From positions 1-64,000 of the forward strand of contig NZ_KE386914.1 of NCBI RefSeq assembly GCF_000429545.1: DNA of 64,000 nucleotides, read 5' to 3'. Shown here in pieces: positions 1-64,000 of the stretch. The DNA comes from Arenibacter certesii DSM 19833. GTDB lineage: Bacteria > Bacteroidota > Bacteroidia > Flavobacteriales > Flavobacteriaceae. Positions within the stretch are counted from its first letter, which is position 1; the number at the start of each line of letters is the position of its first letter. Position numbers and translations under genes: made by a program. The notes beneath the pieces were generated by a model. It was not told the origin of the DNA, ran no database searches, and was given only the letters and a program-made list of their open reading frames with translations.

Positions 1-228
1 CATAAGGGCAAGTTTGCCCTTGGCGCAGAAGATGCACCTTGGGCCCTTTTTGGCTTCCTTCAGACCAAGGGCCGCTACCAGTTCGTCCCAAGGGATGGCG
101 ATATAGATCTTGCCAAGATCGCTTTCGAGAAACCGGGCGTAAAACGCATCGAACTCTTCGGTCTGGGAGGAAAATGTAAAACTGTGCTGGAAATCGTGGA
201 TTCTTCGTATCTTGGACATAGACATTAA
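1..228 (+). CDS. C-terminal fragment of an unrecognised protein, cut by window edge
   Basis: Frame 1 is open from the first base to a TAA at 226-228, giving 75 residues with no start visible inside the window. The residues include a KGRYQFVPRDG stretch and end in SYLGHRH. I do not recognise the family. The stretch is visibly richer in G and C (about half) than the surrounding DNA, and codons ending in C or G are frequent, unlike the neighbours. A hairpin with a short T-run follows the stop directly. Transfer or a transposon-borne gene is possible but is only inference from composition. Confidence 0.6.
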   Translation, partial: HKGKFALGAEDAPWALFGFLQTKGRYQFVPRDGDIDLAKIAFEKPGVKRIELFGLGGKCKTVLEIVDSSYLGHRH

Positions 229-231
229 GAT

Positions 232-276
232 AAAAACCCCGTTTTTTGAGCTAGAGACTCGTTTTCGGGGTTTTAT
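232..276 (+). terminator. Intrinsic terminator of the edge gene
   Basis: AAAACCCCG (233-241) pairs with CGGGGTTTT (266-274), and a small inner GAG/CTC pairing sits in the loop. It starts a few bases after the stop at 228 and ends in a short T-run, so it fits a rho-independent terminator on the + strand. Confidence 0.6.
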
Positions 277-424
277 TATATCTAAATATACGAATTAAAT
301 ACCTGATAAACAAGCAGTTGCGTCAATTCTGAATGCGCCTTAATTAATTCATAGTCCAGGGACTGCCACTATTTGACCAAATAATTACAAAATATAAGCA
401 ATGGGAAATTAGGGGAGGATTGCA

Positions 425-1531
425 TTAACCCATAAAACTTTGGACATATTTAGAAGGAAGGATTCCAAAGTGATCCATAAAGCATTTAGAAAAATAGGCA
501 GGACTATTAAATCCGGTTGAAAAAGCCGTTTCCGAAATATTTTTGGTGTTTTGTTTTAATAACTGTAACGCTTTATCTAACCGGTACTCTTTTATAAAAC
601 TATTAGAGGATTTACCAGTTAGCGCCATCATTTTTCTATATACTTGGGATTTACTGTAACCCAAATTTTTACTAAAATTATCAGAGTTAAAAGCGGTGTT
701 GGCCCACTCCTTTTCCGTATAGTCCATTATAAGGTCTACAAATTTTTCTTCACCTTTATTCAAGGCTTTTATATATTCCTTATTTAACTTACGGTTTAAG
801 TTCTCACTTTCGTACAACTCATCTACTTCATGCGATAAAACTATTTTACCACGAATTATAGTACAAAACCGTTCTGCCAATTTAATAGTATCTTCAAATA
901 AGCTTTCTTTCTCGGTAACAGGAATTCCTGCATGTAATCCTATGTTCAATTGCATACCTGTATTTAGATACTGAGTGGTATCGTTAAAGTGGGAGTATAT
1001 TTCTTGTGCGCAATGCACCGCATTGGTAACGGAATTAAACGACAACATAAAATAATCTGATCGTTGCTTTACGATCCGACCGATAAATTTTTCTGTGGAA
1101 GTAAGAATGGAGTTGTTATAATGCCCAATTTTTCGACTGAAACTTTTGGGATCATCAGCAAGAAACGAAACCTGACATAATGAAATCATCATTATGGTCC
1201 TAAAAGCGGGATCATTAATAATATTTAACTCTGTTTTTTGGGATTTTTTGGGATCTTCTATTCGGCCCAAAAAAGACTCTACAATTGTGCTATCCACTTC
1301 AATTATTCTATGTGGAACATCACCGTGAGCATGATTATGCATGCTCTGAATGGCCTGCTTATTAGGCGCCTTAATCAAACAAAAAGCAGTGCGTCTTTTT
1401 TCATCGCACCAATACGTCATCCCCTTGCAGCCAAAAAGATGTTCTATTTTTAAATCTTCCCTATGCATTTCTGCCACATGTTCTGCGGTAATGGACTCTG
1501 GAATATCGTGACGATCCATATAGATTGGCAT
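425..1531 (-). CDS. AraC-family regulator with DUF4242 and cyclase-like sensor domains
   Basis: Three modules are visible. Residues 1-80 (MPIYMDRHD..., many His) match DUF4242, the SCO4226-type nickel-binding ferredoxin-like fold. Residues about 113-245 resemble a class III nucleotidyl cyclase homology domain (GLHAGIPV near 198-205, then an AERFC helix), but usual metal and purine residues are not obvious, so it is probably a sensor rather than an enzyme. Residues about 286-368 are an AraC-type double helix-turn-helix. The frame can be extended to a TTG at 1564, but the ATG at 1531 gives exactly the DUF4242 family start, so I chose it. It stands alone, upstream of no obvious target. The ligand is unknown; metal is a guess from the N-terminal family. 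Confidence 0.85.
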   Translation of the reverse strand: MPIYMDRHDIPESITAEHVAEMHREDLKIEHLFGCKGMTYWCDEKRRTAFCLIKAPNKQAIQSMHNHAHGDVPHRIIEVDSTIVESFLGRIEDPKKSQKTELNIINDPAFRTIMMISLCQVSFLADDPKSFSRKIGHYNNSILTSTEKFIGRIVKQRSDYFMLSFNSVTNAVHCAQEIYSHFNDTTQYLNTGMQLNIGLHAGIPVTEKESLFEDTIKLAERFCTIIRGKIVLSHEVDELYESENLNRKLNKEYIKALNKGEEKFVDLIMDYTEKEWANTAFNSDNFSKNLGYSKSQVYRKMMALTGKSSNSFIKEYRLDKALQLLKQNTKNISETAFSTGFNSPAYFSKCFMDHFGILPSKYVQSFMG

Positions 1532-1628
1532 AGACCTGTTTTTATACAAGTTAATGATTTTCAATGGATTTAGGAGGAGATGAGTCGGTTTTTATTATCT
1601 AGTATTCCTCTATGTAGGTATAGGAATC

Positions 1629-1656
1629 AAAAAAATCCCTTCGGAGAAAGGGATTA
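1629..1656 (-). terminator. Terminator of the D-amino-acid aminotransferase gene
   Basis: AATCCCTT (1634-1641) pairs with AAGGGATT (1647-1654). On the minus strand the hairpin is followed by a T-run. It lies about 40 bases past the aminotransferase stop. Confidence 0.75.
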
Positions 1657-1693
1657 CATATTTAAAACGATTAGTTGACTTTTTCAGGAAAAA

Positions 1694-2557
1694 CTAATTG
1701 CCGCAGTAGTCGTTTTTTAATTTTAAATATGCTTCCTGAAGTCTTTTAGTTATCTTACCAATAGCATCACCTTGGTAATAGAAATGGTCATCTATTTGTC
1801 TTATGGACGCAATCTGCGTGGTGGTCCCTGTTAAAAATGCCTCGTCCATGTCTATCATCGCTTTTTCAGAAACTCCTTTTTCACGCACTTCTATACCCAG
1901 TTGTGCGCACAATTCCAATACCAATTGTCTGGTAATACCATCCAAAATAAATCTATCGGCAGGATGCGTATAAACTATATCATCCTTTACAAAAAACACA
2001 TTACAATGAGAAGCTTCGGTAACCACTCCATTCCTAATGAAGATGTTTTCAAAACACCCCGCTTGCATTGCATCCTCATTGGCTATAACATTGCCTAATA
2101 ATGAAATCATTTTTATATCACACCTTGTCCATCTAAAATCCTCCGAAGTTATCACAGATGCCTTTATTAAATTGATGTCCGGCAGAATTTTTGGGATGGC
2201 ATACATCATAAAAGTGGGCGTTATAGAGGTTGGAAAAGCGTGTTGTCTTGGAGCCACGCCTCTAGTAACATGCATATACAACAAACAGTCCTTATCTACT
2301 AAATCCGAACCTTTTAGAATTTTGGAAATTTCAGCAGAAAGGTTCCTGGTATCAAAATCGATCTTAATTTTACGGAGGTTCTCTTCCAAACGTTTAAGAT
2401 GGGCTTCTTTGTAAAAGAAACGTCCATTGATTTGTACCATAACCTCATAAATTCCATCCCCAAATAAAAATCCCCTATCAAATACAGAAATCGTAGCAGA
2501 TTCCGAATCCAGAATGTCACCGTTCAGGTATATTTTCTTAGGATATGAATTCTTCAT
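1694..2557 (-). CDS. dat: D-amino-acid (D-alanine) aminotransferase, class IV PLP enzyme
   Basis: A 287-residue fold-type IV PLP enzyme. The PLP lysine is K149 in DIKMISLLGN, matching the DIKxxxLL site of D-alanine aminotransferase. The RGVAPRQHAFP motif (99-109) carries the Arg/His carboxylate trap (R104, H106) that distinguishes D-amino-acid aminotransferases from BCAT and ADC lyase; Y37 is in FGDGIYEV. Expected reaction: D-alanine + 2-oxoglutarate to pyruvate + D-glutamate, in the cytosol, feeding peptidoglycan precursors or D-amino-acid catabolism. It is a single-gene unit with its own terminator and a palindrome at its promoter. Branched-chain aminotransferase is the main alternative but lacks the PRxH trap. 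Confidence 0.85.
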   Translation of the reverse strand: MKNSYPKKIYLNGDILDSESATISVFDRGFLFGDGIYEVMVQINGRFFYKEAHLKRLEENLRKIKIDFDTRNLSAEISKILKGSDLVDKDCLLYMHVTRGVAPRQHAFPTSITPTFMMYAIPKILPDINLIKASVITSEDFRWTRCDIKMISLLGNVIANEDAMQAGCFENIFIRNGVVTEASHCNVFFVKDDIVYTHPADRFILDGITRQLVLELCAQLGIEVREKGVSEKAMIDMDEAFLTGTTTQIASIRQIDDHFYYQGDAIGKITKRLQEAYLKLKNDYCGN

Positions 2558-2591
2558 AAAGCAGGTGTTTTTAGTCTTGTTATAATTTAAT

Positions 2592-2604
2592 CAAACGTAC
2601 GTTT
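2592..2604 (-). promoter_or_regulatory. -7 element overlapped by a perfect palindrome (operator-like)
   Basis: On the minus strand TACGTTTG (2592-2599) fits the Bacteroidota -7 consensus TAnnTTTG, 35 bases before the aminotransferase ATG. It sits inside the perfect 12-base palindrome AAACGTACGTTT (2593-2604), extended imperfectly by ATC/GAT. A repressor site is an inference. No -33 TTG is present at normal spacing. Confidence 0.45.
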
Positions 2605-2885
2605 TGATCCGATAAATATATACTAATTCATCCCTAGATTGGCACTTAAGAGAAATTAAGTTTTATGAATATTGTTTACTCACTATTTGAAAATGGAATG
2701 ATTTATTGATTGTAAACCCGTTCCGTGCAGGATGACTTAAAAAGGTTATCGACAGATTCACTTCGTTATAAAATCGGCTTAACAAAAGTATTTAAGAAAT
2801 AGTTACAGGAGTCAATCAATAATATAGACTTATCGCTTTACTTATTATATTACTCTAGCCCTGGACATTCCACACTGGAGGAAAA
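2605..2885. other. Intergenic stretch, nothing further seen
   Basis: No open frame of note, no tRNA-like or repeat structure. It separates the aminotransferase promoter from the M3 peptidase terminator. Confidence 0.5.
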
Positions 2886-2913
2886 CAAAAAGGGACCCGA
2901 AAAGGGTCCCTTA
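2886..2913 (-). terminator. Terminator of the M3 peptidase gene
   Basis: AAGGGACCC pairs with GGGTCCCTT around a GAAAA loop (2890-2912). On the minus strand a TTTTTGTTTT tract follows. It lies about 25 bases after the peptidase stop. Confidence 0.85.
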
Positions 2914-2934
2914 ATACATAATTTACTGTACAGT

Positions 2935-5049
2935 TTATTGTACTCCTCTTGCTTTCAGCATAGGCGCAATCTTAGGATCGCTACCTCTCCAATCCTGGTA
3001 CATTTTTTCAAGTGGTAAGGTATTCCCTCTAGAAAGAACCATCTCTCTAAATCGCTGTCCGTTTTCACGGGTAAGTCCACCATTGTTCTCAAACCAGTCA
3101 TAAGCGTCATGATGCAGCATCTCTGTCCATAGGTAAGAATAGTAACCTGCAGCATAACCACTTCCAAAAATATGGGAAAAATAAGTAGATCTATATCTTG
3201 GTGGAACTGCCTTAACTACATCTAGCTTAGTTTTATTTAAAGCCTCTTTTTCAAAAGTATTTGCATCCTCAACACTAGTGCCTGCACTGATGGTATGCCA
3301 CTGCATATCTAAATTAGAAGCCGCCAAATTTTCAGTAAGGCTGTAGCCTTGGTTAAAAGTGCCCGATTTTTTAATCTTATCTATAAGCCCTTGAGGTATT
3401 TGCTCCCCAGTTTGGTAGTGCAGGGCATAGTTTTTTAATATCTCAGGGTATAGCGCCCAATTTTCATTAAACTGAGATGGGAATTCCACAAAATCCCTTG
3501 GTACCGAAGTTCCCGATAAAGACGGATATTTCTGATCAGCAAAGAACCCGTGAAGGGCATGACCAAATTCATGGAACATGGTGCTTACTTCATCATAGGT
3601 TAACAATGCTGGTTCTCCCTCTGCTGGTTTCGGATAATTACACACGTTGTAAATAACCGGTTTTTTGTTGTACAATTTAGACTGCGTTACAAAATTGCTC
3701 ATCCATGCTCCTCCTCGCTTACTAGGACGGGAAAAGAAATCGGCATAGAAAAGCCCTAAGGTTTCCCCGTTTTCTTCATAAAGCTCGTATACCATAACAT
3801 CTTCATGATAGGTAGGGATATCGGTCCTAGCTTTAAAAGTAAGTCCGTATAACTTTTCTGCCGCATAGAAAACACCTTTTTCTAACACCGTCTTCAATTC
3901 AAAATAGGGTTTGATCTGATTTTCATCCAAATCATATTTTGCAATTCTTACCATTTCTGCATAGTGGTTCCAGTCCCAGGCTTCCAAAGTGAAATCACCT
4001 CCCTTTTCCTTCACCATCTCCTGGATTTCTCCTGCTTCTTCCTTAGCTTTGGCAGTAGCAGCTGGTACTAGCCCATTGAACAGTTCAAACACTTTCTCAG
4101 GCTTCTTGGCCATCGTATTCTGTAAGCTCCATTCCGCATAATTGGCAAATCCTAACAAAGCCCCCTTCTTAGCGCGTAGTTCGGCAATCTCAATAATGAT
4201 ATCTTTCGTATCGTGTGCAGTCCCATCTGCCCTTTTCCATGCAGCGGAAAACAACTTCTCCCTACTTTCCCTATTCTCCATAGTTTGTAGCATGGGCTGT
4301 TGGGTAGTATTTTGAAGGGGAATTTTCCATCCTTCACCATCTTTGGTTTCCAACGACTTTAGTTCCGCTTCTGAAAGTCCGGCTAAATCAGATTTCTCGG
4401 TAAAAACTACTGCTCCTCCATTGTTAGCCTCCAATAAAGTCTTATTAAAAGTAGTGGTTAGGGTGGCTAATCTAGAATTATAGGATTTTAAAGTTTCTTT
4501 TTTATCTGCAGGAAGATTGGCACCCGCAATTTCAAAATCTTCAAAGTACATTTCCAATAATTTTAAGGATTCGGCATCCAAATCTAAGCTCTGTTTGGAG
4601 TCGTGTAACGCCTTTACTCTTTGGAACAGTTTTTCGTTTAAGTAGATAGCATCCCTTAATTCAGAAAATTTTGGGGCCATTTCTTCTTGGACAGCCTGCA
4701 AGGTATCATTGGTATGGGCACCGGTTAAGGAATAGAATACATTTCTAACTCTATCTAAGGTAACATCGCTTTTTTCTAATGCCAAAATGGTGTTTTCAAA
4801 AGTAGCCGCTTCAGGATTATTTACGATTTTTTCCAAGGCCTCTTTCTGTTCTTCTATTCCTTGTAATAACGCAGGTTTAAAGTGGGTATTTTTAATTTTG
4901 GTAAAGTCTGGGGCAAAATAAGGTAAGGTAGATTCAACTAACAACGGATTTTCCGCAGAATCCGATTTGGTCCCCTTATCTTTGTTTTTTGAATCGTTAC
5001 ATGCTGTAAACAGGATCGTTAGCATTAATAATGTAGAAGCTCTTTTCAT
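2935..5049 (-). CDS. dcp: M3-family metallopeptidase (dipeptidyl carboxypeptidase type), lipoprotein
   Basis: 704 residues, normal for peptidyl-dipeptidase Dcp / oligopeptidase A. The zinc site is HEFGH (H493, E494, H497) with the third ligand E522 in DFVEFPSQ, 25 residues after the second His, as in family M3. The N-terminus has a hydrophobic stretch ending in TACN, a type II lipobox, so it is predicted to be a lipoprotein facing the periplasm, followed by a charged linker. It should trim short peptides, releasing C-terminal dipeptides if Dcp-like. It is monocistronic with its own -7 element and terminator. Exact substrate preference (Dcp versus OpdA) cannot be read from sequence. Confidence 0.9.
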   Translation of the reverse strand: MKRASTLLMLTILFTACNDSKNKDKGTKSDSAENPLLVESTLPYFAPDFTKIKNTHFKPALLQGIEEQKEALEKIVNNPEAATFENTILALEKSDVTLDRVRNVFYSLTGAHTNDTLQAVQEEMAPKFSELRDAIYLNEKLFQRVKALHDSKQSLDLDAESLKLLEMYFEDFEIAGANLPADKKETLKSYNSRLATLTTTFNKTLLEANNGGAVVFTEKSDLAGLSEAELKSLETKDGEGWKIPLQNTTQQPMLQTMENRESREKLFSAAWKRADGTAHDTKDIIIEIAELRAKKGALLGFANYAEWSLQNTMAKKPEKVFELFNGLVPAATAKAKEEAGEIQEMVKEKGGDFTLEAWDWNHYAEMVRIAKYDLDENQIKPYFELKTVLEKGVFYAAEKLYGLTFKARTDIPTYHEDVMVYELYEENGETLGLFYADFFSRPSKRGGAWMSNFVTQSKLYNKKPVIYNVCNYPKPAEGEPALLTYDEVSTMFHEFGHALHGFFADQKYPSLSGTSVPRDFVEFPSQFNENWALYPEILKNYALHYQTGEQIPQGLIDKIKKSGTFNQGYSLTENLAASNLDMQWHTISAGTSVEDANTFEKEALNKTKLDVVKAVPPRYRSTYFSHIFGSGYAAGYYSYLWTEMLHHDAYDWFENNGGLTRENGQRFREMVLSRGNTLPLEKMYQDWRGSDPKIAPMLKARGVQ

Positions 5050-5076
5050 TTATTCATTGTTTAAAATCATAATGTC

Positions 5077-5084
5077 CAAAGATA
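5077..5084 (-). promoter_or_regulatory. -7 promoter element of the M3 peptidase gene
   Basis: The minus strand reads TATCTTTG, a perfect TAnnTTTG, 27 bases upstream of the ATG. No TTG at the usual 17-23 base spacing was found. Confidence 0.5.
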
Positions 5085-5413
5085 GGCAAATTGCAATGAT
5101 GCACCATAGCTATAACCCAATACCACCCCTTAGTAAATCGAAGATTTAAGTATTGATGGCTCATTTATTTTATTAAAAAAAATGCCAATAAGAACCTATA
5201 GTGGTTACTAAAGGATGAGTTCATAATTGAACACTGTTTAGGAAAGGATTATTTATATTTACCTCGGATTTTATACCTAATTTTAATTGGAAGAAAGGAC
5301 CTTGGATGGTTATATAAATCGTTGACTGTGCTAGAATGTCTTTAAGTAAGTTGTTATCTCCTATTCTTTACCTCGGACTATTGTTGGACGGAAACCGTAG
5401 GATTATATAAAAT
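5085..5413. other. Divergent intergenic region with an 11-base direct repeat
   Basis: The region separates divergent genes. TTTACCTCGGA occurs at 5258-5268 and again at 5367-5377, the second about 37 bases before the barrel gene start. Otherwise no feature was recognised. Confidence 0.4.
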
Positions 5414-6205
5414 ATGAAAATGACAAAAACATATAAATTCAACCATTTTAAAGTGCTATTCATCACTGCAATGTGTTTATTGGGCAATAGCTTAAATGCA
5501 CAGCTGGTCAACATTGAGTCCAAGAGGATGCAAAGTGATTCCATACGGTTTGCCTTAAAAAGCGATTTGTTGTTTGATTATACGGATAATAATGGGGACT
5601 ATTTATTCCAATTGGGCTCTAACGTAACCACGCAACTTAAATCTAAGGACCTTAAAAAAATCTTTTTCTTTATAGGGAATTACAAGCTTATAAGGAGTAA
5701 CGATAAAGATTTTCAGAACAACTGGTTCTTTCACCTACGATACAATCAAAAACTATCTTCATTGTTTCGAATTGAGGCTTTCATCCAAAACCAAAATAAT
5801 ACCAAACTTACCATTGTATCAAGAAATCTCGTTGGAGCAGGAATCCGATTAAAATTGGTTTCTTCTGAATTGACTAGGGTATACGTCGGTAATGCGTATA
5901 TGTATGAGGTTGAGAAGTTAGCGGAATCGGGAGTACATTTTTATAATCATCGTAACAGCTGTTACCTGTCTGCCACACATTCCTTTAATAAAACATCTTT
6001 ACTTCTTACCGAAACGATATATTTTCAACCCTTATACAATGATATTGGAAACCACAGAATTCTATTGCAGATGAAGGCAGAGTTACCACTAACTGAAATT
6101 ATAAGCTTATCTGCTCTTTATAATTTTTCTTACAACAGCTTTCCTGCCGTTAATGATATTGACCGTTCCTCCAATCTTAGCTTAGGGTTTACTTTTACCA
6201 TTTAA
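5414..6205 (+). CDS. Outer-membrane beta-barrel protein, DUF481 family
   Basis: 263 residues with a Sec signal peptide (hydrophobic stretch ending LNAQ near residue 30). The mature part has short alternating amphipathic strands and ends in SLGFTFTI, typical of a small barrel. The pattern fits DUF481 (YdiY-type salt-induced outer-membrane proteins) in Bacteroidota. No ligand can be proposed. It converges on the alcohol dehydrogenase gene with a 34-base gap and no clear terminator between them. Confidence 0.65.
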   Translation: MKMTKTYKFNHFKVLFITAMCLLGNSLNAQLVNIESKRMQSDSIRFALKSDLLFDYTDNNGDYLFQLGSNVTTQLKSKDLKKIFFFIGNYKLIRSNDKDFQNNWFFHLRYNQKLSSLFRIEAFIQNQNNTKLTIVSRNLVGAGIRLKLVSSELTRVYVGNAYMYEVEKLAESGVHFYNHRNSCYLSATHSFNKTSLLLTETIYFQPLYNDIGNHRILLQMKAELPLTEIISLSALYNFSYNSFPAVNDIDRSSNLSLGFTFTI

Positions 6206-6239
6206 CCTAATAAAAAATGAGACATGGATTCGCAATTAC

Positions 6240-7292
6240 TTAATCTTTAAGTGATTTCATATCTATTACAAACCTATACTTTACATCTGAATTAATAACT
6301 CGCTCATAGGCATTGTTAATATCTTGTATATTAATAAGCTCAATATCAGAAACAATATTGTAATCCCCACAGAAATCCAACATTTCTTGTGTTTCTTTAA
6401 TACCTCCTATCAACGAACCTGCAATACGTTTTCTTCCACCAATAATACCGCCACCATGAAATGGCTTTAGATTCTCAACAGCGCCTACTAATACCATTGT
6501 GGCATCAATTTTTAAAAGGGCTATATATGGGTCCATTTCATGTCCGACTGGGATGGTGTTGAGGATAAAGTCGAAACTATTCTTATGTGCGGCCATATCC
6601 TCCTTGTTTTTTGATATCAGCACCTCGTGTGCACCCAAGGCTTTAGCATCCTTAGCCTTGTCTGGGGAAGTGGTTATCATTACCACTTTTGCGCCAAGTG
6701 CATTTGCAAATTTCACCCCCATATGCCCTAAGCCACCCAAACCTATTACACCTACTTTATCCCCTTTTTTCACTTTCCAATGTCTCAAAGGAGACCAGGT
6801 TGTAATTCCGGCACAAAGTAAAGGAGCTGCTGCCGAAGGGTCAATATTATTTGGAATGCGCAAAACAAACTGCTCATCTACTACCACATCAGTAGAATAA
6901 CCCCCATAAGTTTGTTGCCCTTTAATATATTTATCATGACTATTATAAGTAAAGGTGGCGCCATTTTCACAGAATTGTTCCAAATGGTTATTACAAGGCG
7001 GACAATGATGACAAGAATCTACTAAACACCCCACTCCTACTAAGTCACCCTCTTTAAATTTTTTCACACCATTTCCAACTTCCACCACGCGTCCTATAAT
7101 TTCATGTCCGGGAACTACTGGATACTTTGAGTTTTTCCATTCGTTTCTTGCAGTGTGGATATCACTATGGCAGACCCCGCAATAGGTAATATCTATTTTA
7201 ATATCATTTTTACCTACTTCCCTCCGAACTATATCTATAGGTTTTAAGTCTTCTGTGGCAGCTGTTGTGCCAAATGCTTTAATTGTTCTCAT
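6240..7292 (-). CDS. Zinc-dependent NAD(P) alcohol dehydrogenase, CAD/YahK type
   Basis: 350-residue medium-chain dehydrogenase. Catalytic-zinc region CGVCHSD has C38 and H42 and is followed by PGHE (H63, E64). The structural zinc cysteines are C94, C97, C100 and C108. The dinucleotide motif is GLGGLGHMG near residue 183. The arrangement is that of the cinnamyl-alcohol-dehydrogenase / AdhC / YahK group, which reduces aldehydes with NADPH in the cytosol. Cofactor preference is not certain from sequence. Monocistronic by position. Confidence 0.9.
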   Translation of the reverse strand: MRTIKAFGTTAATEDLKPIDIVRREVGKNDIKIDITYCGVCHSDIHTARNEWKNSKYPVVPGHEIIGRVVEVGNGVKKFKEGDLVGVGCLVDSCHHCPPCNNHLEQFCENGATFTYNSHDKYIKGQQTYGGYSTDVVVDEQFVLRIPNNIDPSAAAPLLCAGITTWSPLRHWKVKKGDKVGVIGLGGLGHMGVKFANALGAKVVMITTSPDKAKDAKALGAHEVLISKNKEDMAAHKNSFDFILNTIPVGHEMDPYIALLKIDATMVLVGAVENLKPFHGGGIIGGRKRIAGSLIGGIKETQEMLDFCGDYNIVSDIELINIQDINNAYERVINSDVKYRFVIDMKSLKD

Positions 7293-7465
7293 CTTTTTAT
7301 TTTTATAAATAGTCCGAGGATAGTGTAAGGGGTATTTTTATATCCTAGGATAGATAAATAGTTCCTTTTAAGGTACAACTAATTCATCTAAAATTATTAG
7401 AAAGATCTTTAGTAATTTATAAAATTAACTCCAGGCTTAGTTTACCGGATACTTTGCTGTACTTA

Positions 7466-9457
7466 CTATTCCTTTAATTCGTAACGTAGTAGCCTCAGGG
7501 CATTTAGCACTACCACAAGGGTAGAGCCTTCATGAATCGCTACGGCAATCCCAATATTAGCAAGTCCAAAGATTGTTGCAGGTACTAATAATGCCACAAC
7601 TCCCATACTAATCCATAAGTTTTGTTTTATGATACGTTTAGATTCACGGCTCAATCCAATAACAAATGGGAGACTCTCTATCTTGTCTGACATTAAGGCC
7701 ACATCTGCCGTCTCCAAAGCTACGTCGCTTCCCGCAGCTCCCATAGCTATACCAACGGTACTAATAGCCATTGCGGGGGCATCATTTACACCATCCCCAA
7801 CCATGGCAACCTTGTTATTATTCTGCTTTAATTCTTCAATGGCTTTCACCTTATCTTCTGGCAGCAAATTTCCTTTGGCATCGGTAAGCCCTATTTGCTT
7901 GGCAATGGAATCTCCCACCCTTTGGTGGTCTCCAGTAAGCATAATCATTTGTTTTATCCCAATTTTTTTTAATCTTTCCAGGGTTTGGGATGCCAATTTA
8001 CGAGGTACATCCATAACACTTATTAATCCAATTAATGTATCGTTATAGCCCACTAGCATTACTGTATTTCCATACTGCAACAATTCATCCATTTGCTGGT
8101 GTATTTCTAGACCTACTGGAATTTGGGCGTCCTTCATAATTTCTACATTTCCAATATAAACGCTACCTCCGTTATAATTTGCCCGAACTCCTTTACCTTG
8201 TATAGATTGTAAGTCAGAGGATTTATGCTTATTTACCGTACCATATTCAGACATTATATCTTTAGAAATAGCTCTTGCCAAGGGGTGATTACTCAGACTC
8301 TCTACATCTAGTACCATTTCTAAAAACTCTTCTTGATTAAACCCGTTCATGGGCATAATATTCGTCAACCTAGGTTTCCCCTCAGTAAGCGTTCCGGTCT
8401 TATCGAAGGCAATTATTCGGAGGCTTCCCATATCTTCCAATGCGCGACCTCCTTTTATAAGGACCCCTTTCTTGGCTGCTCTTGCAATAGCGCTTAATAC
8501 GGCACTAGGTGTAGATATTGCCAGTGCGCACGGACTAGAGGCTACAAGTACGCTTATGGCCCTATACAAGCTTTCCTTTACTGATTCATCTATCACTAAA
8601 TGTGCGAAGGACAGCGTTATTACCATAACAATAACGGCAGGAACAAACCATTTTTCAAATTTTTTAGTCTGTAACTGGGTAGGTGATTTCTTGGTTTCTA
8701 CCTCACTAACCATTTTTATTAGACGAGAAATAGTAGTGTCCTTACTTAGCTTTAATACCTTTACTTCTATTAGGTTATCTCCGTTTAGAGTACCGGTGAA
8801 AACTACATTTGATGCTTCAATCTGATCAAAATTAGGCAACTTGGTGTCTGGAGCAATCGCCGTTTTATCAACTGGAATGCTTTCTCCAGTTATAGAGGAT
8901 TGGTCTACACTACTACTCCCCTTTACAATAACTCCATCTGCAGATATTTGACTATTGGGCTTTACTACTATAATATCGTCTATTTGCAAATCCTCTACAG
9001 CGACTTCTTTAATAGTACCTCCTTTTCTCACCATAGCGGTCTTTGGGGAAAGTTCTCCTAATGCTTCAATAGATTTTTTAGCCTTATTTAACGCGTGGTG
9101 CTCTAAGGCATGCCCCAAACTAAATAGAAACAATAGTAAAGCTCCTTCTGCCCAACTATCTATATATGCAGCTCCTATAGCCGCGGCAATCATTAAAAAA
9201 TCGATTTCAAACTCCCCTTTCCTTGTTTTTACTATGGCTTCCAACAAAGTGAAATACCCTCCAAAAAAATAGGCTGCTATATAGCTGCTTAGGGCTGTCC
9301 ATTCTGGTAACTGCGTTAGTTTGGATAAAATAAGACCTAAAAAGAAGAATACGCCACTTAAGATGGCGAAATATAACTCCGTTTTCTCTCCGAAAATTCC
9401 TCCGTGATCATGATCATCAGTACTGCTGTTTTTTAATTGGGATTGTTCAGTTTCCAT
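7466..9457 (-). CDS. Heavy-metal P1B-type ATPase (Zn/Cd/Co exporter type), no HMA domain
   Basis: Signature motifs from an ATG at 9457: SPC (C310) in the metal-binding membrane helix, phosphorylation site DKTGTLT (D352), SNHPLA of the P1B nucleotide domain, MLTGDHQ and GDGVNDAPA. SPC rather than CPC or CPx points to the CadA/ZntA-like divalent group in many Bacteroidota. There is no CxxC HMA domain; instead a short DDHDHGG His/Asp stretch near residue 15-20 may bind metal. The frame opens 18 bases earlier at a TTG, but the ATG is preferred. It lies 56 bases after a Fur-family gene read the same way, suggesting metal-responsive co-regulation. Export of zinc or cadmium is inference from family. 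Confidence 0.88.
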   Translation of the reverse strand: METEQSQLKNSSTDDHDHGGIFGEKTELYFAILSGVFFFLGLILSKLTQLPEWTALSSYIAAYFFGGYFTLLEAIVKTRKGEFEIDFLMIAAAIGAAYIDSWAEGALLLFLFSLGHALEHHALNKAKKSIEALGELSPKTAMVRKGGTIKEVAVEDLQIDDIIVVKPNSQISADGVIVKGSSSVDQSSITGESIPVDKTAIAPDTKLPNFDQIEASNVVFTGTLNGDNLIEVKVLKLSKDTTISRLIKMVSEVETKKSPTQLQTKKFEKWFVPAVIVMVITLSFAHLVIDESVKESLYRAISVLVASSPCALAISTPSAVLSAIARAAKKGVLIKGGRALEDMGSLRIIAFDKTGTLTEGKPRLTNIMPMNGFNQEEFLEMVLDVESLSNHPLARAISKDIMSEYGTVNKHKSSDLQSIQGKGVRANYNGGSVYIGNVEIMKDAQIPVGLEIHQQMDELLQYGNTVMLVGYNDTLIGLISVMDVPRKLASQTLERLKKIGIKQMIMLTGDHQRVGDSIAKQIGLTDAKGNLLPEDKVKAIEELKQNNNKVAMVGDGVNDAPAMAISTVGIAMGAAGSDVALETADVALMSDKIESLPFVIGLSRESKRIIKQNLWISMGVVALLVPATIFGLANIGIAVAIHEGSTLVVVLNALRLLRYELKE

Positions 9458-9476
9458 TGGCTTTATTAGTTTCAAT

Positions 9477-9510
9477 CAAAAATACCATTAAAGAGCGTGC
9501 AATGGTATTG
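9477..9510 (-). promoter_or_regulatory. Inverted repeat plus -7 element between fur-like gene and ATPase
   Basis: AATACCATT (9481-9489) and AATGGTATT (9501-9509) are perfect 9-base arms with an 11-base loop. On the minus strand the second arm runs into TTTTTG, so it can terminate the Fur-family transcript; the same bases hold TATTTTTG (9477-9484), a TAnnTTTG -7 match for the ATPase. It may act as terminator, operator, or both. Confidence 0.5.
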
Positions 9511-9513
9511 CAA

Positions 9514-9927
9514 TTATAGATTACAATTATCGCATATACCCTTTACAAGCATATTAATGTCTTCTGGCACAAAACCATCGGGAAGGCTAATTGTTGGAAT
9601 CCGATGCTCGGTTAAACAAGTAGTTTGGTTGCATTGGGTACAATGAAAGTGCAGATGGAGGTCCCCATGTTTCCCTTCAACCGCGTCGTGTTTACAAAGA
9701 GCATATTTGGGAATCCCCGTTCCATCATCTATCTGGTGGACTAGACATTTGTCTTCAAAGGTTTTAAGGGTACGGTATAAGGTGGTTCTGTCCGATCTTT
9801 CAAAATTATCCTCCACAGCTGTTAAACTCACAGCAGAACTCTGGTCCTGCATAAATTGGTGGACTAAAATACGCATGGCCGTAGGACGGATACCCGAATC
9901 CCTTAACTGTTTTTCAGAATTTTTCAT
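9514..9927 (-). CDS. Fur-family metalloregulator
   Basis: 137 residues. The N-terminal winged helix contains SDRTTLYRTLKTFED, the classical Fur-family recognition helix. The C-terminal dimerisation part has CTQCNQTTC and a terminal CDNC, the two CxxC pairs of the structural zinc site, plus a HLHFHC cluster that supplies sensing-site histidines. The gene is followed by a metal-exporting ATPase, so it may be a Zur-like or general divalent-metal regulator for this pair. Which metal is sensed (Fe, Zn, Mn, or peroxide as in PerR) cannot be decided by eye. Confidence 0.88.
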   Translation of the reverse strand: MKNSEKQLRDSGIRPTAMRILVHQFMQDQSSAVSLTAVEDNFERSDRTTLYRTLKTFEDKCLVHQIDDGTGIPKYALCKHDAVEGKHGDLHLHFHCTQCNQTTCLTEHRIPTISLPDGFVPEDINMLVKGICDNCNL

Positions 9928-10061
9928 ATTATAACGTTCAAATACTTCAGGGATGGTCGGACCTTTGCTGATATAATAACCAACCTCCTAAATTTTTTAA
10001 AGTAAAGGTTATATGGTATAGAGCTTAATAAATTATAAATATATTACCAACTATCCATAAA

Positions 10062-10097
10062 TTGGGAATTATATTCCTCATTTCCTTTATATCTTTG
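10062..10097 (+). promoter_or_regulatory. Candidate promoter of the pseudouridine synthase gene
   Basis: TTG at 10062-10064 and TATCTTTG (10090-10097), a perfect TAnnTTTG, with 25 bases between them, slightly longer than usual. The coding start is 50 bases downstream. Confidence 0.5.
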
Positions 10098-10147
10098 CTG
10101 CTAATTTAAAAAGATATTCCCTTCTTAAATCACTTTTACATATTTCC

Positions 10148-10735
10148 GTGTCTCTAGACTCCCATTCTCATTATAAAATTTACAAACCTTTTGGCATTCT
10201 AAGTCAGTTCATTTCTAATGATGACAAGGAAGCTCGAAAAAAAAGATTTCTGGGAGAACTTCACTCCTTCCCTCAAGATATTATGCCAGTAGGAAGATTG
10301 GATGAAAAATCGGAAGGACTCTTATTGCTTACTACTGATGGTAAACTAAGCGATACCATAAATAGGATGGGTATAGAGAAAGAGTATCATGTTCAATTAG
10401 ATGGGGAAATTACCACAGAGGCCATGGCTTTATTGCAAGAAGGGGTTGAAATAGGATTTCATGGTAAAAGGTATTATACTAAGCCATCAAAACTCCACTA
10501 TTTGGAAGAAGCTCCTACCTATTTTGAGCCAGACCCTAAACTTAGAATAGGAAGGCACAGACCCACATCTTGGATAAGTATCACTATTACCGAGGGTAAG
10601 TTTAGACAGGTGCGTAAGATGACAGCGGCGGTCGGATTCCCTACCGTGCGATTAATAAGGGTAAGGATAGGTACTATAGGTTTGGAAAACTTGACCCCAG
10701 GTGAAGTGGTGCAAGTAAAGGAGATATCATTATAA
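10148..10735 (+). CDS. rluE: 23S rRNA-type pseudouridine synthase, RluE/RsuA family
   Basis: 195 residues, short as in RluE. The catalytic aspartate is D52 in GRLDEKSEGLLLLT, the family motif, and GKFRQVRKM is the second RsuA/RluB/E/F signature. There is no S4 domain, as in RluE. It should convert one uridine in 23S rRNA (U2457 in E. coli for RluE) to pseudouridine. The start is a GTG; no ATG occurs before the conserved KPFG motif, so GTG is favoured. Standalone gene. The exact target position is inferred from the short form only. Confidence 0.82.
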   Translation: MSLDSHSHYKIYKPFGILSQFISNDDKEARKKRFLGELHSFPQDIMPVGRLDEKSEGLLLLTTDGKLSDTINRMGIEKEYHVQLDGEITTEAMALLQEGVEIGFHGKRYYTKPSKLHYLEEAPTYFEPDPKLRIGRHRPTSWISITITEGKFRQVRKMTAAVGFPTVRLIRVRIGTIGLENLTPGEVVQVKEISL

Positions 10736-10937
10736 AAGGGGTACTAAACCCTATCCCTTTAGTCGACTTTCTATTAATAATTCATCATAGCTGCAATTTT
10801 ATCTTTAGATCACAGGATCAATGGACGAAGGAAAGCCGCTACTAGGAGCACTATAAACTTTAAGATGACTTTTAAACATATTGTTATGGCATTGATGATT
10901 AGTATAATCCCTAAAACCAATATTTAGGACGTTATCT

Positions 10938-11645
10938 TTAATGGTTCCTTTTATCTCTGGTAAAAGGTACAAACCGCACTGGAGCTAGAATTTCTTTTTT
11001 AAGTTTTCCGTCCTGTTTGGTTAATTTTATAAGATAGGTACCCCCATCCTTATCATCGACAGGGATAACCATTCTTCCACCATCCTTTAATTGGGAGATA
11101 AGGGGTTCGGGAACTTCTTCCGCCCCGGCAGTAACCATTATGGCATCAAATGGAGCCTGTTCTGGCCATCCGTGATATCCATCCCCCCATTTCACCGAAA
11201 CGTTGTTATATTCCAAAGTGTCCAATCGGTTTTTTGCCGAATTTGCCAAGTCCTTAACTATTTCAATAGTATAGACGGAGGCTACGATTTCTGCCATTAC
11301 CGCAGCTTGGTATCCAGATCCAGTACCTATTTCTAACACATTATCAGTTGAATTTAAATCTAGACTTTCTGTCATAAATGCCACGATATAGGGTTGGGAA
11401 ATAGTTTGATCATTACCTATTGGAAGCGCATGATCATTATACGCTTGTTTAATTAGGCTATGCGGGACAAATTTATGCCTAGGCACCTTTTTCATGGCTT
11501 CTAAAGTAGCAGGGTCGTTAATGCCCCTTGCAATAAGTTGATTATTAACCATGTTCTTTCGTTCTGTCGCCCAGTTTACTTGTGCCATCGTAATAGAATT
11601 GATGAAAAAAATAAAACCCAATGCAAATAAATAAAGGATACGCAT
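10938..11645 (-). CDS. pcm: Protein-L-isoaspartate O-methyltransferase with signal peptide
   Basis: 235 residues. The PIMT pattern is clear: ITISQPYIVA-like substrate motif (here QTISQPYIVAFM), SAM motif I VLEIGTGSGYQAAVMAE, and GGRMVIPV. It repairs L-isoaspartyl residues using S-adenosylmethionine. The first 21 residues form a hydrophobic stretch ending in SITMAQ, which reads as a Sec signal peptide, odd because SAM is a cytosolic cofactor. No internal Met would remove it while keeping the conserved core start near residue 30 except M32 in KNMVNNQ. Either it is exported or the N-terminus is a membrane anchor. Confidence 0.88.
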   Translation of the reverse strand: MRILYLFALGFIFFINSITMAQVNWATERKNMVNNQLIARGINDPATLEAMKKVPRHKFVPHSLIKQAYNDHALPIGNDQTISQPYIVAFMTESLDLNSTDNVLEIGTGSGYQAAVMAEIVASVYTIEIVKDLANSAKNRLDTLEYNNVSVKWGDGYHGWPEQAPFDAIMVTAGAEEVPEPLISQLKDGGRMVIPVDDKDGGTYLIKLTKQDGKLKKEILAPVRFVPFTRDKRNH

Positions 11646-11855
11646 TTAATTCAAATTTAGAAAAGAAGCTTCTAGTTACCCTTTTAAGATACAACATTGT
11701 TATCAATTTAAAAAGAGCTAAATCCTTAATGCCAATGGTACTATGATATGTAAATAAAATATTATATCCCGATTTCGTGGTGTACAATATGATAGTTCGT
11801 CTCTTCCACGATCAAAATATTTTATTCCCCTGAAGCAGGTAAAAACTCCTAAACT

Positions 11856-11893
11856 GAAAAAGGACCGATTAACTTATTAATCGATCCTTTTTA
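11856..11893 (-). terminator. Terminator of the DUF1080 gene
   Basis: AAAGGAcCGATTAA pairs with TTAATCGaTCCTTT around a short loop, with one internal mismatch; T-rich sequence follows on the minus strand. It is 22 bases past the DUF1080 stop. Confidence 0.75.
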
Positions 11894-11914
11894 AACTTTA
11901 AATCCCATTTTCAC

Positions 11915-12613
11915 CTATTGAGGTTCACTATCACTTAATTCCTTTATGGGGGTTAGCATCACTTTTCTAAATTCCACCTCTGCTCCTTCGGCTTGTATTG
12001 CAATTTGCCCACTTTTGGCTGTGGCATTATAACCATGGTTTACCAAATCGCCATTTAGCCAAACCTTTATTTCATTGTCTAAACATTCTATGGTCATATA
12101 ATTCCATTCTCCTAAAGGATTTTCAGATCCATCTGTTAGGTTTTTTATCCTACGTAATTTCCCCTCGGTAATACCCCAATCTGCTTTAGGTCCCCTTTTC
12201 TCCTCCATGTTATCCACAGTAATGTCTTCCACAATACACCAAAAGTCACCCGCATTTTCATGCATCATTTGCACTTCTATGGATTTCGGAAACATATCAT
12301 AAAGCGATCTTGGAGTTGAAGCAAAGACTAATACCCCGCAATTTCCAGGTTTTCCAGGAAATCGGTATTCCACTTTTAACCTAAAGTTGGAATAGTTGGC
12401 GTCAGTAATCAAATGCCCCTGAGGTTCACCCAAACTTACCAATTGGTTATTGCGAACAATAAAAGGGTTTATGGCATTTGGATTACTGTCCATTTGTGGT
12501 ACATCTACATGCCATCCTGTAAGATCCTTTCCATTAAAAAGCGGGATAGATTTTTGGGCGTTGCACAGCGCCACAGCTATAAAAAAGAAAAAAGTAAGCA
12601 AGGAACTTCTCAT
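11915..12613 (-). CDS. Secreted DUF1080 (3-keto-disaccharide hydrolase-like) protein
   Basis: 232 residues with a Sec signal peptide ending near CNAQ. SIPLFNGKDLTGWHV is the hallmark start of DUF1080, followed by NFRLKVEYRFP, CGVLVF and a late EVEFRKV strand, the jelly-roll LamG-like fold of the family. DUF1080 proteins include 3-keto-glycoside hydrolases in Bacteroidota. Here it is isolated from any oxidoreductase of that pathway, so the substrate is unknown. Monocistronic with a good terminator. Confidence 0.85.
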   Translation of the reverse strand: MRSSLLTFFFFIAVALCNAQKSIPLFNGKDLTGWHVDVPQMDSNPNAINPFIVRNNQLVSLGEPQGHLITDANYSNFRLKVEYRFPGKPGNCGVLVFASTPRSLYDMFPKSIEVQMMHENAGDFWCIVEDITVDNMEEKRGPKADWGITEGKLRRIKNLTDGSENPLGEWNYMTIECLDNEIKVWLNGDLVNHGYNATAKSGQIAIQAEGAEVEFRKVMLTPIKELSDSEPQ

Positions 12614-12733
12614 ATGTATGGTCTAAATAAGTTTATATCACCTTAAACTGATCTATAAATATAACATTTGATTTCAACGCACCAAAGAGATGGAAACTTA
12701 CCTGGCTATTATCTTTTCCTATTATAATACTAT

Positions 12734-13354
12734 TTATTCCCGAATTTTAAGTTTGGAAAATACATAGCACATTTCTGTAGCAATTTGAGTGCTCCGTTCC
12801 ATATATTTTACCTCCTTTATTGGGGTGTCATCAAATAGTTTAGGATCTTCATAGGGTAAAGGTATACGTTTTTCTGCTCCAGAAATCACTGGACACGCTT
12901 CGTTGGCCTCAGTGCAGGTCATTACTGCTAGGAATTGTGATTTGGGATTAAATTCATGGTCAAAAGTTTTTGAAAATCCGATTACCGCCGGCTGATTAGG
13001 AGCGAATTTTATAGCGTATATCGGATTAGTCCCACTCGCCAGCAATTTGATATCAAAACCGATATTTTCTAGGGTCTTAATCACCATAGGAAAAATGGCG
13101 GTAGCTTCAGTCCCCCCAGAATAACTATTAAAATTATTTAAATTGTACTGATACGCCATAACCTGGCCCCATACCTGTGCTAAATGACTTCTTCTAGAAT
13201 TATGGGTGCAAATAAAATTTAGGCGTATTGCGTCTTTATTATTAATACAGGATTGTAAATGATCAATCAAAGGTTGGAGCGACAATTTCCTTTCTTCTGC
13301 TATGGAATTTAGATCTAAGTTTTCTACAAATACCCTAATAGTATTGAATAACAT
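12734..13354 (-). CDS. Arsenate-reductase-like low-MW phosphatase family protein
   Basis: 206 residues. The phosphate-binding loop is CTHNSRRS with C49 as nucleophile (CX5R), followed by HLAQVWG. VMTCTEANEACPVISGAEKR and PYEDPK match the thioredoxin-linked ArsC group, with cysteines that could form the disulfide relay. Expected role: arsenate reduction or protein-phosphotyrosine hydrolysis in the cytosol. It is translated just after the DUF6428 gene (17-base gap), a pairing seen in Bacteroidota ars loci, but no ArsR regulator or arsenite exporter is adjacent. Function as a true arsenate reductase is therefore only probable. Confidence 0.8.
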   Translation of the reverse strand: MLFNTIRVFVENLDLNSIAEERKLSLQPLIDHLQSCINNKDAIRLNFICTHNSRRSHLAQVWGQVMAYQYNLNNFNSYSGGTEATAIFPMVIKTLENIGFDIKLLASGTNPIYAIKFAPNQPAVIGFSKTFDHEFNPKSQFLAVMTCTEANEACPVISGAEKRIPLPYEDPKLFDDTPIKEVKYMERSTQIATEMCYVFSKLKIRE

Positions 13355-13371
13355 ATTACTCTTTCATTTTA

Positions 13372-13845
13372 TTAACAACACCCAGATCCTGGTGCGCAAG
13401 AGGTTTGCTGATTGGTGACCAACTCTTTTAGTTTCATCTTAGGCTTTACCTCTGGGATACCACAGTTATCCTTCGCTAAACAGTCCGTATGCTTATTGGT
13501 CAGCAAGAAATAGGTTCCATTAAATTCCAGTCCATATTTGCCTATGGTTTCTCCCTGATATTCCACCTCTATTTCTTGGTTTTTTAAGTCCAAGGTCTTT
13601 TCAGAAAGTTCAATAATATGAATCAATTTTTCTGGGTGAATTCGGTGATCGTAATCATTGGCTTCCCAGAGTTGAAAATTGATAACCTCTTCCTTTCTCA
13701 CTTTCCCACCACAATCTATAAAATGTTTATGAACCTTTCCCACTTCGGTAACATGAAAGTGACTGGGTACAAATTGTCCATTGGGCAATTGGAATGCAAT
13801 AGTTTCTAAAGTCTGTAAATGTGCTTTAATTTCTTCTAGTTTCAT
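13372..13845 (-). CDS. DUF6428-family protein, Cys-rich tail
   Basis: 157 residues. The opening (LPNGQFVPSHFHVTEVGKV) and the mid-part HTDCLAKDNCGIP match the DUF6428 family that accompanies arsenate-reductase-like genes in Bacteroidota. It ends SCAPGSGCC, a thiol-rich tail that may bind metalloid or metal. No enzymatic motif is visible. It is the first gene of a two-gene unit with the ArsC-like protein. I do not know a proven function. Confidence 0.75.
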   Translation of the reverse strand: MKLEEIKAHLQTLETIAFQLPNGQFVPSHFHVTEVGKVHKHFIDCGGKVRKEEVINFQLWEANDYDHRIHPEKLIHIIELSEKTLDLKNQEIEVEYQGETIGKYGLEFNGTYFLLTNKHTDCLAKDNCGIPEVKPKMKLKELVTNQQTSCAPGSGCC

Positions 13846-14371
13846 GATAATGAATTATTTGATTTTTAAAATACTATTTAAACCACAGCTGCCTATTTAC
13901 AGTTTAAACAAGGTTTGCTGTTAAGTTTTTTGGACATCCATTTATGATCCTTCCATATATTTATATCGTACTCCATATGGAATTCTGCAATAATACCCTC
14001 TATATAATGTAGCTACTCTGATTTTATGCCTAAATTACTAGTTCAATAATACTATATTGTTCTTAGGCCCAAGGAGCCTTACTAATATGGCAACTTTCAT
14101 AAAGCCCACTACAACTCTATTGCAATATTACGATTAATTGAAATTCCCGAAGTTATTTATTCTGTTAAATTTTCAGCAAGCACGTCTAATTTCTTTTTTC
14201 ATTTGCAGTAAAACACCTGTAGATACCACTGCCTTATAGAAAAATAAAAACCTAAAAATAGGTGATAATAATTATGATCACTCTGCCTCTGGTTTATTAG
14301 TTGCAACGTGAAATACTAGCGGTTTGGGTAAAATTGAGTACTTTGCACGACTTTAAAAAACGCAATTAAAA
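13846..14371. other. Intergenic stretch without a convincing gene
   Basis: This divergent region would be the place for an ArsR gene, but no winged-helix frame is present on either strand. A short minus-strand frame ending KPCLNCK near 13908 is too small to call. TACTTTG just before the topoisomerase start is one base short of a -7 consensus. Confidence 0.5.
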
Positions 14372-16666
14372 GTGAAGGTCTGTATTGCAGAAAAACCAAG
14401 TGTTGCTAGAGAAATTGCCCAAGTTTTAGGTGCAAACACCAAACATGATGGGTATTTTGAAGGGAATGGCTATGCGGTTACCTATACATTTGGGCATTTA
14501 TGTACTTTATTTGAACCCAATGATTACAAGCCACATTGGAAAAGTTGGGATCTTAACAATTTACCAATGCTACCAGAGAAGTTTAAAACAAAGGTAGTAG
14601 ACAACGAAGGGATACAAAAACAGTTTAATATTGTTAAGGGATTATTTGATAAAGCCGAACTGGTAATCAATTGCGGGGATGCGGGACAAGAGGGAGAACT
14701 AATTCAACGCTGGGTTATGAACCAGGCCAATTATACGGGTGAGGTAAAACGGCTATGGATATCTTCCCTAACTACCGAAGCCATAAAAGAAGGTTTCACA
14801 AAATTAAGGCCATCAGAGGATTACGACCATCTTTACTATGCAGGATTTTCACGTGCCATTGGCGATTGGTTGTTGGGAATGAATGCTACACGATTATATA
14901 CCGTAAAACATGGAGGGTACAAGCAAATGCTTTCCGTAGGAAGAGTGCAAACCCCTACCCTAGCCATGGTAGTAAACCGATTTAAGGAGATAGAGGATTT
15001 TAAGCCTCAGCCCTACTGGGAACTTCAAACCTTATATAGAGAAACGGTGTTCAGCTATGAAGAAGGTCGTTTTCTAAAAATGGAAGAGGGAGAGGCGGTA
15101 GCCGCAATGGTAAAAGAACATGAATTTGAGATAGTTTCCATCAACAAAAAAAAGGGAAAGGAATATGCTCCCAAATTGTTCGATCTAACAGGATTACAGG
15201 TGTACTGCAATACCAAATTTGGGTTTTCAGCCGATGAGACCCTAAAAATAGTTCAAAAATTATATGAACAAAAGGCGGTTACCTACCCAAGGGTAGACAC
15301 CACATTCCTTCCGAACGATGTGTATCCCAAAGTTGGGGAAATACTGGGAAACTTAACCCAATATGCTGAGTTATGTGCTCCTCTACTGAACAAAAAAATA
15401 AAAAAATCTTCCAAGGTTTTTAATGATAAGAAAGTTACAGATCACCATGCCATTATACCTACAGGGGTGGAAATCAACATGAATCCTGCTCAAAAACAGG
15501 TTTATGATAGTATTGTAAGGCGATTTATTGCGGTTTTCTATGAGGATTGCGAGGTTTCTAATACAACGGTTATTGGAAAGGTGACTACAATCAATTTTAA
15601 AACGACAGGGAGAGAAATCCTAAAAAAAGGATGGCGGATTGTTTTTGAGACGCCAGATTCTAAAGGAAAAAAAGAATCAGGCGTATTACCGAGCTTTGTA
15701 AAGGGTGAAAAAGGGCCTCATGAGCCCTCATTTATGGAGAAACAGACCAAACCCCCCAAGCAATTTACAGAAGCTACTCTATTACGGGCAATGGAAACGG
15801 CCGGTAAACAGGTAGACGATGATGAAATGCGGGAGCTAATGAAAGAGAACGGTATTGGTAGACCTTCTACGCGGGCAAATATTATAGAAACTCTATTTAG
15901 GCGTAAATACATAAAACGAAACAAAAAACAAGTGTTACCCACGCCCACCGGTATCCAATTAATTGATACTATACAGAACGAACTGCTAAAATCGGCCGAA
16001 CTGACTGGTATGTGGGAGAAGCAACTTAAGGATATAGAAAAAGGCGAATTTAGTGCAGGAACCTTCATAAATAATATGAAGCGAATGGTAGACCAATTAG
16101 TGTACGAGGTTAGAAGCGAAACAAAACGCGCTAACATCTCCCATTCTACAACCGTCCAAAAATCCGAAAATAAAAAGACCACCAAAAAGAAAAAAGGAAT
16201 TGAGGATGTCAGTTGTCCCAAATGCAAGGAGGGAAAACTCCTAAAGGGAAGTTCGGCTTACGGCTGCAGTGGTTATAAAAATGGTTGTGATTTTTTATTG
16301 CCTTTTGATTTTCATGGGAAAACCATCTCTGAGAACCAGTTTCTGAGGTTATTGACAAAAGGATGTACCGTAAACCTAAAGGGCTTTAAACCCAATGATG
16401 GGGAAGAGGTTGAAGGATTGGTTAGATTTGACGAACAATTTAAATTAGTGTTGGAACCCAAGGTTGTGGCAGCCCCGGTAAACCAAACTCCAATATGCCC
16501 AAAATGTAAAAAGGGAGATATCGTTAAGGGAAAATCGGCCTATGGTTGCAGCGATTTCCGAAATGGATGTGATTTTAGATGCTCTTTTGATGAAATTAAA
16601 GTCAAAGCCAATGGTAAACCATTAACAAAAGCATTGGTCCTCGAAATTCTAAAAGGAGCAAAGTAA
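14372..16666 (+). CDS. topB: DNA topoisomerase III (type IA)
   Basis: 764 residues. Toprim begins AEKPSVAREIAQ (7-18) and has the acidic DAGQEGEL motif in the DAGxEGE form common outside the proteobacteria. The catalytic tyrosine is Y305 in TYPRVDTTFL. RVQTPTLAMV and GIGRPSTRANI are further type IA motifs. The C-terminus carries two copies of a four-cysteine module (CPKCKxG...GCSxxxNGCDF, about residues 612-640 and 707-735) that should bind zinc and DNA. It decatenates DNA and resolves recombination intermediates. The start is GTG, giving MKVCIAEKPSVA, the normal family N-terminus. Confidence 0.95.
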   Translation: MKVCIAEKPSVAREIAQVLGANTKHDGYFEGNGYAVTYTFGHLCTLFEPNDYKPHWKSWDLNNLPMLPEKFKTKVVDNEGIQKQFNIVKGLFDKAELVINCGDAGQEGELIQRWVMNQANYTGEVKRLWISSLTTEAIKEGFTKLRPSEDYDHLYYAGFSRAIGDWLLGMNATRLYTVKHGGYKQMLSVGRVQTPTLAMVVNRFKEIEDFKPQPYWELQTLYRETVFSYEEGRFLKMEEGEAVAAMVKEHEFEIVSINKKKGKEYAPKLFDLTGLQVYCNTKFGFSADETLKIVQKLYEQKAVTYPRVDTTFLPNDVYPKVGEILGNLTQYAELCAPLLNKKIKKSSKVFNDKKVTDHHAIIPTGVEINMNPAQKQVYDSIVRRFIAVFYEDCEVSNTTVIGKVTTINFKTTGREILKKGWRIVFETPDSKGKKESGVLPSFVKGEKGPHEPSFMEKQTKPPKQFTEATLLRAMETAGKQVDDDEMRELMKENGIGRPSTRANIIETLFRRKYIKRNKKQVLPTPTGIQLIDTIQNELLKSAELTGMWEKQLKDIEKGEFSAGTFINNMKRMVDQLVYEVRSETKRANISHSTTVQKSENKKTTKKKKGIEDVSCPKCKEGKLLKGSSAYGCSGYKNGCDFLLPFDFHGKTISENQFLRLLTKGCTVNLKGFKPNDGEEVEGLVRFDEQFKLVLEPKVVAAPVNQTPICPKCKKGDIVKGKSAYGCSDFRNGCDFRCSFDEIKVKANGKPLTKALVLEILKGAK

Positions 16667-16761
16667 CCTGTTGTCCCCGCAATTAATAGTATCCTATAAT
16701 GTATTATAACTACCAACTTGCACATTGGTGGTTTTCCATCATCATAAAATTATAATACATA

Positions 16762-16803
16762 AAAAAGAAAGAGGCTGTCTAAAAAGGCAGCCTCTTTCTT
16801 TGA
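16762..16803. terminator. Bidirectional terminator between topB and FKBP gene
   Basis: AAAGAAAGAGGCTG pairs with CAGCCTCTTTCTTT across a 10-base loop (16764-16801), flanked by A-run and T-run, so it can serve both convergent genes. Confidence 0.88.
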
Positions 16804-16819
16804 TTAGACTAAACTTAGT

Positions 16820-17248
16820 TTATAGGATTTCAACCAATTCTAAATCGAACGTCAGATCCTGACCCGCTAGAATGTGATTGGCGTCTAGCACCACGCTATG
16901 ATCCTTCACATCTGTGATTCTTAAATGTCTTTCGGTGCCGTCTTGGTTCTTCGCCATTAATGCCATCCCAATTTCCGGAGTAAGGTCTGGAGGAAGTTGA
17001 TTGATTTCAACTTCGTGGAATAATTCAGTTATTATATCACCATAAGCCTCCTCTTTTGGAACACTGATCGTTTTCTTTTCTTTTACTTGCATATTTAATA
17101 ATCCTTTCTCAAACCCTGGAATTAACATTCCCTTGCCCAATGTTATTTCTAATGGACCTCTTTCCAAAGAGCTGTCGAAAACTTGACCATTTTTTAATTT
17201 TCCGGTATAGTGCACTTTAACCGTGTCATCTGGTTTTACTCTAGTCAT
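16820..17248 (-). CDS. FKBP-type peptidyl-prolyl isomerase, SlyD-like (copy 1)
   Basis: 142 residues. VHYTGKLKNGQVFDSS and PGFEKGLLNM are FKBP motifs; an insert-in-flap domain (EAYGDIITELFHEV... to NQDGTERHL) and LDANHILAGQDLTFDLELV place it with SlyD/FKBP-IF isomerases. The His/Cys metal tail of E. coli SlyD is absent. It should act as cytosolic prolyl isomerase and chaperone. A closely similar paralogue lies 6 kb away at 23195-23623. Confidence 0.92.
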   Translation of the reverse strand: MTRVKPDDTVKVHYTGKLKNGQVFDSSLERGPLEITLGKGMLIPGFEKGLLNMQVKEKKTISVPKEEAYGDIITELFHEVEINQLPPDLTPEIGMALMAKNQDGTERHLRITDVKDHSVVLDANHILAGQDLTFDLELVEIL

Positions 17249-17289
17249 AAAACTTAAATCTCTTAATTTTAAACAGTTGATTTATTTGG

Positions 17290-17297
17290 CAAAACTA
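17290..17297 (-). promoter_or_regulatory. -7 element of FKBP copy 1
   Basis: The minus strand reads TAGTTTTG, matching TAnnTTTG, about 42 bases upstream of the ATG. No well-spaced TTG was found. Confidence 0.4.
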
Positions 17298-17444
17298 TGA
17301 GATATTGTTTTTTTAAAAGAATATTACTCGCAAAATCAGCGGTAATTTACATAATCTTAACAAATCGTATCTTAACACCACTCCAATTCGTTCTCAATTA
17401 AATATAAGATGCAATTCTAAGGTAATTTTTTAGGGTGAGCTCTT

Positions 17445-17513
17445 GTCGTATCAGAGGAAAGCTACCGGATAACATTTCTGTGTCAGGCTAAATGTTACGG
17501 ACAGGCAAGCGGA
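17445..17513 (+). repeat. Dispersed two-hairpin element, copy C
   Basis: Shares GAGGAAAGCTACCG, GATAACATTTC and a terminal CAGGCAAG with the copies at 37838-37905 and 46328-46393, in the same order and almost the same spacing. TATC/GATA and an imperfect CTGTC/GACAG arm give two small hairpins. It lies just past the stop of the broken hydrolase gene but on the opposite strand. Confidence 0.6.
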
Positions 17514-17518
17514 CGAGA

Positions 17519-18799
17519 TTACTCGACAATTGCTTGATATACGAGATTTCGCAATTTAGCATGGTCGTCTACCCCATTGGTAGGTATAAGTTGTTTAAAA
17601 TACACCACCACTAATTCCTCTACAGGATCTACCCAATAAGTTGAACCGTAGGCACCTCCCCATTCATACGTCCCCACGGAACCAGGTTCTCCGCGCTGTC
17701 CAACGTCTTTAGTTATAGAAAAACCAAGACCAAACCCCGATCCATTTCGCCCTGAGTAGGGAATATCCCTAGACACTACGTGATCGGAAGTCATTAATTC
17801 TACAGTTTTTCGAGATAAGATTTGCTTTCCGTTATAGGCACCTCCATTTAACATCATTTGCAAAAATTTAGCATAATCCAAGGAAGTGGACAGTAGTCCG
17901 GCCCCACCAGAAAAACTTTTCCGTGGTCCTTTTATATAATGCCCCTGTCCTACTCCCAAACCGGGGTTTGGGGCTCTTTCCAGGGCTTTTCCACTATGGG
18001 CCATGTAGGAGGTAGCTAATCGGTCTGACTTATTCTTAGGTAAATAGAAATAAGTATCCTTCATTTCCAAAGGGTCTAAAATACGCTCTTTGATAAATTG
18101 ATCTAAAGATTGTCCAGAAACCCTTTCAACGATTACCCCAAGGATATCAGTATTGTACCCATACACAAATCGTTCTCCTGGTTGTGCATCCATGGGCAAT
18201 GTAGCCATCCTAGCAATTGTTTCTGAGATGGGCTCATCCTTATCTGCAAAGTACCAATTTTGAATTCCCGCAGCTTTCCACTCCTCTTCTGCTAAACCAT
18301 GCCCATAGCCAATTCCGGCAGTATGAGTAAGTAAATCCCTAATAGTAATATTCCTCTGGGCTGGTATTACATCATAACCTCCATCTTCTTTTTTCTTGGC
18401 TACTGTAGTCTCTTTCCATTCAGGTAAATATTAATCTAATGGATCGGCAATTAAAAGTTTACCTTCTTCCTGAAGTATCATAACGGCCACGCTAACTATA
18501 GCCTTTGTCTGGGATGCAATCCTAAAAATGGCATCTGTTTTCATCTCCTTATTCAATTCGATGTCACTTTCTCCAAAAGCTTCATGATATACAATCTTGC
18601 CTCTCCTAGCGATCAATGTTACATTACCAGCTATCTTGCCATCTTTCACGTATTGCTCCATCACCTTAGAAAGTCGTTCTAATCTTTGGGTAGACATACC
18701 TACCTTTTCTGGGAGAGTAGATTCTAGGTTTTGCGCTTGCCCAAAGGCTACCGATAATAGCAACAGCAGTACTACATATGATTTAAAAGCCTTACTCAT
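17519..18799 (-). pseudogene. Beta-lactamase-family serine hydrolase interrupted by an in-frame TAA
   Basis: Signal peptide (MSKAFKSYVVLLLLLSVAF...), then the class C / esterase-type nucleophile motif SQTK and a long conserved body, all in one frame from 18799 to 17519. A TAA at 18431-18433 interrupts it: the sequence reads ADPLD-stop-YLPEWKE, where relatives have DPVSKYLPE, so one A-to-T change of a Lys AAA codon explains it. The N-terminal piece (122 residues) has the Ser-x-x-Lys; the C-terminal piece has the catalytic Tyr region YGYNTDILG. Neither alone should work. There is no frameshift, and the rest looks undamaged, so the lesion is recent or a base-calling error. Confidence 0.85.
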
Positions 18800-19207
18800 A
18801 ATGTTTCATTTTTTTAAAGTGAATATTTCTTCTATAATAAATGAGACAAAAGATAAAAGATATTTTGGGAGAATACACTATCGGTAACTAAAAAACTTGA
18901 ATCCTTTTATCGACTCCCATTGCTTATAAATTTTTGGAAGCCAACCAATCAATTAATATTGTAAGGATAGTAGTGGGAAAACTAAGTTTACTAGAATTGA
19001 TTTTAAAGTAAAACCATGGAAAAGTCACTCTATATTTCGGTAAGAAGATAGATTTAAAATTGAATGAATCTAGTAAAGGAAAAAATAAAGGCGCTATAGA
19101 TATACAATAGAGCTTGGTAGATTTCTAGGAAAACGCTAAGCCTTATGTTATGACCTAACCTGCGAAGAATTTATTTTAGGGTATTTCGATTTTCCTCATG
19201 AAAATTT
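18800..19207. other. Intergenic stretch, nothing recognised
   Basis: A-rich sequence upstream of the hydrolase gene and downstream of the cold-shock gene. Short plus-strand frames here have no family features. Confidence 0.5.
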
Positions 19208-19258
19208 TTCGGAATAACCTTTTCTTATATGAAAATATAATTTTTTCGTTATTCCGAA
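19208..19258 (-). terminator. Long-loop hairpin after the cold-shock gene
   Basis: TTCGGAATAAC (19208-19218) and GTTATTCCGAA (19248-19258) are perfect 11-base arms around a 29-base A/T-rich loop. It lies 30 bases past the cold-shock stop. The long loop is unusual for a simple terminator; A-rich rather than T-rich sequence follows directly. Confidence 0.5.
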
Positions 19259-19288
19259 TATTCTTTTATGAAGTAAAAACCTTGAAGA

Positions 19289-19741
19289 TTAAATTTTCTT
19301 TACTCGTACGGCATTCATCCCTTTCATCCCTCTTTCAAGTTCAAATGAGACCTTGTCATTTTCCGTTATTTCGTCAATTAAGCCGCTAACGTGAGTAAAG
19401 TACTTTTCATTATTTTCAGAATCGATGATGAATCCAAACCCTTTTGAATGATCAAAAAAGGAAACTTTTCCTTTTCTTACCGGATCAAATTCCTCAACAT
19501 CACTATCGTCTTTCTTAGGGATACCTATTTCTATCGTAGAAGCATCTATTTCCACCTTCTGGGTTGGATCTGGTGGAGTATCTGTTAAATTACCATCGTG
19601 GTCAACATAGGCAAATTGAATTCCTGGATTGTCCTTGGCCTCAGCTTTTCGGGCCAATTTCTTCTTTTGCTTTTCTTCTCTCTTCTTTAAACGCTTTTTT
19701 TCTTTTTCGCTTTTATTATACGTCTGTTGCGATTTTGCCAT
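19289..19741 (-). CDS. Cold-shock-domain protein with basic N-terminal extension
   Basis: 150 residues. The last 65 form a cold-shock domain: RKGKVSFFDHSKGFGFI contains RNP1 and KYFTHVSGL the RNP2-like strand. The first 35 residues are strongly basic (KKREEKQKKKLARK) and probably helical, followed by a linker with acidic residues. This long form is frequent in Bacteroidota and likely binds single-stranded RNA, with the basic arm adding affinity. Standalone gene with a large 3' hairpin. Confidence 0.9.
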   Translation of the reverse strand: MAKSQQTYNKSEKEKKRLKKREEKQKKKLARKAEAKDNPGIQFAYVDHDGNLTDTPPDPTQKVEIDASTIEIGIPKKDDSDVEEFDPVRKGKVSFFDHSKGFGFIIDSENNEKYFTHVSGLIDEITENDKVSFELERGMKGMNAVRVKKI

Positions 19742-20127
19742 TCTTTAATTTAGTTATTATTAAAATATTCCATGAGGGAAGTCGTTCTAACACCAAAAAT
19801 TGTATTTCTTCAACAATAGTCTTTCTAAAGGCTATCTTAAAGATAGTAGATTTAATAGAACTTCTACTACCCATGGTACTTCAACAAAGATAAGGTATGT
19901 AATCCAATTTAGGAAGCCCTATAAACGTATTTTTAATTTCTCCAATAATTAATAAAAAAATTATCATTTATTTCCTCTCCATCGGGGTAAATTATTCTAG
20001 TGCTTAACAAACACGAACCCAAATGGCCTATAACTATTTTATTAGAAAAATGTTAGTTAAAATTCGTAACTAATTCAGATTAAACATGTTTATGTTCAAA
20101 AGTGATTATAGTTTTTAATCAGTTCTG
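19742..20127. other. Upstream region of the TonB receptor, no gene
   Basis: No coding frame with family features. Clear promoter motif not found; the notable element is the inverted repeat just downstream at 20128-20143. Confidence 0.5.
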
Positions 20128-20143
20128 TTAGATTGTAATCTAA
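20128..20143. promoter_or_regulatory. Operator-like inverted repeat before the TonB receptor
   Basis: TTAGATT-GT-AATCTAA is a perfect 7-2-7 inverted repeat, 45 bases upstream of the receptor ATG. Too short-spaced to be a terminator; the geometry fits a dimeric repressor site. Confidence 0.4.
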
Positions 20144-20187
20144 AAATCCTTAACTTCTATCCATAATAACCAATAAATAACCCAAGT

Positions 20188-23091
20188 ATGAAAAAGCGCT
20201 ATTTAATCTTAATTGTATTTTTAATTGGAGTAATTGGCCTTACCAATGCCCAGATTACCGGAACAGTTGCTGATGAGGAAGGAGCACCCTTACCTGGTGC
20301 CTCTATTGTTATTGTTGGAACTACCACTGGTACCACCTCAGACTTTGATGGTAATTATACAATAGAAGCAAATATTGGGGATATGCTTAAGGTATCCTAT
20401 ATAGGTTTCGAAGCCCTTCAGGTTAGAGTAGACCAGAACGTAATGAATATTACGTTGAACTCTGGACTAGCATTGTCAGAAGTAATAATTGTAGGGTCTA
20501 GAAACCCCAATAGAACAGCTACCGAAAGTACAGTACCTGTAGATGTTATAGATATGAAGGAATTAAATAATGTTGCTCCACAGGTCAATTTAAATCAGAT
20601 CTTAAATTACGTGGCTCCTTCTTTTACTTCAAATACCCAGACCATTGCGGATGGTACAGATCATATAGATCCCGCTTCCCTTAGGGGTTTGGGTCCTGAT
20701 CAGGTTTTAGTGCTAATCAATGGCAAAAGAAGGCATACCTCCTCCCTAATCAATGTTAATGGTACCTTTGGTCGTGGAAGTGTAGGAACAGATCTAAACG
20801 CAATTCCTGCTGCGGCAATTCAGCGTATAGAAGTATTGCGAGATGGTGCTGCAGCTCAATATGGTTCCGATGCAATAGCTGGGGTAATCAACATAATACT
20901 TAATAAAAGTGTTAATGAATTAACGGCTACAGTAACTACTGGGGCTCATTTTACAAAAGAAGCGAATGACCAAACTGGTGGTGTAGATGGGGAAACTACT
21001 AACGTAGCGGCAAGTTATGGCATTCCCTTAGGAGATAATGGCGGATTTATAAACCTATCTGGAGATTTCGATGTTAGAAAAGAGTATAGTCGGATGAACG
21101 AATGGGAAGGAGAAATTTTTAATCTGTATAATACAGTGGAACGCATGGCCAATGACGATGGATATGATGTTTTTAAGCTGTTGGATAATGATGTTGCCGA
21201 TGTGATACAATATGCTGACCAGGCAGGAATAAATCGTAATGGCGCCACAACAAAAGAGGAGTTGAGAACCATTCTTAGTGCAGATGCTACTAATGCAGAG
21301 CTTACAGCTAGAGGATTGCAAAGAAGTGATTTTAATATGCGTGTGGGGCAGTCTTCTCTTAGAGGAGGACGTTTATTTGCTAATTTCTCCCTTCCATTGG
21401 ATGATTTAGGAACAGAACTGTACTCCTTTGCTGGCATGAGTGCAAGAACAGGTAATTCGGGCGGGTTTTATAGGTTGCCCAATCAGAGTCGGACTTTTAC
21501 ACCTGCCTATTTTAACGGGTTTTTACCAGAAATAAATTCCCATATTAAAGACATGTCCTTCTCTTTGGGAATTAAAGGCATGATTGGGGATTGGAATGTA
21601 GACCTAAGTAATACCTATGGTAAAAATGCATTCATATATACTATAGGAAATACCTTTAATGCGTCCATGCAAAATGCATCGCCCACTTTATTTGATGCAG
21701 GAGGATTTTCTTTTGCCCAAAACACGTCCAATCTAGATATATCTCAGTTTTTTGACGATGTAATGTCTGGCCTAAACATCGCTTTTGGTGCAGAATATAG
21801 GCTTGAGAACTACGATATAGTGGCGGGAGAGGAAGCGTCATATGCACAGTATACGGCAGATGGACAACGTATTACCCTTGCTACCCAACAACCTTCAAAG
21901 GACTTCTTTGGCAGCTCTAGACCGGGAGGGTCACAGGTTTTTCCTGGCTTTGCCCCGCAAAATGAATTGTCTAGGGAGCGAAGCAGTGTTGCTGGTTATT
22001 TTGATGTGGAAGCCGATTTTTCAGACGCTTTCCTAGCAAGTTTTGCAACTCGTTATGAGAATTATAGCGATTTTGGATCAACCATCAATTTTAAATTGGC
22101 AGGTAGATATAAAACTACTGAAAACTTGAATATTCGTGGTGCTTTGAATACTGGGTTCAGGGCCCCTTCCCTACACCAGATCAACTTTAACTCTACGTCA
22201 ACTATTTTTGACAACGAGGGAAACCCGCAGGAAGTGGGAACTTTTGCTAATGATAGTAGGGCTGCAAAACTTTTAGGAATTCCGCAATTAAAGGAAGAAA
22301 CATCACAAAGTGTGAGTTTAGGACTTACGGCCAAATTCCCCGATGCCAATATTACGTTAACGGTAGATGGTTATTTTGTATCCATCGAGGATAGGGTGGT
22401 ATATACTGGCCAGTTTGCACCTACTGCTGATGCTGGTACAGGTACCGGTGGCATCCCTGCAGCTTATTCAGGACCGCAATTGGAATTATTCAATCTATTA
22501 AGACAGGCCAATGCTACCGCAGCTTCTTTCTTTGCAAATGCCATAGATACCGAATCCAAGGGGTTAGATATAGTGGTTACACATGATACTAGGTTGGGAG
22601 CCAATTGGAAGTTGAAATCCGATCTTGCAGGTACTTTTTCTAAAACTAAACAGGTAGGTGATATCAATGCTTCAAAAATTTTGAGCGATGCAGGATTGGT
22701 AGGCACCTATTTTCCTGAGGATAGTAGGGTATATTTGGAAGAAGCAGTTCCAAGAACTAAAATTAATTTATCCAACAGCCTTACTTCTGATCAATTTGTT
22801 GTTTTCCTAAGGAATGTGTATTTCGGGGAGGTAACGGAGGCTACTACTACTGCTGCAAATCAGCAGGTTTTTAGCAACAAATTGGTGACAGACCTTTCTT
22901 TGGGATATAAGGCCACAGAATCCCTTACGATTACCCTTGGGGCTAATAACCTGTTCGACATCTATCCAGATAGAGCTGAGGAGCAATTTGGCAATAGAAG
23001 CGATGGTCGATTTGATTGGTCTAGGAGAGCACAACAATTTGGTATTGGAGGAAGGTTCCTTTTTGCTAGATTGAACTTTACGCTTAACTAA
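20188..23091 (+). CDS. TonB-dependent outer-membrane receptor
   Basis: 967 residues. Signal peptide ends near TNAQ; residues about 22-100 are a carboxypeptidase-regulatory-like beta-sandwich (ITGTVADEEGAPLPGASI). The plug follows (VPVDVIDMKEL, then RGLGPDQVLVLINGKRRHTS and DGAAAQYGSDAIAGVIN, classic plug motifs), then a 22-strand barrel with NTGFRAPS and a C-terminal RRAQQFGIGGR region. There is no SusD-like partner and no TonB or transporter gene nearby, so it is not an obvious SusC. Substrate unknown. Monocistronic, with a bidirectional terminator and an operator-like repeat upstream. Confidence 0.93.
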   Translation: MKKRYLILIVFLIGVIGLTNAQITGTVADEEGAPLPGASIVIVGTTTGTTSDFDGNYTIEANIGDMLKVSYIGFEALQVRVDQNVMNITLNSGLALSEVIIVGSRNPNRTATESTVPVDVIDMKELNNVAPQVNLNQILNYVAPSFTSNTQTIADGTDHIDPASLRGLGPDQVLVLINGKRRHTSSLINVNGTFGRGSVGTDLNAIPAAAIQRIEVLRDGAAAQYGSDAIAGVINIILNKSVNELTATVTTGAHFTKEANDQTGGVDGETTNVAASYGIPLGDNGGFINLSGDFDVRKEYSRMNEWEGEIFNLYNTVERMANDDGYDVFKLLDNDVADVIQYADQAGINRNGATTKEELRTILSADATNAELTARGLQRSDFNMRVGQSSLRGGRLFANFSLPLDDLGTELYSFAGMSARTGNSGGFYRLPNQSRTFTPAYFNGFLPEINSHIKDMSFSLGIKGMIGDWNVDLSNTYGKNAFIYTIGNTFNASMQNASPTLFDAGGFSFAQNTSNLDISQFFDDVMSGLNIAFGAEYRLENYDIVAGEEASYAQYTADGQRITLATQQPSKDFFGSSRPGGSQVFPGFAPQNELSRERSSVAGYFDVEADFSDAFLASFATRYENYSDFGSTINFKLAGRYKTTENLNIRGALNTGFRAPSLHQINFNSTSTIFDNEGNPQEVGTFANDSRAAKLLGIPQLKEETSQSVSLGLTAKFPDANITLTVDGYFVSIEDRVVYTGQFAPTADAGTGTGGIPAAYSGPQLELFNLLRQANATAASFFANAIDTESKGLDIVVTHDTRLGANWKLKSDLAGTFSKTKQVGDINASKILSDAGLVGTYFPEDSRVYLEEAVPRTKINLSNSLTSDQFVVFLRNVYFGEVTEATTTAANQQVFSNKLVTDLSLGYKATESLTITLGANNLFDIYPDRAEEQFGNRSDGRFDWSRRAQQFGIGGRFLFARLNFTLN

Positions 23092-23112
23092 ATTAATATA
23101 ACTTATTGCAAT

Positions 23113-23144
23113 AAAGAAGGCCACTATTTTTAGTGGCCTTCTTT
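23113..23144. terminator. Bidirectional terminator after the TonB receptor
   Basis: AAAGAAGGCCACTA pairs perfectly with TAGTGGCCTTCTTT around a TTT loop, between convergent genes. Confidence 0.9.
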
Positions 23145-23194
23145 CCTTTATATAATACAGCTACAATATAAGACGTTTTAAAGCTACTTTTAAA

Positions 23195-23623
23195 TTAACC
23201 TATACTAACTACCTCTAGTTCAAAAGTAAGATCGTGTCCTGCCAATGGGTGATTAGCATCAAGGATAATATGGTCTTCATGTACTTCGGCAACCCTCAGT
23301 TCATTCTCCACACCATCTGGACTGGTAGCAACTAAGCCCATACCAACCTCTGGCTTCATATCTCCTGGCAATTCTTCTTTTTTTACAGGATGGAACATTT
23401 CCTTTCTAACCTCACCATAAGCCTCTTCTTTTGGGATGACAACGGTTTTCTTTTCTTTAGGTTGCATATCTATCAAGCCTTTCTCAAAACCAGGGATAAG
23501 ACTTCCCTGACCCAAAGTAACTCTAATCGGATCGCGCTCCAAAGAACTGTCAAAAATTGTACCGTCGCTCAACTTACCTGTGTAATGAACGTTTACCGTG
23601 TCATTCTCTTTTACTTTATTCAT
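23195..23623 (-). CDS. FKBP-type peptidyl-prolyl isomerase, SlyD-like (copy 2)
   Basis: 142 residues from the ATG at 23623, which matches the start of the paralogue at 17248 and lies downstream of a good promoter; an upstream in-frame ATG at 23650 would place the start inside the leader. Motifs VHYTGKLSDGTIFDSS, PGFEKGLIDM, EAYGEVRKEMFHPV and LDANHPLAGHDLTFELEV show the same FKBP plus insert-in-flap plan. No metal-binding tail. Cytosolic isomerase/chaperone; redundancy or client specialisation with copy 1 is unknown. Confidence 0.92.
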   Translation of the reverse strand: MNKVKENDTVNVHYTGKLSDGTIFDSSLERDPIRVTLGQGSLIPGFEKGLIDMQPKEKKTVVIPKEEAYGEVRKEMFHPVKKEELPGDMKPEVGMGLVATSPDGVENELRVAEVHEDHIILDANHPLAGHDLTFELEVVSIG

Positions 23624-23662
23624 AAACAAAAAATTGTAATTATAATTCAATTAATTATACTG

Positions 23663-23694
23663 CAAACTTATAGGTTCTAAAACGCCTTGGGCAA
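23663..23694 (-). promoter_or_regulatory. Promoter of FKBP copy 2
   Basis: On the minus strand TTG (23692-23694) and TAAGTTTG (23663-23670, perfect TAnnTTTG) are 21 bases apart, the normal Bacteroidota -33/-7 layout, 40 bases before the chosen ATG. Confidence 0.65.
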
Positions 23695-23988
23695 AGCTTA
23701 GTTGTAAAACTTCCAAGAATTTAGAAAACATCAATATTTTAAGATTATTGTTATGGTATTTTTAGGTTTTAACAATATTATTTAAAATATTACTACTGCT
23801 ATTTTTTGCAAAATTTTAAAAAAGCAGGGTTTTTGTGTTATTAAATCAGCTATAGCAACTGAATATTATTCTTAAAACAATAGATAAAACCTTGAAAATC
23901 AGGCTAAATTTATTAATGTTAAACGAATAAGTTTTAATGTATTATAAGCAGTAAAATTAAATGTAACATACGGAGGTAACTTATTTGC
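23695..23988. other. Intergenic stretch, nothing recognised
   Basis: Very AT-rich, with no coding frame, repeat or clear hairpin. It separates the FKBP promoter from the EamA transporter stop. Confidence 0.5.
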
Positions 23989-24915
23989 TTAGGATCTTTT
24001 AGAGGTAAAACGGCTAAACAACATTAATTTCTTTTTGGTATTTATAAAATATACCCCAGTTAATAGAATGATTGCTGCAATGGCAGACTGAGTAGTAATC
24101 TGTTCGTCTAAATATAACCATCCCAAAAGCAGCGCAATAACTGGATTCACATAAGTAGAAGTAGCCACCTTTTCTGGGGAAACAAGTTTTAGCAGATAAT
24201 TAAAAGCGGTGAAAGCCAAGATACTACCAAACAGAATTAAAAAGAGTAAGGAATATTGGACGGAGCTGCTCCATTGGGTTGGTAAACTCCATTCCTCGCC
24301 AATAAGAAGGCTACTAGTTATCAAAATTATTCCCGCCGATAACATCTGAAAGCCGGTATTCACGAAGTAATTGGAGGGTAGATCTGCTTTTGCTACAAAC
24401 AAGCTGGCAAAGGCCCAACTAAGCATGCACATAAAAATCATTCCCATCCCTAACAAGGTGTTCTCACCACCTATAATTTGGTTCTGGCTCACTAGCAAAA
24501 ATATACCTATTATTCCAATAACAACTCCCACAATAGACATAGGTTGAATTTTCTTACCTTCCAAGACCCGCATCAATATGAGGATCACTAAAGGCTGCGC
24601 TGCAATTTCCAATGCAGCCAGTCCGCTATCTACATATTGCAAGGCCCATACCACAAATCCGTTTCCTACCGATAAGAAAAGGAATCCGGCTATAATACAG
24701 TTTTTTAACTGCTTCCTTGTTATGGTCAGGGGGATCCGTAAAAGCTTGCATAAAATAAATATTAGAATTCCAGCGACAGAGAAACGAATGGAAGCCAGCA
24801 TAAAAGGAGGTAATTCTTGTACCGCAATTTTATTAAATAGAAAGGTAGAACCCCAGATAACATATATAGCAAAAAACGCCATGATGATCATGGGGGTGCT
24901 CTTGGATTTTGACAT
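23989..24915 (-). CDS. EamA/DMT-superfamily transporter
   Basis: 308 residues with about ten hydrophobic helices in two repeats of five. FFAIYVIWGSTFLFNKIAV opens the first EamA repeat; FGSILAFTAFNYLLKLVSPEKVAT and NPVIALLLGWLYLDE are the second-repeat signatures of RhaT/YedA-like drug/metabolite exporters. It probably exports an amino acid or small metabolite across the inner membrane; the substrate is not readable. Basic C-terminal tail (KKKLMLFSRFTSKRS) faces the cytosol by the positive-inside rule. Confidence 0.88.
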   Translation of the reverse strand: MSKSKSTPMIIMAFFAIYVIWGSTFLFNKIAVQELPPFMLASIRFSVAGILIFILCKLLRIPLTITRKQLKNCIIAGFLFLSVGNGFVVWALQYVDSGLAALEIAAQPLVILILMRVLEGKKIQPMSIVGVVIGIIGIFLLVSQNQIIGGENTLLGMGMIFMCMLSWAFASLFVAKADLPSNYFVNTGFQMLSAGIILITSSLLIGEEWSLPTQWSSSVQYSLLFLILFGSILAFTAFNYLLKLVSPEKVATSTYVNPVIALLLGWLYLDEQITTQSAIAAIILLTGVYFINTKKKLMLFSRFTSKRS

Positions 24916-24939
24916 TGATGGAATAGATTTTTAAAAAAA

Positions 24940-24947
24940 CAAAGGTA
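24940..24947 (-). promoter_or_regulatory. -7 element of the EamA transporter gene
   Basis: The minus strand reads TACCTTTG (TAnnTTTG), 24 bases before the ATG. A TTG at 24974-24976 is 26 bases upstream, somewhat far. Confidence 0.45.
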
Positions 24948-25002
24948 CCATTAAGCGTAATCAGATAGACCTTCAAAATTCTGGCTATCCAAAAAATAAT
25001 GA

Positions 25003-26697
25003 TTACCAACTGCCGCCACCGCCGCCGCCAAATCCACCACCTGATGATCCTCCGCCAGAAGAACTTCCTCCCGAACTGGAAGGGGTACTCACCATGTTGG
25101 ATTTCGCCTGATCCATAGAACTTGAAAAAGACTTGGAAAAACCCCTCATACTTGTAGCGCTATGACCTGAGTACCAGGTAGGTGGCACAATATTTAAGGC
25201 ATCAAATTTTTTGGCCCATTTTGTGAACATTCCAAATGCCAATGCATACCCCATGGTACTTTCAAAATAATGCGGGTCGTCTTTAAGTAACATTTCCAAT
25301 TTATTTTCTTCTGCAACTTTTATAAAACGTTTAAACCCTTTTAGTTCAGAAAGAAGTTTATTTCCCTCCGCATTTTTCTTAATCATAAATTTATTGACAT
25401 AAATCAATACCACACAGGTAACGATCATGGCACCTGTCCCTATTGGACCCCACATAAATAACCCAATTGCTGTAAGTCCGATAGCTAACAATATTAAAAC
25501 CAAGTATAAAATACCCTGTACCTTTTTAGATTCCCCCTCATAATAAGGTTGTGCATTTTCTTCCAGTAGTTTTTTAGCCCTATTCATTTTAGAATAAAAT
25601 GTGTTCTTGAGGCTACTTACCAAGACTTCCTCTGTTTCAATTGACTCGTTATTACTGAATAATCCATTGAATAATTCCCGCTCGTAGAGCGCTGCATCTA
25701 AGGGCAAAGGCTTTAGCCTAATAAGCTTGGTATCCTTAGACCCAAATACGCCTTTTTTAGGAATTTCTTCTAGTCTTATCAATCCCTTTTCACCCCAATA
25801 AGGAATTAGGGAGATTAAATCTGAATTGTCTTCTCTATCATTTATAAGGAATCCTGCCAAGGCTGGGTCTATATGATCTGGTGGGTAGTAAGTAGTAGTG
25901 GCAATTACCCTTTCATCTTTACCGAAAATCCACCAAACCCAGAAAAAGGCACCTAATAAAATTCCTATTAAAAATACAAAACCGTAGTTAGTCCAAAATG
26001 GCCAAAAAGGCTTATATTCATTAATTGCACCAACTGGCATATTAACCAAAACCGTGACGCTCTGACCAGGGTAGGATACAAATCCCGATTGGCTAGCTCC
26101 AGAGAATTCGCTATTGGCAAAATAGGTCTGTATATCTTTACTCCGTCCTGTAGTTCCCTCATCGCCGGAATATACAAAGCTATTTTCTTTACTTAAATAA
26201 ACATCCGGGGGAACATGTACCGTAAAATTGATCTGCTTAAAATTTGCGTCCCAACCATCAGGTTTTATATTCCAATAAAATTGAACTTGAGATTCCGAAA
26301 AAATAAATGCATTGTACACTCGATATCGGATCTCGTAATGATGTGGGCCTATAAGGGTTATATCCTTATCCCCTATCTTGATTTCCATCTCATCTTGCAT
26401 TTTTTGTACAAAATTGAAGGGCTTATCAAACTTGTAATTGGGCACCTCTACATTACGTATTTTAATCTTTCTAGTAGCCGTGTTCCCGGTAGAATCAATA
26501 AACTCATACTTAGTCCGTATGGTCCTATAAATACCATGTTTGGGAGTGTCAAAATTTAGATTATAATTTTCTACAACATCAAAATAACCCTCTTTATGAA
26601 TAGTAATATCTACGGTGTAATTGTTTACTGTAAAATCCTGGGCGTGGCCAATAGATAAGCACAGTAATAACAGAAGAAGTGAAATCTTTTTTCTCAT
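25003..26697 (-). CDS. DUF2207-family membrane protein
   Basis: 564 residues: signal peptide ending GHAQ, an exported N-terminal beta domain (FTVNNYTVDITIHKEGYFDVVENY, the DUF2207 opening), a membrane helix near residues 235-255, a cytosolic part, a hairpin of two helices about 400-435, and a glycine/serine-rich C-terminus ending in GGGGGGSW. Family function is unknown. Its start overlaps the LemA stop by four bases (ATGA), so the two are translationally coupled and probably act together at the membrane, a pairing common in bacteria. Confidence 0.88.
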   Translation of the reverse strand: MRKKISLLLLLLCLSIGHAQDFTVNNYTVDITIHKEGYFDVVENYNLNFDTPKHGIYRTIRTKYEFIDSTGNTATRKIKIRNVEVPNYKFDKPFNFVQKMQDEMEIKIGDKDITLIGPHHYEIRYRVYNAFIFSESQVQFYWNIKPDGWDANFKQINFTVHVPPDVYLSKENSFVYSGDEGTTGRSKDIQTYFANSEFSGASQSGFVSYPGQSVTVLVNMPVGAINEYKPFWPFWTNYGFVFLIGILLGAFFWVWWIFGKDERVIATTTYYPPDHIDPALAGFLINDREDNSDLISLIPYWGEKGLIRLEEIPKKGVFGSKDTKLIRLKPLPLDAALYERELFNGLFSNNESIETEEVLVSSLKNTFYSKMNRAKKLLEENAQPYYEGESKKVQGILYLVLILLAIGLTAIGLFMWGPIGTGAMIVTCVVLIYVNKFMIKKNAEGNKLLSELKGFKRFIKVAEENKLEMLLKDDPHYFESTMGYALAFGMFTKWAKKFDALNIVPPTWYSGHSATSMRGFSKSFSSSMDQAKSNMVSTPSSSGGSSSGGGSSGGGFGGGGGGSW

Positions 26698-27257
26698 TTT
26701 TTAAAATCAACTTTAACGTTAGCCCTACTTGCCTCGTCTACCTCAAAATAGTCGAAATTCTGATATTTGAACAGACTGGCTACCAATACTCCCGGCATGC
26801 TTTCTCCGTACGTATTGTTCTCCCGAACAGTTCCATTATAATATCTGCGAGCGCGTTCTAAATTTTCTTCAATATGATTCAGTTTTTCTTGTAAGTCCAA
26901 GAAATTTACATTTGCCTTTAGCTCCGGGTACGCTTCCCCTAAGGCAAAAATTCCCCCTAAACTACGTTGTAATTGATTTTCCGCCTTAATTTGAGAATTA
27001 ATATCACCTGAAGGAACCGCTATTGCGGCATTACGCGCATTAATAACAGCTTCTAAGGTCGATTTTTCGTGGGTAGCATAACCTTTTACAGTCTCCACTA
27101 AATTGGGGATTAGATCATATCTCCTCTTTAGAGCGACATCTATATTGCTCCATGCATCTTTTACTAAGTTCCTTAACCTAACAAAATTGTTGTAAACATT
27201 TATCAAGAAAAAAGCTAACAGGGCTATAAAGCCCAAAAATATAATTAAGGTAACCAT
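26694..27257 (-). CDS. lemA: LemA-family membrane protein
   Basis: 187 residues. One N-terminal transmembrane helix (about 3-22) then the LemA four-helix body: NLVKDAWSNIDVALKRRYDLIPNLVETVKGY is interrupted only by family-typical residues, followed by NARNAAI, YPELKANVNF and ARRYYNGTVRENN. Topology places the body outside the cytosol. It forms a coupled unit with the DUF2207 gene. Role uncertain; LemA proteins are linked to envelope homeostasis and signalling. Confidence 0.93.
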   Translation of the reverse strand: MVTLIIFLGFIALLAFFLINVYNNFVRLRNLVKDAWSNIDVALKRRYDLIPNLVETVKGYATHEKSTLEAVINARNAAIAVPSGDINSQIKAENQLQRSLGGIFALGEAYPELKANVNFLDLQEKLNHIEENLERARRYYNGTVRENNTYGESMPGVLVASLFKYQNFDYFEVDEASRANVKVDFKK

Positions 27258-27712
27258 GGCATGTTATTTAGTGTATTGAGCTAAGTTACCTATTTTTTTG
27301 GAGAGATTATAACCCTTCCAAACTTTTGTTAAAATGTTTAAAAAAGAAGTTGTTTTCAAATCCTGAAATACAAAATTCCTTTTACCAGACCCTGTTGTCT
27401 AAAGGAAATTATATAGGGGTTTGGAGCAATCTAAAGAACTGGTTTTCTTTAGTGGAATTAGAGCAAAACACATAAAAATCCACTTTAAATAAAAATCATA
27501 AGTCGTTTAATTTGTGGTAATTACTTGTTTTGTTAAAAAAGAAATGTAACTTTTAAAATTAAAAACAGATGAGGTGTTGATGCGATAGATAAAATTAGTA
27601 AGAAAGTACCCATGCCCCATTAGGAACTGAATCCATCAATATTAGTGACCTGTAATGTATTAGAGGAAAAAGCAGCATGCATCTTAGCTTATAGGAACTC
27701 ATTTTGATAGGT
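27258..27712. other. Intergenic stretch, nothing recognised
   Basis: About 450 AT-rich bases upstream of lemA and downstream of the M19 gene. No gene, repeat or strong hairpin seen. Confidence 0.5.
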
Positions 27713-29161
27713 TCATATAAAATTTTCTTTTAAAAATCTGCTCCCATTAAGTCCCATTATTCTGGCTATAATGTCATCTGCATTAATGTTATTTTCAGGC
27801 AGATTAAAGGTATTGTTTTGGACATAATTAAATGCATGTCTTTCCAAGAAATCGGCTAGATAAGGTAGCTCTTCTGAACTCCAAAAACCATTTAATGGAT
27901 TTATAATACCATCAAAATCGAACCCTATTACCAAACAGTCCCATGCAAAAATACCTTCGGCATCTAAAAGCTCCGCTATATGTTGAACTTGGTTCCATAT
28001 CAGTTCTGAACGATAATGCATAATTTTGTTCCGATGGACAGATTTTTTAATATTCTTTAGCGTTCTTTTGCTTACAACCCTCCGCTCATCCAATTGCAAT
28101 CCAAATAGTCCTTTGCTTTTGGCTATCTTAATAATTTCATCATCAAAAATATTAATATCAACGGGATTAAGTTTACTTGCCGTTCTAGGTCTTCCTACAC
28201 TCCTATTGGCAGATGATATTAGGCCATTTGCTGCACCGTGACTTACAATTATAGGCACGTTGTTATATTCGGGAATGGTATCCAACATTTGATAATATTC
28301 ATTTCTTGATGCAGGGCTCATATGTTTAATATCAATCAGGATGCGTTTACCATTATTGGTATCCAATAAATTTTTTATAATCGTTTTGCCTAGCTTGGTG
28401 ATTCCCGTATTCAAACCTTCGGACTGGTCCGTTTTCTTTTTAATGAGTCCGGTTAGGCTTTCTGCATGTCCGCATAAGTGATTCCAGAAATGATGAGCCA
28501 AACCAACATAAAATGGCGGATTCTTCCATGCTTTTATTTTCATTAGATTCTGAAGTAGTTCATTTTCTGTAGGTATCTTATCTACATTGGAAAACAGCAC
28601 ATGCATACCCTCAATGCTAATAACAACACAGATAGTTTGTATAGCTCTGTCCACCTCTTCCTCAACCAGTCTTATAGCCTCTATTTCCTTAAAGGAGTTT
28701 ACCAACTTGTATCTAAATTCACCTTCAGGTAAACGAATAATGGTTCCGTCTAATTCCTGGTAATATTTCAGTTCCATTTCCAGATCTTTAAAGTAATCTG
28801 TAATTCCCTGAATATAGTCCACTCGTTTCTTCCCTACCCCCGTTGCAAAATTGGCCGCGATATCCAAAATAAATTTGTTGGTCATTTTGTTTCGGAAAAA
28901 GTATTTTTCAATAGGATATAAGGATACACAGACAACGCTGACACCGCCATAAGATAAACTGGAGAAATTAGATTGGGAGAATTTGGTGACTCCGATTAAA
29001 TAATTTAATAATTTATCAACCAAGGTTGGGGGATTGTACCGCCAAATACTTCTAATCCGATTCCTATTCGCAGAATTCTCTCCCTTAGGTTTCCTATTGA
29101 AGCTTTTTCCAAATGGCTTTATAGCCGGATGACAATGAAAATCAAAATAATTATTCTCCAT
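27713..29161 (-). CDS. Peptidase family M19 (membrane dipeptidase-type) hydrolase
   Basis: 482 residues. The amidohydrolase barrel metal motifs are present in divergent form: FDFHCHPAIK at the start (HxH instead of the HxD of renal dipeptidase), ISIEGMH in mid-protein (bridging Glu), IKHMSP and VSHGAANG (metal histidines), and LVIGFDFDG near the end. No signal peptide is seen, so it is likely cytosolic. The normal family splits dipeptides, including D-configured ones. It is longer than typical M19 (about 350-400), with extra helices after residue 30 and around 190-250. Substrate uncertain. Confidence 0.8.
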   Translation of the reverse strand: MENNYFDFHCHPAIKPFGKSFNRKPKGENSANRNRIRSIWRYNPPTLVDKLLNYLIGVTKFSQSNFSSLSYGGVSVVCVSLYPIEKYFFRNKMTNKFILDIAANFATGVGKKRVDYIQGITDYFKDLEMELKYYQELDGTIIRLPEGEFRYKLVNSFKEIEAIRLVEEEVDRAIQTICVVISIEGMHVLFSNVDKIPTENELLQNLMKIKAWKNPPFYVGLAHHFWNHLCGHAESLTGLIKKKTDQSEGLNTGITKLGKTIIKNLLDTNNGKRILIDIKHMSPASRNEYYQMLDTIPEYNNVPIIVSHGAANGLISSANRSVGRPRTASKLNPVDINIFDDEIIKIAKSKGLFGLQLDERRVVSKRTLKNIKKSVHRNKIMHYRSELIWNQVQHIAELLDAEGIFAWDCLVIGFDFDGIINPLNGFWSSEELPYLADFLERHAFNYVQNNTFNLPENNINADDIIARIMGLNGSRFLKENFI

Positions 29162-29203
29162 GCGTTCCAGTGTTATTAATGAGACCTAATGGTTATACCC
29201 ATA

Positions 29204-29228
29204 CCTGCCCGTGCTGATCAGGCGGGGG
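29204..29228. repeat. GC-rich hairpin repeat, copy 1
   Basis: CCTGCC pairs with GGCGGG (one G-U) across an 11-base loop. The outer sequence CCTGCCCG...CAGGCGGG is shared with 60604-60627. It is a GC island in an AT-rich intergenic region upstream of the M19 gene. Confidence 0.55.
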
Positions 29229-29463
29229 TTAAAATTGTTTCGCTACCATCCGCCCTATGTCAAGTAATTGATTGACAGAATCTGTGGTGCCATCCTTCTG
29301 ATATATAAAATAGGAGTACCAACAGCTGTCTTAAGTTGATAATGTTGTTGGGGAGTATTTTAAAGATACAGGAAATGCTTCACAGAAAAAAACGGGTGGT
29401 GAAAATCTTTTATTCCCAAAGGATTCGGGAATATTTAAGGTCAAGCTCAAAAGATGTAGATAA
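29229..29463. other. Remainder of the intergenic region before the helicase
   Basis: A small hairpin ATTCCC/GGGAAT occurs near 29411-29431. No gene is visible. Confidence 0.4.
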
Positions 29464-29492
29464 AAGAAAACCCCTACCGAATCAGGTAAGGG
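29464..29492 (-). terminator. Terminator of the SF2 helicase gene
   Basis: CCCCTACC (29471-29478) pairs with GGTAAGGG (29485-29492) with one bulge; on the minus strand it is followed by TTTTCTTTT. Located 60 bases past the helicase stop. Confidence 0.65.
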
Positions 29493-29549
29493 CTTAATTT
29501 TATTTTAGATGAAAGGCAACTCAACTCAATAATTTTGAAGTCTAGTAAA

Positions 29550-31109
29550 CTAGTCTTCCGGTGGATACCCGTGAATATCTTCATAAATGGTGTCAAAATT
29601 CTGTCTTATGTACGTGTGCAATTTTTTATGATAATCGTCTTTTAACCATTTTAAAAAGTTGTAGGTACTTTTACTTATACATTTAGCATAGCGCTGTATC
29701 CTATCCTCTATATCCGGCCCTAGCATTTTTGCGAGTGCTAGAGCATCATAAACATCCACACTATTCTCTACGCATATTCTAGCATGTTGAATTATAGATC
29801 TTTCCAAAACTACTTTGGAAGATTCTCCATTTCTAACAGAATCTACATATGTTTCCTTAATATCAAAATAAACATCTTCAGTATTGGCAAATTCTGCCCG
29901 TAGTTCCTCTGGCATTTCCCATTTGAAAGTACTTTCTAATTCTTCATCACTAACAATTCTATCAGCATAGAAATTAGGGGATTTAAAGATAGCTTGCCAG
30001 TCTAAATCTGCACCCCAAGGACCAAAACGATGGTAATTATTCCCTAAATCGATTACGGTAAAAGTAGATTTGTTGCTCAATATTCTTGAACCACGCCCAA
30101 TCATCTGATAATAAAGGGTAAGTGATTTAGTAGCCCGGTTCAATATAATGGTCTCAATGGAGGGTTCGTCAAAACCAGTTGTTAGTATACTTACAGAGGT
30201 CAAAATGGCATTAGGCGTAGTATTAAACCACTTCAAAATAGCTTTACGCTGTTTTTTAGTGGCGGTATTATCTAAGTGAGCTATAGGATATCCGGCCGCT
30301 CTAAACGTTTCATATACGTGAAGGGAGGTATTAATACCGTTATTGAAAATTAAGGTTTTCTTCCCTTTGGAATGCTTCTCATAAGCTTCAACAAGCTTAC
30401 TGAGCATTTGACTGTTGTTATATAAATCTTCAGAAGATTTTACGGTATAATCTCCATTAGACCCCACTTCTAGTGAAGTAAGTCCCATATTATAGGAAAT
30501 GAATTCTGCTTTGGCCAAGAACTCATTTTCTATAAGGGATTCAATAGTTTCCCCAACGATCAATTCGTCATAGTTATCCTTCATCGGTAAGTCCTTGTTT
30601 GAACTCAATGGGGTAGCCGTTACCCCTAAAATAAAGGAACTCTCAAAAAACTTAAAAAGTTTTGTAAAGGAATTGTAATGAGCTTCATCTATGATAACCA
30701 ATCCAACATCAGAAATATCCAGTTTATCATCCTGTAGCCTATTGTTTAAGGTTTCTACCATGGCTACAAAACAGCTATATTGTTCTTGATCGTCCAGATT
30801 AGCCTTGCTATCCACGACTTTATTCGTAACTCCAAAACTGCTTAGCATATTGGACGTCTGCTTACACAGCTCCAAACGATGGGTCATTATTAATACCTTT
30901 TTTTGATGGTGTTTTAGGTATTGCCTAACTATTTCAGAAAATATAACGGTTTTACCTCCTCCAGTTGGCAATTGATATAAAAGATGGTAATCGTCGGGAG
31001 CACTTTCAAATTTATCAAAAATCTTATCTATCGCTCCTTTTTGATAATCGTATAATTCTTTATCTGTTTTTTTTTCCACAATGGTATCTGCAATCGAAAT
31101 CTCCGACAT
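29550..31109 (-). CDS. SF2 DEAH-type DNA helicase, RadD-like
   Basis: 519 residues. Motifs in order: Walker A LPTGGGKT (47-54), motif Ia MTHRLELC, Walker B DEAH (141-144), GVTATPLSS, and the second RecA domain with GFDEPSIETI and YQMIGRGSR. A C-terminal region of about 130 residues follows. The layout resembles stand-alone RadD/YejH or the helicase part of type I/III restriction enzymes, but no methylase or nuclease is adjacent. Likely an ATP-dependent DNA or RNA remodeller; exact role unknown. Confidence 0.88.
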   Translation of the reverse strand: MSEISIADTIVEKKTDKELYDYQKGAIDKIFDKFESAPDDYHLLYQLPTGGGKTVIFSEIVRQYLKHHQKKVLIMTHRLELCKQTSNMLSSFGVTNKVVDSKANLDDQEQYSCFVAMVETLNNRLQDDKLDISDVGLVIIDEAHYNSFTKLFKFFESSFILGVTATPLSSNKDLPMKDNYDELIVGETIESLIENEFLAKAEFISYNMGLTSLEVGSNGDYTVKSSEDLYNNSQMLSKLVEAYEKHSKGKKTLIFNNGINTSLHVYETFRAAGYPIAHLDNTATKKQRKAILKWFNTTPNAILTSVSILTTGFDEPSIETIILNRATKSLTLYYQMIGRGSRILSNKSTFTVIDLGNNYHRFGPWGADLDWQAIFKSPNFYADRIVSDEELESTFKWEMPEELRAEFANTEDVYFDIKETYVDSVRNGESSKVVLERSIIQHARICVENSVDVYDALALAKMLGPDIEDRIQRYAKCISKSTYNFLKWLKDDYHKKLHTYIRQNFDTIYEDIHGYPPED

Positions 31110-31136
31110 AATTTCCTTATCTTTTTAATAGAGTTG

Positions 31137-31144
31137 CAAAATTA
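31137..31144 (-). promoter_or_regulatory. -7 element of the SF2 helicase gene
   Basis: The minus strand reads TAATTTTG (TAnnTTTG), about 28 bases before the ATG; no well-placed TTG. Confidence 0.4.
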
Positions 31145-31228
31145 CGGACTTTAGGGGGTGATTCACGAATTATTTCTATAAAAAGCAGGCCTATTGTCTT
31201 AAAATAAATCTAAATTGGCCCCATTTTT

Positions 31229-32221
31229 TTAGTTCCTAGCCAATTTTCTCAGTGTTGCCCATTGTTTTAACATTTCCCTTGAGTCGGTTGCTGGATAACC
31301 TAAAACGGTTTTACCGGGTAATACATCACTCATTACACCTGATCCTGCACCTACAGTTGCACCAGAATTTATGGTGGTATGGTCTTTTATGGAGGCACTA
31401 CCGCCTATAATTACCCCATCCCCTAAAGTAACAGATCCGGCAAGACCACTATGTCCGGCCATAATACAGAATTTGCCCAAGATACAATTATGTGCAATTT
31501 GCACCAAGTTGTCAATTTTGCAACCATCCCCTACAATAGTTGAGCTAAACTTGCCCCTATCCACACAGGAATTAGCTCCTATTTCTACGTAATCCCCAAT
31601 TACTACATTTCCTATCTGAGGTATTTTCACCAATCCCCTACCATCCGCACTGGGCCTATAACCAAAACCATCTGCACCAATGCTTACATTAATATGAAAA
31701 ATACAATGTGCGCCAATTACGCTTCGTTCTCTAATTACGGTACCAGACCAAACCACGGTATGATCTCCTATACTGGTATCATCAAAAATGGAAACGTTAG
31801 GGTAAAGGATTACCCCATCTCCTAAAACTACATTTTTTCCTACGTAGCATCCTGCACCTATTTTACAACCCTTACCTAAAGTGGCAGTAGGATGAACCGA
31901 TGCCATAGGGTGAATTTCTTCTTCAAATACAGGACCTTCTGGTTCAAATGCCTCTAATAGTTTTGCCATGGCCAGGTCTGGGTTGTTTACCTTTATAAAA
32001 GCGCGATCAATACCTGGAAGAATAGATATGTTCTTACTAACGATAGCTGCACTGGCCTCTGAATTTTCCCATTGTTTAGCGTATTTAGCTGAACTAATAA
32101 AGGTGATTTGTTGACTTTTGGCACGATCAATTTGTTCGGCACCAATGATATTTTTGTTAAAGCTCCCTTGGAGCTCTCCATCTAAAAGTTGACAGATTTC
32201 TTCTACACTGAATGATTTCAT
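31229..32221 (-). CDS. lpxD: UDP-3-O-acylglucosamine N-acyltransferase (LpxD)
   Basis: 330 residues. A uridine-binding N-terminal domain (about 1-100) is followed by a left-handed beta helix of hexapeptide repeats. The LpxD markers IGADGFGY (181-188) and the catalytic-type H244 in QIAHNCILG are intact. It adds a 3-hydroxyacyl chain from ACP to UDP-3-O-acylglucosamine in lipid A synthesis. It is not next to lpxC/fabZ or lpxA as the canonical gene would be, so it may be a second copy with another acyl preference; that is inference from context. Confidence 0.92.
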   Translation of the reverse strand: MKSFSVEEICQLLDGELQGSFNKNIIGAEQIDRAKSQQITFISSAKYAKQWENSEASAAIVSKNISILPGIDRAFIKVNNPDLAMAKLLEAFEPEGPVFEEEIHPMASVHPTATLGKGCKIGAGCYVGKNVVLGDGVILYPNVSIFDDTSIGDHTVVWSGTVIRERSVIGAHCIFHINVSIGADGFGYRPSADGRGLVKIPQIGNVVIGDYVEIGANSCVDRGKFSSTIVGDGCKIDNLVQIAHNCILGKFCIMAGHSGLAGSVTLGDGVIIGGSASIKDHTTINSGATVGAGSGVMSDVLPGKTVLGYPATDSREMLKQWATLRKLARN

Positions 32222-32478
32222 TACTAAATTTTGGTTGTTATTGTAATATGATTTTAAAAATATGATTTTTTTAAATATAGTGCTAAAATCAATATTTTAT
32301 GTCTAAATCTAAAATAAGGTAATTTTTAGGGTGTCTGTAAAAACCACATAACTCTACTGGATTCGATTATGGGTATCCATAAAGTAAATAGCTTTTAAGT
32401 GATTGTTTTAAGAGTACAACTGGACTTAAGATACGTCAACAAATATCTATGTATCTATCCAGTTTCACAGGTGAATGG

Positions 32479-32703
32479 TTATTTATTGAGTTTTTTAATG
32501 GATCTCACGTAGAGTTGCTCCACTTTTTCTCTTGCCCAAGGCGTCTTCCTTAAAAAAGTAAGGCTAGATTTAATAGAGGGGTCATGATTAAAGCTTCTAA
32601 TATTTATTTTAGCTCCCAATTTTTCCCATCCATAGTAGTCTACCAAGGATTGGAGAATCATGGCCAATGTTTTCCCATGTAAAGGATCGTTCCCACCGTT
32701 CAT
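32479..32703 (-). CDS. VF530 (DUF2132) family small DNA-binding-type protein
   Basis: 74 residues from the ATG at 32703; the frame can be extended two codons to a [44 protein letters not shown] are the hallmark segments of the VF530 family, a helical fold studied in Vibrio fischeri and thought to bind DNA. Function unknown. It is close to, but not overlapping, the RhlE-like helicase gene upstream (50-base gap), so the two may be cotranscribed. Confidence 0.88.
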
Positions 32704-32752
32704 TAGCAATCTAATTTTATTTTGGTCAATATATGTTACAAGTTAAAAATAA

Positions 32753-34111
32753 CTATTTTCTTTTTTTAATCCTCTTCGCAACATTCTTATCCCCTCTGGT
32801 CAATGGTTTTTTATATTTTTTAGCTATGGTCCGCTTATAAGAACCTCCAAGGTTTACTTTTTTATTCTTTTCTAATTTTTCATGAAAAGCGCCCCCTCCC
32901 TCTTCTCCGTCAGAAGCTCTATGTGAGTTATTGGGCTCCGTATTTATAGGACGTTCCTCTGGCGCCAATTCTTCAGATATCTTCACTTCATTTGGAAAAT
33001 CCAACATAGGTATAGAATAGTCCATCAATTCTTCTATGGCGACTTTCGATTCTTCTTCCCGCTTTGTAAATAGCAAAATAGATTTCCCTTTTTGTTTGGC
33101 CCTTCCGGTTCTACCAATTCTGTGGATATAATTTTCGGGATAGGTAGGGGTGTCAAAATTTATAACATGGCTAACCATCTCCAAATCGATACCTCTCGCC
33201 ATTACGTCGGTGGAAATTAAGATCCTATTTTTTCCCTCATCAAACTGGTCTATAGATCGTAATCTATAATTTTGGGTCTTGTTAGAATGGATAACGGCAA
33301 TTTCTGAACCAAAAACCGCTTTCATCGCTTCAAATAACCGGTCTGCACTTCTTTTATTGGAAACGAAAATCAATACTTTATTGTAAAGCATCTTGTCCTT
33401 TAGCAAATAGAGCAACAAGTTTACTTTAGTGTAAAAATTTTCTACCTCATAGGCAGTTTGTTCAATATTAGCTAAAGGGGTTCCACTAACAGCAATGGAA
33501 ACCTTTACCGGTGTTATAAAGAAATCCTCTATCAATTTGGCGACGTCTTCCGTCATGGTTGCAGAGAACATAATATTTTGTCTTTTAGGAGGTACCAGTT
33601 CTAAGATATTTGTGATTTGAAACCGGAAACCAAGATCCAACATTACGTCTACCTCGTCTATTACAAGTTTCTTTATATCTCTTAACTTCACCGTATGGTC
33701 TAAGCAAAGATCATACAATCTTCCTGGAGTGGCCACTAAAATATCACAACCCTGTGCAACTGCTTGCCGTTGGGTGTTTATATTAGCTCCACCATAAATA
33801 CCGCATACCCGAGAACTTGTATATTTAGCGAAGGCCTCTATATTTTCTACTACCTGTACTACTAGTTCCCTAGTAGGTACTAAAATAAGTACACGCGGAC
33901 TTACTTGTTTAGAAAATTTAAGTTGTTGTAATATAGGTAAGGTATAGGCTAAGGTTTTTCCTGTTCCTGTCTGTGCAATTCCTACCATATCTTTTCCGGA
34001 CATGATTACCGAAAAGGATTGTTCCTGAATCGGAGTTGGGGAGCTAAAGCCTAGATCCTGAATTCCGTATATTAATTGATTTGATAGATTTAAATCCTCA
34101 AAAGTGCTCAT
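32753..34111 (-). CDS. DEAD-box-type RNA helicase, RhlE-like, with DEVD motif II
   Basis: 452 residues from the ATG at 34111. Q motif (FSSPTPIQEQ), Walker A AQTGTGKT (47-54), PTRELVVQ, TPGRL, motif II DEVD (152-155), SAT, ARGID and HRIGRTGR are all present; the usual DEAD is DEVD. The C-terminus is a basic tail rich in KKYKKP and KRIKKRK for RNA contact. It should remodel ribosomal or messenger RNA. A longer frame to 34153 exists, but a -7 element lies inside it at 34127-34134, so the shorter start is preferred. Confidence 0.92.
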   Translation of the reverse strand: MSTFEDLNLSNQLIYGIQDLGFSSPTPIQEQSFSVIMSGKDMVGIAQTGTGKTLAYTLPILQQLKFSKQVSPRVLILVPTRELVVQVVENIEAFAKYTSSRVCGIYGGANINTQRQAVAQGCDILVATPGRLYDLCLDHTVKLRDIKKLVIDEVDVMLDLGFRFQITNILELVPPKRQNIMFSATMTEDVAKLIEDFFITPVKVSIAVSGTPLANIEQTAYEVENFYTKVNLLLYLLKDKMLYNKVLIFVSNKRSADRLFEAMKAVFGSEIAVIHSNKTQNYRLRSIDQFDEGKNRILISTDVMARGIDLEMVSHVINFDTPTYPENYIHRIGRTGRAKQKGKSILLFTKREEESKVAIEELMDYSIPMLDFPNEVKISEELAPEERPINTEPNNSHRASDGEEGGGAFHEKLEKNKKVNLGGSYKRTIAKKYKKPLTRGDKNVAKRIKKRK

Positions 34112-34126
34112 TCGTATAATTTTGCG

Positions 34127-34134
34127 CAAAGGTA
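34127..34134 (-). promoter_or_regulatory. -7 element of the RhlE-like gene
   Basis: The minus strand reads TACCTTTG (TAnnTTTG), 16 bases before the chosen ATG. It argues against the longer start. Confidence 0.5.
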
Positions 34135-34411
34135 AAGCTAAATTTACCCACATTATTCCTTAGAAACCAATAATCCGTTAGAAAGCCGACATCAACTCCC
34201 TGAAATTTCACTTTAGAGAGCTTAAAACTTTCAAAAAGTAACTGCAAAAATCAGAAATGAATACCAAATGGCCCCTCTTCTACCTTATTTTCCTTAGAAA
34301 TTGTTTCTGAACTTTTGGTTAAAATCCGGAAAACAGACAAAAGAGTAAGAAAAAGTTGGGTCGAAGTAAAATGATGGTTAAATTGTAGTAATAATCTTAA
34401 ATCCATAAGTT

Positions 34412-35428
34412 ATGTGCCATAAATTTCAATGTTCTATAGTACCTCCCTATATTTTAGAACAGCTGGCCAAACAAGGCAGCAATAGTTGTAAGCGTACCCT
34501 CATAGAAACGCAACGCATAGCTAAAAGTAGGAACATTGCCTTAAATAATTTACTTCAACGTACCGACGAAGTGGGCACTGGAAATCGTATTGTTTACGAT
34601 TGTTTAAACGAATACCGGCAAAAGGTTAAAAAAGCTAGAAGTGAAGGGGAGGATAAAGTGGCGGACGCTACAGCTAATCTTGCTTATGATTATTCTGGTT
34701 ATGTTAGGAATTATTTTAAAGAAACTTTTCAATTGAATTCCTTAGACGGTAAAGGCATGCCTATTATATCTAATGTTCATTATGGTAAGGCATATAACAA
34801 TGCGTTTTGGGACGGGGACGAAATAACTTATGGGGATGGTGATGATGTTCAGTTTTCTAATTTTGCAGCAGGAATAGATGTTGTTGCGCATGAACTCACT
34901 CATGGTATAACACAATTTCTGGGAAATTTAGAATATAAAGGACAACCGGGAGCCTTGAACGAACATTTTTCCGATGTATTTGCGACTATTATAAAGCAAA
35001 AATTTTTAGCTCAAGATATTTCAGAGGCCAATTGGCTTATAGGTGACACGGTAGTAGCAGAAGGGTTTCCCGGTAAAGCCATAAGATCCATGAGTGCGCC
35101 CGGAACTGCAAACGAGTTTGATAGCCAGCCCGATCACATGGACAATTATTATACAGGATCTTCCGATAATTATGGTGTACATATAAATTCAGGTATCCCC
35201 AATAGAGCATTTTATTTGAGCTGTATGGCCATTGGAATTGACGACTGTGCCCTTATTTGGTTCCAAACCCTGAACCAATTATGGCGAACCGCAGACTTCA
35301 GAGATATGTTGGAAGTAATCACTAAGGTTGCGAATGAACTTATGGAAGAAGGGAAAGTTTGTGACACCGCAGACAACGCTATTTTGGAAAGTTTTTCCAT
35401 GGTAGGTATAAATAACCCTGCCGTATGA
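34412..35428 (+). CDS. Protealysin-like M4 (thermolysin-family) metallopeptidase
   Basis: 338 residues. Zinc site HELTH (H160, E161, H164) with third ligand E184 in ALNEHFSD; the late catalytic histidine is H257 in GVHINSGIPNRAF. There is no signal peptide and no long FTP/PepSY propeptide; instead a short N-terminal segment with CSIVPPYIL, the PPxxL-type motif of protealysin-like precursors, precedes the mature part. So it is a protealysin/grimelysin-group enzyme, whose members act in or leave the cytosol by an unclear route. The stop overlaps the start of an emfourin-like inhibitor gene. Confidence 0.92.
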   Translation: MCHKFQCSIVPPYILEQLAKQGSNSCKRTLIETQRIAKSRNIALNNLLQRTDEVGTGNRIVYDCLNEYRQKVKKARSEGEDKVADATANLAYDYSGYVRNYFKETFQLNSLDGKGMPIISNVHYGKAYNNAFWDGDEITYGDGDDVQFSNFAAGIDVVAHELTHGITQFLGNLEYKGQPGALNEHFSDVFATIIKQKFLAQDISEANWLIGDTVVAEGFPGKAIRSMSAPGTANEFDSQPDHMDNYYTGSSDNYGVHINSGIPNRAFYLSCMAIGIDDCALIWFQTLNQLWRTADFRDMLEVITKVANELMEEGKVCDTADNAILESFSMVGINNPAV

Positions 35429-35688
35429 AATATGAGATCAATATAGAAGGTGGGTTCACTGGGATTCCCAAAACGTATAAGGGAGAGCAATCGCTAAACA
35501 ACGAGGAGAAAACCAAATTGCTCCTAAGTCTTCAAAAAACCTTTGCTGATGAAAACACCAAGACAAGAGACGGTTTTAACTACAAATTAAAACTTACAGA
35601 CCACGAAATAGTATATAATTTTGAGTTTGATGAGTTCAATATTCCTAAAGAAGTTCGTATGTTTATCGAATCGATTATTAAAAAATAA
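35425..35688 (+). CDS. Emfourin-like inhibitor of the protealysin-type peptidase
   Basis: 87 residues. The opening MKYEINIEGGFTGIP matches the emfourin family, small cytosolic proteins encoded just after protealysin-type peptidases that bind and inhibit them. A C-terminal FDEFNIPKEVRMFIESI segment is compatible with the family. The ATG lies inside the peptidase stop (ATGA overlap at 35425-35428), so the pair is translationally coupled, which would keep peptidase and inhibitor in step. The family call rests on the GGFTG motif, size and position. Confidence 0.82.
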   Translation: MKYEINIEGGFTGIPKTYKGEQSLNNEEKTKLLLSLQKTFADENTKTRDGFNYKLKLTDHEIVYNFEFDEFNIPKEVRMFIESIIKK

Positions 35689-35787
35689 TTGTACGTTAAA
35701 CGCATTTAAATGCTACCGTTTATAAGAGGCTGCTTATAGGTGACTTATAAACTCAGATTAATTATTCTTTGATAAAACGAATTACTA

Positions 35788-35821
35788 AATGCCCGATGAT
35801 AATTACTATTCACCGGGCATT
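35788..35821 (+). terminator. Terminator of the protealysin-emfourin operon
   Basis: AATGCCCG (35788-35795) pairs with CGGGCATT (35814-35821), followed by an AT-rich ATTATATTT. An ATG that opens the next frame falls within the left arm, which shows that this ATG is not the start of the M28 gene. Confidence 0.7.
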
Positions 35822-35860
35822 ATTATATTTATTAACTCAAAAACAATTAAAACTTTGAAA

Positions 35861-37411
35861 ATGAAAAGAATTACATCATTACTAACCATTGTTGGTCTAG
35901 CTATAGGCCAGTTTGCAATTGCACAAGTAGACAAACAACTGATCCAAAGTATGGTGAAGGAGGCCAACGAAAACTCCCAATTGGAAACCTTGGCTCACGA
36001 AATGTTGGATGTCATTGGTCCCAGATTGGTGGGAACCCCACAAATGGAGCAAGCTGGGGATTGGGCAATTGCCAAATATAAAGAATGGGGCATTCCTGCC
36101 GAGAATGAGCAATGGGGAGAATGGCGCGGATGGGACAGGGGAATCACCCATATAGACATGGTTCATCCCAGAATACAAAGTCTAAATGGCACTCAGCTTG
36201 CCTGGAGTCCAAGTACTGGAAAAAAAGGGGTTACTGGAGAACTGGTAGTATTGCCTACAGTAGAAAATTCCGCTCAATTTGAGCAATGGCTTCCTAGTGT
36301 AAAGGGAAAGCTGGTAATGATCAGTATGAAAGAACCTACAGGCCGTCCCGATTATAACTGGGAGGAGTTTGCAACTAAAGATTCTTCCGAAAAAATGAAA
36401 AATGACCGGCAGGTTCAAGAAGAAGAATGGAGGGAAAATATGAGGCGAATTGGCTACGACAGACGTACTCTCCCAGAAGCCTTAGAAAAGGCAGGCGCCT
36501 TGGGAATAGTTACTTCCTATTGGTCTAAAGGTTTTGGTGCTAATAAAATCTTTAGTGCCAGCACTAAGAAGATTCCAACGGTAGATCTGTCTTTAGAAGA
36601 TTATACCATGTTATACCGTTTAGTGGAGTATGGCAGTAAGCCAAAAATAAAAATAGTTGCCGAGTCTAAGGAGTTGGGAACCGTACCTGCATTTAACACG
36701 ATAGCCACTATTAAAGGTAGTGAAAAACCAGAGGAGTACGTAATATTATCGGCTCATTTCGATTCTTGGGATGGCGGTACTGGAGCCACTGATAATGGAA
36801 CGGGGACATTAGTAATGATGGAAGCCATGAGAATCCTTAAGAAAATATACCCTAACCCTAAAAGAACTATTCTTGTTGGGCATTGGGGAAGTGAAGAACA
36901 AGGTCTTAACGGCTCTAGAGCGTTTGTTGAAGACCATCCCGAAATTGTGAATAATATACAAGCCGTTTTTAACCAAGATAACGGAACTGGTAGAGTAGTG
37001 AACATGAACGGTGCCGGATTCTTAAATTCGTATGATTATCTAACGAGATGGTTGTCTGCAGTCCCAAAAGAAATAACAGACCCTATAGAGACCAATTTCC
37101 CTGGCTCACCAGCTACTGGTGGATCGGATAATGCTTCCTTTGTTGCTGCTGGTGCTCCTGCCTTTAACCTTACTGCGTTAAACTGGTCATATTGGAACTA
37201 TACCTGGCATACCAATTTGGACACTTATGATAAAGTTGTTTTTGATGATGTTAGAAGCAATGCAATCCTAACAGCAATCTTAGCCTATATGGCAAGTGAA
37301 GACCCTAACACCACATCTAGGGAGAAAATAGTTTTACCAACCAATTTTGAAACTGGAATACAAAGATCCTGGCCAGAACAACGTTCCCCTACCAGAAAGG
37401 GAGGGTTGTAA
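35861..37411 (+). CDS. Secreted M28-family aminopeptidase/carboxypeptidase Q-like
   Basis: 516 residues from the ATG at 35861, which opens a signal peptide (MKRITSLLTIVGLAIG...FAIAQ). Metal ligands of the M28 fold: SAHFDSWD (H299, D301), a following TDNGTG aspartate, GSEEQGLNGS (general base and ligand Glu), FNQDNGTGR and late YTWHTNLDTYD histidine. A protease-associated-type insertion lies between residues 100 and 250. It should release amino acids from peptides in the periplasm or outside. It follows the M4 operon but has its own transcription start by position. Confidence 0.9.
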   Translation: MKRITSLLTIVGLAIGQFAIAQVDKQLIQSMVKEANENSQLETLAHEMLDVIGPRLVGTPQMEQAGDWAIAKYKEWGIPAENEQWGEWRGWDRGITHIDMVHPRIQSLNGTQLAWSPSTGKKGVTGELVVLPTVENSAQFEQWLPSVKGKLVMISMKEPTGRPDYNWEEFATKDSSEKMKNDRQVQEEEWRENMRRIGYDRRTLPEALEKAGALGIVTSYWSKGFGANKIFSASTKKIPTVDLSLEDYTMLYRLVEYGSKPKIKIVAESKELGTVPAFNTIATIKGSEKPEEYVILSAHFDSWDGGTGATDNGTGTLVMMEAMRILKKIYPNPKRTILVGHWGSEEQGLNGSRAFVEDHPEIVNNIQAVFNQDNGTGRVVNMNGAGFLNSYDYLTRWLSAVPKEITDPIETNFPGSPATGGSDNASFVAAGAPAFNLTALNWSYWNYTWHTNLDTYDKVVFDDVRSNAILTAILAYMASEDPNTTSREKIVLPTNFETGIQRSWPEQRSPTRKGGL

Positions 37412-37514
37412 AATCTTACAATTAGTTTTCCTTTGGTTTGATAAAAATAAAGACTATCTTAATTTAGAATTAGAGGATAAAATTTAAAGTGACTAATTAT
37501 TAAACTAGATATAT

Positions 37515-37814
37515 ATGAATATCAATTTTGAGTATGTTGATGTAAAAGCTAGCGCTCGCTTAGAGGAGCTAGCAACTAAAAAACTAGAAAAATTAGAGGA
37601 TAAATATGATTTTATTGTGCGTGCCGATGTTTTCCTGAAAAAGGAAAACAATGCCTCAAATAAGGGTTTTATATGTAGTATTAAACTAAGTGCCCCAGGA
37701 CCATTACTGTTCACCGAAACCAATAGCAACAAATTTGAAATGTCCATAGTGGAATCCATTGAGGATTTAGAAAGGCAATTGGAAAAAAGAAAAGGCAAAC
37801 TTAAATCACATTAA
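37515..37814 (+). CDS. hpf: Short-form ribosome hibernation promoting factor (HPF/RaiA family)
   Basis: 99 residues with the beta-alpha-beta-beta-beta-alpha pattern of HPF: MNINFEYVDVKASARLEELA start, KKLEKLEDKYD helix, and a final helix MSIVESIEDLERQLEKRKGK. It lacks the C-terminal dimerisation domain, so it is the short form. It binds the 30S decoding site to stabilise idle ribosomes in stationary phase. Followed by a dispersed two-hairpin element and a strong terminator. Confidence 0.92.
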   Translation: MNINFEYVDVKASARLEELATKKLEKLEDKYDFIVRADVFLKKENNASNKGFICSIKLSAPGPLLFTETNSNKFEMSIVESIEDLERQLEKRKGKLKSH

Positions 37815-37837
37815 ATCATTTCCCTCATGGAATGACC

Positions 37838-37905
37838 TTGAGGCATCGGCCAGCATCTACCGATGACATTTCGACCCACTCCTGAAAGGAACAGGAAGGC
37901 AAACG
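37838..37905 (+). repeat. Dispersed two-hairpin element, copy A
   Basis: Contains TGAGGCATCGG, CTACCGAT, ATTTCGA and a final AGGCAA shared, at the same spacing, with the reverse complement of 46328-46393. Hairpin 1 pairs CATCGG (37843-37848) with CCGATG (37860-37865); hairpin 2 pairs TCCTG with CAGGA. It lies between the hpf stop and its terminator, hence in the hpf 3' UTR. Confidence 0.65.
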
Positions 37906-37930
37906 TCGGAGAAAATAAATTTTAAATTAC

Positions 37931-37974
37931 AAATACCCTGAAAACAGAATCAGTCGTTTTCGGGGTATTTTTTT
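37931..37974 (+). terminator. Terminator of the hpf transcript
   Basis: AAATACCCTGAAAAC pairs with GTTTTCGGGGTATTT (one G-T pair) across a 10-base loop and runs into a T7 tract. Confidence 0.88.
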
Positions 37975-38187
37975 ATCGACTTGTTTTATTAATTCAACTG
38001 ATTATTCCTTCTGCCCACCAGAAAATAAAATAAGGCATTTCCTTTCCATTTCAACCTATCTTTCTGTAAATAGTAAGCAATATATAGACGTGTTATTAAT
38101 TATGATAGGTTTCTCACAATCCGCTAAAGTTGTGATTTTTTAAAAGAAATAGCGGCTCGAAAAATATTTTAAGCGAAGTTTATTTAA
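37975..38187. other. Intergenic stretch before terC
   Basis: No gene or strong structure; AT-rich leader sequence up to the terC promoter. Confidence 0.4.
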
Positions 38188-38220
38188 TTGTAGTTTGAAT
38201 TAAAATGATAACTACATTTG
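38188..38220 (+). promoter_or_regulatory. Promoter of terC
   Basis: TTG (38188-38190) and TACATTTG (38213-38220, perfect TAnnTTTG) are 22 bases apart. The terC ATG is 22 bases downstream. Confidence 0.65.
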
Positions 38221-38242
38221 TGTATATAAATTATATGAAACT

Positions 38243-39196
38243 ATGTTGGTTTGGGGTGCTTTTATTGGTCTTATAATTATTTTTCTAGCCCTAGATTTAG
38301 GGGTTTTTCATAAAAACGACCATGTAATAAAGTCTAAGGAAGCAGGGATATGGACTGCTATTTGGGTTATTGTAGCTTTTAGTTTTAGTGGGGTAATCTA
38401 TTGGTTATTTAACACTGGAACGATTGCAAATCCTACTGGTCTAACCCCCAATTCAGCCGTTTTAAAATATATTACTGGCTATTTAATTGAGCTCTCCTTA
38501 AGTATAGATAACGTATTTGTGATTGCCGTAATATTCGCTTCTTTTAAGATTCCAGCCTTGTATCAACATCGAGTATTATTTTGGGGGATATTAGGCGCTA
38601 TCGTATTTAGGGCGTTAATGATTGTTTTTGGTGTAGCCTTAATCACAAAATTTGAATGGATCATTTATGTTTTTGGTGTTTTTCTATTATATACCGCATT
38701 TAAAATGTTGCGATCCGATGATAGTAAGTTCGATCCAAAATCGTCCTTCATCTTTAAACAGATTAAAAAGATTTATCCAATTACTTCCAAAATTGATGGA
38801 CACAAGTTTTTTATAAAACGGATGGGAATAAAGGCGGCCACTCCCCTATTTGTGGCCTTGGTAATTATTGAGTTGACGGATGTTCTATTTGCATTGGATA
38901 GTATACCAGCTATACTAGCCATTACGGCCGATCCATTTATTGTATTTAGTTCCAACATTTTTGCCATTTTAGGTCTAAGATCCATGTACTTTCTTATTTC
39001 TAGAATGCTAGAAAAATTTAGATATATCAACTATAGTCTTGTGATAATATTAGCCTTTGTTGGATTAAAGATGCTATTCTCCCATTATATTGATATCCCA
39101 GAATGGGTGTCCCTTTCGGTAATATCGGTTTCATTAATTGGGGGCATAGTCGCGTCTCTCTTAATCCCGGGAAATAAAGATCAAGAGAAGGTATAA
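38243..39196 (+). CDS. TerC/Alx-family integral membrane protein
   Basis: 317 residues with seven to nine hydrophobic helices. The two conserved acidic helix motifs are LIELSLSIDNVFV (E83, D89) and IELTDVLFALDSIPAIL, the TerC signature that probably coordinates metal. Related Alx/MeeF/MeeY proteins export manganese during protein secretion, so divalent-metal export is likely; tellurite resistance is the historical name. A cytosolic loop with many Lys lies around residues 150-195. Its stop codon directly abuts the stop of the convergent ACP gene. Confidence 0.92.
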   Translation: MLVWGAFIGLIIIFLALDLGVFHKNDHVIKSKEAGIWTAIWVIVAFSFSGVIYWLFNTGTIANPTGLTPNSAVLKYITGYLIELSLSIDNVFVIAVIFASFKIPALYQHRVLFWGILGAIVFRALMIVFGVALITKFEWIIYVFGVFLLYTAFKMLRSDDSKFDPKSSFIFKQIKKIYPITSKIDGHKFFIKRMGIKAATPLFVALVIIELTDVLFALDSIPAILAITADPFIVFSSNIFAILGLRSMYFLISRMLEKFRYINYSLVIILAFVGLKMLFSHYIDIPEWVSLSVISVSLIGGIVASLLIPGNKDQEKV

Positions 39197-39454
39197 TTAT
39201 TGTTTCTCCAACAATTTTTGGTTCACAATTCTTAGGGCATCTTTCACTGTTTTCATCTGCTCCATATCCTCATTTTCCAAGGTTATTCCATACGCATCTT
39301 CTACGTCCAAAATAATATCTACCAAGTTAGCGGAATTTATGTTGAGCTCTGATATAAAATTACTCTCTTCTGTAACTTCCGATATGGATACATCTTCGGG
39401 CAGATATATTTTAACGATCTCTTTTAGCGTTTCGTAATGGGATTGATTGGTCAT
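39197..39454 (-). CDS. Acyl carrier protein of the type III PKS operon
   Basis: 85 residues, acidic, four-helix ACP pattern (IYLPEDVSISEVTEES, then ELNINSANLVDIIL, then VEDAYGITLENED). The phosphopantetheine serine is S41 in an NSAN context, where housekeeping ACP has DSL, so it is likely a dedicated carrier. Last gene of a six-gene operon; two bases separate it from the ketosynthase gene. No phosphopantetheinyl transferase is in the window, so a general one must load it. Confidence 0.9.
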   Translation of the reverse strand: MTNQSHYETLKEIVKIYLPEDVSISEVTEESNFISELNINSANLVDIILDVEDAYGITLENEDMEQMKTVKDALRIVNQKLLEKQ

Positions 39455-39456
39455 AA

Positions 39457-40728
39457 TTAATCGGGTTTATAAGCCTTAAATATAATACAAGCATTAACGT
39501 CTCCAAAACCAAAACTAGCTTTAGCTATCATATTTGGGTTATATGAAATAGTTTTTAATGGAATTTTGGTTACATCCACTCTTTTCAATATTTCTGGATG
39601 TAAATCATCGCAATTACTATTCCCAAAAACCATTTCTTCTTTAAACTGTAACACGCTTGCCACGGCCTCCACACTTCCCGAAGCCGCCAAACAATGCCCT
39701 ACTAAGGACTTGGTCGTATTAATATAGGGAAAGTCTTTTCCCGATCGCCCTAGGGCTTTACTCCAATTACTAATTTCGTCCGCATCTTTGGAGGTTGCGG
39801 TAAGGTGTCCGTTAATTACATCTATCTCATTTTTATTTAAATTGGCATCAGAAAGAGCCGCTTGAATACAACGTTGGACCCCTTCGCTATTGGGTGCAGT
39901 CATGCTTCCATTACCTCTTTGACCCCCACTATTTACAGCCCCGCCCAATACCTCGGCATAAATGGTAGCTCCTCTTGCCATGGCATGATCCAAAGATTCC
40001 AATACCAATGCTCCAGCTCCGCTACCAGGGACAAATCCTGCAGCAGTAGCACTCATCGGCCTACTTGCTCTTAAAGGATCGCTATTGTATTGTGTAGGTA
40101 GAATACGCATGGCGTCAAAACCACCCCATATATAAGGCCCACTATCACTACAACTCCCTACTAACATTATCTTGGCCTTACGAGACCTAATACGTTCCAT
40201 TCCAAGGATAATAGCCTCTGTACCGGTAGCGCAGGCCGATGAATTTGTGGTTATTTGGTTTCCCAATCCTAATTTACCACCAAGGTAAGCACTAATGCCA
40301 CTCGCCATGGTCTGCATTACTGAAGTACTTCCCAATCGCCGTGTTTTCTTGCTATCTATAAGATGTATAGATTCCCTAAATTTATCCGTTCCTAAAATAC
40401 CAGTTCCAAAAATAACCCCACTATCCCAATCCGGTTTATCCTTTCCCATAGGCTTCAATCCGGCATCTGCCCAAGCCTCGGCTCCTGCGATAAACCCATA
40501 AACCAAACCACTGCTATTTAATCCTTTTCGTTCTAAAGGCGTAAAATTATTGTCCATATCAAAATCAGTAATTTCAGGTTTTCCTGCAATTTGGCATCCA
40601 AATCCTAAATCTGCTAATTCTTGATGAAAGCTAATTCCGCATATACCATATTTTAGGCTGTGGGTGAAATTGGTAAGACCTACTCCATTGGGGGCGCAGA
40701 CTCCTAATCCCGTAATTACGACTCTCAT
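39457..40728 (-). CDS. Beta-ketoacyl-ACP synthase (KAS II / FabF-like), operon-specific
   Basis: 423 residues of thiolase fold. The active-site triad is complete: C166 in NSSACATGTEA, H308 in NGHLTATSKD (HGTxT of FabF is HLTAT here) and H345 in KSLVGHCLAASG, so it is a condensing enzyme, not a chain-length factor. It probably extends an acyl chain on the neighbouring ACP. Its ATG overlaps the dehydratase stop by four bases. Divergence from housekeeping FabF and the context argue for a dedicated lipid-starter role. Confidence 0.9.
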   Translation of the reverse strand: MRVVITGLGVCAPNGVGLTNFTHSLKYGICGISFHQELADLGFGCQIAGKPEITDFDMDNNFTPLERKGLNSSGLVYGFIAGAEAWADAGLKPMGKDKPDWDSGVIFGTGILGTDKFRESIHLIDSKKTRRLGSTSVMQTMASGISAYLGGKLGLGNQITTNSSACATGTEAIILGMERIRSRKAKIMLVGSCSDSGPYIWGGFDAMRILPTQYNSDPLRASRPMSATAAGFVPGSGAGALVLESLDHAMARGATIYAEVLGGAVNSGGQRGNGSMTAPNSEGVQRCIQAALSDANLNKNEIDVINGHLTATSKDADEISNWSKALGRSGKDFPYINTTKSLVGHCLAASGSVEAVASVLQFKEEMVFGNSNCDDLHPEILKRVDVTKIPLKTISYNPNMIAKASFGFGDVNACIIFKAYKPD

Positions 40729-41171
40729 GATATATCTTTTTTAAGCATTCCCGTCAAGCTTCCCTTACAGACTAATTTTCCTTGGGAATTATACATTTTC
40801 ACCTCACATTTTAATTTTTGGAATCGGAAGTAAATTTTTTCGGATTTTACGGTAACAAATTCTAAAGGATATACAGGCAAATAGAAATCCATTTGGCTGC
40901 TGCTCATGGCTATTTTCACATTTTCTAAACTTGCCCCCTCTTTTTGTAATAAAAAGATTCCCAAAGCCACCAGTCCAATCTGCGCACAACATTCAACTAA
41001 AATTACTCCGGGTGTAATTGGATGGTTTTTAAAATGACCTTTGTAAAAATATTCATTCTCTTTAAACGTATAGGATCCTTCCACGTAATTTTCATTGATT
41101 TCTAAAAGCGAGTCTACAAATAAAAATGGCTTAGAATAAGGGAGTCTCGCTATGAGGTGCTGTAAATTCAT
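40725..41171 (-). CDS. FabZ/FabA-like 3-hydroxyacyl-ACP dehydratase
   Basis: 148 residues, hotdog fold. H46 in YKGHFKNHPITPGV and E60 in ILVECCAQIG are the catalytic pair of FabZ-type dehydratases; LPYSKPFLFVDSLLEI is the usual N-terminus. It should remove water from 3-hydroxyacyl-ACP during starter-chain synthesis. Translationally coupled with the ketosynthase. No ketoreductase or enoyl reductase is in the operon, so those steps would use housekeeping FabG and FabI. Confidence 0.88.
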   Translation of the reverse strand: MNLQHLIARLPYSKPFLFVDSLLEINENYVEGSYTFKENEYFYKGHFKNHPITPGVILVECCAQIGLVALGIFLLQKEGASLENVKIAMSSSQMDFYLPVYPLEFVTVKSEKIYFRFQKLKCEVKMYNSQGKLVCKGSLTGMLKKDIS

Positions 41172-41261
41172 TTTCTATCTTGTTTCACTTAAATTCCTAC
41201 AGTATGCCCCTCTACATCTAACAGGAGGTCTGTTTTAAGGGTAGTTCTAATTTAAAAAGTC

Positions 41262-42317
41262 CTACCATTCAATAAGTACCCGTTGTGCCGAAAATCCAGG
41301 GCCAAAACTCAGCATGAGTCCTTGGTCACCTATAGGAATATCTCTTTCCATGAACCGCTCCAAAACGTATAGAACCGTGGCACTACTCATATTACCATAC
41401 AACCGAAGGGTTTCTCTGGTATCATCTATATTCTTTCCCATTTTACCGAACAACTGCTCTACAGTCTCCACAATTTTTTTTCCTCCTGGATGAAAAATTA
41501 AATGCTCGACGTTTTCAATATTGCTGCCCAATTCACTTAAAAACGGATGAATAATATCTGGGAAATGGTGGGCAATAGTTTCTGGTACGGCAGGATCTAA
41601 TATCATTTTTAAACCGGAATTGGTAAGGTCAAATCCCATTAATTGAGTGGTATCGGTAAAATGATACATTCCCTCGCCTAGTATCCTAGGTCCTACCGCA
41701 TTTTCTTCAGAAGACAGCAATACACAAGCGGCACCATCCCCAAAAATTGCTGCACTAACCATGTTTGCCATGGAATAATCTGAAAGTTGGAATGTGGCAG
41801 TCGGACTTTCCACTGCTACAATGGCAGCCCTTTTACCTGGGTTGGACTTTAAGAAATTACGGGCATAGATCAATCCAGAAATTCCAGCCGCACAACCCAT
41901 TTCCGTTACTGGTAAACGAACCACATTACTTCTAATGGAGAGCACGTTTATTAGGTAAGCATCTAATGACGGAATCATAATACCTGTGCAACTGACTGTT
42001 ATAATATAATCGATACTATTAGCCTCCCAATTGCTCTTGGCCAGTGCCTTTTGGAGCACTTTACTTCCCAATTTTTTTACTTCACGGACATATATATTGT
42101 TCTTATCTTCAAAAGAAGTGGTCGTAAACACCTCTTCCGGACTCATTATGCTATACCGTTTATCTACAGCTGCTCCCTCAAAAATTTTTACAATCTTTCT
42201 TTTAAATCGATCCTCTTGTCCATGTAACCAATTATTTACCAAGGGCAATATATCCTTGGTTTCCCTACTGTAAGCAGGTAAAGCTGTGGTAACGGCTACT
42301 ATTCTGGTTTCAGCCAT
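41262..42317 (-). CDS. Type III polyketide synthase (chalcone-synthase family)
   Basis: 351 residues, normal for the family. The Cys-His-Asn triad is intact: C142 in MGCAAGIS, H276 in IFHPGGKK, N309 in LYGNMSSAT; GFGPG-like SFGPGFSAQRV closes the fold. It extends an acyl starter with malonyl-CoA and cyclises the chain, giving resorcinols, pyrones or phloroglucinols. Cyclisation mode cannot be read. It lies 13 bases from a methyltransferase and upstream of FAS-like genes that may supply a fatty acyl starter, so an alkylresorcinol or alkylpyrone-like lipid is the best guess. Confidence 0.93.
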   Translation of the reverse strand: MAETRIVAVTTALPAYSRETKDILPLVNNWLHGQEDRFKRKIVKIFEGAAVDKRYSIMSPEEVFTTTSFEDKNNIYVREVKKLGSKVLQKALAKSNWEANSIDYIITVSCTGIMIPSLDAYLINVLSIRSNVVRLPVTEMGCAAGISGLIYARNFLKSNPGKRAAIVAVESPTATFQLSDYSMANMVSAAIFGDGAACVLLSSEENAVGPRILGEGMYHFTDTTQLMGFDLTNSGLKMILDPAVPETIAHHFPDIIHPFLSELGSNIENVEHLIFHPGGKKIVETVEQLFGKMGKNIDDTRETLRLYGNMSSATVLYVLERFMERDIPIGDQGLMLSFGPGFSAQRVLIEW

Positions 42318-42330
42318 AATTTGGTTGTTC

Positions 42331-43035
42331 TTATTTTAATCTAATTATCCAAAGGTACCTGAACGCCCATTTCCAATTTAGCTCATGGTTTGCCTCAGGG
42401 AACAGTTTGGAAAGTTCTTGTAATTCGCCCTTGGTGAATGCACTTTTTATAGAAACTAGACCATCGTATTTTGCTATCTTTGTTTGCATAAAAATAACAC
42501 TATAAACCTGAAATAGATAATATGCAATCTTGCTTCTTTGCAAGTCGTTTATAATGATCCCTATACACGCACATGAAATAGCTTTCCGTAAAAACTCTGG
42601 AATCTCCTCGTTTTTAAAATGGTGCATGGTAAGGGTACACAATATAATATCACATTGTAATTCATTTGGATCCATTAATAAAACGTCCCTTTGCAAATAG
42701 GTGATATTGCGATGATTTATAGAATTTATTCTTGCGATGCCCAAGGCCTTCTCATTAAGGTCTACACCTACTAGATTTACTTCAATCCCAGTTGATTTAA
42801 AATAATTAGCCACTTCCCGCAGCATATGCCCATCCCCGCACCCAAGATCTATTATGGTATAACTTTTTTTAGGATTATTTTTTATTAGTTTTTTAATTGC
42901 ATTCAGGGTGATGGGAAAGCCGTTTAATATTTTATTGACCTTATTAATATCTAGCAATACTTTTTTTAATGAGCCGGCATCCAAATTTGGATCGTCCATT
43001 ATCTCGCTTTCTGTACAACGCTGGGTAAAATTCAT
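42331..43035 (-). CDS. Class I SAM-dependent methyltransferase of the PKS operon
   Basis: 234 residues. SAM motif I is IIDLGCGDGHML; later LVGVDLNEKALGIAR and DIILCTLTMHHF fit motifs II-IV of small-molecule methyltransferases. Its start overlaps the oxidoreductase stop by four bases, so it is coupled with it. The likely substrate is the type III PKS product (O- or C-methylation of an aromatic ring); that is context-based inference. Confidence 0.88.
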   Translation of the reverse strand: MNFTQRCTESEIMDDPNLDAGSLKKVLLDINKVNKILNGFPITLNAIKKLIKNNPKKSYTIIDLGCGDGHMLREVANYFKSTGIEVNLVGVDLNEKALGIARINSINHRNITYLQRDVLLMDPNELQCDIILCTLTMHHFKNEEIPEFLRKAISCACIGIIINDLQRSKIAYYLFQVYSVIFMQTKIAKYDGLVSIKSAFTKGELQELSKLFPEANHELNWKWAFRYLWIIRLK

Positions 43036-44156
43036 AACGGATCGATTGGTCTTCCATGGGTTGCTGTGATCAACCTACTAACAAGATAAGGAGAATTGTT
43101 AATTAACTGCATTGCCGAGTGGGAAATAGTTTCATTCAATAATATCCCCTGCAATTGTTTCCCCACCCATATTCTCTTCCCAAATGTCCTATGCCATTGC
43201 GTATTATAATCTTTCTCTAATTGATGGCGCTTGTAATTTGGCTTAGTAAAATAGTGATGGATTAATTCAGCTACCATTTTAGCACTATGAACCGCCATTG
43301 CCATACCGTTACCACAAAAAGGATGTATAAGTCCGGCAGTATCACCACACATTAACACATGATTCTCAACTGTACTCTTTTTGCCAAAAGATATCTGTGC
43401 TATGCTCAATGGTTTTTCAAATAGCATTTGTGACTCATTTAAGAACTTATTTAAGTAAGGGTTTTTGGATAGCACATTTTGGTGAAAGCGCTCCATGTTT
43501 TTTTCCTTTTTAAAACTAGTATAAGAAACCAGATAACAGAAATTAACAGCTCCAGATTCGGTTTTTGAAAGACCTCCATAGCCTCCCCTAAAATTGTGGA
43601 GTTCTACCATGTTATCTGGAAAGGTATCTAACTGATAATGGGCTTTAACACCTATCCAGGGCGATTTCCTATTAATAAATCCGCGATTGAGCTTTTTATC
43701 TAAGGCTTCTCGTTTTCCATAGGCACCTACAACAAATTTAGAAGTGTAATTAACCCCATTGGTATCGGAAACGTTAAAAACATGGTCTTCAAACCTTATT
43801 GAGGTTACGTGTTCTGAAATAATTGTAATGTCTTGTAATATGGCCTTTTTATAAAGCGCATAATCTAATGCATATCTACTTATCCCGAGTCCGCCCAACG
43901 GTAAATTTGCACTAATGGAGTTGCCATTTACCGTACTCAGTAGCATTTTGTTTATCTGAATATTCTTAGGCAAGGAAACCCCCAAACTTTCCAAATAGGG
44001 AACTATTTCCATGGAAACATATTCTCCGCAGACCTTATGATGGGGATATTCCAGACGTTCAAAAACAGCAATAGTATAATGATATTTGCTTAAATGAAGT
44101 GCAGTGGTCAATCCTGCCAGTCCACCTCCAATGACAATTACATCATAATCATTCAT
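43032..44156 (-). CDS. FAD-dependent oxidoreductase (geranylgeranyl-reductase / aromatic hydroxylase type)
   Basis: 374 residues. The dinucleotide motif GGGLAGLTTALHLSK opens the protein (8-24), and the second FAD motif is CGDTAGLIHPFCGNGMAMAV near residue 275. The family includes geranylgeranyl reductases, halogenases and flavin monooxygenases; no halogenase WxWxIP motif is present. As first gene of the PKS operon it may hydroxylate or oxidise the aromatic product, as flavin hydroxylases do in phenolic-lipid clusters. The reaction is not proven by sequence. Confidence 0.88.
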   Translation of the reverse strand: MNDYDVIVIGGGLAGLTTALHLSKYHYTIAVFERLEYPHHKVCGEYVSMEIVPYLESLGVSLPKNIQINKMLLSTVNGNSISANLPLGGLGISRYALDYALYKKAILQDITIISEHVTSIRFEDHVFNVSDTNGVNYTSKFVVGAYGKREALDKKLNRGFINRKSPWIGVKAHYQLDTFPDNMVELHNFRGGYGGLSKTESGAVNFCYLVSYTSFKKEKNMERFHQNVLSKNPYLNKFLNESQMLFEKPLSIAQISFGKKSTVENHVLMCGDTAGLIHPFCGNGMAMAVHSAKMVAELIHHYFTKPNYKRHQLEKDYNTQWHRTFGKRIWVGKQLQGILLNETISHSAMQLINNSPYLVSRLITATHGRPIDPL

Positions 44157-44182
44157 TGTAAAAAGGTACAGAATAAAAACAA

Positions 44183-44211
44183 AAGAACCCGACGATTTTC
44201 GGCGGGTTCTT
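44183..44211 (-). terminator. Terminator of the OmpA/lipocalin transcript
   Basis: AAGAACCCG pairs with CGGGTTCTT, with inner CG/CG, and on the minus strand is followed by TTTTGTTTTT. It separates the OmpA-family gene from the PKS operon. Confidence 0.82.
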
Positions 44212-44231
44212 ACTAATTAAATGATTTTTAA

Positions 44232-44924
44232 TTAATTGGTCTGTCTACGAGCTTCCTCCTTAAGTGCCTCGTTAGCTATAATTGCCAATTCCACTCTACG
44301 ATTTTTTGCTTTGCCTTCTACAGTTGAATTATCTGCTTTAGGTTGGGTCAACCCATACCACTTTGTGGTCAATCGGTCTCTTGAAACACCTTTTGATACC
44401 AAATAATCTGTAACCGACTCCGCACGTTGTTTGGAGAGATTCATATTATAATCAGCGGCACCGGCACTATCTGTATGTCCTTCTACCAAAATATTAGAAT
44501 CTGGGTATTCTAACAGCACTCCTGCCAACTTGTTCAAAGTGGTAGCAGAAGCCCCCTTAACAGCAGATTTATTGGTATCAAAATAAACTCCGGCATCCTC
44601 ATTAAAAGTAACATTGATACCCTCTCCTACACGGGTAACTTCTGCACCTGGAATTTCTTCCTCGATACGTTCTGCTTGTCGGTCCATTCTATCGCCTATA
44701 TACCCACCTGCAACACCACCAACAACAGCGCCAATAATAGCTCCAAGGGCAGTGTTATTTCCCTTGCCTACATTATTACCAATAACACCTCCAATGACCG
44801 CACCACCGGCAGCTCCACCAGCAGCACCTCTTTGTTTATGATTGGTATTCTTAATGGCAGTACAACTAGTGATGGTAGCCATTATCATTAAAATGGATAA
44901 ACTACTTACAAATATCTTTCTCAT
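44232..44924 (-). CDS. OmpA-family lipoprotein with glycine zipper
   Basis: 230 residues. A lipobox ATITSC ends the signal, then a glycine-zipper region (GAAGGAAGGAVIGGVIG..., about residues 33-78) able to insert in the membrane, then an OmpA C-terminal peptidoglycan-binding domain with GHTDSAG and LSKQRAESVTDYL. It anchors the envelope to peptidoglycan. It follows the lipocalin-like gene by four bases, same strand, so they form one transcript. Confidence 0.92.
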   Translation of the reverse strand: MRKIFVSSLSILMIMATITSCTAIKNTNHKQRGAAGGAAGGAVIGGVIGNNVGKGNNTALGAIIGAVVGGVAGGYIGDRMDRQAERIEEEIPGAEVTRVGEGINVTFNEDAGVYFDTNKSAVKGASATTLNKLAGVLLEYPDSNILVEGHTDSAGAADYNMNLSKQRAESVTDYLVSKGVSRDRLTTKWYGLTQPKADNSTVEGKAKNRRVELAIIANEALKEEARRQTN

Positions 44925-44928
44925 TTTA

Positions 44929-45417
44929 TTATTCGTTTTTTATAAATTCATAAACTACGGTTACGGGTGTTCCCTCTACCGATACTTTTGACTCAAGTCT
45001 CATACGGGACTCGCTCAACGAAGCGATGTCTAACCTGTATCCCTGACTACCAGAAATATCTTTGTATCTGTCATCTACAAATTTAAACTGAAGTTGGGAG
45101 TTCATTCCATCTCTTTCCAAGATGGACCATCGGATAAAACGCTCTTCTGGTCCGCAATCAGCACTATTTGCCAAAACATAGCTTCCTGTACTATTGTTGT
45201 TTCTAAAGTACCAACTACTGCCCTCAAAACAGTTTGAAGGCGCATCGTTAAACAATTGAGATTTAAAGTTGCCTTGAGCACCAGTGTAGGTCACACTTTT
45301 TAACAGCCAATACCCATCAATAGTTTTTCTATCCTTCATTGCGGATTTGGACACCGAACAGGAAGACAACAATCCTACGGCCAATAATAGCACAAACAAT
45401 GACTTCTTTGCATGCAT
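44929..45417 (-). CDS. Lipocalin-like lipoprotein
   Basis: 162 residues. Signal peptide with lipobox LLSSC. DGYWLLKSV is the lipocalin-type GxW start, followed by beta-strand alternation and two cysteines that could form a disulfide (C in SNCFEG and in ADCGPEE). Small bacterial lipocalin-like proteins bind hydrophobic ligands or stabilise the envelope. Ligand unknown. It is in one unit with the OmpA-family gene. Confidence 0.8.
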   Translation of the reverse strand: MHAKKSLFVLLLAVGLLSSCSVSKSAMKDRKTIDGYWLLKSVTYTGAQGNFKSQLFNDAPSNCFEGSSWYFRNNNSTGSYVLANSADCGPEERFIRWSILERDGMNSQLQFKFVDDRYKDISGSQGYRLDIASLSESRMRLESKVSVEGTPVTVVYEFIKNE

Positions 45418-45663
45418 AATTTTTAGTGTTTAAATTTTTATCACAATATATATACGCAGTGAGTGGACAAAAAGTATGCCCAAAAAAATAATATATCAAC
45501 TATTAATTACTAACCACTTCTGTTGGAATTCATTATGAATTCAACTTTTTCAAAATTAACGTGCCTGTGATGGAATGACATGCTTCATTACGATTATTAT
45601 TAACGCTGGAAGATGAAAAATTGGCATTTATTTGGAAGTTTTGGGCAAAAAGTAAATCTAAAA
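45418..45663. other. Intergenic stretch, nothing recognised
   Basis: AT-rich; no gene, repeat or promoter consensus seen upstream of the lipocalin gene. Confidence 0.4.
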
Positions 45664-45693
45664 AAAAAGGGAGAAGCTTAGCTTCCCCCTTTG
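45664..45693 (-). terminator. Terminator of the GreA/Rnk-like gene
   Basis: AAAGGG-GAAGC pairs with GCTTC-CCCTTT with a mismatch between the blocks; on the minus strand it runs into a T9 tract. About 100 bases past the stop. Confidence 0.75.
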
Positions 45694-45792
45694 AGTAAAA
45701 ACAGTAAATCTGTGATATTAGAGACTATATATTCCTTGTACGTATACCTATTATTAACTTAATTAGTTAAAGTAATCACTCTAATTTTCACC

Positions 45793-46212
45793 TTAGAGCA
45801 GGACGTCTGAATTAATCTCATTAGGCTGTTGTTTTACTTCCGCAACCTTCAATGTCTGCAGTCCGTTTCTAAATTCCCATTCAATATCATCTCCTTTGGC
45901 ATATCCAATAACCGCTGCTCCCATTGGGGTTAAGATGGAAATCTTACTCTTTTTAAAATCCCCTTCCGAGGGAATTACTAATTGAAATTTATTGGTAAAT
46001 CCATTTTTCCCTTCGATAGTAACTAGGGAGTTAAACCTAATTACATCTTTAGGCATCTCTTCTTCATTATAAACAATAGCCGATTTTAATTCCTCAGTTA
46101 GTTTTTGTATCGAATTTTTGTAAGTGTTATCAGTATAAAATCCTGAAACATTCAACAATCGCTTTAATAAAACGAATTCCTTTTTTTCTAAAACTAGATT
46201 TCCGTACTTCAT
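45793..46212 (-). CDS. GreA/GreB C-terminal-domain (Rnk-like) protein
   Basis: 139 residues. The C-terminal half (KSKISILTPMGAAVIGYAKGDDIEWEF) is the FKBP-like C-terminal domain of GreA/Rnk, which binds RNA polymerase. The N-terminal half is a short helical region, not the full GreA coiled coil, so it resembles Rnk more than GreA. It probably modulates transcription elongation by contact with the secondary channel. Leader of about 120 bases lies beyond the dispersed repeat copy B. Confidence 0.8.
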   Translation of the reverse strand: MKYGNLVLEKKEFVLLKRLLNVSGFYTDNTYKNSIQKLTEELKSAIVYNEEEMPKDVIRFNSLVTIEGKNGFTNKFQLVIPSEGDFKKSKISILTPMGAAVIGYAKGDDIEWEFRNGLQTLKVAEVKQQPNEINSDVLL

Positions 46213-46606
46213 AATACTTTAATTTTTAGCTAAATAATTCCCCGACAGCTATGCCTCGGAGCTCCCTAATTTACCTCCCCATGGGGAGCTTGTTTTACTC
46301 ACTAAGTGTGATATGAATACTCTGACTCTTGCCTGCACTTGACGTTCAGGCAGTCATCGAAATATTATCGGTAGTTTCCTTCCGATGCCTCATGGGCCAG
46401 CCCTGAGATAATTGATTAATACGTTATACCAAGAAAATCCTGTTTTGCCTTCGACATCATTGACACATCTGGGACAAAATAGATTCCCGATAATCTTAAA
46501 CGGTTTTGAGCTAGGTGGTTATTCTAAACCCTCGAAATTGGTACCGCACTTAATCTAAATATATCTCCATAGTTAGCAGGATATAGTCTATTTGAAAAAT
46601 TATTAT
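46213..46606. other. Intergenic region with a perfect palindrome and repeat copy B
   Basis: It holds the 14-base perfect palindrome CTCCCCATGGGGAG (46275-46288), with AGCTCCC and GGGGAGCT extensions, and the dispersed element at 46328-46393. No coding frame is seen. Confidence 0.5.
46328..46393 (-). repeat. Dispersed two-hairpin element, copy B
   Basis: Read on the minus strand it has TGAGGCATCGG, CTACCGAT, ATTTCGA and AGGCAA at the same spacing as 37838-37905, without a gap. Hairpin 1 pairs ATCGG/CCGAT and hairpin 2 pairs TGCCTG/CAGGCA. It is in sense orientation in the 3' region of the glutamate dehydrogenase gene. Confidence 0.65.
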
Positions 46607-47890
46607 TTATGGGAATATCCCTCTTTGTAGATATGCTCTTTCTATTCTTTCGATTGCAATCATGAAGGCAGCGGTTCTCATATCACCTTCCCTTTCCTGG
46701 CCCATATCATAAACCTTATCAAAGACCTCCTTCATTTTCTTATCCAACTTTGCCATTACCTCATCCAATTGCCAATACTCTCCATTTCTATTTTGCAACC
46801 ACTCATAATAACTGGCCATTACACCGCCCGAATTACATAATATATCCGGGATAACACCAATACCTCGGTTTAATAGGATTTCTTCCCCCTCTACATCAGT
46901 TGGTCCATTAGCTCCTTCTGCAATAAGGAACGCTTTTATCTTTCCCGCATTAGCAGCGGTAATTTGGTTTCCTAAAGCCGCTGGAATACAAATATCACAG
47001 TCCAATTCAAAAAAGAGATCTTTATCCAATGCTGCTGCATCAGGGTAATTTAAGATACTATTTTTATTCTGTTGCATATAGTTGAACAACTTCTCTACAT
47101 CTATACCATTATCATTTGCAATACTTCCATAAGCATCCTGAACCCCTACCAATTTAGCACCTTCATTCTCTAAGAAGTGAGCTGCCCAGTAGCCTACATT
47201 TCCAAAACCTTGTACAATAAACCTTTTATCTTTAAGAATCATACTTTTTCTTTCAGCCCAGAATTTAATGTTTAGGAAAACACCGTAACCAGTAGCCCTA
47301 TCTCTTCCTTCAGATCCTCCCGAGCCTAATGGTTTTCCTGTTACCACATGTCTGTTCTTAGCTCTTTCCGTTGGCGGTTTGGTTGTCATATAGGTATCTA
47401 AAATCCAGGCCATAGTCTGAGCATTGGTGTTGACATCTGGAGCAGGAATATCGTGTTCGGGACCTATATTGTCTCCTAGGGCATAGGTAAACCTTCTAGT
47501 AATCCTTTCCAATTCTGAGGTTGAATATTTTGATGGATCTATCTTCAATCCTCCTTTGGCACCACCATACGGCAAACCAACTAAGGCTGTTTTCCAAGTC
47601 ATCCACATAGCAAGCGCCTTAGCAGTTTCTATATCCACTGTTGGATGATATCTCAATCCGCCCTTATACGGACCCAAGGCATTGTTATGCTGAACCCTGT
47701 ATCCGGTGAACACCTCAATTTCGCCATTGTCCATTTTTACCGGGAAATGAATTATTAGTTCATTATTGGTAATACTAAGGATCTTTCTAATATTACTGTT
47801 AAGATTAATTATATCCGCAGCATGGTTAAATTGACGCATTACGTTTTCCAACATACCATGAATCGGCCGTTCCTTTACATTAGTTATCAT
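46607..47890 (-). CDS. gdhA: Glutamate dehydrogenase (Glu/Leu/Phe/Val dehydrogenase family)
   Basis: 427 residues. GPYKGGLRYHP, and the catalytic region LPYGGAKGG with K112 are the family signature; VQGFGNVGYWAAHFL is the Rossmann NAD(P) motif and NTNAQTMAWILDTY follows the dimer region. Length and motifs fit hexameric NAD-type glutamate dehydrogenase linking 2-oxoglutarate and ammonia to glutamate. Monocistronic, 360 bases from the NtrC-type regulator gene, with no shared reading unit evident. Confidence 0.93.
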   Translation of the reverse strand: MITNVKERPIHGMLENVMRQFNHAADIINLNSNIRKILSITNNELIIHFPVKMDNGEIEVFTGYRVQHNNALGPYKGGLRYHPTVDIETAKALAMWMTWKTALVGLPYGGAKGGLKIDPSKYSTSELERITRRFTYALGDNIGPEHDIPAPDVNTNAQTMAWILDTYMTTKPPTERAKNRHVVTGKPLGSGGSEGRDRATGYGVFLNIKFWAERKSMILKDKRFIVQGFGNVGYWAAHFLENEGAKLVGVQDAYGSIANDNGIDVEKLFNYMQQNKNSILNYPDAAALDKDLFFELDCDICIPAALGNQITAANAGKIKAFLIAEGANGPTDVEGEEILLNRGIGVIPDILCNSGGVMASYYEWLQNRNGEYWQLDEVMAKLDKKMKEVFDKVYDMGQEREGDMRTAAFMIAIERIERAYLQRGIFP

Positions 47891-48206
47891 AAATAGTTTT
47901 AAAATGTTCTTACTTCCTTTTTTAAAATGAAGTGGGGATTAATGGGCAAGATATCTGAATTGAAGAATTCAAATCTATTGCAACTCCAGATTTGGTTTTG
48001 ATTTTAGAAATCACTTAAGTTTGGAATTCCTCCGAATTAAGAAAAAACAAATACCAATTCCGATATTTCCATTAATTTACAATCAACTATTATGGTCAAT
48101 TTTAATGCCAATAAAAACTCGAACATAGGTTTGATGTTTTAAAGCGTTGGTTTTGAGCGAATTGCAAATGTGAAGATGTTTATTTGGCCACATAGCGATG
48201 AGGGAA
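47891..48206. other. Upstream region of gdhA, nothing recognised
   Basis: No sigma-54 TGGCAC-N5-TTGCA site and no TAnnTTTG at a useful place were found, although an NtrC-type activator is encoded next door. Confidence 0.45.
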
Positions 48207-48229
48207 AATTTCCCCATTGGGGAGAAATT
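48207..48229 (-). terminator. Possible terminator of the E1-kinase-regulator operon
   Basis: AATTTCCCC and GGGGAgAAATT form an almost perfect palindrome 22 bases past the regulator stop; the T-run after it on the minus strand is short (TTTT). Confidence 0.4.
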
Positions 48230-48250
48230 ACTCAACGTTAAAATTATAGT

Positions 48251-49585
48251 TTACTGAATTTTTTGGCGTAAAGTTTTTCGGTCTATTTGTAAGATTTCAG
48301 CGGCTCTGGATTTATTATTTCCTGTAGCTTCCAACACTTTTAGAATATATTGTTTTTCTATTTCCCTCAGTGGCAACAGGCGATCGTCTGAAAAATTTAT
48401 CTTAACCTTTAAATTATCGGGTAGATTCTCCAGTCCTATCTGCTTATCGCACATGATCACCGATCTTTGAATAACGTTTTCCAACTCCCTTATATTACCG
48501 GGCCAATTGTACCGCATTAGTAGGTCTAAGGCATCAGCAGTGATGCTAACAACGCGATCTTTATACTCTAACCCATATTTAGTGAGGAACTTATTTACCA
48601 AGAGAACTAGGTCTTCCTTACGTTCTCTAAGGGGCGGAACATTTATTTCCACCACCGTTAATCTATAATACAAGTCCTCTCTAAACAATCCTTTCTGCAC
48701 CATGGATAGAAGGTCGCTATTAGTAGCGGCAATGACTCGTAGGTCTATCTTTTCTGTTTTTTGCGAGCCCACTTTTATGACTTCCTTTTCTTGGAGTGCC
48801 CTTAACAATTTAGATTGTACCGCTGGTGAGGCGTTCCCTACTTCATCCAAAAAAAGGGTGCCTTTATCTGCCGCCTGAAATAATCCGCTCCGCTGCTCTT
48901 GCGCACCTGTAAATGCCCCTTTGGCATATCCGAATAATTCTGCTTCCAATAAGCTTTCTGGTATAGCCCCGCAGTTTACAGCGATAAATGGCGCCCTGGA
49001 AAATTTACCCATATAATGAACGGAACGTGCAACCAACTCTTTTCCAGTGCCGCTTTCCCCATTAATGAGTACAGTTGCCTTATTGTCTTTTACTCGATCT
49101 ATGATTGAAGTAACCCTTTTAATTGCCTTGGATCTCCCAATAAGCTCCCCGTATTGTTCATTACCCCCACTTTTACTATTGGTCTGAGCAATGGGACTTG
49201 CTAATAACTGTTCGTTTTCTGCAAAAGATTTCATTACCGCCTGTCTCAGCTCCTCTTTTGTAAAAGGTTTTACCAAATAGTCTATTGCACCAGATTTTAA
49301 TACGTTAAGGGCATCATCTACGGAAGGATATCCCGTAACGACAAGTTTAGGTAGTTTAGGGTAATGTTCCGAAACGTAGTTTATTAATTGCATCCCATCC
49401 ACATCGGGCATTTTTAAATCTGTTATCAACAAATCTATTCTTGAATCTTTTAAAATAGCTAACGCCTCCTTAACTGAAACGGCCTTATATGAATGGTAAT
49501 TGAAGGATTGGAGGTGCCTATATATAAGTTCAAGGATATTTATATCATCATCAACAATCAGTACATTTTCATTTTTAAGGCCCAT
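48251..49585 (-). CDS. NtrC-family sigma-54-dependent response regulator
   Basis: 444 residues from the ATG at 49585 (a TTG precedes it by one codon). Receiver domain with phospho-acceptor D56 in LLITDLKMP; AAA+ domain with GESGTGKE, GAFTGA (the sigma-54 contact loop) and GTLFLDE; C-terminal Fis-type helix-turn-helix NKSRAAEILQIDRKTLRQKI. It is the partner of the kinase encoded 7 bases upstream and should activate RpoN-dependent promoters. Being in one operon with an E1 dehydrogenase suggests control of branched-chain or 2-oxo-acid catabolism. Confidence 0.95.
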   Translation of the reverse strand: MGLKNENVLIVDDDINILELIYRHLQSFNYHSYKAVSVKEALAILKDSRIDLLITDLKMPDVDGMQLINYVSEHYPKLPKLVVTGYPSVDDALNVLKSGAIDYLVKPFTKEELRQAVMKSFAENEQLLASPIAQTNSKSGGNEQYGELIGRSKAIKRVTSIIDRVKDNKATVLINGESGTGKELVARSVHYMGKFSRAPFIAVNCGAIPESLLEAELFGYAKGAFTGAQEQRSGLFQAADKGTLFLDEVGNASPAVQSKLLRALQEKEVIKVGSQKTEKIDLRVIAATNSDLLSMVQKGLFREDLYYRLTVVEINVPPLRERKEDLVLLVNKFLTKYGLEYKDRVVSITADALDLLMRYNWPGNIRELENVIQRSVIMCDKQIGLENLPDNLKVKINFSDDRLLPLREIEKQYILKVLEATGNNKSRAAEILQIDRKTLRQKIQ

Positions 49586-49592
49586 CAACTAT

Positions 49593-50696
49593 TTATTTTG
49601 GAAATTGGACCACAAATATAGCCCCTTTGGGTTTGTTGGGAAGGTACTTTATGCTCCCTTTATGGCTTTTTACTATTCCATGTACTACACTTAGCCCAAG
49701 TCCTGCACCTTCTCCTATAGGTTTGGTGCTATAAAAGGGTTGAAAAATCTTATTTATAATTTCAGCATCTATTCCTGGTCCTTGGTCCTTTATGGCAACT
49801 TCTACGTTATTTTCATTTTCCGTGATCATAATGTTCAGGACACTCTTTAAAGGAGCAAAATAGATTGCGTTGAGCATCAGATTAAAAATAACTTGGGTCA
49901 ATTGTATTGCATCCACTTTTAAGAAGATCCCTTCCTTACTAAAACTGAGTTTCCCATCAATCTTTTTACCTTTAAGACTTGGCTGCATAAGATTAAAAGC
50001 ATCGGAAACAATAGGGACTATATCTACCACATCCATTTGCTGTGGCATTTCACAGGCAAAAAACATCAGTTTTTTTACGACTTCTCTAGAAAAAATGGCG
50101 CTATTGATAATCTTATCCAAATCCCTATTAGCTTGCGGATCATTTGTTATCCTAGTTTTAAGCAATTCCGAAAAACCTAGGATATTGGCAAGAGGCGTAT
50201 TTAATTCATGTGCCATTCCTGCCGTAATCTCGCCCAGAATACTAAGTCGGTCAGCATGCTCCATTTTCCGCTTAATGAGATCTTCATTGTCTTTAATCTG
50301 TTTTCGTTCTAAGAGATTGCCCACTTCTAAACAAATGGTTTTTAACAGCTTTTTCTCTTCCAATAAAAAGTCCGATTTGGCATACGATTTTGTAGGGTAT
50401 ACTACTTGTATGTTTCCTACTTTTTTATTAAATACTTCAATACTGGATTTTAATGCAACAGACTGATCGGGGAAGCCTATGGTTCTTAAAGTATACTGGT
50501 CCGTAATTAATTCTACATGGGCATCTTTATTATGCTTCCACGCTTTTTGCAAACAGCGCATAATTCCTTTTAAGGCATATTCCATTTGGTCATAATCGCA
50601 GTTGACTATGATAGAGGTAACTTCATACATACAGGTAAGCTCCTTGATCCGCTCCCTTAGTCTTTCTTCTGCGGGTTTAATAACCAATTTGGACAT
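49593..50696 (-). CDS. Soluble sensor histidine kinase of the operon
   Basis: 367 residues, no membrane helix. N-terminal about 135 residues look like a GAF-type sensor; the phospho-acceptor is H163 in AGMAHELNTPLAN; ATP-binding boxes NLMLNAIYFAP, DQGPGID and GAGLGLSVVHGI are intact. It should read an internal signal, not an extracellular one, and phosphorylate the NtrC-type regulator. It starts 14 bases after the E1 gene stop. Confidence 0.93.
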   Translation of the reverse strand: MSKLVIKPAEERLRERIKELTCMYEVTSIIVNCDYDQMEYALKGIMRCLQKAWKHNKDAHVELITDQYTLRTIGFPDQSVALKSSIEVFNKKVGNIQVVYPTKSYAKSDFLLEEKKLLKTICLEVGNLLERKQIKDNEDLIKRKMEHADRLSILGEITAGMAHELNTPLANILGFSELLKTRITNDPQANRDLDKIINSAIFSREVVKKLMFFACEMPQQMDVVDIVPIVSDAFNLMQPSLKGKKIDGKLSFSKEGIFLKVDAIQLTQVIFNLMLNAIYFAPLKSVLNIMITENENNVEVAIKDQGPGIDAEIINKIFQPFYSTKPIGEGAGLGLSVVHGIVKSHKGSIKYLPNKPKGAIFVVQFPK

Positions 50697-50710
50697 GATT
50701 GCCAGGCTTT

Positions 50711-52687
50711 TTAATATTTCAGCAAAGTTAGTAGTTCTGTTGCAAACCGTACTTTTGGAAGGTAGATATTCTCTAAATTCTTAGCAAAAGGTATTGGGGT
50801 CTCTATACTCGCCACTCTCTTAACGGGTGCATCTAAATATTGGAAACAATTTTCCATGACCAGAGCAGATATATCGCTTGCCACTCCTCCAAAGAGGCTG
50901 TCTTCCTGCAAAATAATCAGTTTTCCGGTTTTTCTTACGGAACGGTATATAGCCTCTGTATCTAAAGGCTGTAAAGTACGCAGATCTATCAAATCTGCAT
51001 GAATATCGGGATTGGCATCCAGGGTTTCTAATGCCCAGTGCACTCCCATCCCGTAGGTAACTATGGTAATGTTTTCTCCTTGTCTTAGCAGGGCGGCCTG
51101 GCCTAACGGAAGGGTATAATAAGATGTGGGCACTTCTTGGTAGATACTTCTATAAAGGGCTTTATGTTCAAAAAACATAACTGGGTTGGGGTCGTTTATA
51201 GCTGTAACCAAAAGTCCTTTAGCATCATAAGGGAAAGCAGGATACACCACTTTTAGTCCTGGGGTTTTAGTAAACCAAGCCTCATTGGTCTGGGAGTGAA
51301 AAGGACCTGCCCCTACCCCTGCCCCACATGGCATCCTAATAACAACATCTGCATTTTGACCCCAACGATAATGGATTTTAGCCAAGTAATTTACGATAGG
51401 ATTAAAGCCTGTACTTACAAAATCGGCAAATTGCATTTCTACAACAGATTTCACTCCCTTTATAGAAAGTCCCATTGCCATAGAAACAAGTATAGATTCA
51501 CAGATGGGAGTATTTCTTATGCGGTCCCTTCCAAATTGCTCTAAAAACCCTTCGGTTACCTTAAAAACACCTCCATAGTCTGCAATATCTTGCCCCATCA
51601 CCACCAACTCCTTATGTTTTTCCATAGATTGTCTAAGCCCTTCCGAAACGGCATCGACCAACCTAATTTTAGCTTTTTCAGAGTTTGGTGCTGCCTCCTT
51701 ATAATTAAATTGTGCATACAAATCATTCAACTCTTTAAGGGCATCGGATTCAATGGGCATCTCTTCAAATGCTTTTTTTAAATTGAAGTCTATTTCAGCA
51801 TAAATATCATTTTTTAAGGATTCAATTTCAGCTGTACTTATTATTTCCTCATCTAGAAGAAAGTTTTCATAATTTAAAAGTGGGTCTTTCTTTTCCCACG
51901 TATCCAACAGTTCTTTAGGTACATATTTAGTGCCACTCGCCTCTTCATGGCCGCGCATCCTAAAGGTTTTAAACTCTAACAGGATAGGTCTGGGATTTTT
52001 CCTTACGCTCTTACATATTTCATCTACCTTGGTAAATACCTCCAACACATTATTGCCATCCAAAATATGTGATTCCATACCGTAACCAACAGCTCTATCT
52101 ACCAGATCTTTACATTTGTACTGCTCATTGGTAGCGGTGGATAGGGCATATCCATTATTTTCTATACAGAACAATACGGGCAGATCCCAAACAGAAGCCA
52201 AATTTAACGCTTCGTGAAAATCCCCTTCACTGGTTCCTCCCTCGCCCGTGAATACAGCGGTTACTTTTTTTATACCTTGGATCATATCGGCCAAGGCTAT
52301 TCCGTTAGCTACTCCCATCTGGGGGCCCAGGTGGGAAATCATACCAACTATCTTATACTCTTGGGTTCCAAAATGAAAGCTTCTGTCCCTTCCTTTTGTA
52401 AATCCGCCAGCCTTTCCTTGCCATTGGGAAAAAAGTCGATGTAAAGGAATATCCCTCGCTGTAAAAACGCCCAGGTTGCGGTGCATGGGAAGAATGTATT
52501 CTTCCTCGGTTAAAGCACTGGTCACGCCAATACTTATAGCTTCTTGCCCAATTCCACTAAACCATTTGGAAATTTTCCCTTGACGTAATAAAAGCAACAT
52601 TCTCTCTTCTATTAATCGTGGCTTCAACATACGTTGATACAGTTTTAACTGCATAGCGTTATCAATACTATTCCTTTTATAGTGCAT
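50711..52687 (-). CDS. Fused 2-oxoacid dehydrogenase E1 (alpha + beta)
   Basis: 658 residues. The first half is E1-alpha with the thiamine-diphosphate motif GEGGTSEGDFHEALN...ENNGYALS (about residues 150-185). The second half is E1-beta (AVSEGLRQSMEKHKELVVMGQDIADYGGVF start, late ISALVMENCF). Fusion of the subunits is common in Flavobacteriia for branched-chain 2-oxoacid (or pyruvate-like) dehydrogenase. It decarboxylates a 2-oxoacid and passes the acyl group to the E2 lipoyl protein, which is not in this window. First gene of the operon with the kinase and NtrC-type regulator. Confidence 0.92.
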   Translation of the reverse strand: MHYKRNSIDNAMQLKLYQRMLKPRLIEERMLLLLRQGKISKWFSGIGQEAISIGVTSALTEEEYILPMHRNLGVFTARDIPLHRLFSQWQGKAGGFTKGRDRSFHFGTQEYKIVGMISHLGPQMGVANGIALADMIQGIKKVTAVFTGEGGTSEGDFHEALNLASVWDLPVLFCIENNGYALSTATNEQYKCKDLVDRAVGYGMESHILDGNNVLEVFTKVDEICKSVRKNPRPILLEFKTFRMRGHEEASGTKYVPKELLDTWEKKDPLLNYENFLLDEEIISTAEIESLKNDIYAEIDFNLKKAFEEMPIESDALKELNDLYAQFNYKEAAPNSEKAKIRLVDAVSEGLRQSMEKHKELVVMGQDIADYGGVFKVTEGFLEQFGRDRIRNTPICESILVSMAMGLSIKGVKSVVEMQFADFVSTGFNPIVNYLAKIHYRWGQNADVVIRMPCGAGVGAGPFHSQTNEAWFTKTPGLKVVYPAFPYDAKGLLVTAINDPNPVMFFEHKALYRSIYQEVPTSYYTLPLGQAALLRQGENITIVTYGMGVHWALETLDANPDIHADLIDLRTLQPLDTEAIYRSVRKTGKLIILQEDSLFGGVASDISALVMENCFQYLDAPVKRVASIETPIPFAKNLENIYLPKVRFATELLTLLKY

Positions 52688-52760
52688 GTTATATTCTTCT
52701 TCTATTTATGGTAATAATTTATAAATGTAACGAAAGCCAAAAACATTGACCAACATTAAT

Positions 52761-52794
52761 TGAGGAAGATTGTCTTATTATTCATTAACTTTGG
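52761..52794 (+). promoter_or_regulatory. Promoter of the 2OG-Fe(II) oxygenase gene
   Basis: TTG (52761-52763) and TAACTTTG (52787-52794, perfect TAnnTTTG) are 23 bases apart, giving a short leader to the ATG at 52813. Confidence 0.65.
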
Positions 52795-52812
52795 TTTATC
52801 AAAAAAAATGAC

Positions 52813-53763
52813 ATGAGTGCAATACCAAGTGTAAACCTAGAAGATTTTATTTCGGGAGATCCTGCCAGAAAAGAAAAATTTATAAAAGAAATCGGTGACG
52901 CCTTTGAAGATATAGGGTTCGTAGCTTTAAGCGGACATTTTTTATCCGAAAAATTGGTAGAAGATCTTTATAGTGAAATTAAAGATTTCTTTAACCTGCC
53001 ACAAGAAGTCAAAGATCAATATGAGATTGAAGGTATAGGAGGGCAAAGAGGGTACACTTCTTTTGGAAAGGAACATGCGAAAGGTAGAAAAGAAGGGGAT
53101 CTTAAAGAATTCTGGCATTTTGGCCAATATGTGGAGAACGATTCAAAATTAGAAAAGGAGTACCCCAACAATGTGATGGTGAAAGAATTGGACAGGTTTA
53201 ATGAAGTTGGAAAAGAGACATATAAGATGCTCGAAAAAACGGCCAAATACGTGCTAAGGGCATTAGCTCTGCATTTGGATTTGGAAGAAACTTATTTTGA
53301 CGACTATATTAAGAATGGCAATTCCATTCTAAGACCAATCCATTACCCTCCTATTACAAATGAACCTAAAAATGCTGTAAGAGCAGCAGCTCACGGAGAC
53401 ATTAACCTTATCACCCTTTTAATGGGGGCACATGGAAAGGGACTTCAAGTGAAAAATCATGAAGGGGAATGGGTAGATGCTATTGCTAGACCGGATCAGT
53501 TAATGATTAACGTGGGAGATATGCTTTCACGTCTTAGCAATAACAAACTAAAATCCACTATCCACCAAGTGGTAAATCCGCCTAGAGAATTATGGGGCAC
53601 TTCTAGGTACTCTGTGCCTTTCTTTATGCACCCAATAAGTGGAATGCCATTAAATTGTCTAGAGAATTGTGTTGATGAATCCAATCCCAAGCTATATGAA
53701 GATATAACCGCGGGTGAATTTCTACACGAACGCCTAATTGAACTAGGACTTATTAAATCCTAG
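52813..53763 (+). CDS. Isopenicillin-N-synthase-like 2OG-Fe(II) oxygenase
   Basis: 316 residues. DIOX_N-type helix region at the start, then the 2OG-Fe(II) double-stranded beta-helix: iron ligands H194 and D196 in AAHGDIN and H251 in STIHQVVNP, with R265 and S267 of SRYSVPFF for the 2-oxoglutarate carboxylate. Residues agree with plant/bacterial IPNS-like dioxygenases; true isopenicillin synthase does not use 2OG, so this is more likely a 2OG-dependent hydroxylase. Substrate unknown. Own promoter. Confidence 0.9.
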   Translation: MSAIPSVNLEDFISGDPARKEKFIKEIGDAFEDIGFVALSGHFLSEKLVEDLYSEIKDFFNLPQEVKDQYEIEGIGGQRGYTSFGKEHAKGRKEGDLKEFWHFGQYVENDSKLEKEYPNNVMVKELDRFNEVGKETYKMLEKTAKYVLRALALHLDLEETYFDDYIKNGNSILRPIHYPPITNEPKNAVRAAAHGDINLITLLMGAHGKGLQVKNHEGEWVDAIARPDQLMINVGDMLSRLSNNKLKSTIHQVVNPPRELWGTSRYSVPFFMHPISGMPLNCLENCVDESNPKLYEDITAGEFLHERLIELGLIKS

Positions 53764-53865
53764 CAATCTAATTGAAAATCATTAATTCGTTCTGATATCC
53801 TTACCAAAACATTTTGGTTAATAGTATTAGGAGCATTTGATCAATAATATTGACTTGTGAAATAG

Positions 53866-54195
53866 ATGGACTTAAAAGACCAACTTAAAAATTTATTCCC
53901 AGACCATCATACCGAGGAAAGTGAAGAGGTAACCAAAGAAGAGGACGGGATATGGTTACAGGATAACCCTATTATTTGTAAATACGAAAAAAGAAAAGGA
54001 AAACCAATTACTATACTCGAAGGCTATACCGGTGCAGATAGTGATTTTAAAAAGCTGGCAAAAGAATTAAAGACCAAGCTCAGCGTGGGTGGTACCGTAA
54101 AGGACGAGACCATAATTATTCAGGGAGACTATCGAGATAAGATAATGGAATTACTTAAGAACAAGGGTTTTAAGGTAAAACGGGTGGGAGGTTAG
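53866..54195 (+). CDS. SUI1/YciH-family translation factor
   Basis: 109 residues, SUI1/eIF1-like domain: KGKPITILEGYTGADSDFKKLAKELKTKLSVGGTVKD contains the usual GGTVKD loop, and IQGDYRDKIMELLKNKGF the final helix. In bacteria YciH affects start-codon selection fidelity. N-terminal about 35 residues are acidic linker. Standalone in sequence, 75 bases before the DUF1835 gene. Confidence 0.9.
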   Translation: MDLKDQLKNLFPDHHTEESEEVTKEEDGIWLQDNPIICKYEKRKGKPITILEGYTGADSDFKKLAKELKTKLSVGGTVKDETIIIQGDYRDKIMELLKNKGFKVKRVGG

Positions 54196-54269
54196 AATTT
54201 TGTTAATTATTTCTTGAATTTGAGAAATAATCTTACATTTATTTGTTACAACCTAAACTACCAAATAAA

Positions 54270-55202
54270 ATGAGTTCTCAGCTACACATCACAAATGGTG
54301 ATAATTTCACCCAAAAACTAATTAATTTAAAGTTAGGGGGGGAGATTATTACCTGGCGCGAAATGTTATGTGAAGGTAAGACCGAGACTAATGTGGGCAG
54401 TGAATCTTTCTGGAAAACGAGGTTCGAATTTTTAAGCAAGAACTATCAGGTTACCAAATCTTGGTTTATAGAAAAAACCTTAAAAGAATATCGCTCCTTA
54501 TGCAACCATAAGTATCAAGATCACATTGTACTTTGGTTTGAATACGATCTTTTTTGTCAAATTAACATGTTAGCCGTTATTTCATGGCTAAAGACCAATA
54601 GACCCTTTGCAGAAATTTCAATGGTTTGCTGTGGAGATGAGGCGGGATCGGATCCGCTGAATAACCTAAGCGACCTGAGTAATGAGGAACTAATGAAACT
54701 GTATGAAAATCGAACTTTCTTAACCCAGGACGATGTAGAGTATGCAGATTACGTGTGGCAACTCTATTGTAGTGACAATCCTATCCGTTTAGAGAATCTA
54801 AAAGATTTTAGCAGTTTTCAATTTATTTATCTAGAATCCGCCATTAGAGCCCATCTAATGCGATTCCCTACTATTAAGAATGGATTAAACGAAGTAGAAA
54901 ACAATATTCTAAGATTAGCAAAGAATGCCAAGCCAAAATCGAAGTCGGAATTACTGTCCACAGTCTTAAAAAATCAAGGGCATTATGGTTTTGGAGATTC
55001 ACAATACAATCGACTTTTTGTAAAGTTAAAGCCTTTGTTCAAATCTTTTAAGCCTGTTATTCTCTCCCATACTGGAAATGATATTTTAACAGGTAAGACT
55101 AGTTATTATGCTTGTATACAAGACAATGATGTTTATTTGGGCGGTGCTTTAAAATATAGTTTTCTGTACAATACTGATACGGACAGAATTCTAAAGTTAT
55201 AA
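54270..55202 (+). CDS. DUF1835-family protein
   Basis: 310 residues from the ATG at 54270; the frame runs back to a TTG at 54243, but MSSQLHITNGDN is the family start. LHITNGD, GGEIITWREMLCEG and WFEYDLFCQINMLAVISW match DUF1835, a domain of unknown function in Bacteroidota and Firmicutes. No catalytic motif known to me. Its stop is one base from the ATG of the nucleoside phosphorylase gene, so they are one transcript. Confidence 0.85.
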   Translation: MSSQLHITNGDNFTQKLINLKLGGEIITWREMLCEGKTETNVGSESFWKTRFEFLSKNYQVTKSWFIEKTLKEYRSLCNHKYQDHIVLWFEYDLFCQINMLAVISWLKTNRPFAEISMVCCGDEAGSDPLNNLSDLSNEELMKLYENRTFLTQDDVEYADYVWQLYCSDNPIRLENLKDFSSFQFIYLESAIRAHLMRFPTIKNGLNEVENNILRLAKNAKPKSKSELLSTVLKNQGHYGFGDSQYNRLFVKLKPLFKSFKPVILSHTGNDILTGKTSYYACIQDNDVYLGGALKYSFLYNTDTDRILKL

Positions 55203-55203
55203 T

Positions 55204-56076
55204 ATGAAGCTTAGCGCCTCAGAACTTGTCCTTAATAAGGACAAAAGCATATATCACCTTAATTTATTTCCTGAAGAACTGGCCGAAACCATTATAACGG
55301 TAGGCGACCCAGATAGAGTGCCATTAGTTTCTCAGTACTTTGATACTATAGAAGTTAAAAAAGGTAAGCGGGAATTCCACTCCCACACTGGGCATCTCGG
55401 TAAAAAAAGAATTACTGTTATATCTACAGGAATAGGGACCGACAATATTGATATTGTCCTCAATGAACTGGATGCTCTTGTAAATATCGATTTTGACAGT
55501 AGAACAATCAAGGAGAATAAAACGAAGTTAGATATCATAAGGATTGGAACATCTGGTGCTATTCAATCCCATATCCCATTACATTCTTATTTAATGAGCG
55601 AGTATGCAATTGGACTGGATAGTCTTCTCCATTTTTATGACAGTCAACATGTTCAGCACCCTGCTATCCAACACGCATTTTTATCCCATACTAATTGGTT
55701 AAAGGATAAATCTACTCCCTATGTTGTTCAGTGTGATAAAGCGTTATCCAAGAAATTTTCTTCTACACAGATGATGTCTGGTTTCACCGCTACAAATGTT
55801 GGTTTTTACGGCCCCCAGGGTAGAATACTTAGGCTTCCGTTGCAAGATTCTTTTATGAACGATAAACTGGCCAGCTTTAATTATCAAGGAATGCAGATAA
55901 CCAATTTGGAAATGGAGACCGCAGGTATATACGGACTTGCCAAGTTGATGGGACATCGCGCAATATCTTTAAACTGTATTTTAGCTAATAGAAGCACTGG
56001 AGCGTTCTCAACCGAACCAGAAAAAGCTACTCAAGGGTTAATTGCCTATGCATTAGAGAGAATTGTTCAAATCTGA
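55204..56076 (+). CDS. Nucleoside phosphorylase (PNP/UDP family)
   Basis: 290 residues. TVGDPDRVPLVSQYF is the phosphate and nucleoside-site start, ISTGIGTDNIDIVLNEL the second, and NLEMETAGIYGLAKL the ribose-binding Met-Glu motif of the PNP_UDP_1 family. It should phosphorolyse a uridine or purine nucleoside. Substrate choice is not readable. Cotranscribed with the DUF1835 gene. Confidence 0.9.
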   Translation: MKLSASELVLNKDKSIYHLNLFPEELAETIITVGDPDRVPLVSQYFDTIEVKKGKREFHSHTGHLGKKRITVISTGIGTDNIDIVLNELDALVNIDFDSRTIKENKTKLDIIRIGTSGAIQSHIPLHSYLMSEYAIGLDSLLHFYDSQHVQHPAIQHAFLSHTNWLKDKSTPYVVQCDKALSKKFSSTQMMSGFTATNVGFYGPQGRILRLPLQDSFMNDKLASFNYQGMQITNLEMETAGIYGLAKLMGHRAISLNCILANRSTGAFSTEPEKATQGLIAYALERIVQI

Positions 56077-56183
56077 TTCTGATCAACGACAATTATTATT
56101 TATTCGATTTTATTTCAAACAAAGCATTGCTATATTTGTCAAGCTATTAAAGTGGTATCAACTACCCAAAAATATAATACATT

Positions 56184-57038
56184 TTGAAAAAAGTAAAGAT
56201 AATAGGTGTTCCAGAACATTTTAATTTCCCATGGCAACTGGCAATAGAGGAAGGGGCATTTGAAACTAGGGGAATAGGATTAGAATGGTCAGACATTCCT
56301 GAAGGAACCGGTAAAATGGCTCAATTATTAAAAGTCGGCGAAGCAGATTTAGCTATTATTCTTACTGAAGGGATTGTAAAAAGCATAACAGAGGGCAATG
56401 CCGTTAAAATTGTACAGGAGTTTATAGCTAGCCCGTTATTATGGGGTATTCACGTGGCTCATGGCAGCGATTTTAATAGCTTGGAAGACCTGCAAGGTAA
56501 AACTGCAGCGATTAGTAGGTTTGGAAGCGGCAGTCATTTAATGGCTTATGTAAACGGACAAAATAATGGCTGGAATACCGAGGAATTAAAATTTAAAGTG
56601 GTAGATAATATAGAAGGTGCAGTAGCAGCACTAAGTGAAGGGTCTGCAGATTATTTTATGTGGGAACGCTTTATGACAAAACCACTCGTAGATCAGAAAA
56701 TTTTTAGAAGAATAGCCGACTGCCCTACTCCTTGGCCCTGTTTTGTAGTGGCCGCAACCGATAAATTTATTGCGGATCATCCAGGTACCTTAGCGCATAT
56801 TTTGGACGTAATAAATGTCTATACCGAAGATTTCAAAAATATCCCTAGTATAGATAAAACTATTTCCAACACTTTTGGACAACAGTTGGAAGATATACAA
56901 CATTGGATTTCCCTTACCAAATGGAGTCAAAAAAACCTGGACGAATCCACCCTAAGGTCCGTACAAAATACATTATTGGAATTAAAGTTAATAGACAGAG
57001 CCGTTGCTCCCATCAAAATTCTACATACCTCAAAATAA
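56184..57038 (+). CDS. Signal-less periplasmic-binding-type (SsuA/NMT1-like) protein
   Basis: 284 residues. The fold of nitrate/sulfonate/thiamine-precursor binding proteins is recognisable (VPEHFNFPWQLAIEEGAFETRGI start, DLQGKTAAISRFGSGSHLM in the hinge, then ADYFMWERFMTKPLV). There is no signal peptide, and the start is TTG with no ATG in the first 40 codons. No ABC permease or ATPase is adjacent. It may be a cytosolic ligand sensor or enzyme of THI5/NMT1 type; function unknown. Confidence 0.82.
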   Translation: MKKVKIIGVPEHFNFPWQLAIEEGAFETRGIGLEWSDIPEGTGKMAQLLKVGEADLAIILTEGIVKSITEGNAVKIVQEFIASPLLWGIHVAHGSDFNSLEDLQGKTAAISRFGSGSHLMAYVNGQNNGWNTEELKFKVVDNIEGAVAALSEGSADYFMWERFMTKPLVDQKIFRRIADCPTPWPCFVVAATDKFIADHPGTLAHILDVINVYTEDFKNIPSIDKTISNTFGQQLEDIQHWISLTKWSQKNLDESTLRSVQNTLLELKLIDRAVAPIKILHTSK

Positions 57039-57075
57039 GAAGTAGAATTGAGCACTGTATCTAAGTATCTATTGC

Positions 57076-57486
57076 TTAAAATAAATTTTCTATAACTTTT
57101 CTGAAATTGATATCAGAAAGTGGTTTATGCAAACATTCCTTCACTCGGGCATGGGATAATGCCTTATAAACAACTTCTTCAGATCCGTTTGCGGTAAGCA
57201 CGGCAATTATCACTTTTTCTTTCTCCTCTTGTCTGAATAGAATGTCAAATGCCTGTAAGAATTGCCACCCGTCCATTATGGGCATTTCAATATCCAAAAT
57301 CAATAAAAAGGCACCGCTTTCTATTTCATTAATATGCGCTTCAATATAATCTAGCGCCCTATAACCATTCACAACAGTATTTACTTCCAAACTTGGAATC
57401 AGCTTTTTCAAAAAATGCTTATTCAATATATTAGTGGTTGGGTCATCGTCCACTAATAAGACTGATTTTAAGTTGGTATTGTTCAT
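57076..57486 (-). CDS. Single-domain response regulator
   Basis: 136 residues: one receiver domain, DDD acidic pocket (13-15), phospho-acceptor D65 in LILDIEMP, later T and K (ANGSEE and KPL). There is no output domain. It probably relays phosphate between a kinase and another protein or controls a diffusible target. Its partner is not adjacent. Confidence 0.92.
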   Translation of the reverse strand: MNNTNLKSVLLVDDDPTTNILNKHFLKKLIPSLEVNTVVNGYRALDYIEAHINEIESGAFLLILDIEMPIMDGWQFLQAFDILFRQEEKEKVIIAVLTANGSEEVVYKALSHARVKECLHKPLSDINFRKVIENLF

Positions 57487-57592
57487 ATTAATGAGATCGA
57501 TAATGTTGTATTAGATTAATATTAATTCAGCAATAGAATTAGTAACGTGTACTGTTTACAAGCTTAATTTCCTATTAGCACCTATTTAAAAG

Positions 57593-58258
57593 TCACCAAT
57601 TTATTGTTGTTAAACCTAGATTCTTCAAAATTTCATTGGTTTTACTAAAATGTTTATTACCAAACCAATATCCTCTATTCGCACTTAATGGCGAGGGATG
57701 TCCCGTAGTTAAAACACGGTGTTTTTGGGTATCTATTAATTTTACTTTTTTCTGCGCCTTTCCTCCCCACAATAAGAATATTAATCCTTCTTTCTCTTGT
57801 GAAAGCTTGGAAATCACGGCATCGGTAAAGGTTTCCCAGCCTTTACCTTGATGGCTTCCTGCACTATGTGCTCTAACGGTAAGTGTGGCATTCAGGAGCA
57901 GAACACCTTGGCAAGCCCATTTTTCCAAATTTCCACTTTTGGGAATTGGTTTTTGCTCGTCGGCTTGTAGTTCCTTAAAAATATTCATCAATGATGGAGG
58001 AAGTGCAATTCCGTCATTTACGGAAAAGCATAGGCCATTGGCCTGCCCAGGACCATGATAGGGGTCCTGCCCTATTATTACCACCTTAGTTTCATTAAAA
58101 AGGCAATGATCAAAAGCAGCGAAAATCTGTGATTTCAGGGGAAAACATTGGTGTTCATCATATTCCTGATTCACAAAAGCTTGTAGATTCTTAAAATACG
58201 GAGCCCTAAACTCGCTATTCAATAATTGGTGCCAACTAGGGTGTAGATTACCATGCAT
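57593..58258 (-). CDS. ung: Uracil-DNA glycosylase, family 1
   Basis: 221 residues from the ATG at 58258 (frame runs back to a TTG at 58273). Catalytic D65 and H68 in GQDPYHGPGQ, FLLWG-like IFLLWGGKAQ, and GHPSPLSANRG loop are intact, the full family 1 set. It removes uracil from DNA after cytosine deamination. Standalone. Confidence 0.95.
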   Translation of the reverse strand: MHGNLHPSWHQLLNSEFRAPYFKNLQAFVNQEYDEHQCFPLKSQIFAAFDHCLFNETKVVIIGQDPYHGPGQANGLCFSVNDGIALPPSLMNIFKELQADEQKPIPKSGNLEKWACQGVLLLNATLTVRAHSAGSHQGKGWETFTDAVISKLSQEKEGLIFLLWGGKAQKKVKLIDTQKHRVLTTGHPSPLSANRGYWFGNKHFSKTNEILKNLGLTTINW

Positions 58259-58488
58259 ATGCAGTACAAACAATGATATTTAAATAATTAAGGGAAATAA
58301 TAGCCCAAGGTTCAGTTATGAAAATTGGAAGCGGCAAAACTAATAAAAAAGTAACAATACAAAATTGCTTTATTCATTAAGTTGGGAAAACTTACTTATC
58401 TTGTTGTATACAGTGGAGAGCAATTATTTGGATTTGGAATAAACCTTTTCCTTATTTTGGAGTCCTATTAAAGAACTCAAGTTAAAAC

Positions 58489-59034
58489 ATGGAGATTGCA
58501 GAAGATGTTTTGGTATTGCAATTAAAACAAAAGAGCACTCAGGCGAAGGCTTTTGAAATACTTGTAGATACCTACAAGGAACGCCTCTATTGGCATATTA
58601 GGAGAATTATCCTTGATCATGACAACACGGACGATGTTTTACAAAATACGTTTATTAAGGTATTTAGGAATATAGATGGATTTAAGGGCGATAGCAAACT
58701 CTACACTTGGATGTACCGAATTGCTACTAACGAAGCTTTAAGTTTTCTAAAGATGGAATCTCATAAATTAAAGATCAGCAACGATGAATTAATGGTAGAA
58801 AAGATTGATAATTTAAGAGCCGACGTATATTTTGACGGAGATGAAATTCAATTACAGTTACAGCACGCAATAGCATTATTGCCAAAGAAACAAAAATTGG
58901 TGTTCAATATGAAATATTTCCAGGAACTTAAATATGAGGAGATTTCCGAGATATTGGATACCTCTGTCGGGGGATTAAAAGCGTCTTATCATTTGGCAAC
59001 AAAAAAGATAGAAGCTTATTTAAAAGGGATTTAA
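58489..59034 (+). CDS. ECF-type RNA polymerase sigma factor
   Basis: 181 residues. Sigma2 region with DVLQNTFIKVFRNIDGFKGDSKLYTWMYRIATNEAL and sigma4 with KQKLVFNMKYFQELKYEEISEILDTSVGGLKASY. It directs RNA polymerase to a small regulon and is likely held by a membrane anti-sigma factor, which the next gene probably encodes. The 33-base gap and same strand support one operon. Confidence 0.95.
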   Translation: MEIAEDVLVLQLKQKSTQAKAFEILVDTYKERLYWHIRRIILDHDNTDDVLQNTFIKVFRNIDGFKGDSKLYTWMYRIATNEALSFLKMESHKLKISNDELMVEKIDNLRADVYFDGDEIQLQLQHAIALLPKKQKLVFNMKYFQELKYEEISEILDTSVGGLKASYHLATKKIEAYLKGI

Positions 59035-59067
59035 ACCTTCCAACACAATTAAGATCAAAGTATTAGA

Positions 59068-59589
59068 ATGAAAAAATCAGGTAAAAATAAAGTCTTTAAA
59101 GTGCCCGATGGGTATTTCGATACCTTTTCGGACCAATTATTCTCTAAAATGGAGTCGGAAAGAATCGATTATACCAAGGGGGATGATTTTAGCGTGCCAG
59201 AAGGATATTTTGATACGCTCACAGATAAGATCCTTGGTAAATTAGAAAATGAAGAGAAGCAAAATGTACGAGTTTTTTCTTTGAAGAGGTATTCTTATAT
59301 AGCAACCTCTATTGCCGCAGTGCTACTTTTAGTGATCGTTTTGCAATGGAAGGATCAAACTATTTCAAATAATTCTAATAGCGATATTTTGGCCAATTCT
59401 GATATAGAGGATTATTTTGAATTAAATGGATTGGGAGTATCTTCTTATGAAATAGCAGATATGTTTCCTTCTAATGACATGGATATTACTGATTTATTGG
59501 ATACACAACTTGATAATGAAAGTGTTATTGACTATCTAAGTGTTAATATAAAAGATATAGAAGAATTAAATTTAAGTAATGATGACTAA
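59068..59589 (+). CDS. Putative anti-sigma membrane protein with duplicated VPxGYFD motif
   Basis: 173 residues. A motif of about 19 residues occurs twice in the N-terminus (10-28 FKVPDGYFDTFSDQLFSKM and 41-59 FSVPEGYFDTLTDKILGKL). One transmembrane helix at about 77-93 and a periplasmic acidic C-terminal half follow. There is no zinc ZAS motif (HxxxCxxC). Location after an ECF sigma gene and before a Spy-like gene fits a membrane anti-sigma factor with two sigma-binding motifs. Family function unproven. Confidence 0.75.
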   Translation: MKKSGKNKVFKVPDGYFDTFSDQLFSKMESERIDYTKGDDFSVPEGYFDTLTDKILGKLENEEKQNVRVFSLKRYSYIATSIAAVLLLVIVLQWKDQTISNNSNSDILANSDIEDYFELNGLGVSSYEIADMFPSNDMDITDLLDTQLDNESVIDYLSVNIKDIEELNLSNDD

Positions 59590-60031
59590 AAAAATATACA
59601 TATTCCTACCCCTTTTTTGGTTGATGGCCACTTTGGTCAGTACCGCTCAGGGGAAACCAGATTGGGATAAAATAAAATCTTATAAAATAGCTTTTATCAC
59701 AGAACGCCTTAACCTAAGCCCAAAGGAAGCACAGGAGTTTTGGCCTTTATACAATGAATATGAAACGCAAAAAATAGCGCTTCATAGACAGGAACACAGT
59801 GATATTAAAAAGAAAATCAAAAATCTGGATGCACTTTCCACCAAGGAGGCAAGTGACCTATTGAAACAGATTGAAAAGCTGGAAGATGAAAAATATAAAG
59901 CGCAAAAGGCATATGTAGAAAAGGTTTCCAGTACTATTTCAGCAAAAAAAACAATTATATTGCTGCGTTCAGAAGAAGACTTTAAACGACAGTTAATTAA
60001 GCAATACCGACAAAAAGGAGGGAATAGATAA
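59579..60031 (+). CDS. Spy/CpxP-like periplasmic protein
   Basis: 150 residues. Signal peptide ends STAQG; mature part is charged helices with SLSPKEAQEFWPLYNEYE-like signature (here LNLSPKEAQEFWPLYNEY) of Spy/CpxP-type proteins, here as a coiled-coil chaperone or sensor. It overlaps the previous gene by 11 bases, with a second ATG three bases on. Likely an envelope-stress output or feedback part of the sigma system. Confidence 0.8.
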   Translation: MMTKKIYIFLPLFWLMATLVSTAQGKPDWDKIKSYKIAFITERLNLSPKEAQEFWPLYNEYETQKIALHRQEHSDIKKKIKNLDALSTKEASDLLKQIEKLEDEKYKAQKAYVEKVSSTISAKKTIILLRSEEDFKRQLIKQYRQKGGNR

Positions 60032-60603
60032 GAAATTAGCAGTTCCCTGTCGGCAGTTTACAGATCATGACTAATTGTTGTGTTCATGTAAATGATTGAT
60101 ATTTATTTCAATAGGATTTATTCTACGGAGCTCGATTAATCTATACCTTACCCTTCAACCAAATTCTCTTTCATTTTACTCAAGTGGTTCTTTATCGACT
60201 TTTAACGGTTTTTGTGAACCTGCGATTTCTTTGCTTGTCCAAAAAAAACGAAACAAAAGAAAAGACACCTTATCCAGATGAATTTATTAGATCAGATCTA
60301 AAAACCGGTTTAAAAGTCCGCGCTTTTTGAAAAAAAAACTGATTATCGGTCCTGAATCGTCGGAATTTAAACCTATCCTGAGGATATGGATGGCCTAACA
60401 AGTGGTGTCTACCAAAAGTTTTCGGCCTAATTTCTTCTTTGGCAGTAAATCAGGAGCTTCCACATTGACTTAAGGAAGGTTTACCTACCGGAGGTTGGCG
60501 TCCGGCAGCCCATGTTCACCTTAGTGAAAGCGGCTTGGGCGCTGCGGCTGTGGAAAGCCCGTAGATTTCAATAAAGGATAAATCAGCCTAGATTTTTCAC
60601 GCC
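60032..60603. other. Intergenic stretch, no convincing gene
   Basis: An ORF of 61 codons here has no family features. The palindrome TAGATC-A-GATCTA (60289-60301) and the hairpin CCGGA/TCCGG near 60497-60513 are visible. Composition is mixed and looks like decayed or non-coding DNA. Confidence 0.5.
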
Positions 60604-60656
60604 CCTGCCCGAACTAGGTCAGGCGGGCGTACCGAAACGGGTACGTTCGGGCGGGT
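60604..60656. repeat. GC-rich hairpin repeat, copy 2, with a nested hairpin
   Basis: CCTGCC pairs with GGCGGG (one G-U) as at 29204-29228. Inside and downstream CGTACC pairs with GGTACG (60627-60644) and CCCGAAC pairs with GTTCGGG (60608-60650). A compact GC-rich structured island. Confidence 0.55.
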
Positions 60657-60945
60657 TGAATACTTTTTTATTTATCTCCTTATCTATTGCTTTTTAAAGG
60701 AATTCATGAATGCTGAGCATTTCATCGATGGAAAAAAGTATTGAAATGCGTGTTAAAAGGTAGAGTATTGTTATTATGCTTACCTGATAATTTTAACCAC
60801 AGACAACTTTTGTGATTGATCCAAAACTACTTCACCACTATAAATTACGAAGCAATTCAATTTTCTATTAAATCAACATACTCTAGTTACAGATAAGAAT
60901 AATCAGATGGTCTCCTGACTTAATTTAGACCTTTACCAATAAAGT
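60657..60945. other. Intergenic stretch, nothing recognised
   Basis: AT-rich; no gene or repeat seen between the GC island and the YCF48-like gene stop. Confidence 0.4.
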
Positions 60946-61983
60946 CTATTTAAAAGTTAGTTTGGCTATTCTATTTGCTCCAGCGGCGTAGGCTATGGAA
61001 TCATTTAAAAAGCGTATGGTATAGAAGGACTCATCGGAAAGCTGGTCCCAATTTTTCCCTCTATCATGGGAATAGGCAATACCTTTAAATCCTATGGCAA
61101 TGAGCGCTTTCCCATCCGAATTGGGTACAAATTGTACACAACTCCTGTAATCTGGTAATTGTCCACTCGCAACAAGTTGCCATGTTTTCCCGCCATCAAC
61201 GGTCACCGCCTTATTATTTTTATTATTATCTGGATCGGTATAATCCCCGCCAATTGCGAACCCTACATTTTCATCGTAGAAATCGACGGAATAAATCCCT
61301 TCGGTAGATTTTTCGTTCTTAATTGGAGTGGCTATAACTTCCCAAGATGTACCTTTATTTTCTGTATAATAGATATTCCCCTTAGTGGTAGCAATCCATG
61401 CCTTATCCCCTATAACTTTTATATTGGTATTACTTGCGGCAAAGGCTCCCTCCCTTTCCTCAGCTTTAGGCAGGGACGAACAGGGCAATTTTTTCCAATT
61501 ATTGCCACCATCCCGAGTAATAATAATGGAAAGACATCCTTCCATACTATCCCCAATAGCAATTCCCTCCATATTATTCCAAAAGGTCATTGAGTTGTAG
61601 AATACCTTCTCATCTTCTTCCTTATAAACCATCTCCATAGAACCAGTATCCCCAGTTTTATATAATAAGGCCGGATTACCTACAGAAAGCATAAAAAAAT
61701 CTGTAGCGGTGTGTGCAACGGCTCTAAATTCTGGAGTTAATGTGTCATATTGTTGCGTATTTATCTTTGACTTTCCAGTACGTAAATCCAATAGGCCAAA
61801 GGCGCCCTTGTTGGCTGCAAAAGCCAAGCTGCCCGCGTCCATAAGTTCTATGGCCCTAATACTTAAAGAATCGGATAAAACGGTTTCTATTTCTACAGTG
61901 GAAAAAACCTTTGAATTTTCGGTATTAGCACAAGAAACGATCAGAAAAAGTAGGAAAGCAGGGATTAATCTAGTCATGCTCAT
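60946..61983 (-). CDS. YCF48-/BNR-like beta-propeller lipoprotein
   Basis: 345 residues from the ATG at 61983 (a TTG frame extends to 61995). Lipobox near LIVSCAN, so probably lipid-anchored. Repeated units such as VTVDGGKTWQLV, ITRDGGNNWKKL and SHDRGKNWDQL are BNR/Asp-box-like turns of a beta propeller as in photosystem assembly factor Ycf48 or WD40/YVTN-like proteins. It should bind a partner outside the cytosol. Function unknown. Confidence 0.83.
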   Translation of the reverse strand: MSMTRLIPAFLLFLIVSCANTENSKVFSTVEIETVLSDSLSIRAIELMDAGSLAFAANKGAFGLLDLRTGKSKINTQQYDTLTPEFRAVAHTATDFFMLSVGNPALLYKTGDTGSMEMVYKEEDEKVFYNSMTFWNNMEGIAIGDSMEGCLSIIITRDGGNNWKKLPCSSLPKAEEREGAFAASNTNIKVIGDKAWIATTKGNIYYTENKGTSWEVIATPIKNEKSTEGIYSVDFYDENVGFAIGGDYTDPDNNKNNKAVTVDGGKTWQLVASGQLPDYRSCVQFVPNSDGKALIAIGFKGIAYSHDRGKNWDQLSDESFYTIRFLNDSIAYAAGANRIAKLTFK

Positions 61984-62022
61984 AATTTTCACCAAAAATA
62001 ATAGGATTAGCTTCTAATACAA

Positions 62023-62030
62023 TACCTTTG
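62023..62030 (+). promoter_or_regulatory. -7 element of the RsmB-family gene
   Basis: TACCTTTG (TAnnTTTG) is 20 bases before the ATG at 62051; no clear TTG at the normal distance. Confidence 0.45.
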
Positions 62031-62050
62031 CAATCTTAATTTTTTTTAAA

Positions 62051-63268
62051 ATGCGATTACATAGAAATCTAGTGTTTGCAGTTGTTGATGCATTAAATTA
62101 TATATTTAATGAAGGCGAATATGCAGATAAAGTAGTAGAAAAAGTATTAAAATACGATAAGCGCTGGGGTGCGCGAGACAGGGGCTTTATTGCCGAAACC
62201 ACCTATGATATGGTGCGATGGAAGCGATTATATGCCGAGATAGCCGAAGTGAAAGCCCCTTATAGCAGACCAAATCTGTTTAGAATGTTTGCTGTTTGGG
62301 CGGTTTTAAAAGGCATAAAACTTCCAGATTGGAAACAATTAGAGCCAACCCCTGAAAGAAGAATCAAAGGGAGATTTGATGAACTTTCTAAAATCAGAAA
62401 ATACAGGGAGTCTGTTCCGGATTGGATGGATGAATTAGCAGCAAAAGCATTAGGTGAAGCGCTTTGGACCAAGGAAATAGCCGCTTTAAACCAACAGGCA
62501 GAGGTTATTCTAAGGGTAAACACCTTAAAGACCACCAAAGATGCCTTGAAAAATGCACTCCGTGAAGCAGGAATCGAGACCGAACCTATACGAGGGTATC
62601 CAGATGCTTTAAAACTGGCCGAGCGCAGCAATGTATTTATTACTGAGCCTTTTAAATTAGGATGGTTTGAAGTGCAAGACGCCTCTTCCCAACTAGTAGC
62701 TCCATTTTTAGATGTAAAACCCGGACAGCGTGTTGTTGATACTTGTGCAGGTGCAGGTGGGAAAACCTTGCATTTGGCTGCCCTAATGGAAAATAAGGGG
62801 CAATTGATAGCCTTGGATATTTACGGAAATAAGCTTAAAGAACTTAAGAGAAGAGCTAAAAGGGATGGTGCCCACAATGTGGAAACTAGACATATAGAAA
62901 CTACCAAGGTAATTAAGAAGTTATACGATACAGCAGACCGGGTACTTATAGATGCCCCTTGTACTGGACTCGGAGTACTTAAAAGGAATCCGGACGCTAA
63001 ATGGAAATTGCAACCAGAGTTTCTTGAGAAAATTATGGTTACACAGCAAGAGATCTTACAGGACTATAGTCGCATTGTTAAACCTGGTGGTAAGTTGGTT
63101 TATGCAACCTGCTCAATTTTACCACAAGAAAATATCATGCAGGTAAAGAAATTTTTAAGTTCTGAGGCCGGAAAGGATTTCCATCTAGTTAAGGAATCCA
63201 AAATTTATTCTTCTAAAACAGGATATGATGGGTTTTATATGGCGCAGTTGGAAAAGAATCCCGCCTAA
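62051..63268 (+). CDS. RsmB/NOP-family RNA (cytosine-5) methyltransferase
   Basis: 405 residues. SAM motif VDTCAGAGGKTLHLAAL, then the catalytic pair C304 in DAPCTGLGV and C354 in YATCSI, the usual m5C MTase Pro-Cys and Thr-Cys motifs. An N-terminal NusB-like helical part (about 1-140) is expected in this family. It methylates a cytosine in 16S rRNA or another RNA; the target is not readable. It is transcribed divergently from the YCF48-like gene. Confidence 0.93.
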   Translation: MRLHRNLVFAVVDALNYIFNEGEYADKVVEKVLKYDKRWGARDRGFIAETTYDMVRWKRLYAEIAEVKAPYSRPNLFRMFAVWAVLKGIKLPDWKQLEPTPERRIKGRFDELSKIRKYRESVPDWMDELAAKALGEALWTKEIAALNQQAEVILRVNTLKTTKDALKNALREAGIETEPIRGYPDALKLAERSNVFITEPFKLGWFEVQDASSQLVAPFLDVKPGQRVVDTCAGAGGKTLHLAALMENKGQLIALDIYGNKLKELKRRAKRDGAHNVETRHIETTKVIKKLYDTADRVLIDAPCTGLGVLKRNPDAKWKLQPEFLEKIMVTQQEILQDYSRIVKPGGKLVYATCSILPQENIMQVKKFLSSEAGKDFHLVKESKIYSSKTGYDGFYMAQLEKNPA

Positions 63269-63280
63269 TCAACGAATAAA

Positions 63281-63318
63281 AAAATCCCCGATGTAAAATG
63301 TCGGGGATTTTTTTTTTG
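63281..63318. terminator. Bidirectional terminator after the RsmB-family gene
   Basis: AAATCCCCGA pairs with TCGGGGATTT around a 9-base loop, with A-runs and a T-run on the flanks. It can serve the convergent gene at 63346 as well. Confidence 0.88.
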
Positions 63319-63345
63319 CTTCTTCTCGTTATTGACATTAGTACA

Positions 63346-63786
63346 TCAAATTCCAATCCGGACACTGGGCATTCTAACTCCTATTCCGGTACTAATTGTT
63401 GTTCTGTTGTAGGGTCTACGGTTCCCATAATTAGTATTATTGTAATAATAGAAAGAAGTTTGAGTGTGATAGTGCCTACTGTGATGACAATGAGAATCAC
63501 AATGCTTTCTATGCTGGGCATAAGCATCATTTTTCCCCTTTAAATAGGCTTTATATGCTTTTTTATCTCTCTTTTTCAAGTCGCGTTCATATTCCTTTTG
63601 ATCTTCCCAAAACTCCTCCTCGGCATCTTCGTCCAAGTTTTGGGTCTGTTCATATCTTGCATCTTCGATAGCACGTTGTTCATAATAGGATATCTCTTTA
63701 TTTTCTATAGATTTTTTCTCTTGGGCAAATAATCCCACAGACATACACAACAAACTAATGAACGGAACGTATTTTAATTTCTTCAT
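63346..63786 (-). CDS. Secreted His-rich hypothetical protein
   Basis: 146 residues. Signal peptide ends GLFAQ. The mature part is highly charged (DEDAEEEFWEDQKEYERDLKK, likely helical), then a His/Cys cluster (KHCDSHCHHSRHYH) and a Tyr/Asn-rich C-terminus. No known family recognised. The His/Cys cluster is compatible with metal binding outside the cytosol. Monocistronic. Confidence 0.7.
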   Translation of the reverse strand: MKKLKYVPFISLLCMSVGLFAQEKKSIENKEISYYEQRAIEDARYEQTQNLDEDAEEEFWEDQKEYERDLKKRDKKAYKAYLKGKNDAYAQHRKHCDSHCHHSRHYHTQTSFYYYNNTNYGNRRPYNRTTISTGIGVRMPSVRIGI

Positions 63787-63890
63787 AATATTAATGTTTT
63801 ATTCGAACATCTTAGCTCGAGACAATGGTTCGTGAATAAAACAACTACAGGAGAATTTACCCTACCTTAAACTTAAAATTCATCTATGGT

Positions 63891-64000
63891 TTAAAAATAA
63901 TCTTTGCCCGTATTTAGAGTTAGAACATCTTTATGCATCAATGATTCCGCTAAAGCATTGGTTTTTACCAATTCGTACTTAAAGTAAAACTTCATGGAGT
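63891..64000 (-). CDS. C-terminal end of an unrecognised protein, cut by window edge
   Basis: On the minus strand a frame is open from the window end to a TAA at 63891-63893, giving 36 residues that end TLNTGKDYF. Family unknown. Start lies outside the window. Confidence 0.45.
   Translation of the reverse strand, partial: SMKFYFKYELVKTNALAESLMHKDVLTLNTGKDYF

Follow-up and report, generated by a model that had tools for sequence, protein, structure and literature searches.

A six-gene operon of Arenibacter certesii DSM 19833 belongs to a cassette that is an inherited unit, present in about one third of the sampled Flavobacteriaceae genera. With somewhat better than even confidence, we propose that it couples a dedicated type II acyl-ACP line to a type III polyketide synthase (PKS) and yields a methylated, oxidised lipid of the phenolic or quinone type. 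The operon lies in a stretch of 64,000 nucleotides, hereafter the window, which corresponds to positions 1–64,000 of the forward strand of contig NZ_KE386914.1 (assembly GCF_000429545.1).

According to the window's list of open reading frames, six of these, all on the minus strand, fill positions 39197–44156 exactly, and each of the encoded proteins scores above the curated cut-off for the Pfam family expected of it, as the gene identities in a preliminary description had it. They are a FAD-dependent monooxygenase-like flavoprotein (FAD; 43032..44156, 374 residues; DAO, Lycopene_cycl and FAD_binding_3), the proposed ring hydroxylase or oxidase; a SAM-dependent class I methyltransferase (MT; 42331..43035, 234 residues; Methyltransf_25) proposed for O- or C-methylation of the ring; the type III PKS (41262..42317, 351 residues; Chal_sti_synt_N and _C) with its C142-H276-N309 triad; a FabZ-like 3-hydroxyacyl-ACP dehydratase (DH; 40725..41171, 148 residues; FabA) with His46 and Glu60 intact; a FabF-like ketosynthase (KS; 39457..40728, 423 residues; ketoacyl-synt N and C) with Cys166, His308 and His345 plus Lys340; and an acyl carrier protein (ACP; 39197..39454, 85 residues; PP-binding) whose phosphopantetheine Ser41 sits in an N-S-A motif. 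The arrangement is as compact as described, with 4-base overlaps at two junctions (FAD/MT and DH/KS) and gaps of 13 bp (MT/PKS), 2 bp (KS/ACP) and, at the widest, 90 bp between PKS and DH (41172..41261, minus strand). Scans for promoters (17 found compared to 17.6 in shuffled sequences) and terminators (5 compared to 4.5) gave no excess, and no ketoreductase was recognised in the cassette.

In a sample with one genome per genus, cassette-type PKSs occur in 48 of 149 genomes of the same family (63–100% identity). Gene order and strand have no exception in 71 cassette loci, so the reading survives the comparison with relatives on which the preliminary description had made it depend, and DH, KS and ACP all adjoin the PKS in 67 of them. 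The active sites are likewise kept: the PKS triad is invariant in 71/71 cassette PKSs, and Cys166, His308, Lys340 and His345 of the KS, His46 and Glu60 of the DH, and Ser41 and N40 of the ACP in 68/68, in line with the intact triads claimed earlier for both condensing enzymes. In a phylum sample of 395 genomes, cassette-type PKS and KS were found in an identical set of 33, which makes the KS part of the pathway; together with the constant order and strand, this rules out a chance neighbourhood. Near distant type III PKS loci, DH, KS or ACP genes were found in 0 of 29 cases, and no cassette-type PKS was found on plasmids (229 records, all below 60% identity, best 34.7%). Tight linkage is not essential, as one genome that is 99% complete (G138) has FAD, MT, PKS and enoyl reductase without the cassette KS and another (G144) carries the KS on a different contig from the PKS.

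The six genes described earlier are indeed where they were placed, but the fuller cassette of the relatives had been missed. Most relatives outside Arenibacter have an extra gene in the gap between PKS and DH, and in 46 of the 71 loci a FabL-like enoyl reductase (ER) follows the PKS. Because all 46 proteins found have a Y-x6-K motif and the best model is FabL (150 bits, below its cut-off of 328), we read this SDR as an enoyl reductase rather than as a ketoreductase. In 17 of the 71 loci, the ACP is directly followed by a phosphopantetheinyl transferase (PPTase), and both additions suit a fatty-acid module. The ER is missing from the cassette in 18/18 Arenibacter genomes, a loss mapped to the base of the genus and several times elsewhere (six changes on the tree, at least five by starred branches); no reading frame recognisable as its remnant was found in 41172..41261.

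With KS and DH acting without an ER, the starter in Arenibacter could be a polyene or enoyl chain, and the final lipid would then be unsaturated or conjugated, in the manner of a pigment, and differ from that of relatives; we hold this possibility to be improbable. It would fit the genus-wide absence of the ER and the lack of an orthologue elsewhere in the window's genome, where the best match has 31% identity over part of the query. However, a FabI-like protein that could stand in is probably present there (C23, inspected by eye; 122 bits against model NF005717, below the cut-off of 337, in an unspecific search that also gave matches in 13 of 14 control genomes), and the cassette has a single KS with its Cys intact, no second KS-like gene and no chain-length factor to pair with the KS, which sets it apart from aryl polyene systems.

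The cassette KS shares 33–38% identity with the two other KSs of the genome and is separated from them by a 100/100 branch. Its nearest modules outside the cassette include two sister ER-DH-KS-ACP-PPTase modules (L244 and L245) that have DarB (635 and 615 bits; cut-off 550) and DarH (454 and 443 bits; cut-off 300) as neighbours, in what are predicted to be dialkylresorcinol clusters. Among the relatives of the chain builder found here, the nearest are thus modules with DarB and DarH beside them in two genomes rather than parts of srs or ars, a side that the preliminary description had missed. The DarB model itself has no match among the window's cassette proteins, the PKS included. Three further sister modules (L246–L248) occur with GNAT-like and glycosyltransferase genes and without a ring-forming enzyme, so a module of this type is not specific for phenolic lipids.

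As the sister modules have several kinds of partner, the module may supply chains more generally. The PKS could then start from ordinary acyl-CoA or housekeeping acyl-AcpP, while KS, DH and ACP would produce a fatty acid of their own that is joined on at a later stage, perhaps as an ester or side chain, or that shifts the chain-length pool. We consider this unlikely, even if acyl-ACP specificity is not readable from sequence and G138 keeps a PKS without the KS: the cassette has no acyltransferase able to join a second chain, and PKS and KS are co-inherited in 33/33 genomes of the phylum sample.

The PKS itself has another history than its neighbours. Cassette PKSs are only 24–32% identical to those of 12 Bacteroidota loci with the widespread trio of PKS, MT and FAD genes, and a 100/100 branch with a length of 1.42 separates the two groups. 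By these comparisons, the cassette PKS is not of the trio lineage and falls on the side of Pks11, CylI and THNS. In the tree, it joins the THNS-containing branch, weakly (84/30); its best PDB sequence matches are Pks11, THNS (1u0m, the second distinct enzyme) and CylI; and its AF2 model (pLDDT 85) finds CylI and Pks11 as the best Foldseek hits. Both are lipid-handling PKSs, which we counted in favour of a lipid.

The closeness to THNS, in the PDB matches and in the tree, and a best NCBIfam model of DpgA, which works without a fatty starter (175 bits, below the cut-off of 425), would agree with a PKS whose product is a small aromatic derived solely from malonyl-CoA, which MT and FAD then modify while the lipid module acts on that aromatic or is unrelated to it. 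We regard this as very improbable: CylI and Pks11 both outrank THNS in Foldseek, and the operon would then have no need of its dedicated chain builder.

Single residues say less about the product. Position 229 is Phe in 71/71 cassette PKSs and Trp in 12/12 trio and 3/3 f24 PKSs, and the column presumably corresponds to W281 of ArsB, the resorcinol signature, as placed from an alignment that does not contain ArsB. As Pks11, a pyrone synthase by its PDB name, has Trp at this column and CylI, which was solved with a resorcinol product, has Leu, the residue does not decide the ring type. The net charge at the tunnel mouth (residues 32–56) was considered as a sign of ACP docking and gave no support, being 2.8 in the cassette PKSs and 2.7 in the trio and f24 PKSs together; R37, K44 and R346 differ singly between the same groups, which proves nothing.

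The tailoring enzymes, by contrast with the PKS, are kin of those of the trio. Of the FADs found, those of the Bacteroidota trios come closest (31–47% identity, mean about 40%), and the cassette FADs are nested within their clade (98/97 branch). The MTs share 22–48% identity with trio MTs and form one clade with them against the f24 outgroup. These comparisons cover the trios of the 12 Bacteroidota loci. The best NCBIfam models, GG-red-SF for the flavoprotein and PRK06202 for the MT, both score below their cut-offs. Foldseek with the AF2 model of the flavoprotein (pLDDT 88) places flavin halogenases on top, with 3-hydroxybenzoate 6-hydroxylase, geranylgeranyl reductase and other FMOs also matched, and the PDB sequence matches favour halogenases as well; nonetheless we rejected a halogenase, as WxWxIP, which we take to be the motif of flavin-dependent halogenases, was found in 0 of 71 cassette flavoproteins. 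Between the hydroxylase and geranylgeranyl-reductase types, the modelled fold does not decide.

In the pathway that we favour, KS and DH would make or lengthen a special acyl chain held on the operon's own ACP, helped in many relatives by the ER and PPTase, while housekeeping fatty-acid synthesis would lend the ketoreductase and malonyl transferase (and, in Arenibacter, the enoyl reductase as well). The type III PKS would take the acyl-ACP as starter, add malonyl units and close the ring, giving an alkylresorcinol or alkylpyrone whose chain is expected to be long. MT and flavoprotein would then presumably methylate and hydroxylate or oxidise the ring to a phenolic or possibly quinone-type lipid. 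Type III PKSs are able to use acyl-ACP (PMC6274091, in the part drawn on here). Counted against this pathway were Phe229 in place of Trp, DpgA as the best model, the genomes G138 and G144, and the partners of L246–L248. A bolder version, in which redox-active polyketide quinone lipids are a Flavobacteriaceae-wide class made by a non-trio PKS fed only by its own acyl-ACP line, strikes us as distinctly unlikely; by analogy with mycobacterial polyketide quinones, such a lipid could work alongside menaquinone as an additional electron carrier or as a redox lipid of the membrane and, if so, one third of the sampled genera would have it.

In the parts consulted of two antiSMASH surveys, type III PKS clusters count as one of the more frequent kinds in Flavobacteriaceae (9% of clusters, PMC7440613; 10.74%, PMC10734526) and their product is not named; likewise, we found no product of a cassette-type cluster in the portions of the literature searched. 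One widespread lineage of these clusters now has a definite anatomy: two tailoring enzymes derived from the trio, a PKS with a different ancestry and a portable acyl-ACP module that dialkylresorcinol clusters share. The feeding of a type III PKS by a dedicated type II line thereby becomes clearly testable, and the cassette draws attention to a lipid for which chemists have not searched in very common marine bacteria.

Among known systems, the trio operons, as far as their descriptions used here go, likewise combine a type III PKS, a class I methyltransferase and a FAD oxidoreductase: srs of Streptomyces griseus, pkq of Mycobacterium smegmatis and Streptomyces MNU77, hid of picocyanobacteria and a planctomycetal operon. 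The cassette shares with them the Cys-His-Asn triad and the homologous MT and FAD adjoining the PKS, but its PKS comes from another branch of the family and KS, DH, ACP and, in part of the loci, ER and PPTase are added. The passages used for these operons, which we compared by description, mention no KS, DH, ER, ACP or PPTase, and report alkylresorcinols and polyketide quinones as products (PMC9927152, PMC5916927, PMC10896814). The Azotobacter ars system (ArsA–D), also compared by description, resembles the cassette in having a dedicated fatty-acid synthase beside type III PKSs and, in the sections drawn on, hands ACP-bound chains directly to ArsB and ArsC (PMC6274091); that synthase is of the multidomain type I kind (PMC5916927), whereas the cassette has separate type II proteins, with dedicated KS, DH and ACP genes of intact catalytic residues in 67/71 loci. 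The combination first proposed, srs-type tailoring with ars-type chain supply, fits the kinship of FAD and MT and the co-occurrence of the KS; the PKS is of another lineage. We know of no MT or FAD of the cassette kind in ars, and of no dedicated KS, DH and ER set for germicidin synthase or SCO7671. These two type III PKSs accept hexanoyl-ACP, according to the part of PMC6274091 used. In DarA/DarB clusters, a KAS III-like enzyme closes the ring, where the cassette has a type III PKS. Aryl-polyene and other highly reducing type II PKSs pair their KS with a chain-length factor, which the single KS of the cassette does without. The closest fold by Foldseek, CylI of the cylindrocyclophane pathway (8yw7), is only 26–27% identical to the cassette PKS and acts after an acyl-assembling PKS, with the difference that the chain builder upstream of it is a modular type I enzyme.

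The cassette studied here lies at 39197-44156 on the minus strand and encodes a FAD protein, a methyltransferase (MT), a type III polyketide synthase (PKS), a FabZ-like dehydratase (DH), a FabF-like ketosynthase (KS) and an acyl carrier protein (ACP), each of which matches its own Pfam family above the curated cut-off. The FAD/MT and DH/KS junctions are 4-base overlaps, and gaps of 13, 90 and 2 bp separate MT from PKS, PKS from DH and KS from ACP; none of the cassette genes was identified as a ketoreductase. Three FabF-like KSs are encoded in this genome, and the cassette KS is 33-38% identical to the other two and separated from them by a 100/100 branch. The cassette PKS is the one notable type III PKS of the genome; two further matches have 24-25% identity (E values of 4e-6 and 3.5e-4). 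At its phosphopantetheine site, usually D-S-L, the ACP (39197-39454, minus strand) reads N-S-A, a motif common to all cassette ACPs (N and S in 68 of 68). Upstream on the cassette strand, 44232-45417 encodes an OmpA-like YiaD-family lipoprotein and a lipocalin-like gene, whose position is kept in many relatives.

Gene order in relatives had been set as a test of the preliminary description, and it held: with profiles built from cassette genes, we searched 71 loci (the window and stretches around 70 other cassette PKSs) and found order and strand conserved in all of them, without exception, as FAD-MT-PKS-(ER)-DH-KS-ACP-(PPTase), where the enoyl reductase (ER) and PPTase are optional. Every one of the 71 loci has FAD and MT, and 67 have DH, KS and ACP as a set. 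Among the remaining four, L057 and L072 have none of the three and end after ER, L066 has no DH and L073 meets a contig end. A cassette-type KS sits on another contig in the genomes of L057 (G144) and L073 (G066), and none was found in that of L072 (G138). At L066 (G118), the FAD gene is also split into two open reading frames and the KS is just 55% identical, possibly marking a decaying copy.

The optional genes vary. Between PKS and DH, 46 of the 71 loci encode an SDR protein that carries the enoyl-reductase signature Y-x6-K in 46 of 46 and scores best against the NCBIfam model FabL, below its cut-off. By profile search it is absent from 18 of 18 Arenibacter genomes, with no orthologue elsewhere in the window's genome, and it is also missing from L050, where a 62-codon open reading frame with a weak match remains, and from L051, L052, L067, L076, L083 and L084. 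On a tree of 67 loci its presence changes six times, at least five of them by well-supported branches. In 17 of 71 loci a further gene follows the ACP, and a Pfam scan of one member (L044) identified it as a PPTase (PF01648). Two PPTases are encoded in the window's genome, both outside the cassette.

At an E value of 1e-20 or better, 49 of 149 same-family genomes (one per genus) have a PKS match, 48 of them at 63-100% identity; the remaining one, at 35%, is a different type III PKS (L081 in G072) that groups with THNS. Some type III PKS reaches the same limit in 173 of 395 phylum-sample genomes: 33 of these show at least 67% identity and, after a clear gap, the others do not exceed 36% among the matches listed; three of the 33 (G226, G281 and G391) lie outside the window's family. 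All 18 genomes of Arenibacter carry the cassette PKS. A scan of named genomes gave at least 567 relatives, and the best 80, which overlap with the 71-locus set, include Maribacter, Zobellia, Salegentibacter, Gillisia, Salinimicrobium and Aquimarina; FAD, MT and PKS are present in 80 of 80 and KS in 76, the four others being on contigs that are short or break off. The cassette KS goes with the PKS: a KS of at least 60% identity occurs in 33 of the 395 phylum-sample genomes, and these are the same 33 that have the cassette PKS. The KS match at G230:C2:180181-181440 contains one in-frame TAA.

More distant KSs (45-51% identity) occur in five phylum-sample genomes. In two, ER-DH-KS-ACP-PPTase sets stand back to back with DarB and DarH, both above the NCBIfam cut-off (L244, 6077-9587 with 10354-13845; L245, 6092-9688 with 10213-13729); by sequence these are predicted dialkylresorcinol clusters with their own acyl-ACP line, in which a 300-residue gene before DarB matched no family. 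The other three, from family f24 (L246, 5279-9643; L247, 6723-11872; L248, 5621-9871), have KS-DH-ACP modules together with genes for a GNAT-like protein and a family 2 glycosyltransferase; of the three, just L247 has an ER. Their predicted product is some lipid. From its DarB, type III PKS and GNAT/glycosyltransferase contexts, this kind of module would thus serve at least two ring-forming systems and one other.

The surroundings of the 29 distant type III PKSs analysed contain no DH, KS or ACP. Of these loci, 12 are trios, that is, PKS-MT-FAD operons, and a further three (f24) match MT and FAD less strongly. A small ICMT-like gene, one member of which was scanned, adjoins the PKS in six of ten loci examined (L081, L085-L093). 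A type III PKS and an ICMT gene also stand beside fosB, rsgA and rpmG in CP031730.1 (137340-146407), labelled a Stenotrophomonas rhizophila plasmid, and our impression is that this DNA looks Bacillus-type by gene content. Mean identities between cassette and trio are 39.8% for FAD, 30.8% for MT and 28.0% for PKS, compared to 50.8%, 43.6% and 71.8% within the cassette, so the protein that varies least within the cassette is the one that resembles the trio's least. A 100/100 branch parts cassette from trio PKSs and places the former on the side of Pks11, CylI, THNS and the ICMT type; several rows of this tree are long-branched, and it does not resolve the exact sister of the cassette. Cassette FADs nest within Bacteroidota trio FADs (98/97 branch). 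The MTs of cassette and trio share a clade that excludes f24 and fall into distinct groups inside it. From these identities and trees we conclude that the tailoring pair of a trio was combined with a PKS from a different lineage and with a fatty-acid module.

The AF2 model of the PKS (pLDDT 85) is closest by Foldseek to CylI, in a structure with resorcinol product, and to Pks11. For the FAD protein (pLDDT 88), Foldseek favours flavin halogenases, but none of the 71 loci shows the halogenase motif; geranylgeranyl reductase and 3-hydroxybenzoate 6-hydroxylase follow further down, and the modelled fold does not by itself decide which reaction the protein catalyses.

Flavobacteriaceae surveys already record type III PKS clusters as a common class, and in literature searched mostly outside subscription journals we found no published account of this set of genes or of what it makes. 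Beyond the gene content, which is observed, the likeliest pathway would load the dedicated ACP, extend the chain by KS and DH, with ketoreductase and malonyl transferase borrowed and the enoyl reductase either dedicated or likewise borrowed, and pass the acyl chain from ACP to the PKS for ring closure, followed by methylation and then hydroxylation or oxidation. Four observations weaken this reading without overturning it: the PKS is kept without KS in G138, some copies of the module stand apart from any ring-forming enzyme, the PKS differs from the trio in its residue pattern, and DpgA is the best NCBIfam model for the PKS. We favour the pathway by taking the cassette's anatomy together with known systems: trio operons elsewhere lead to alkylresorcinols and methylated polyketide quinones (PMC10896814, PMC9927152, PMC5916927), the role of the FAD protein being still open in planctomycetes, and some type III PKSs accept acyl-ACP, ArsB and ArsC directly from their own synthase (PMC6274091).
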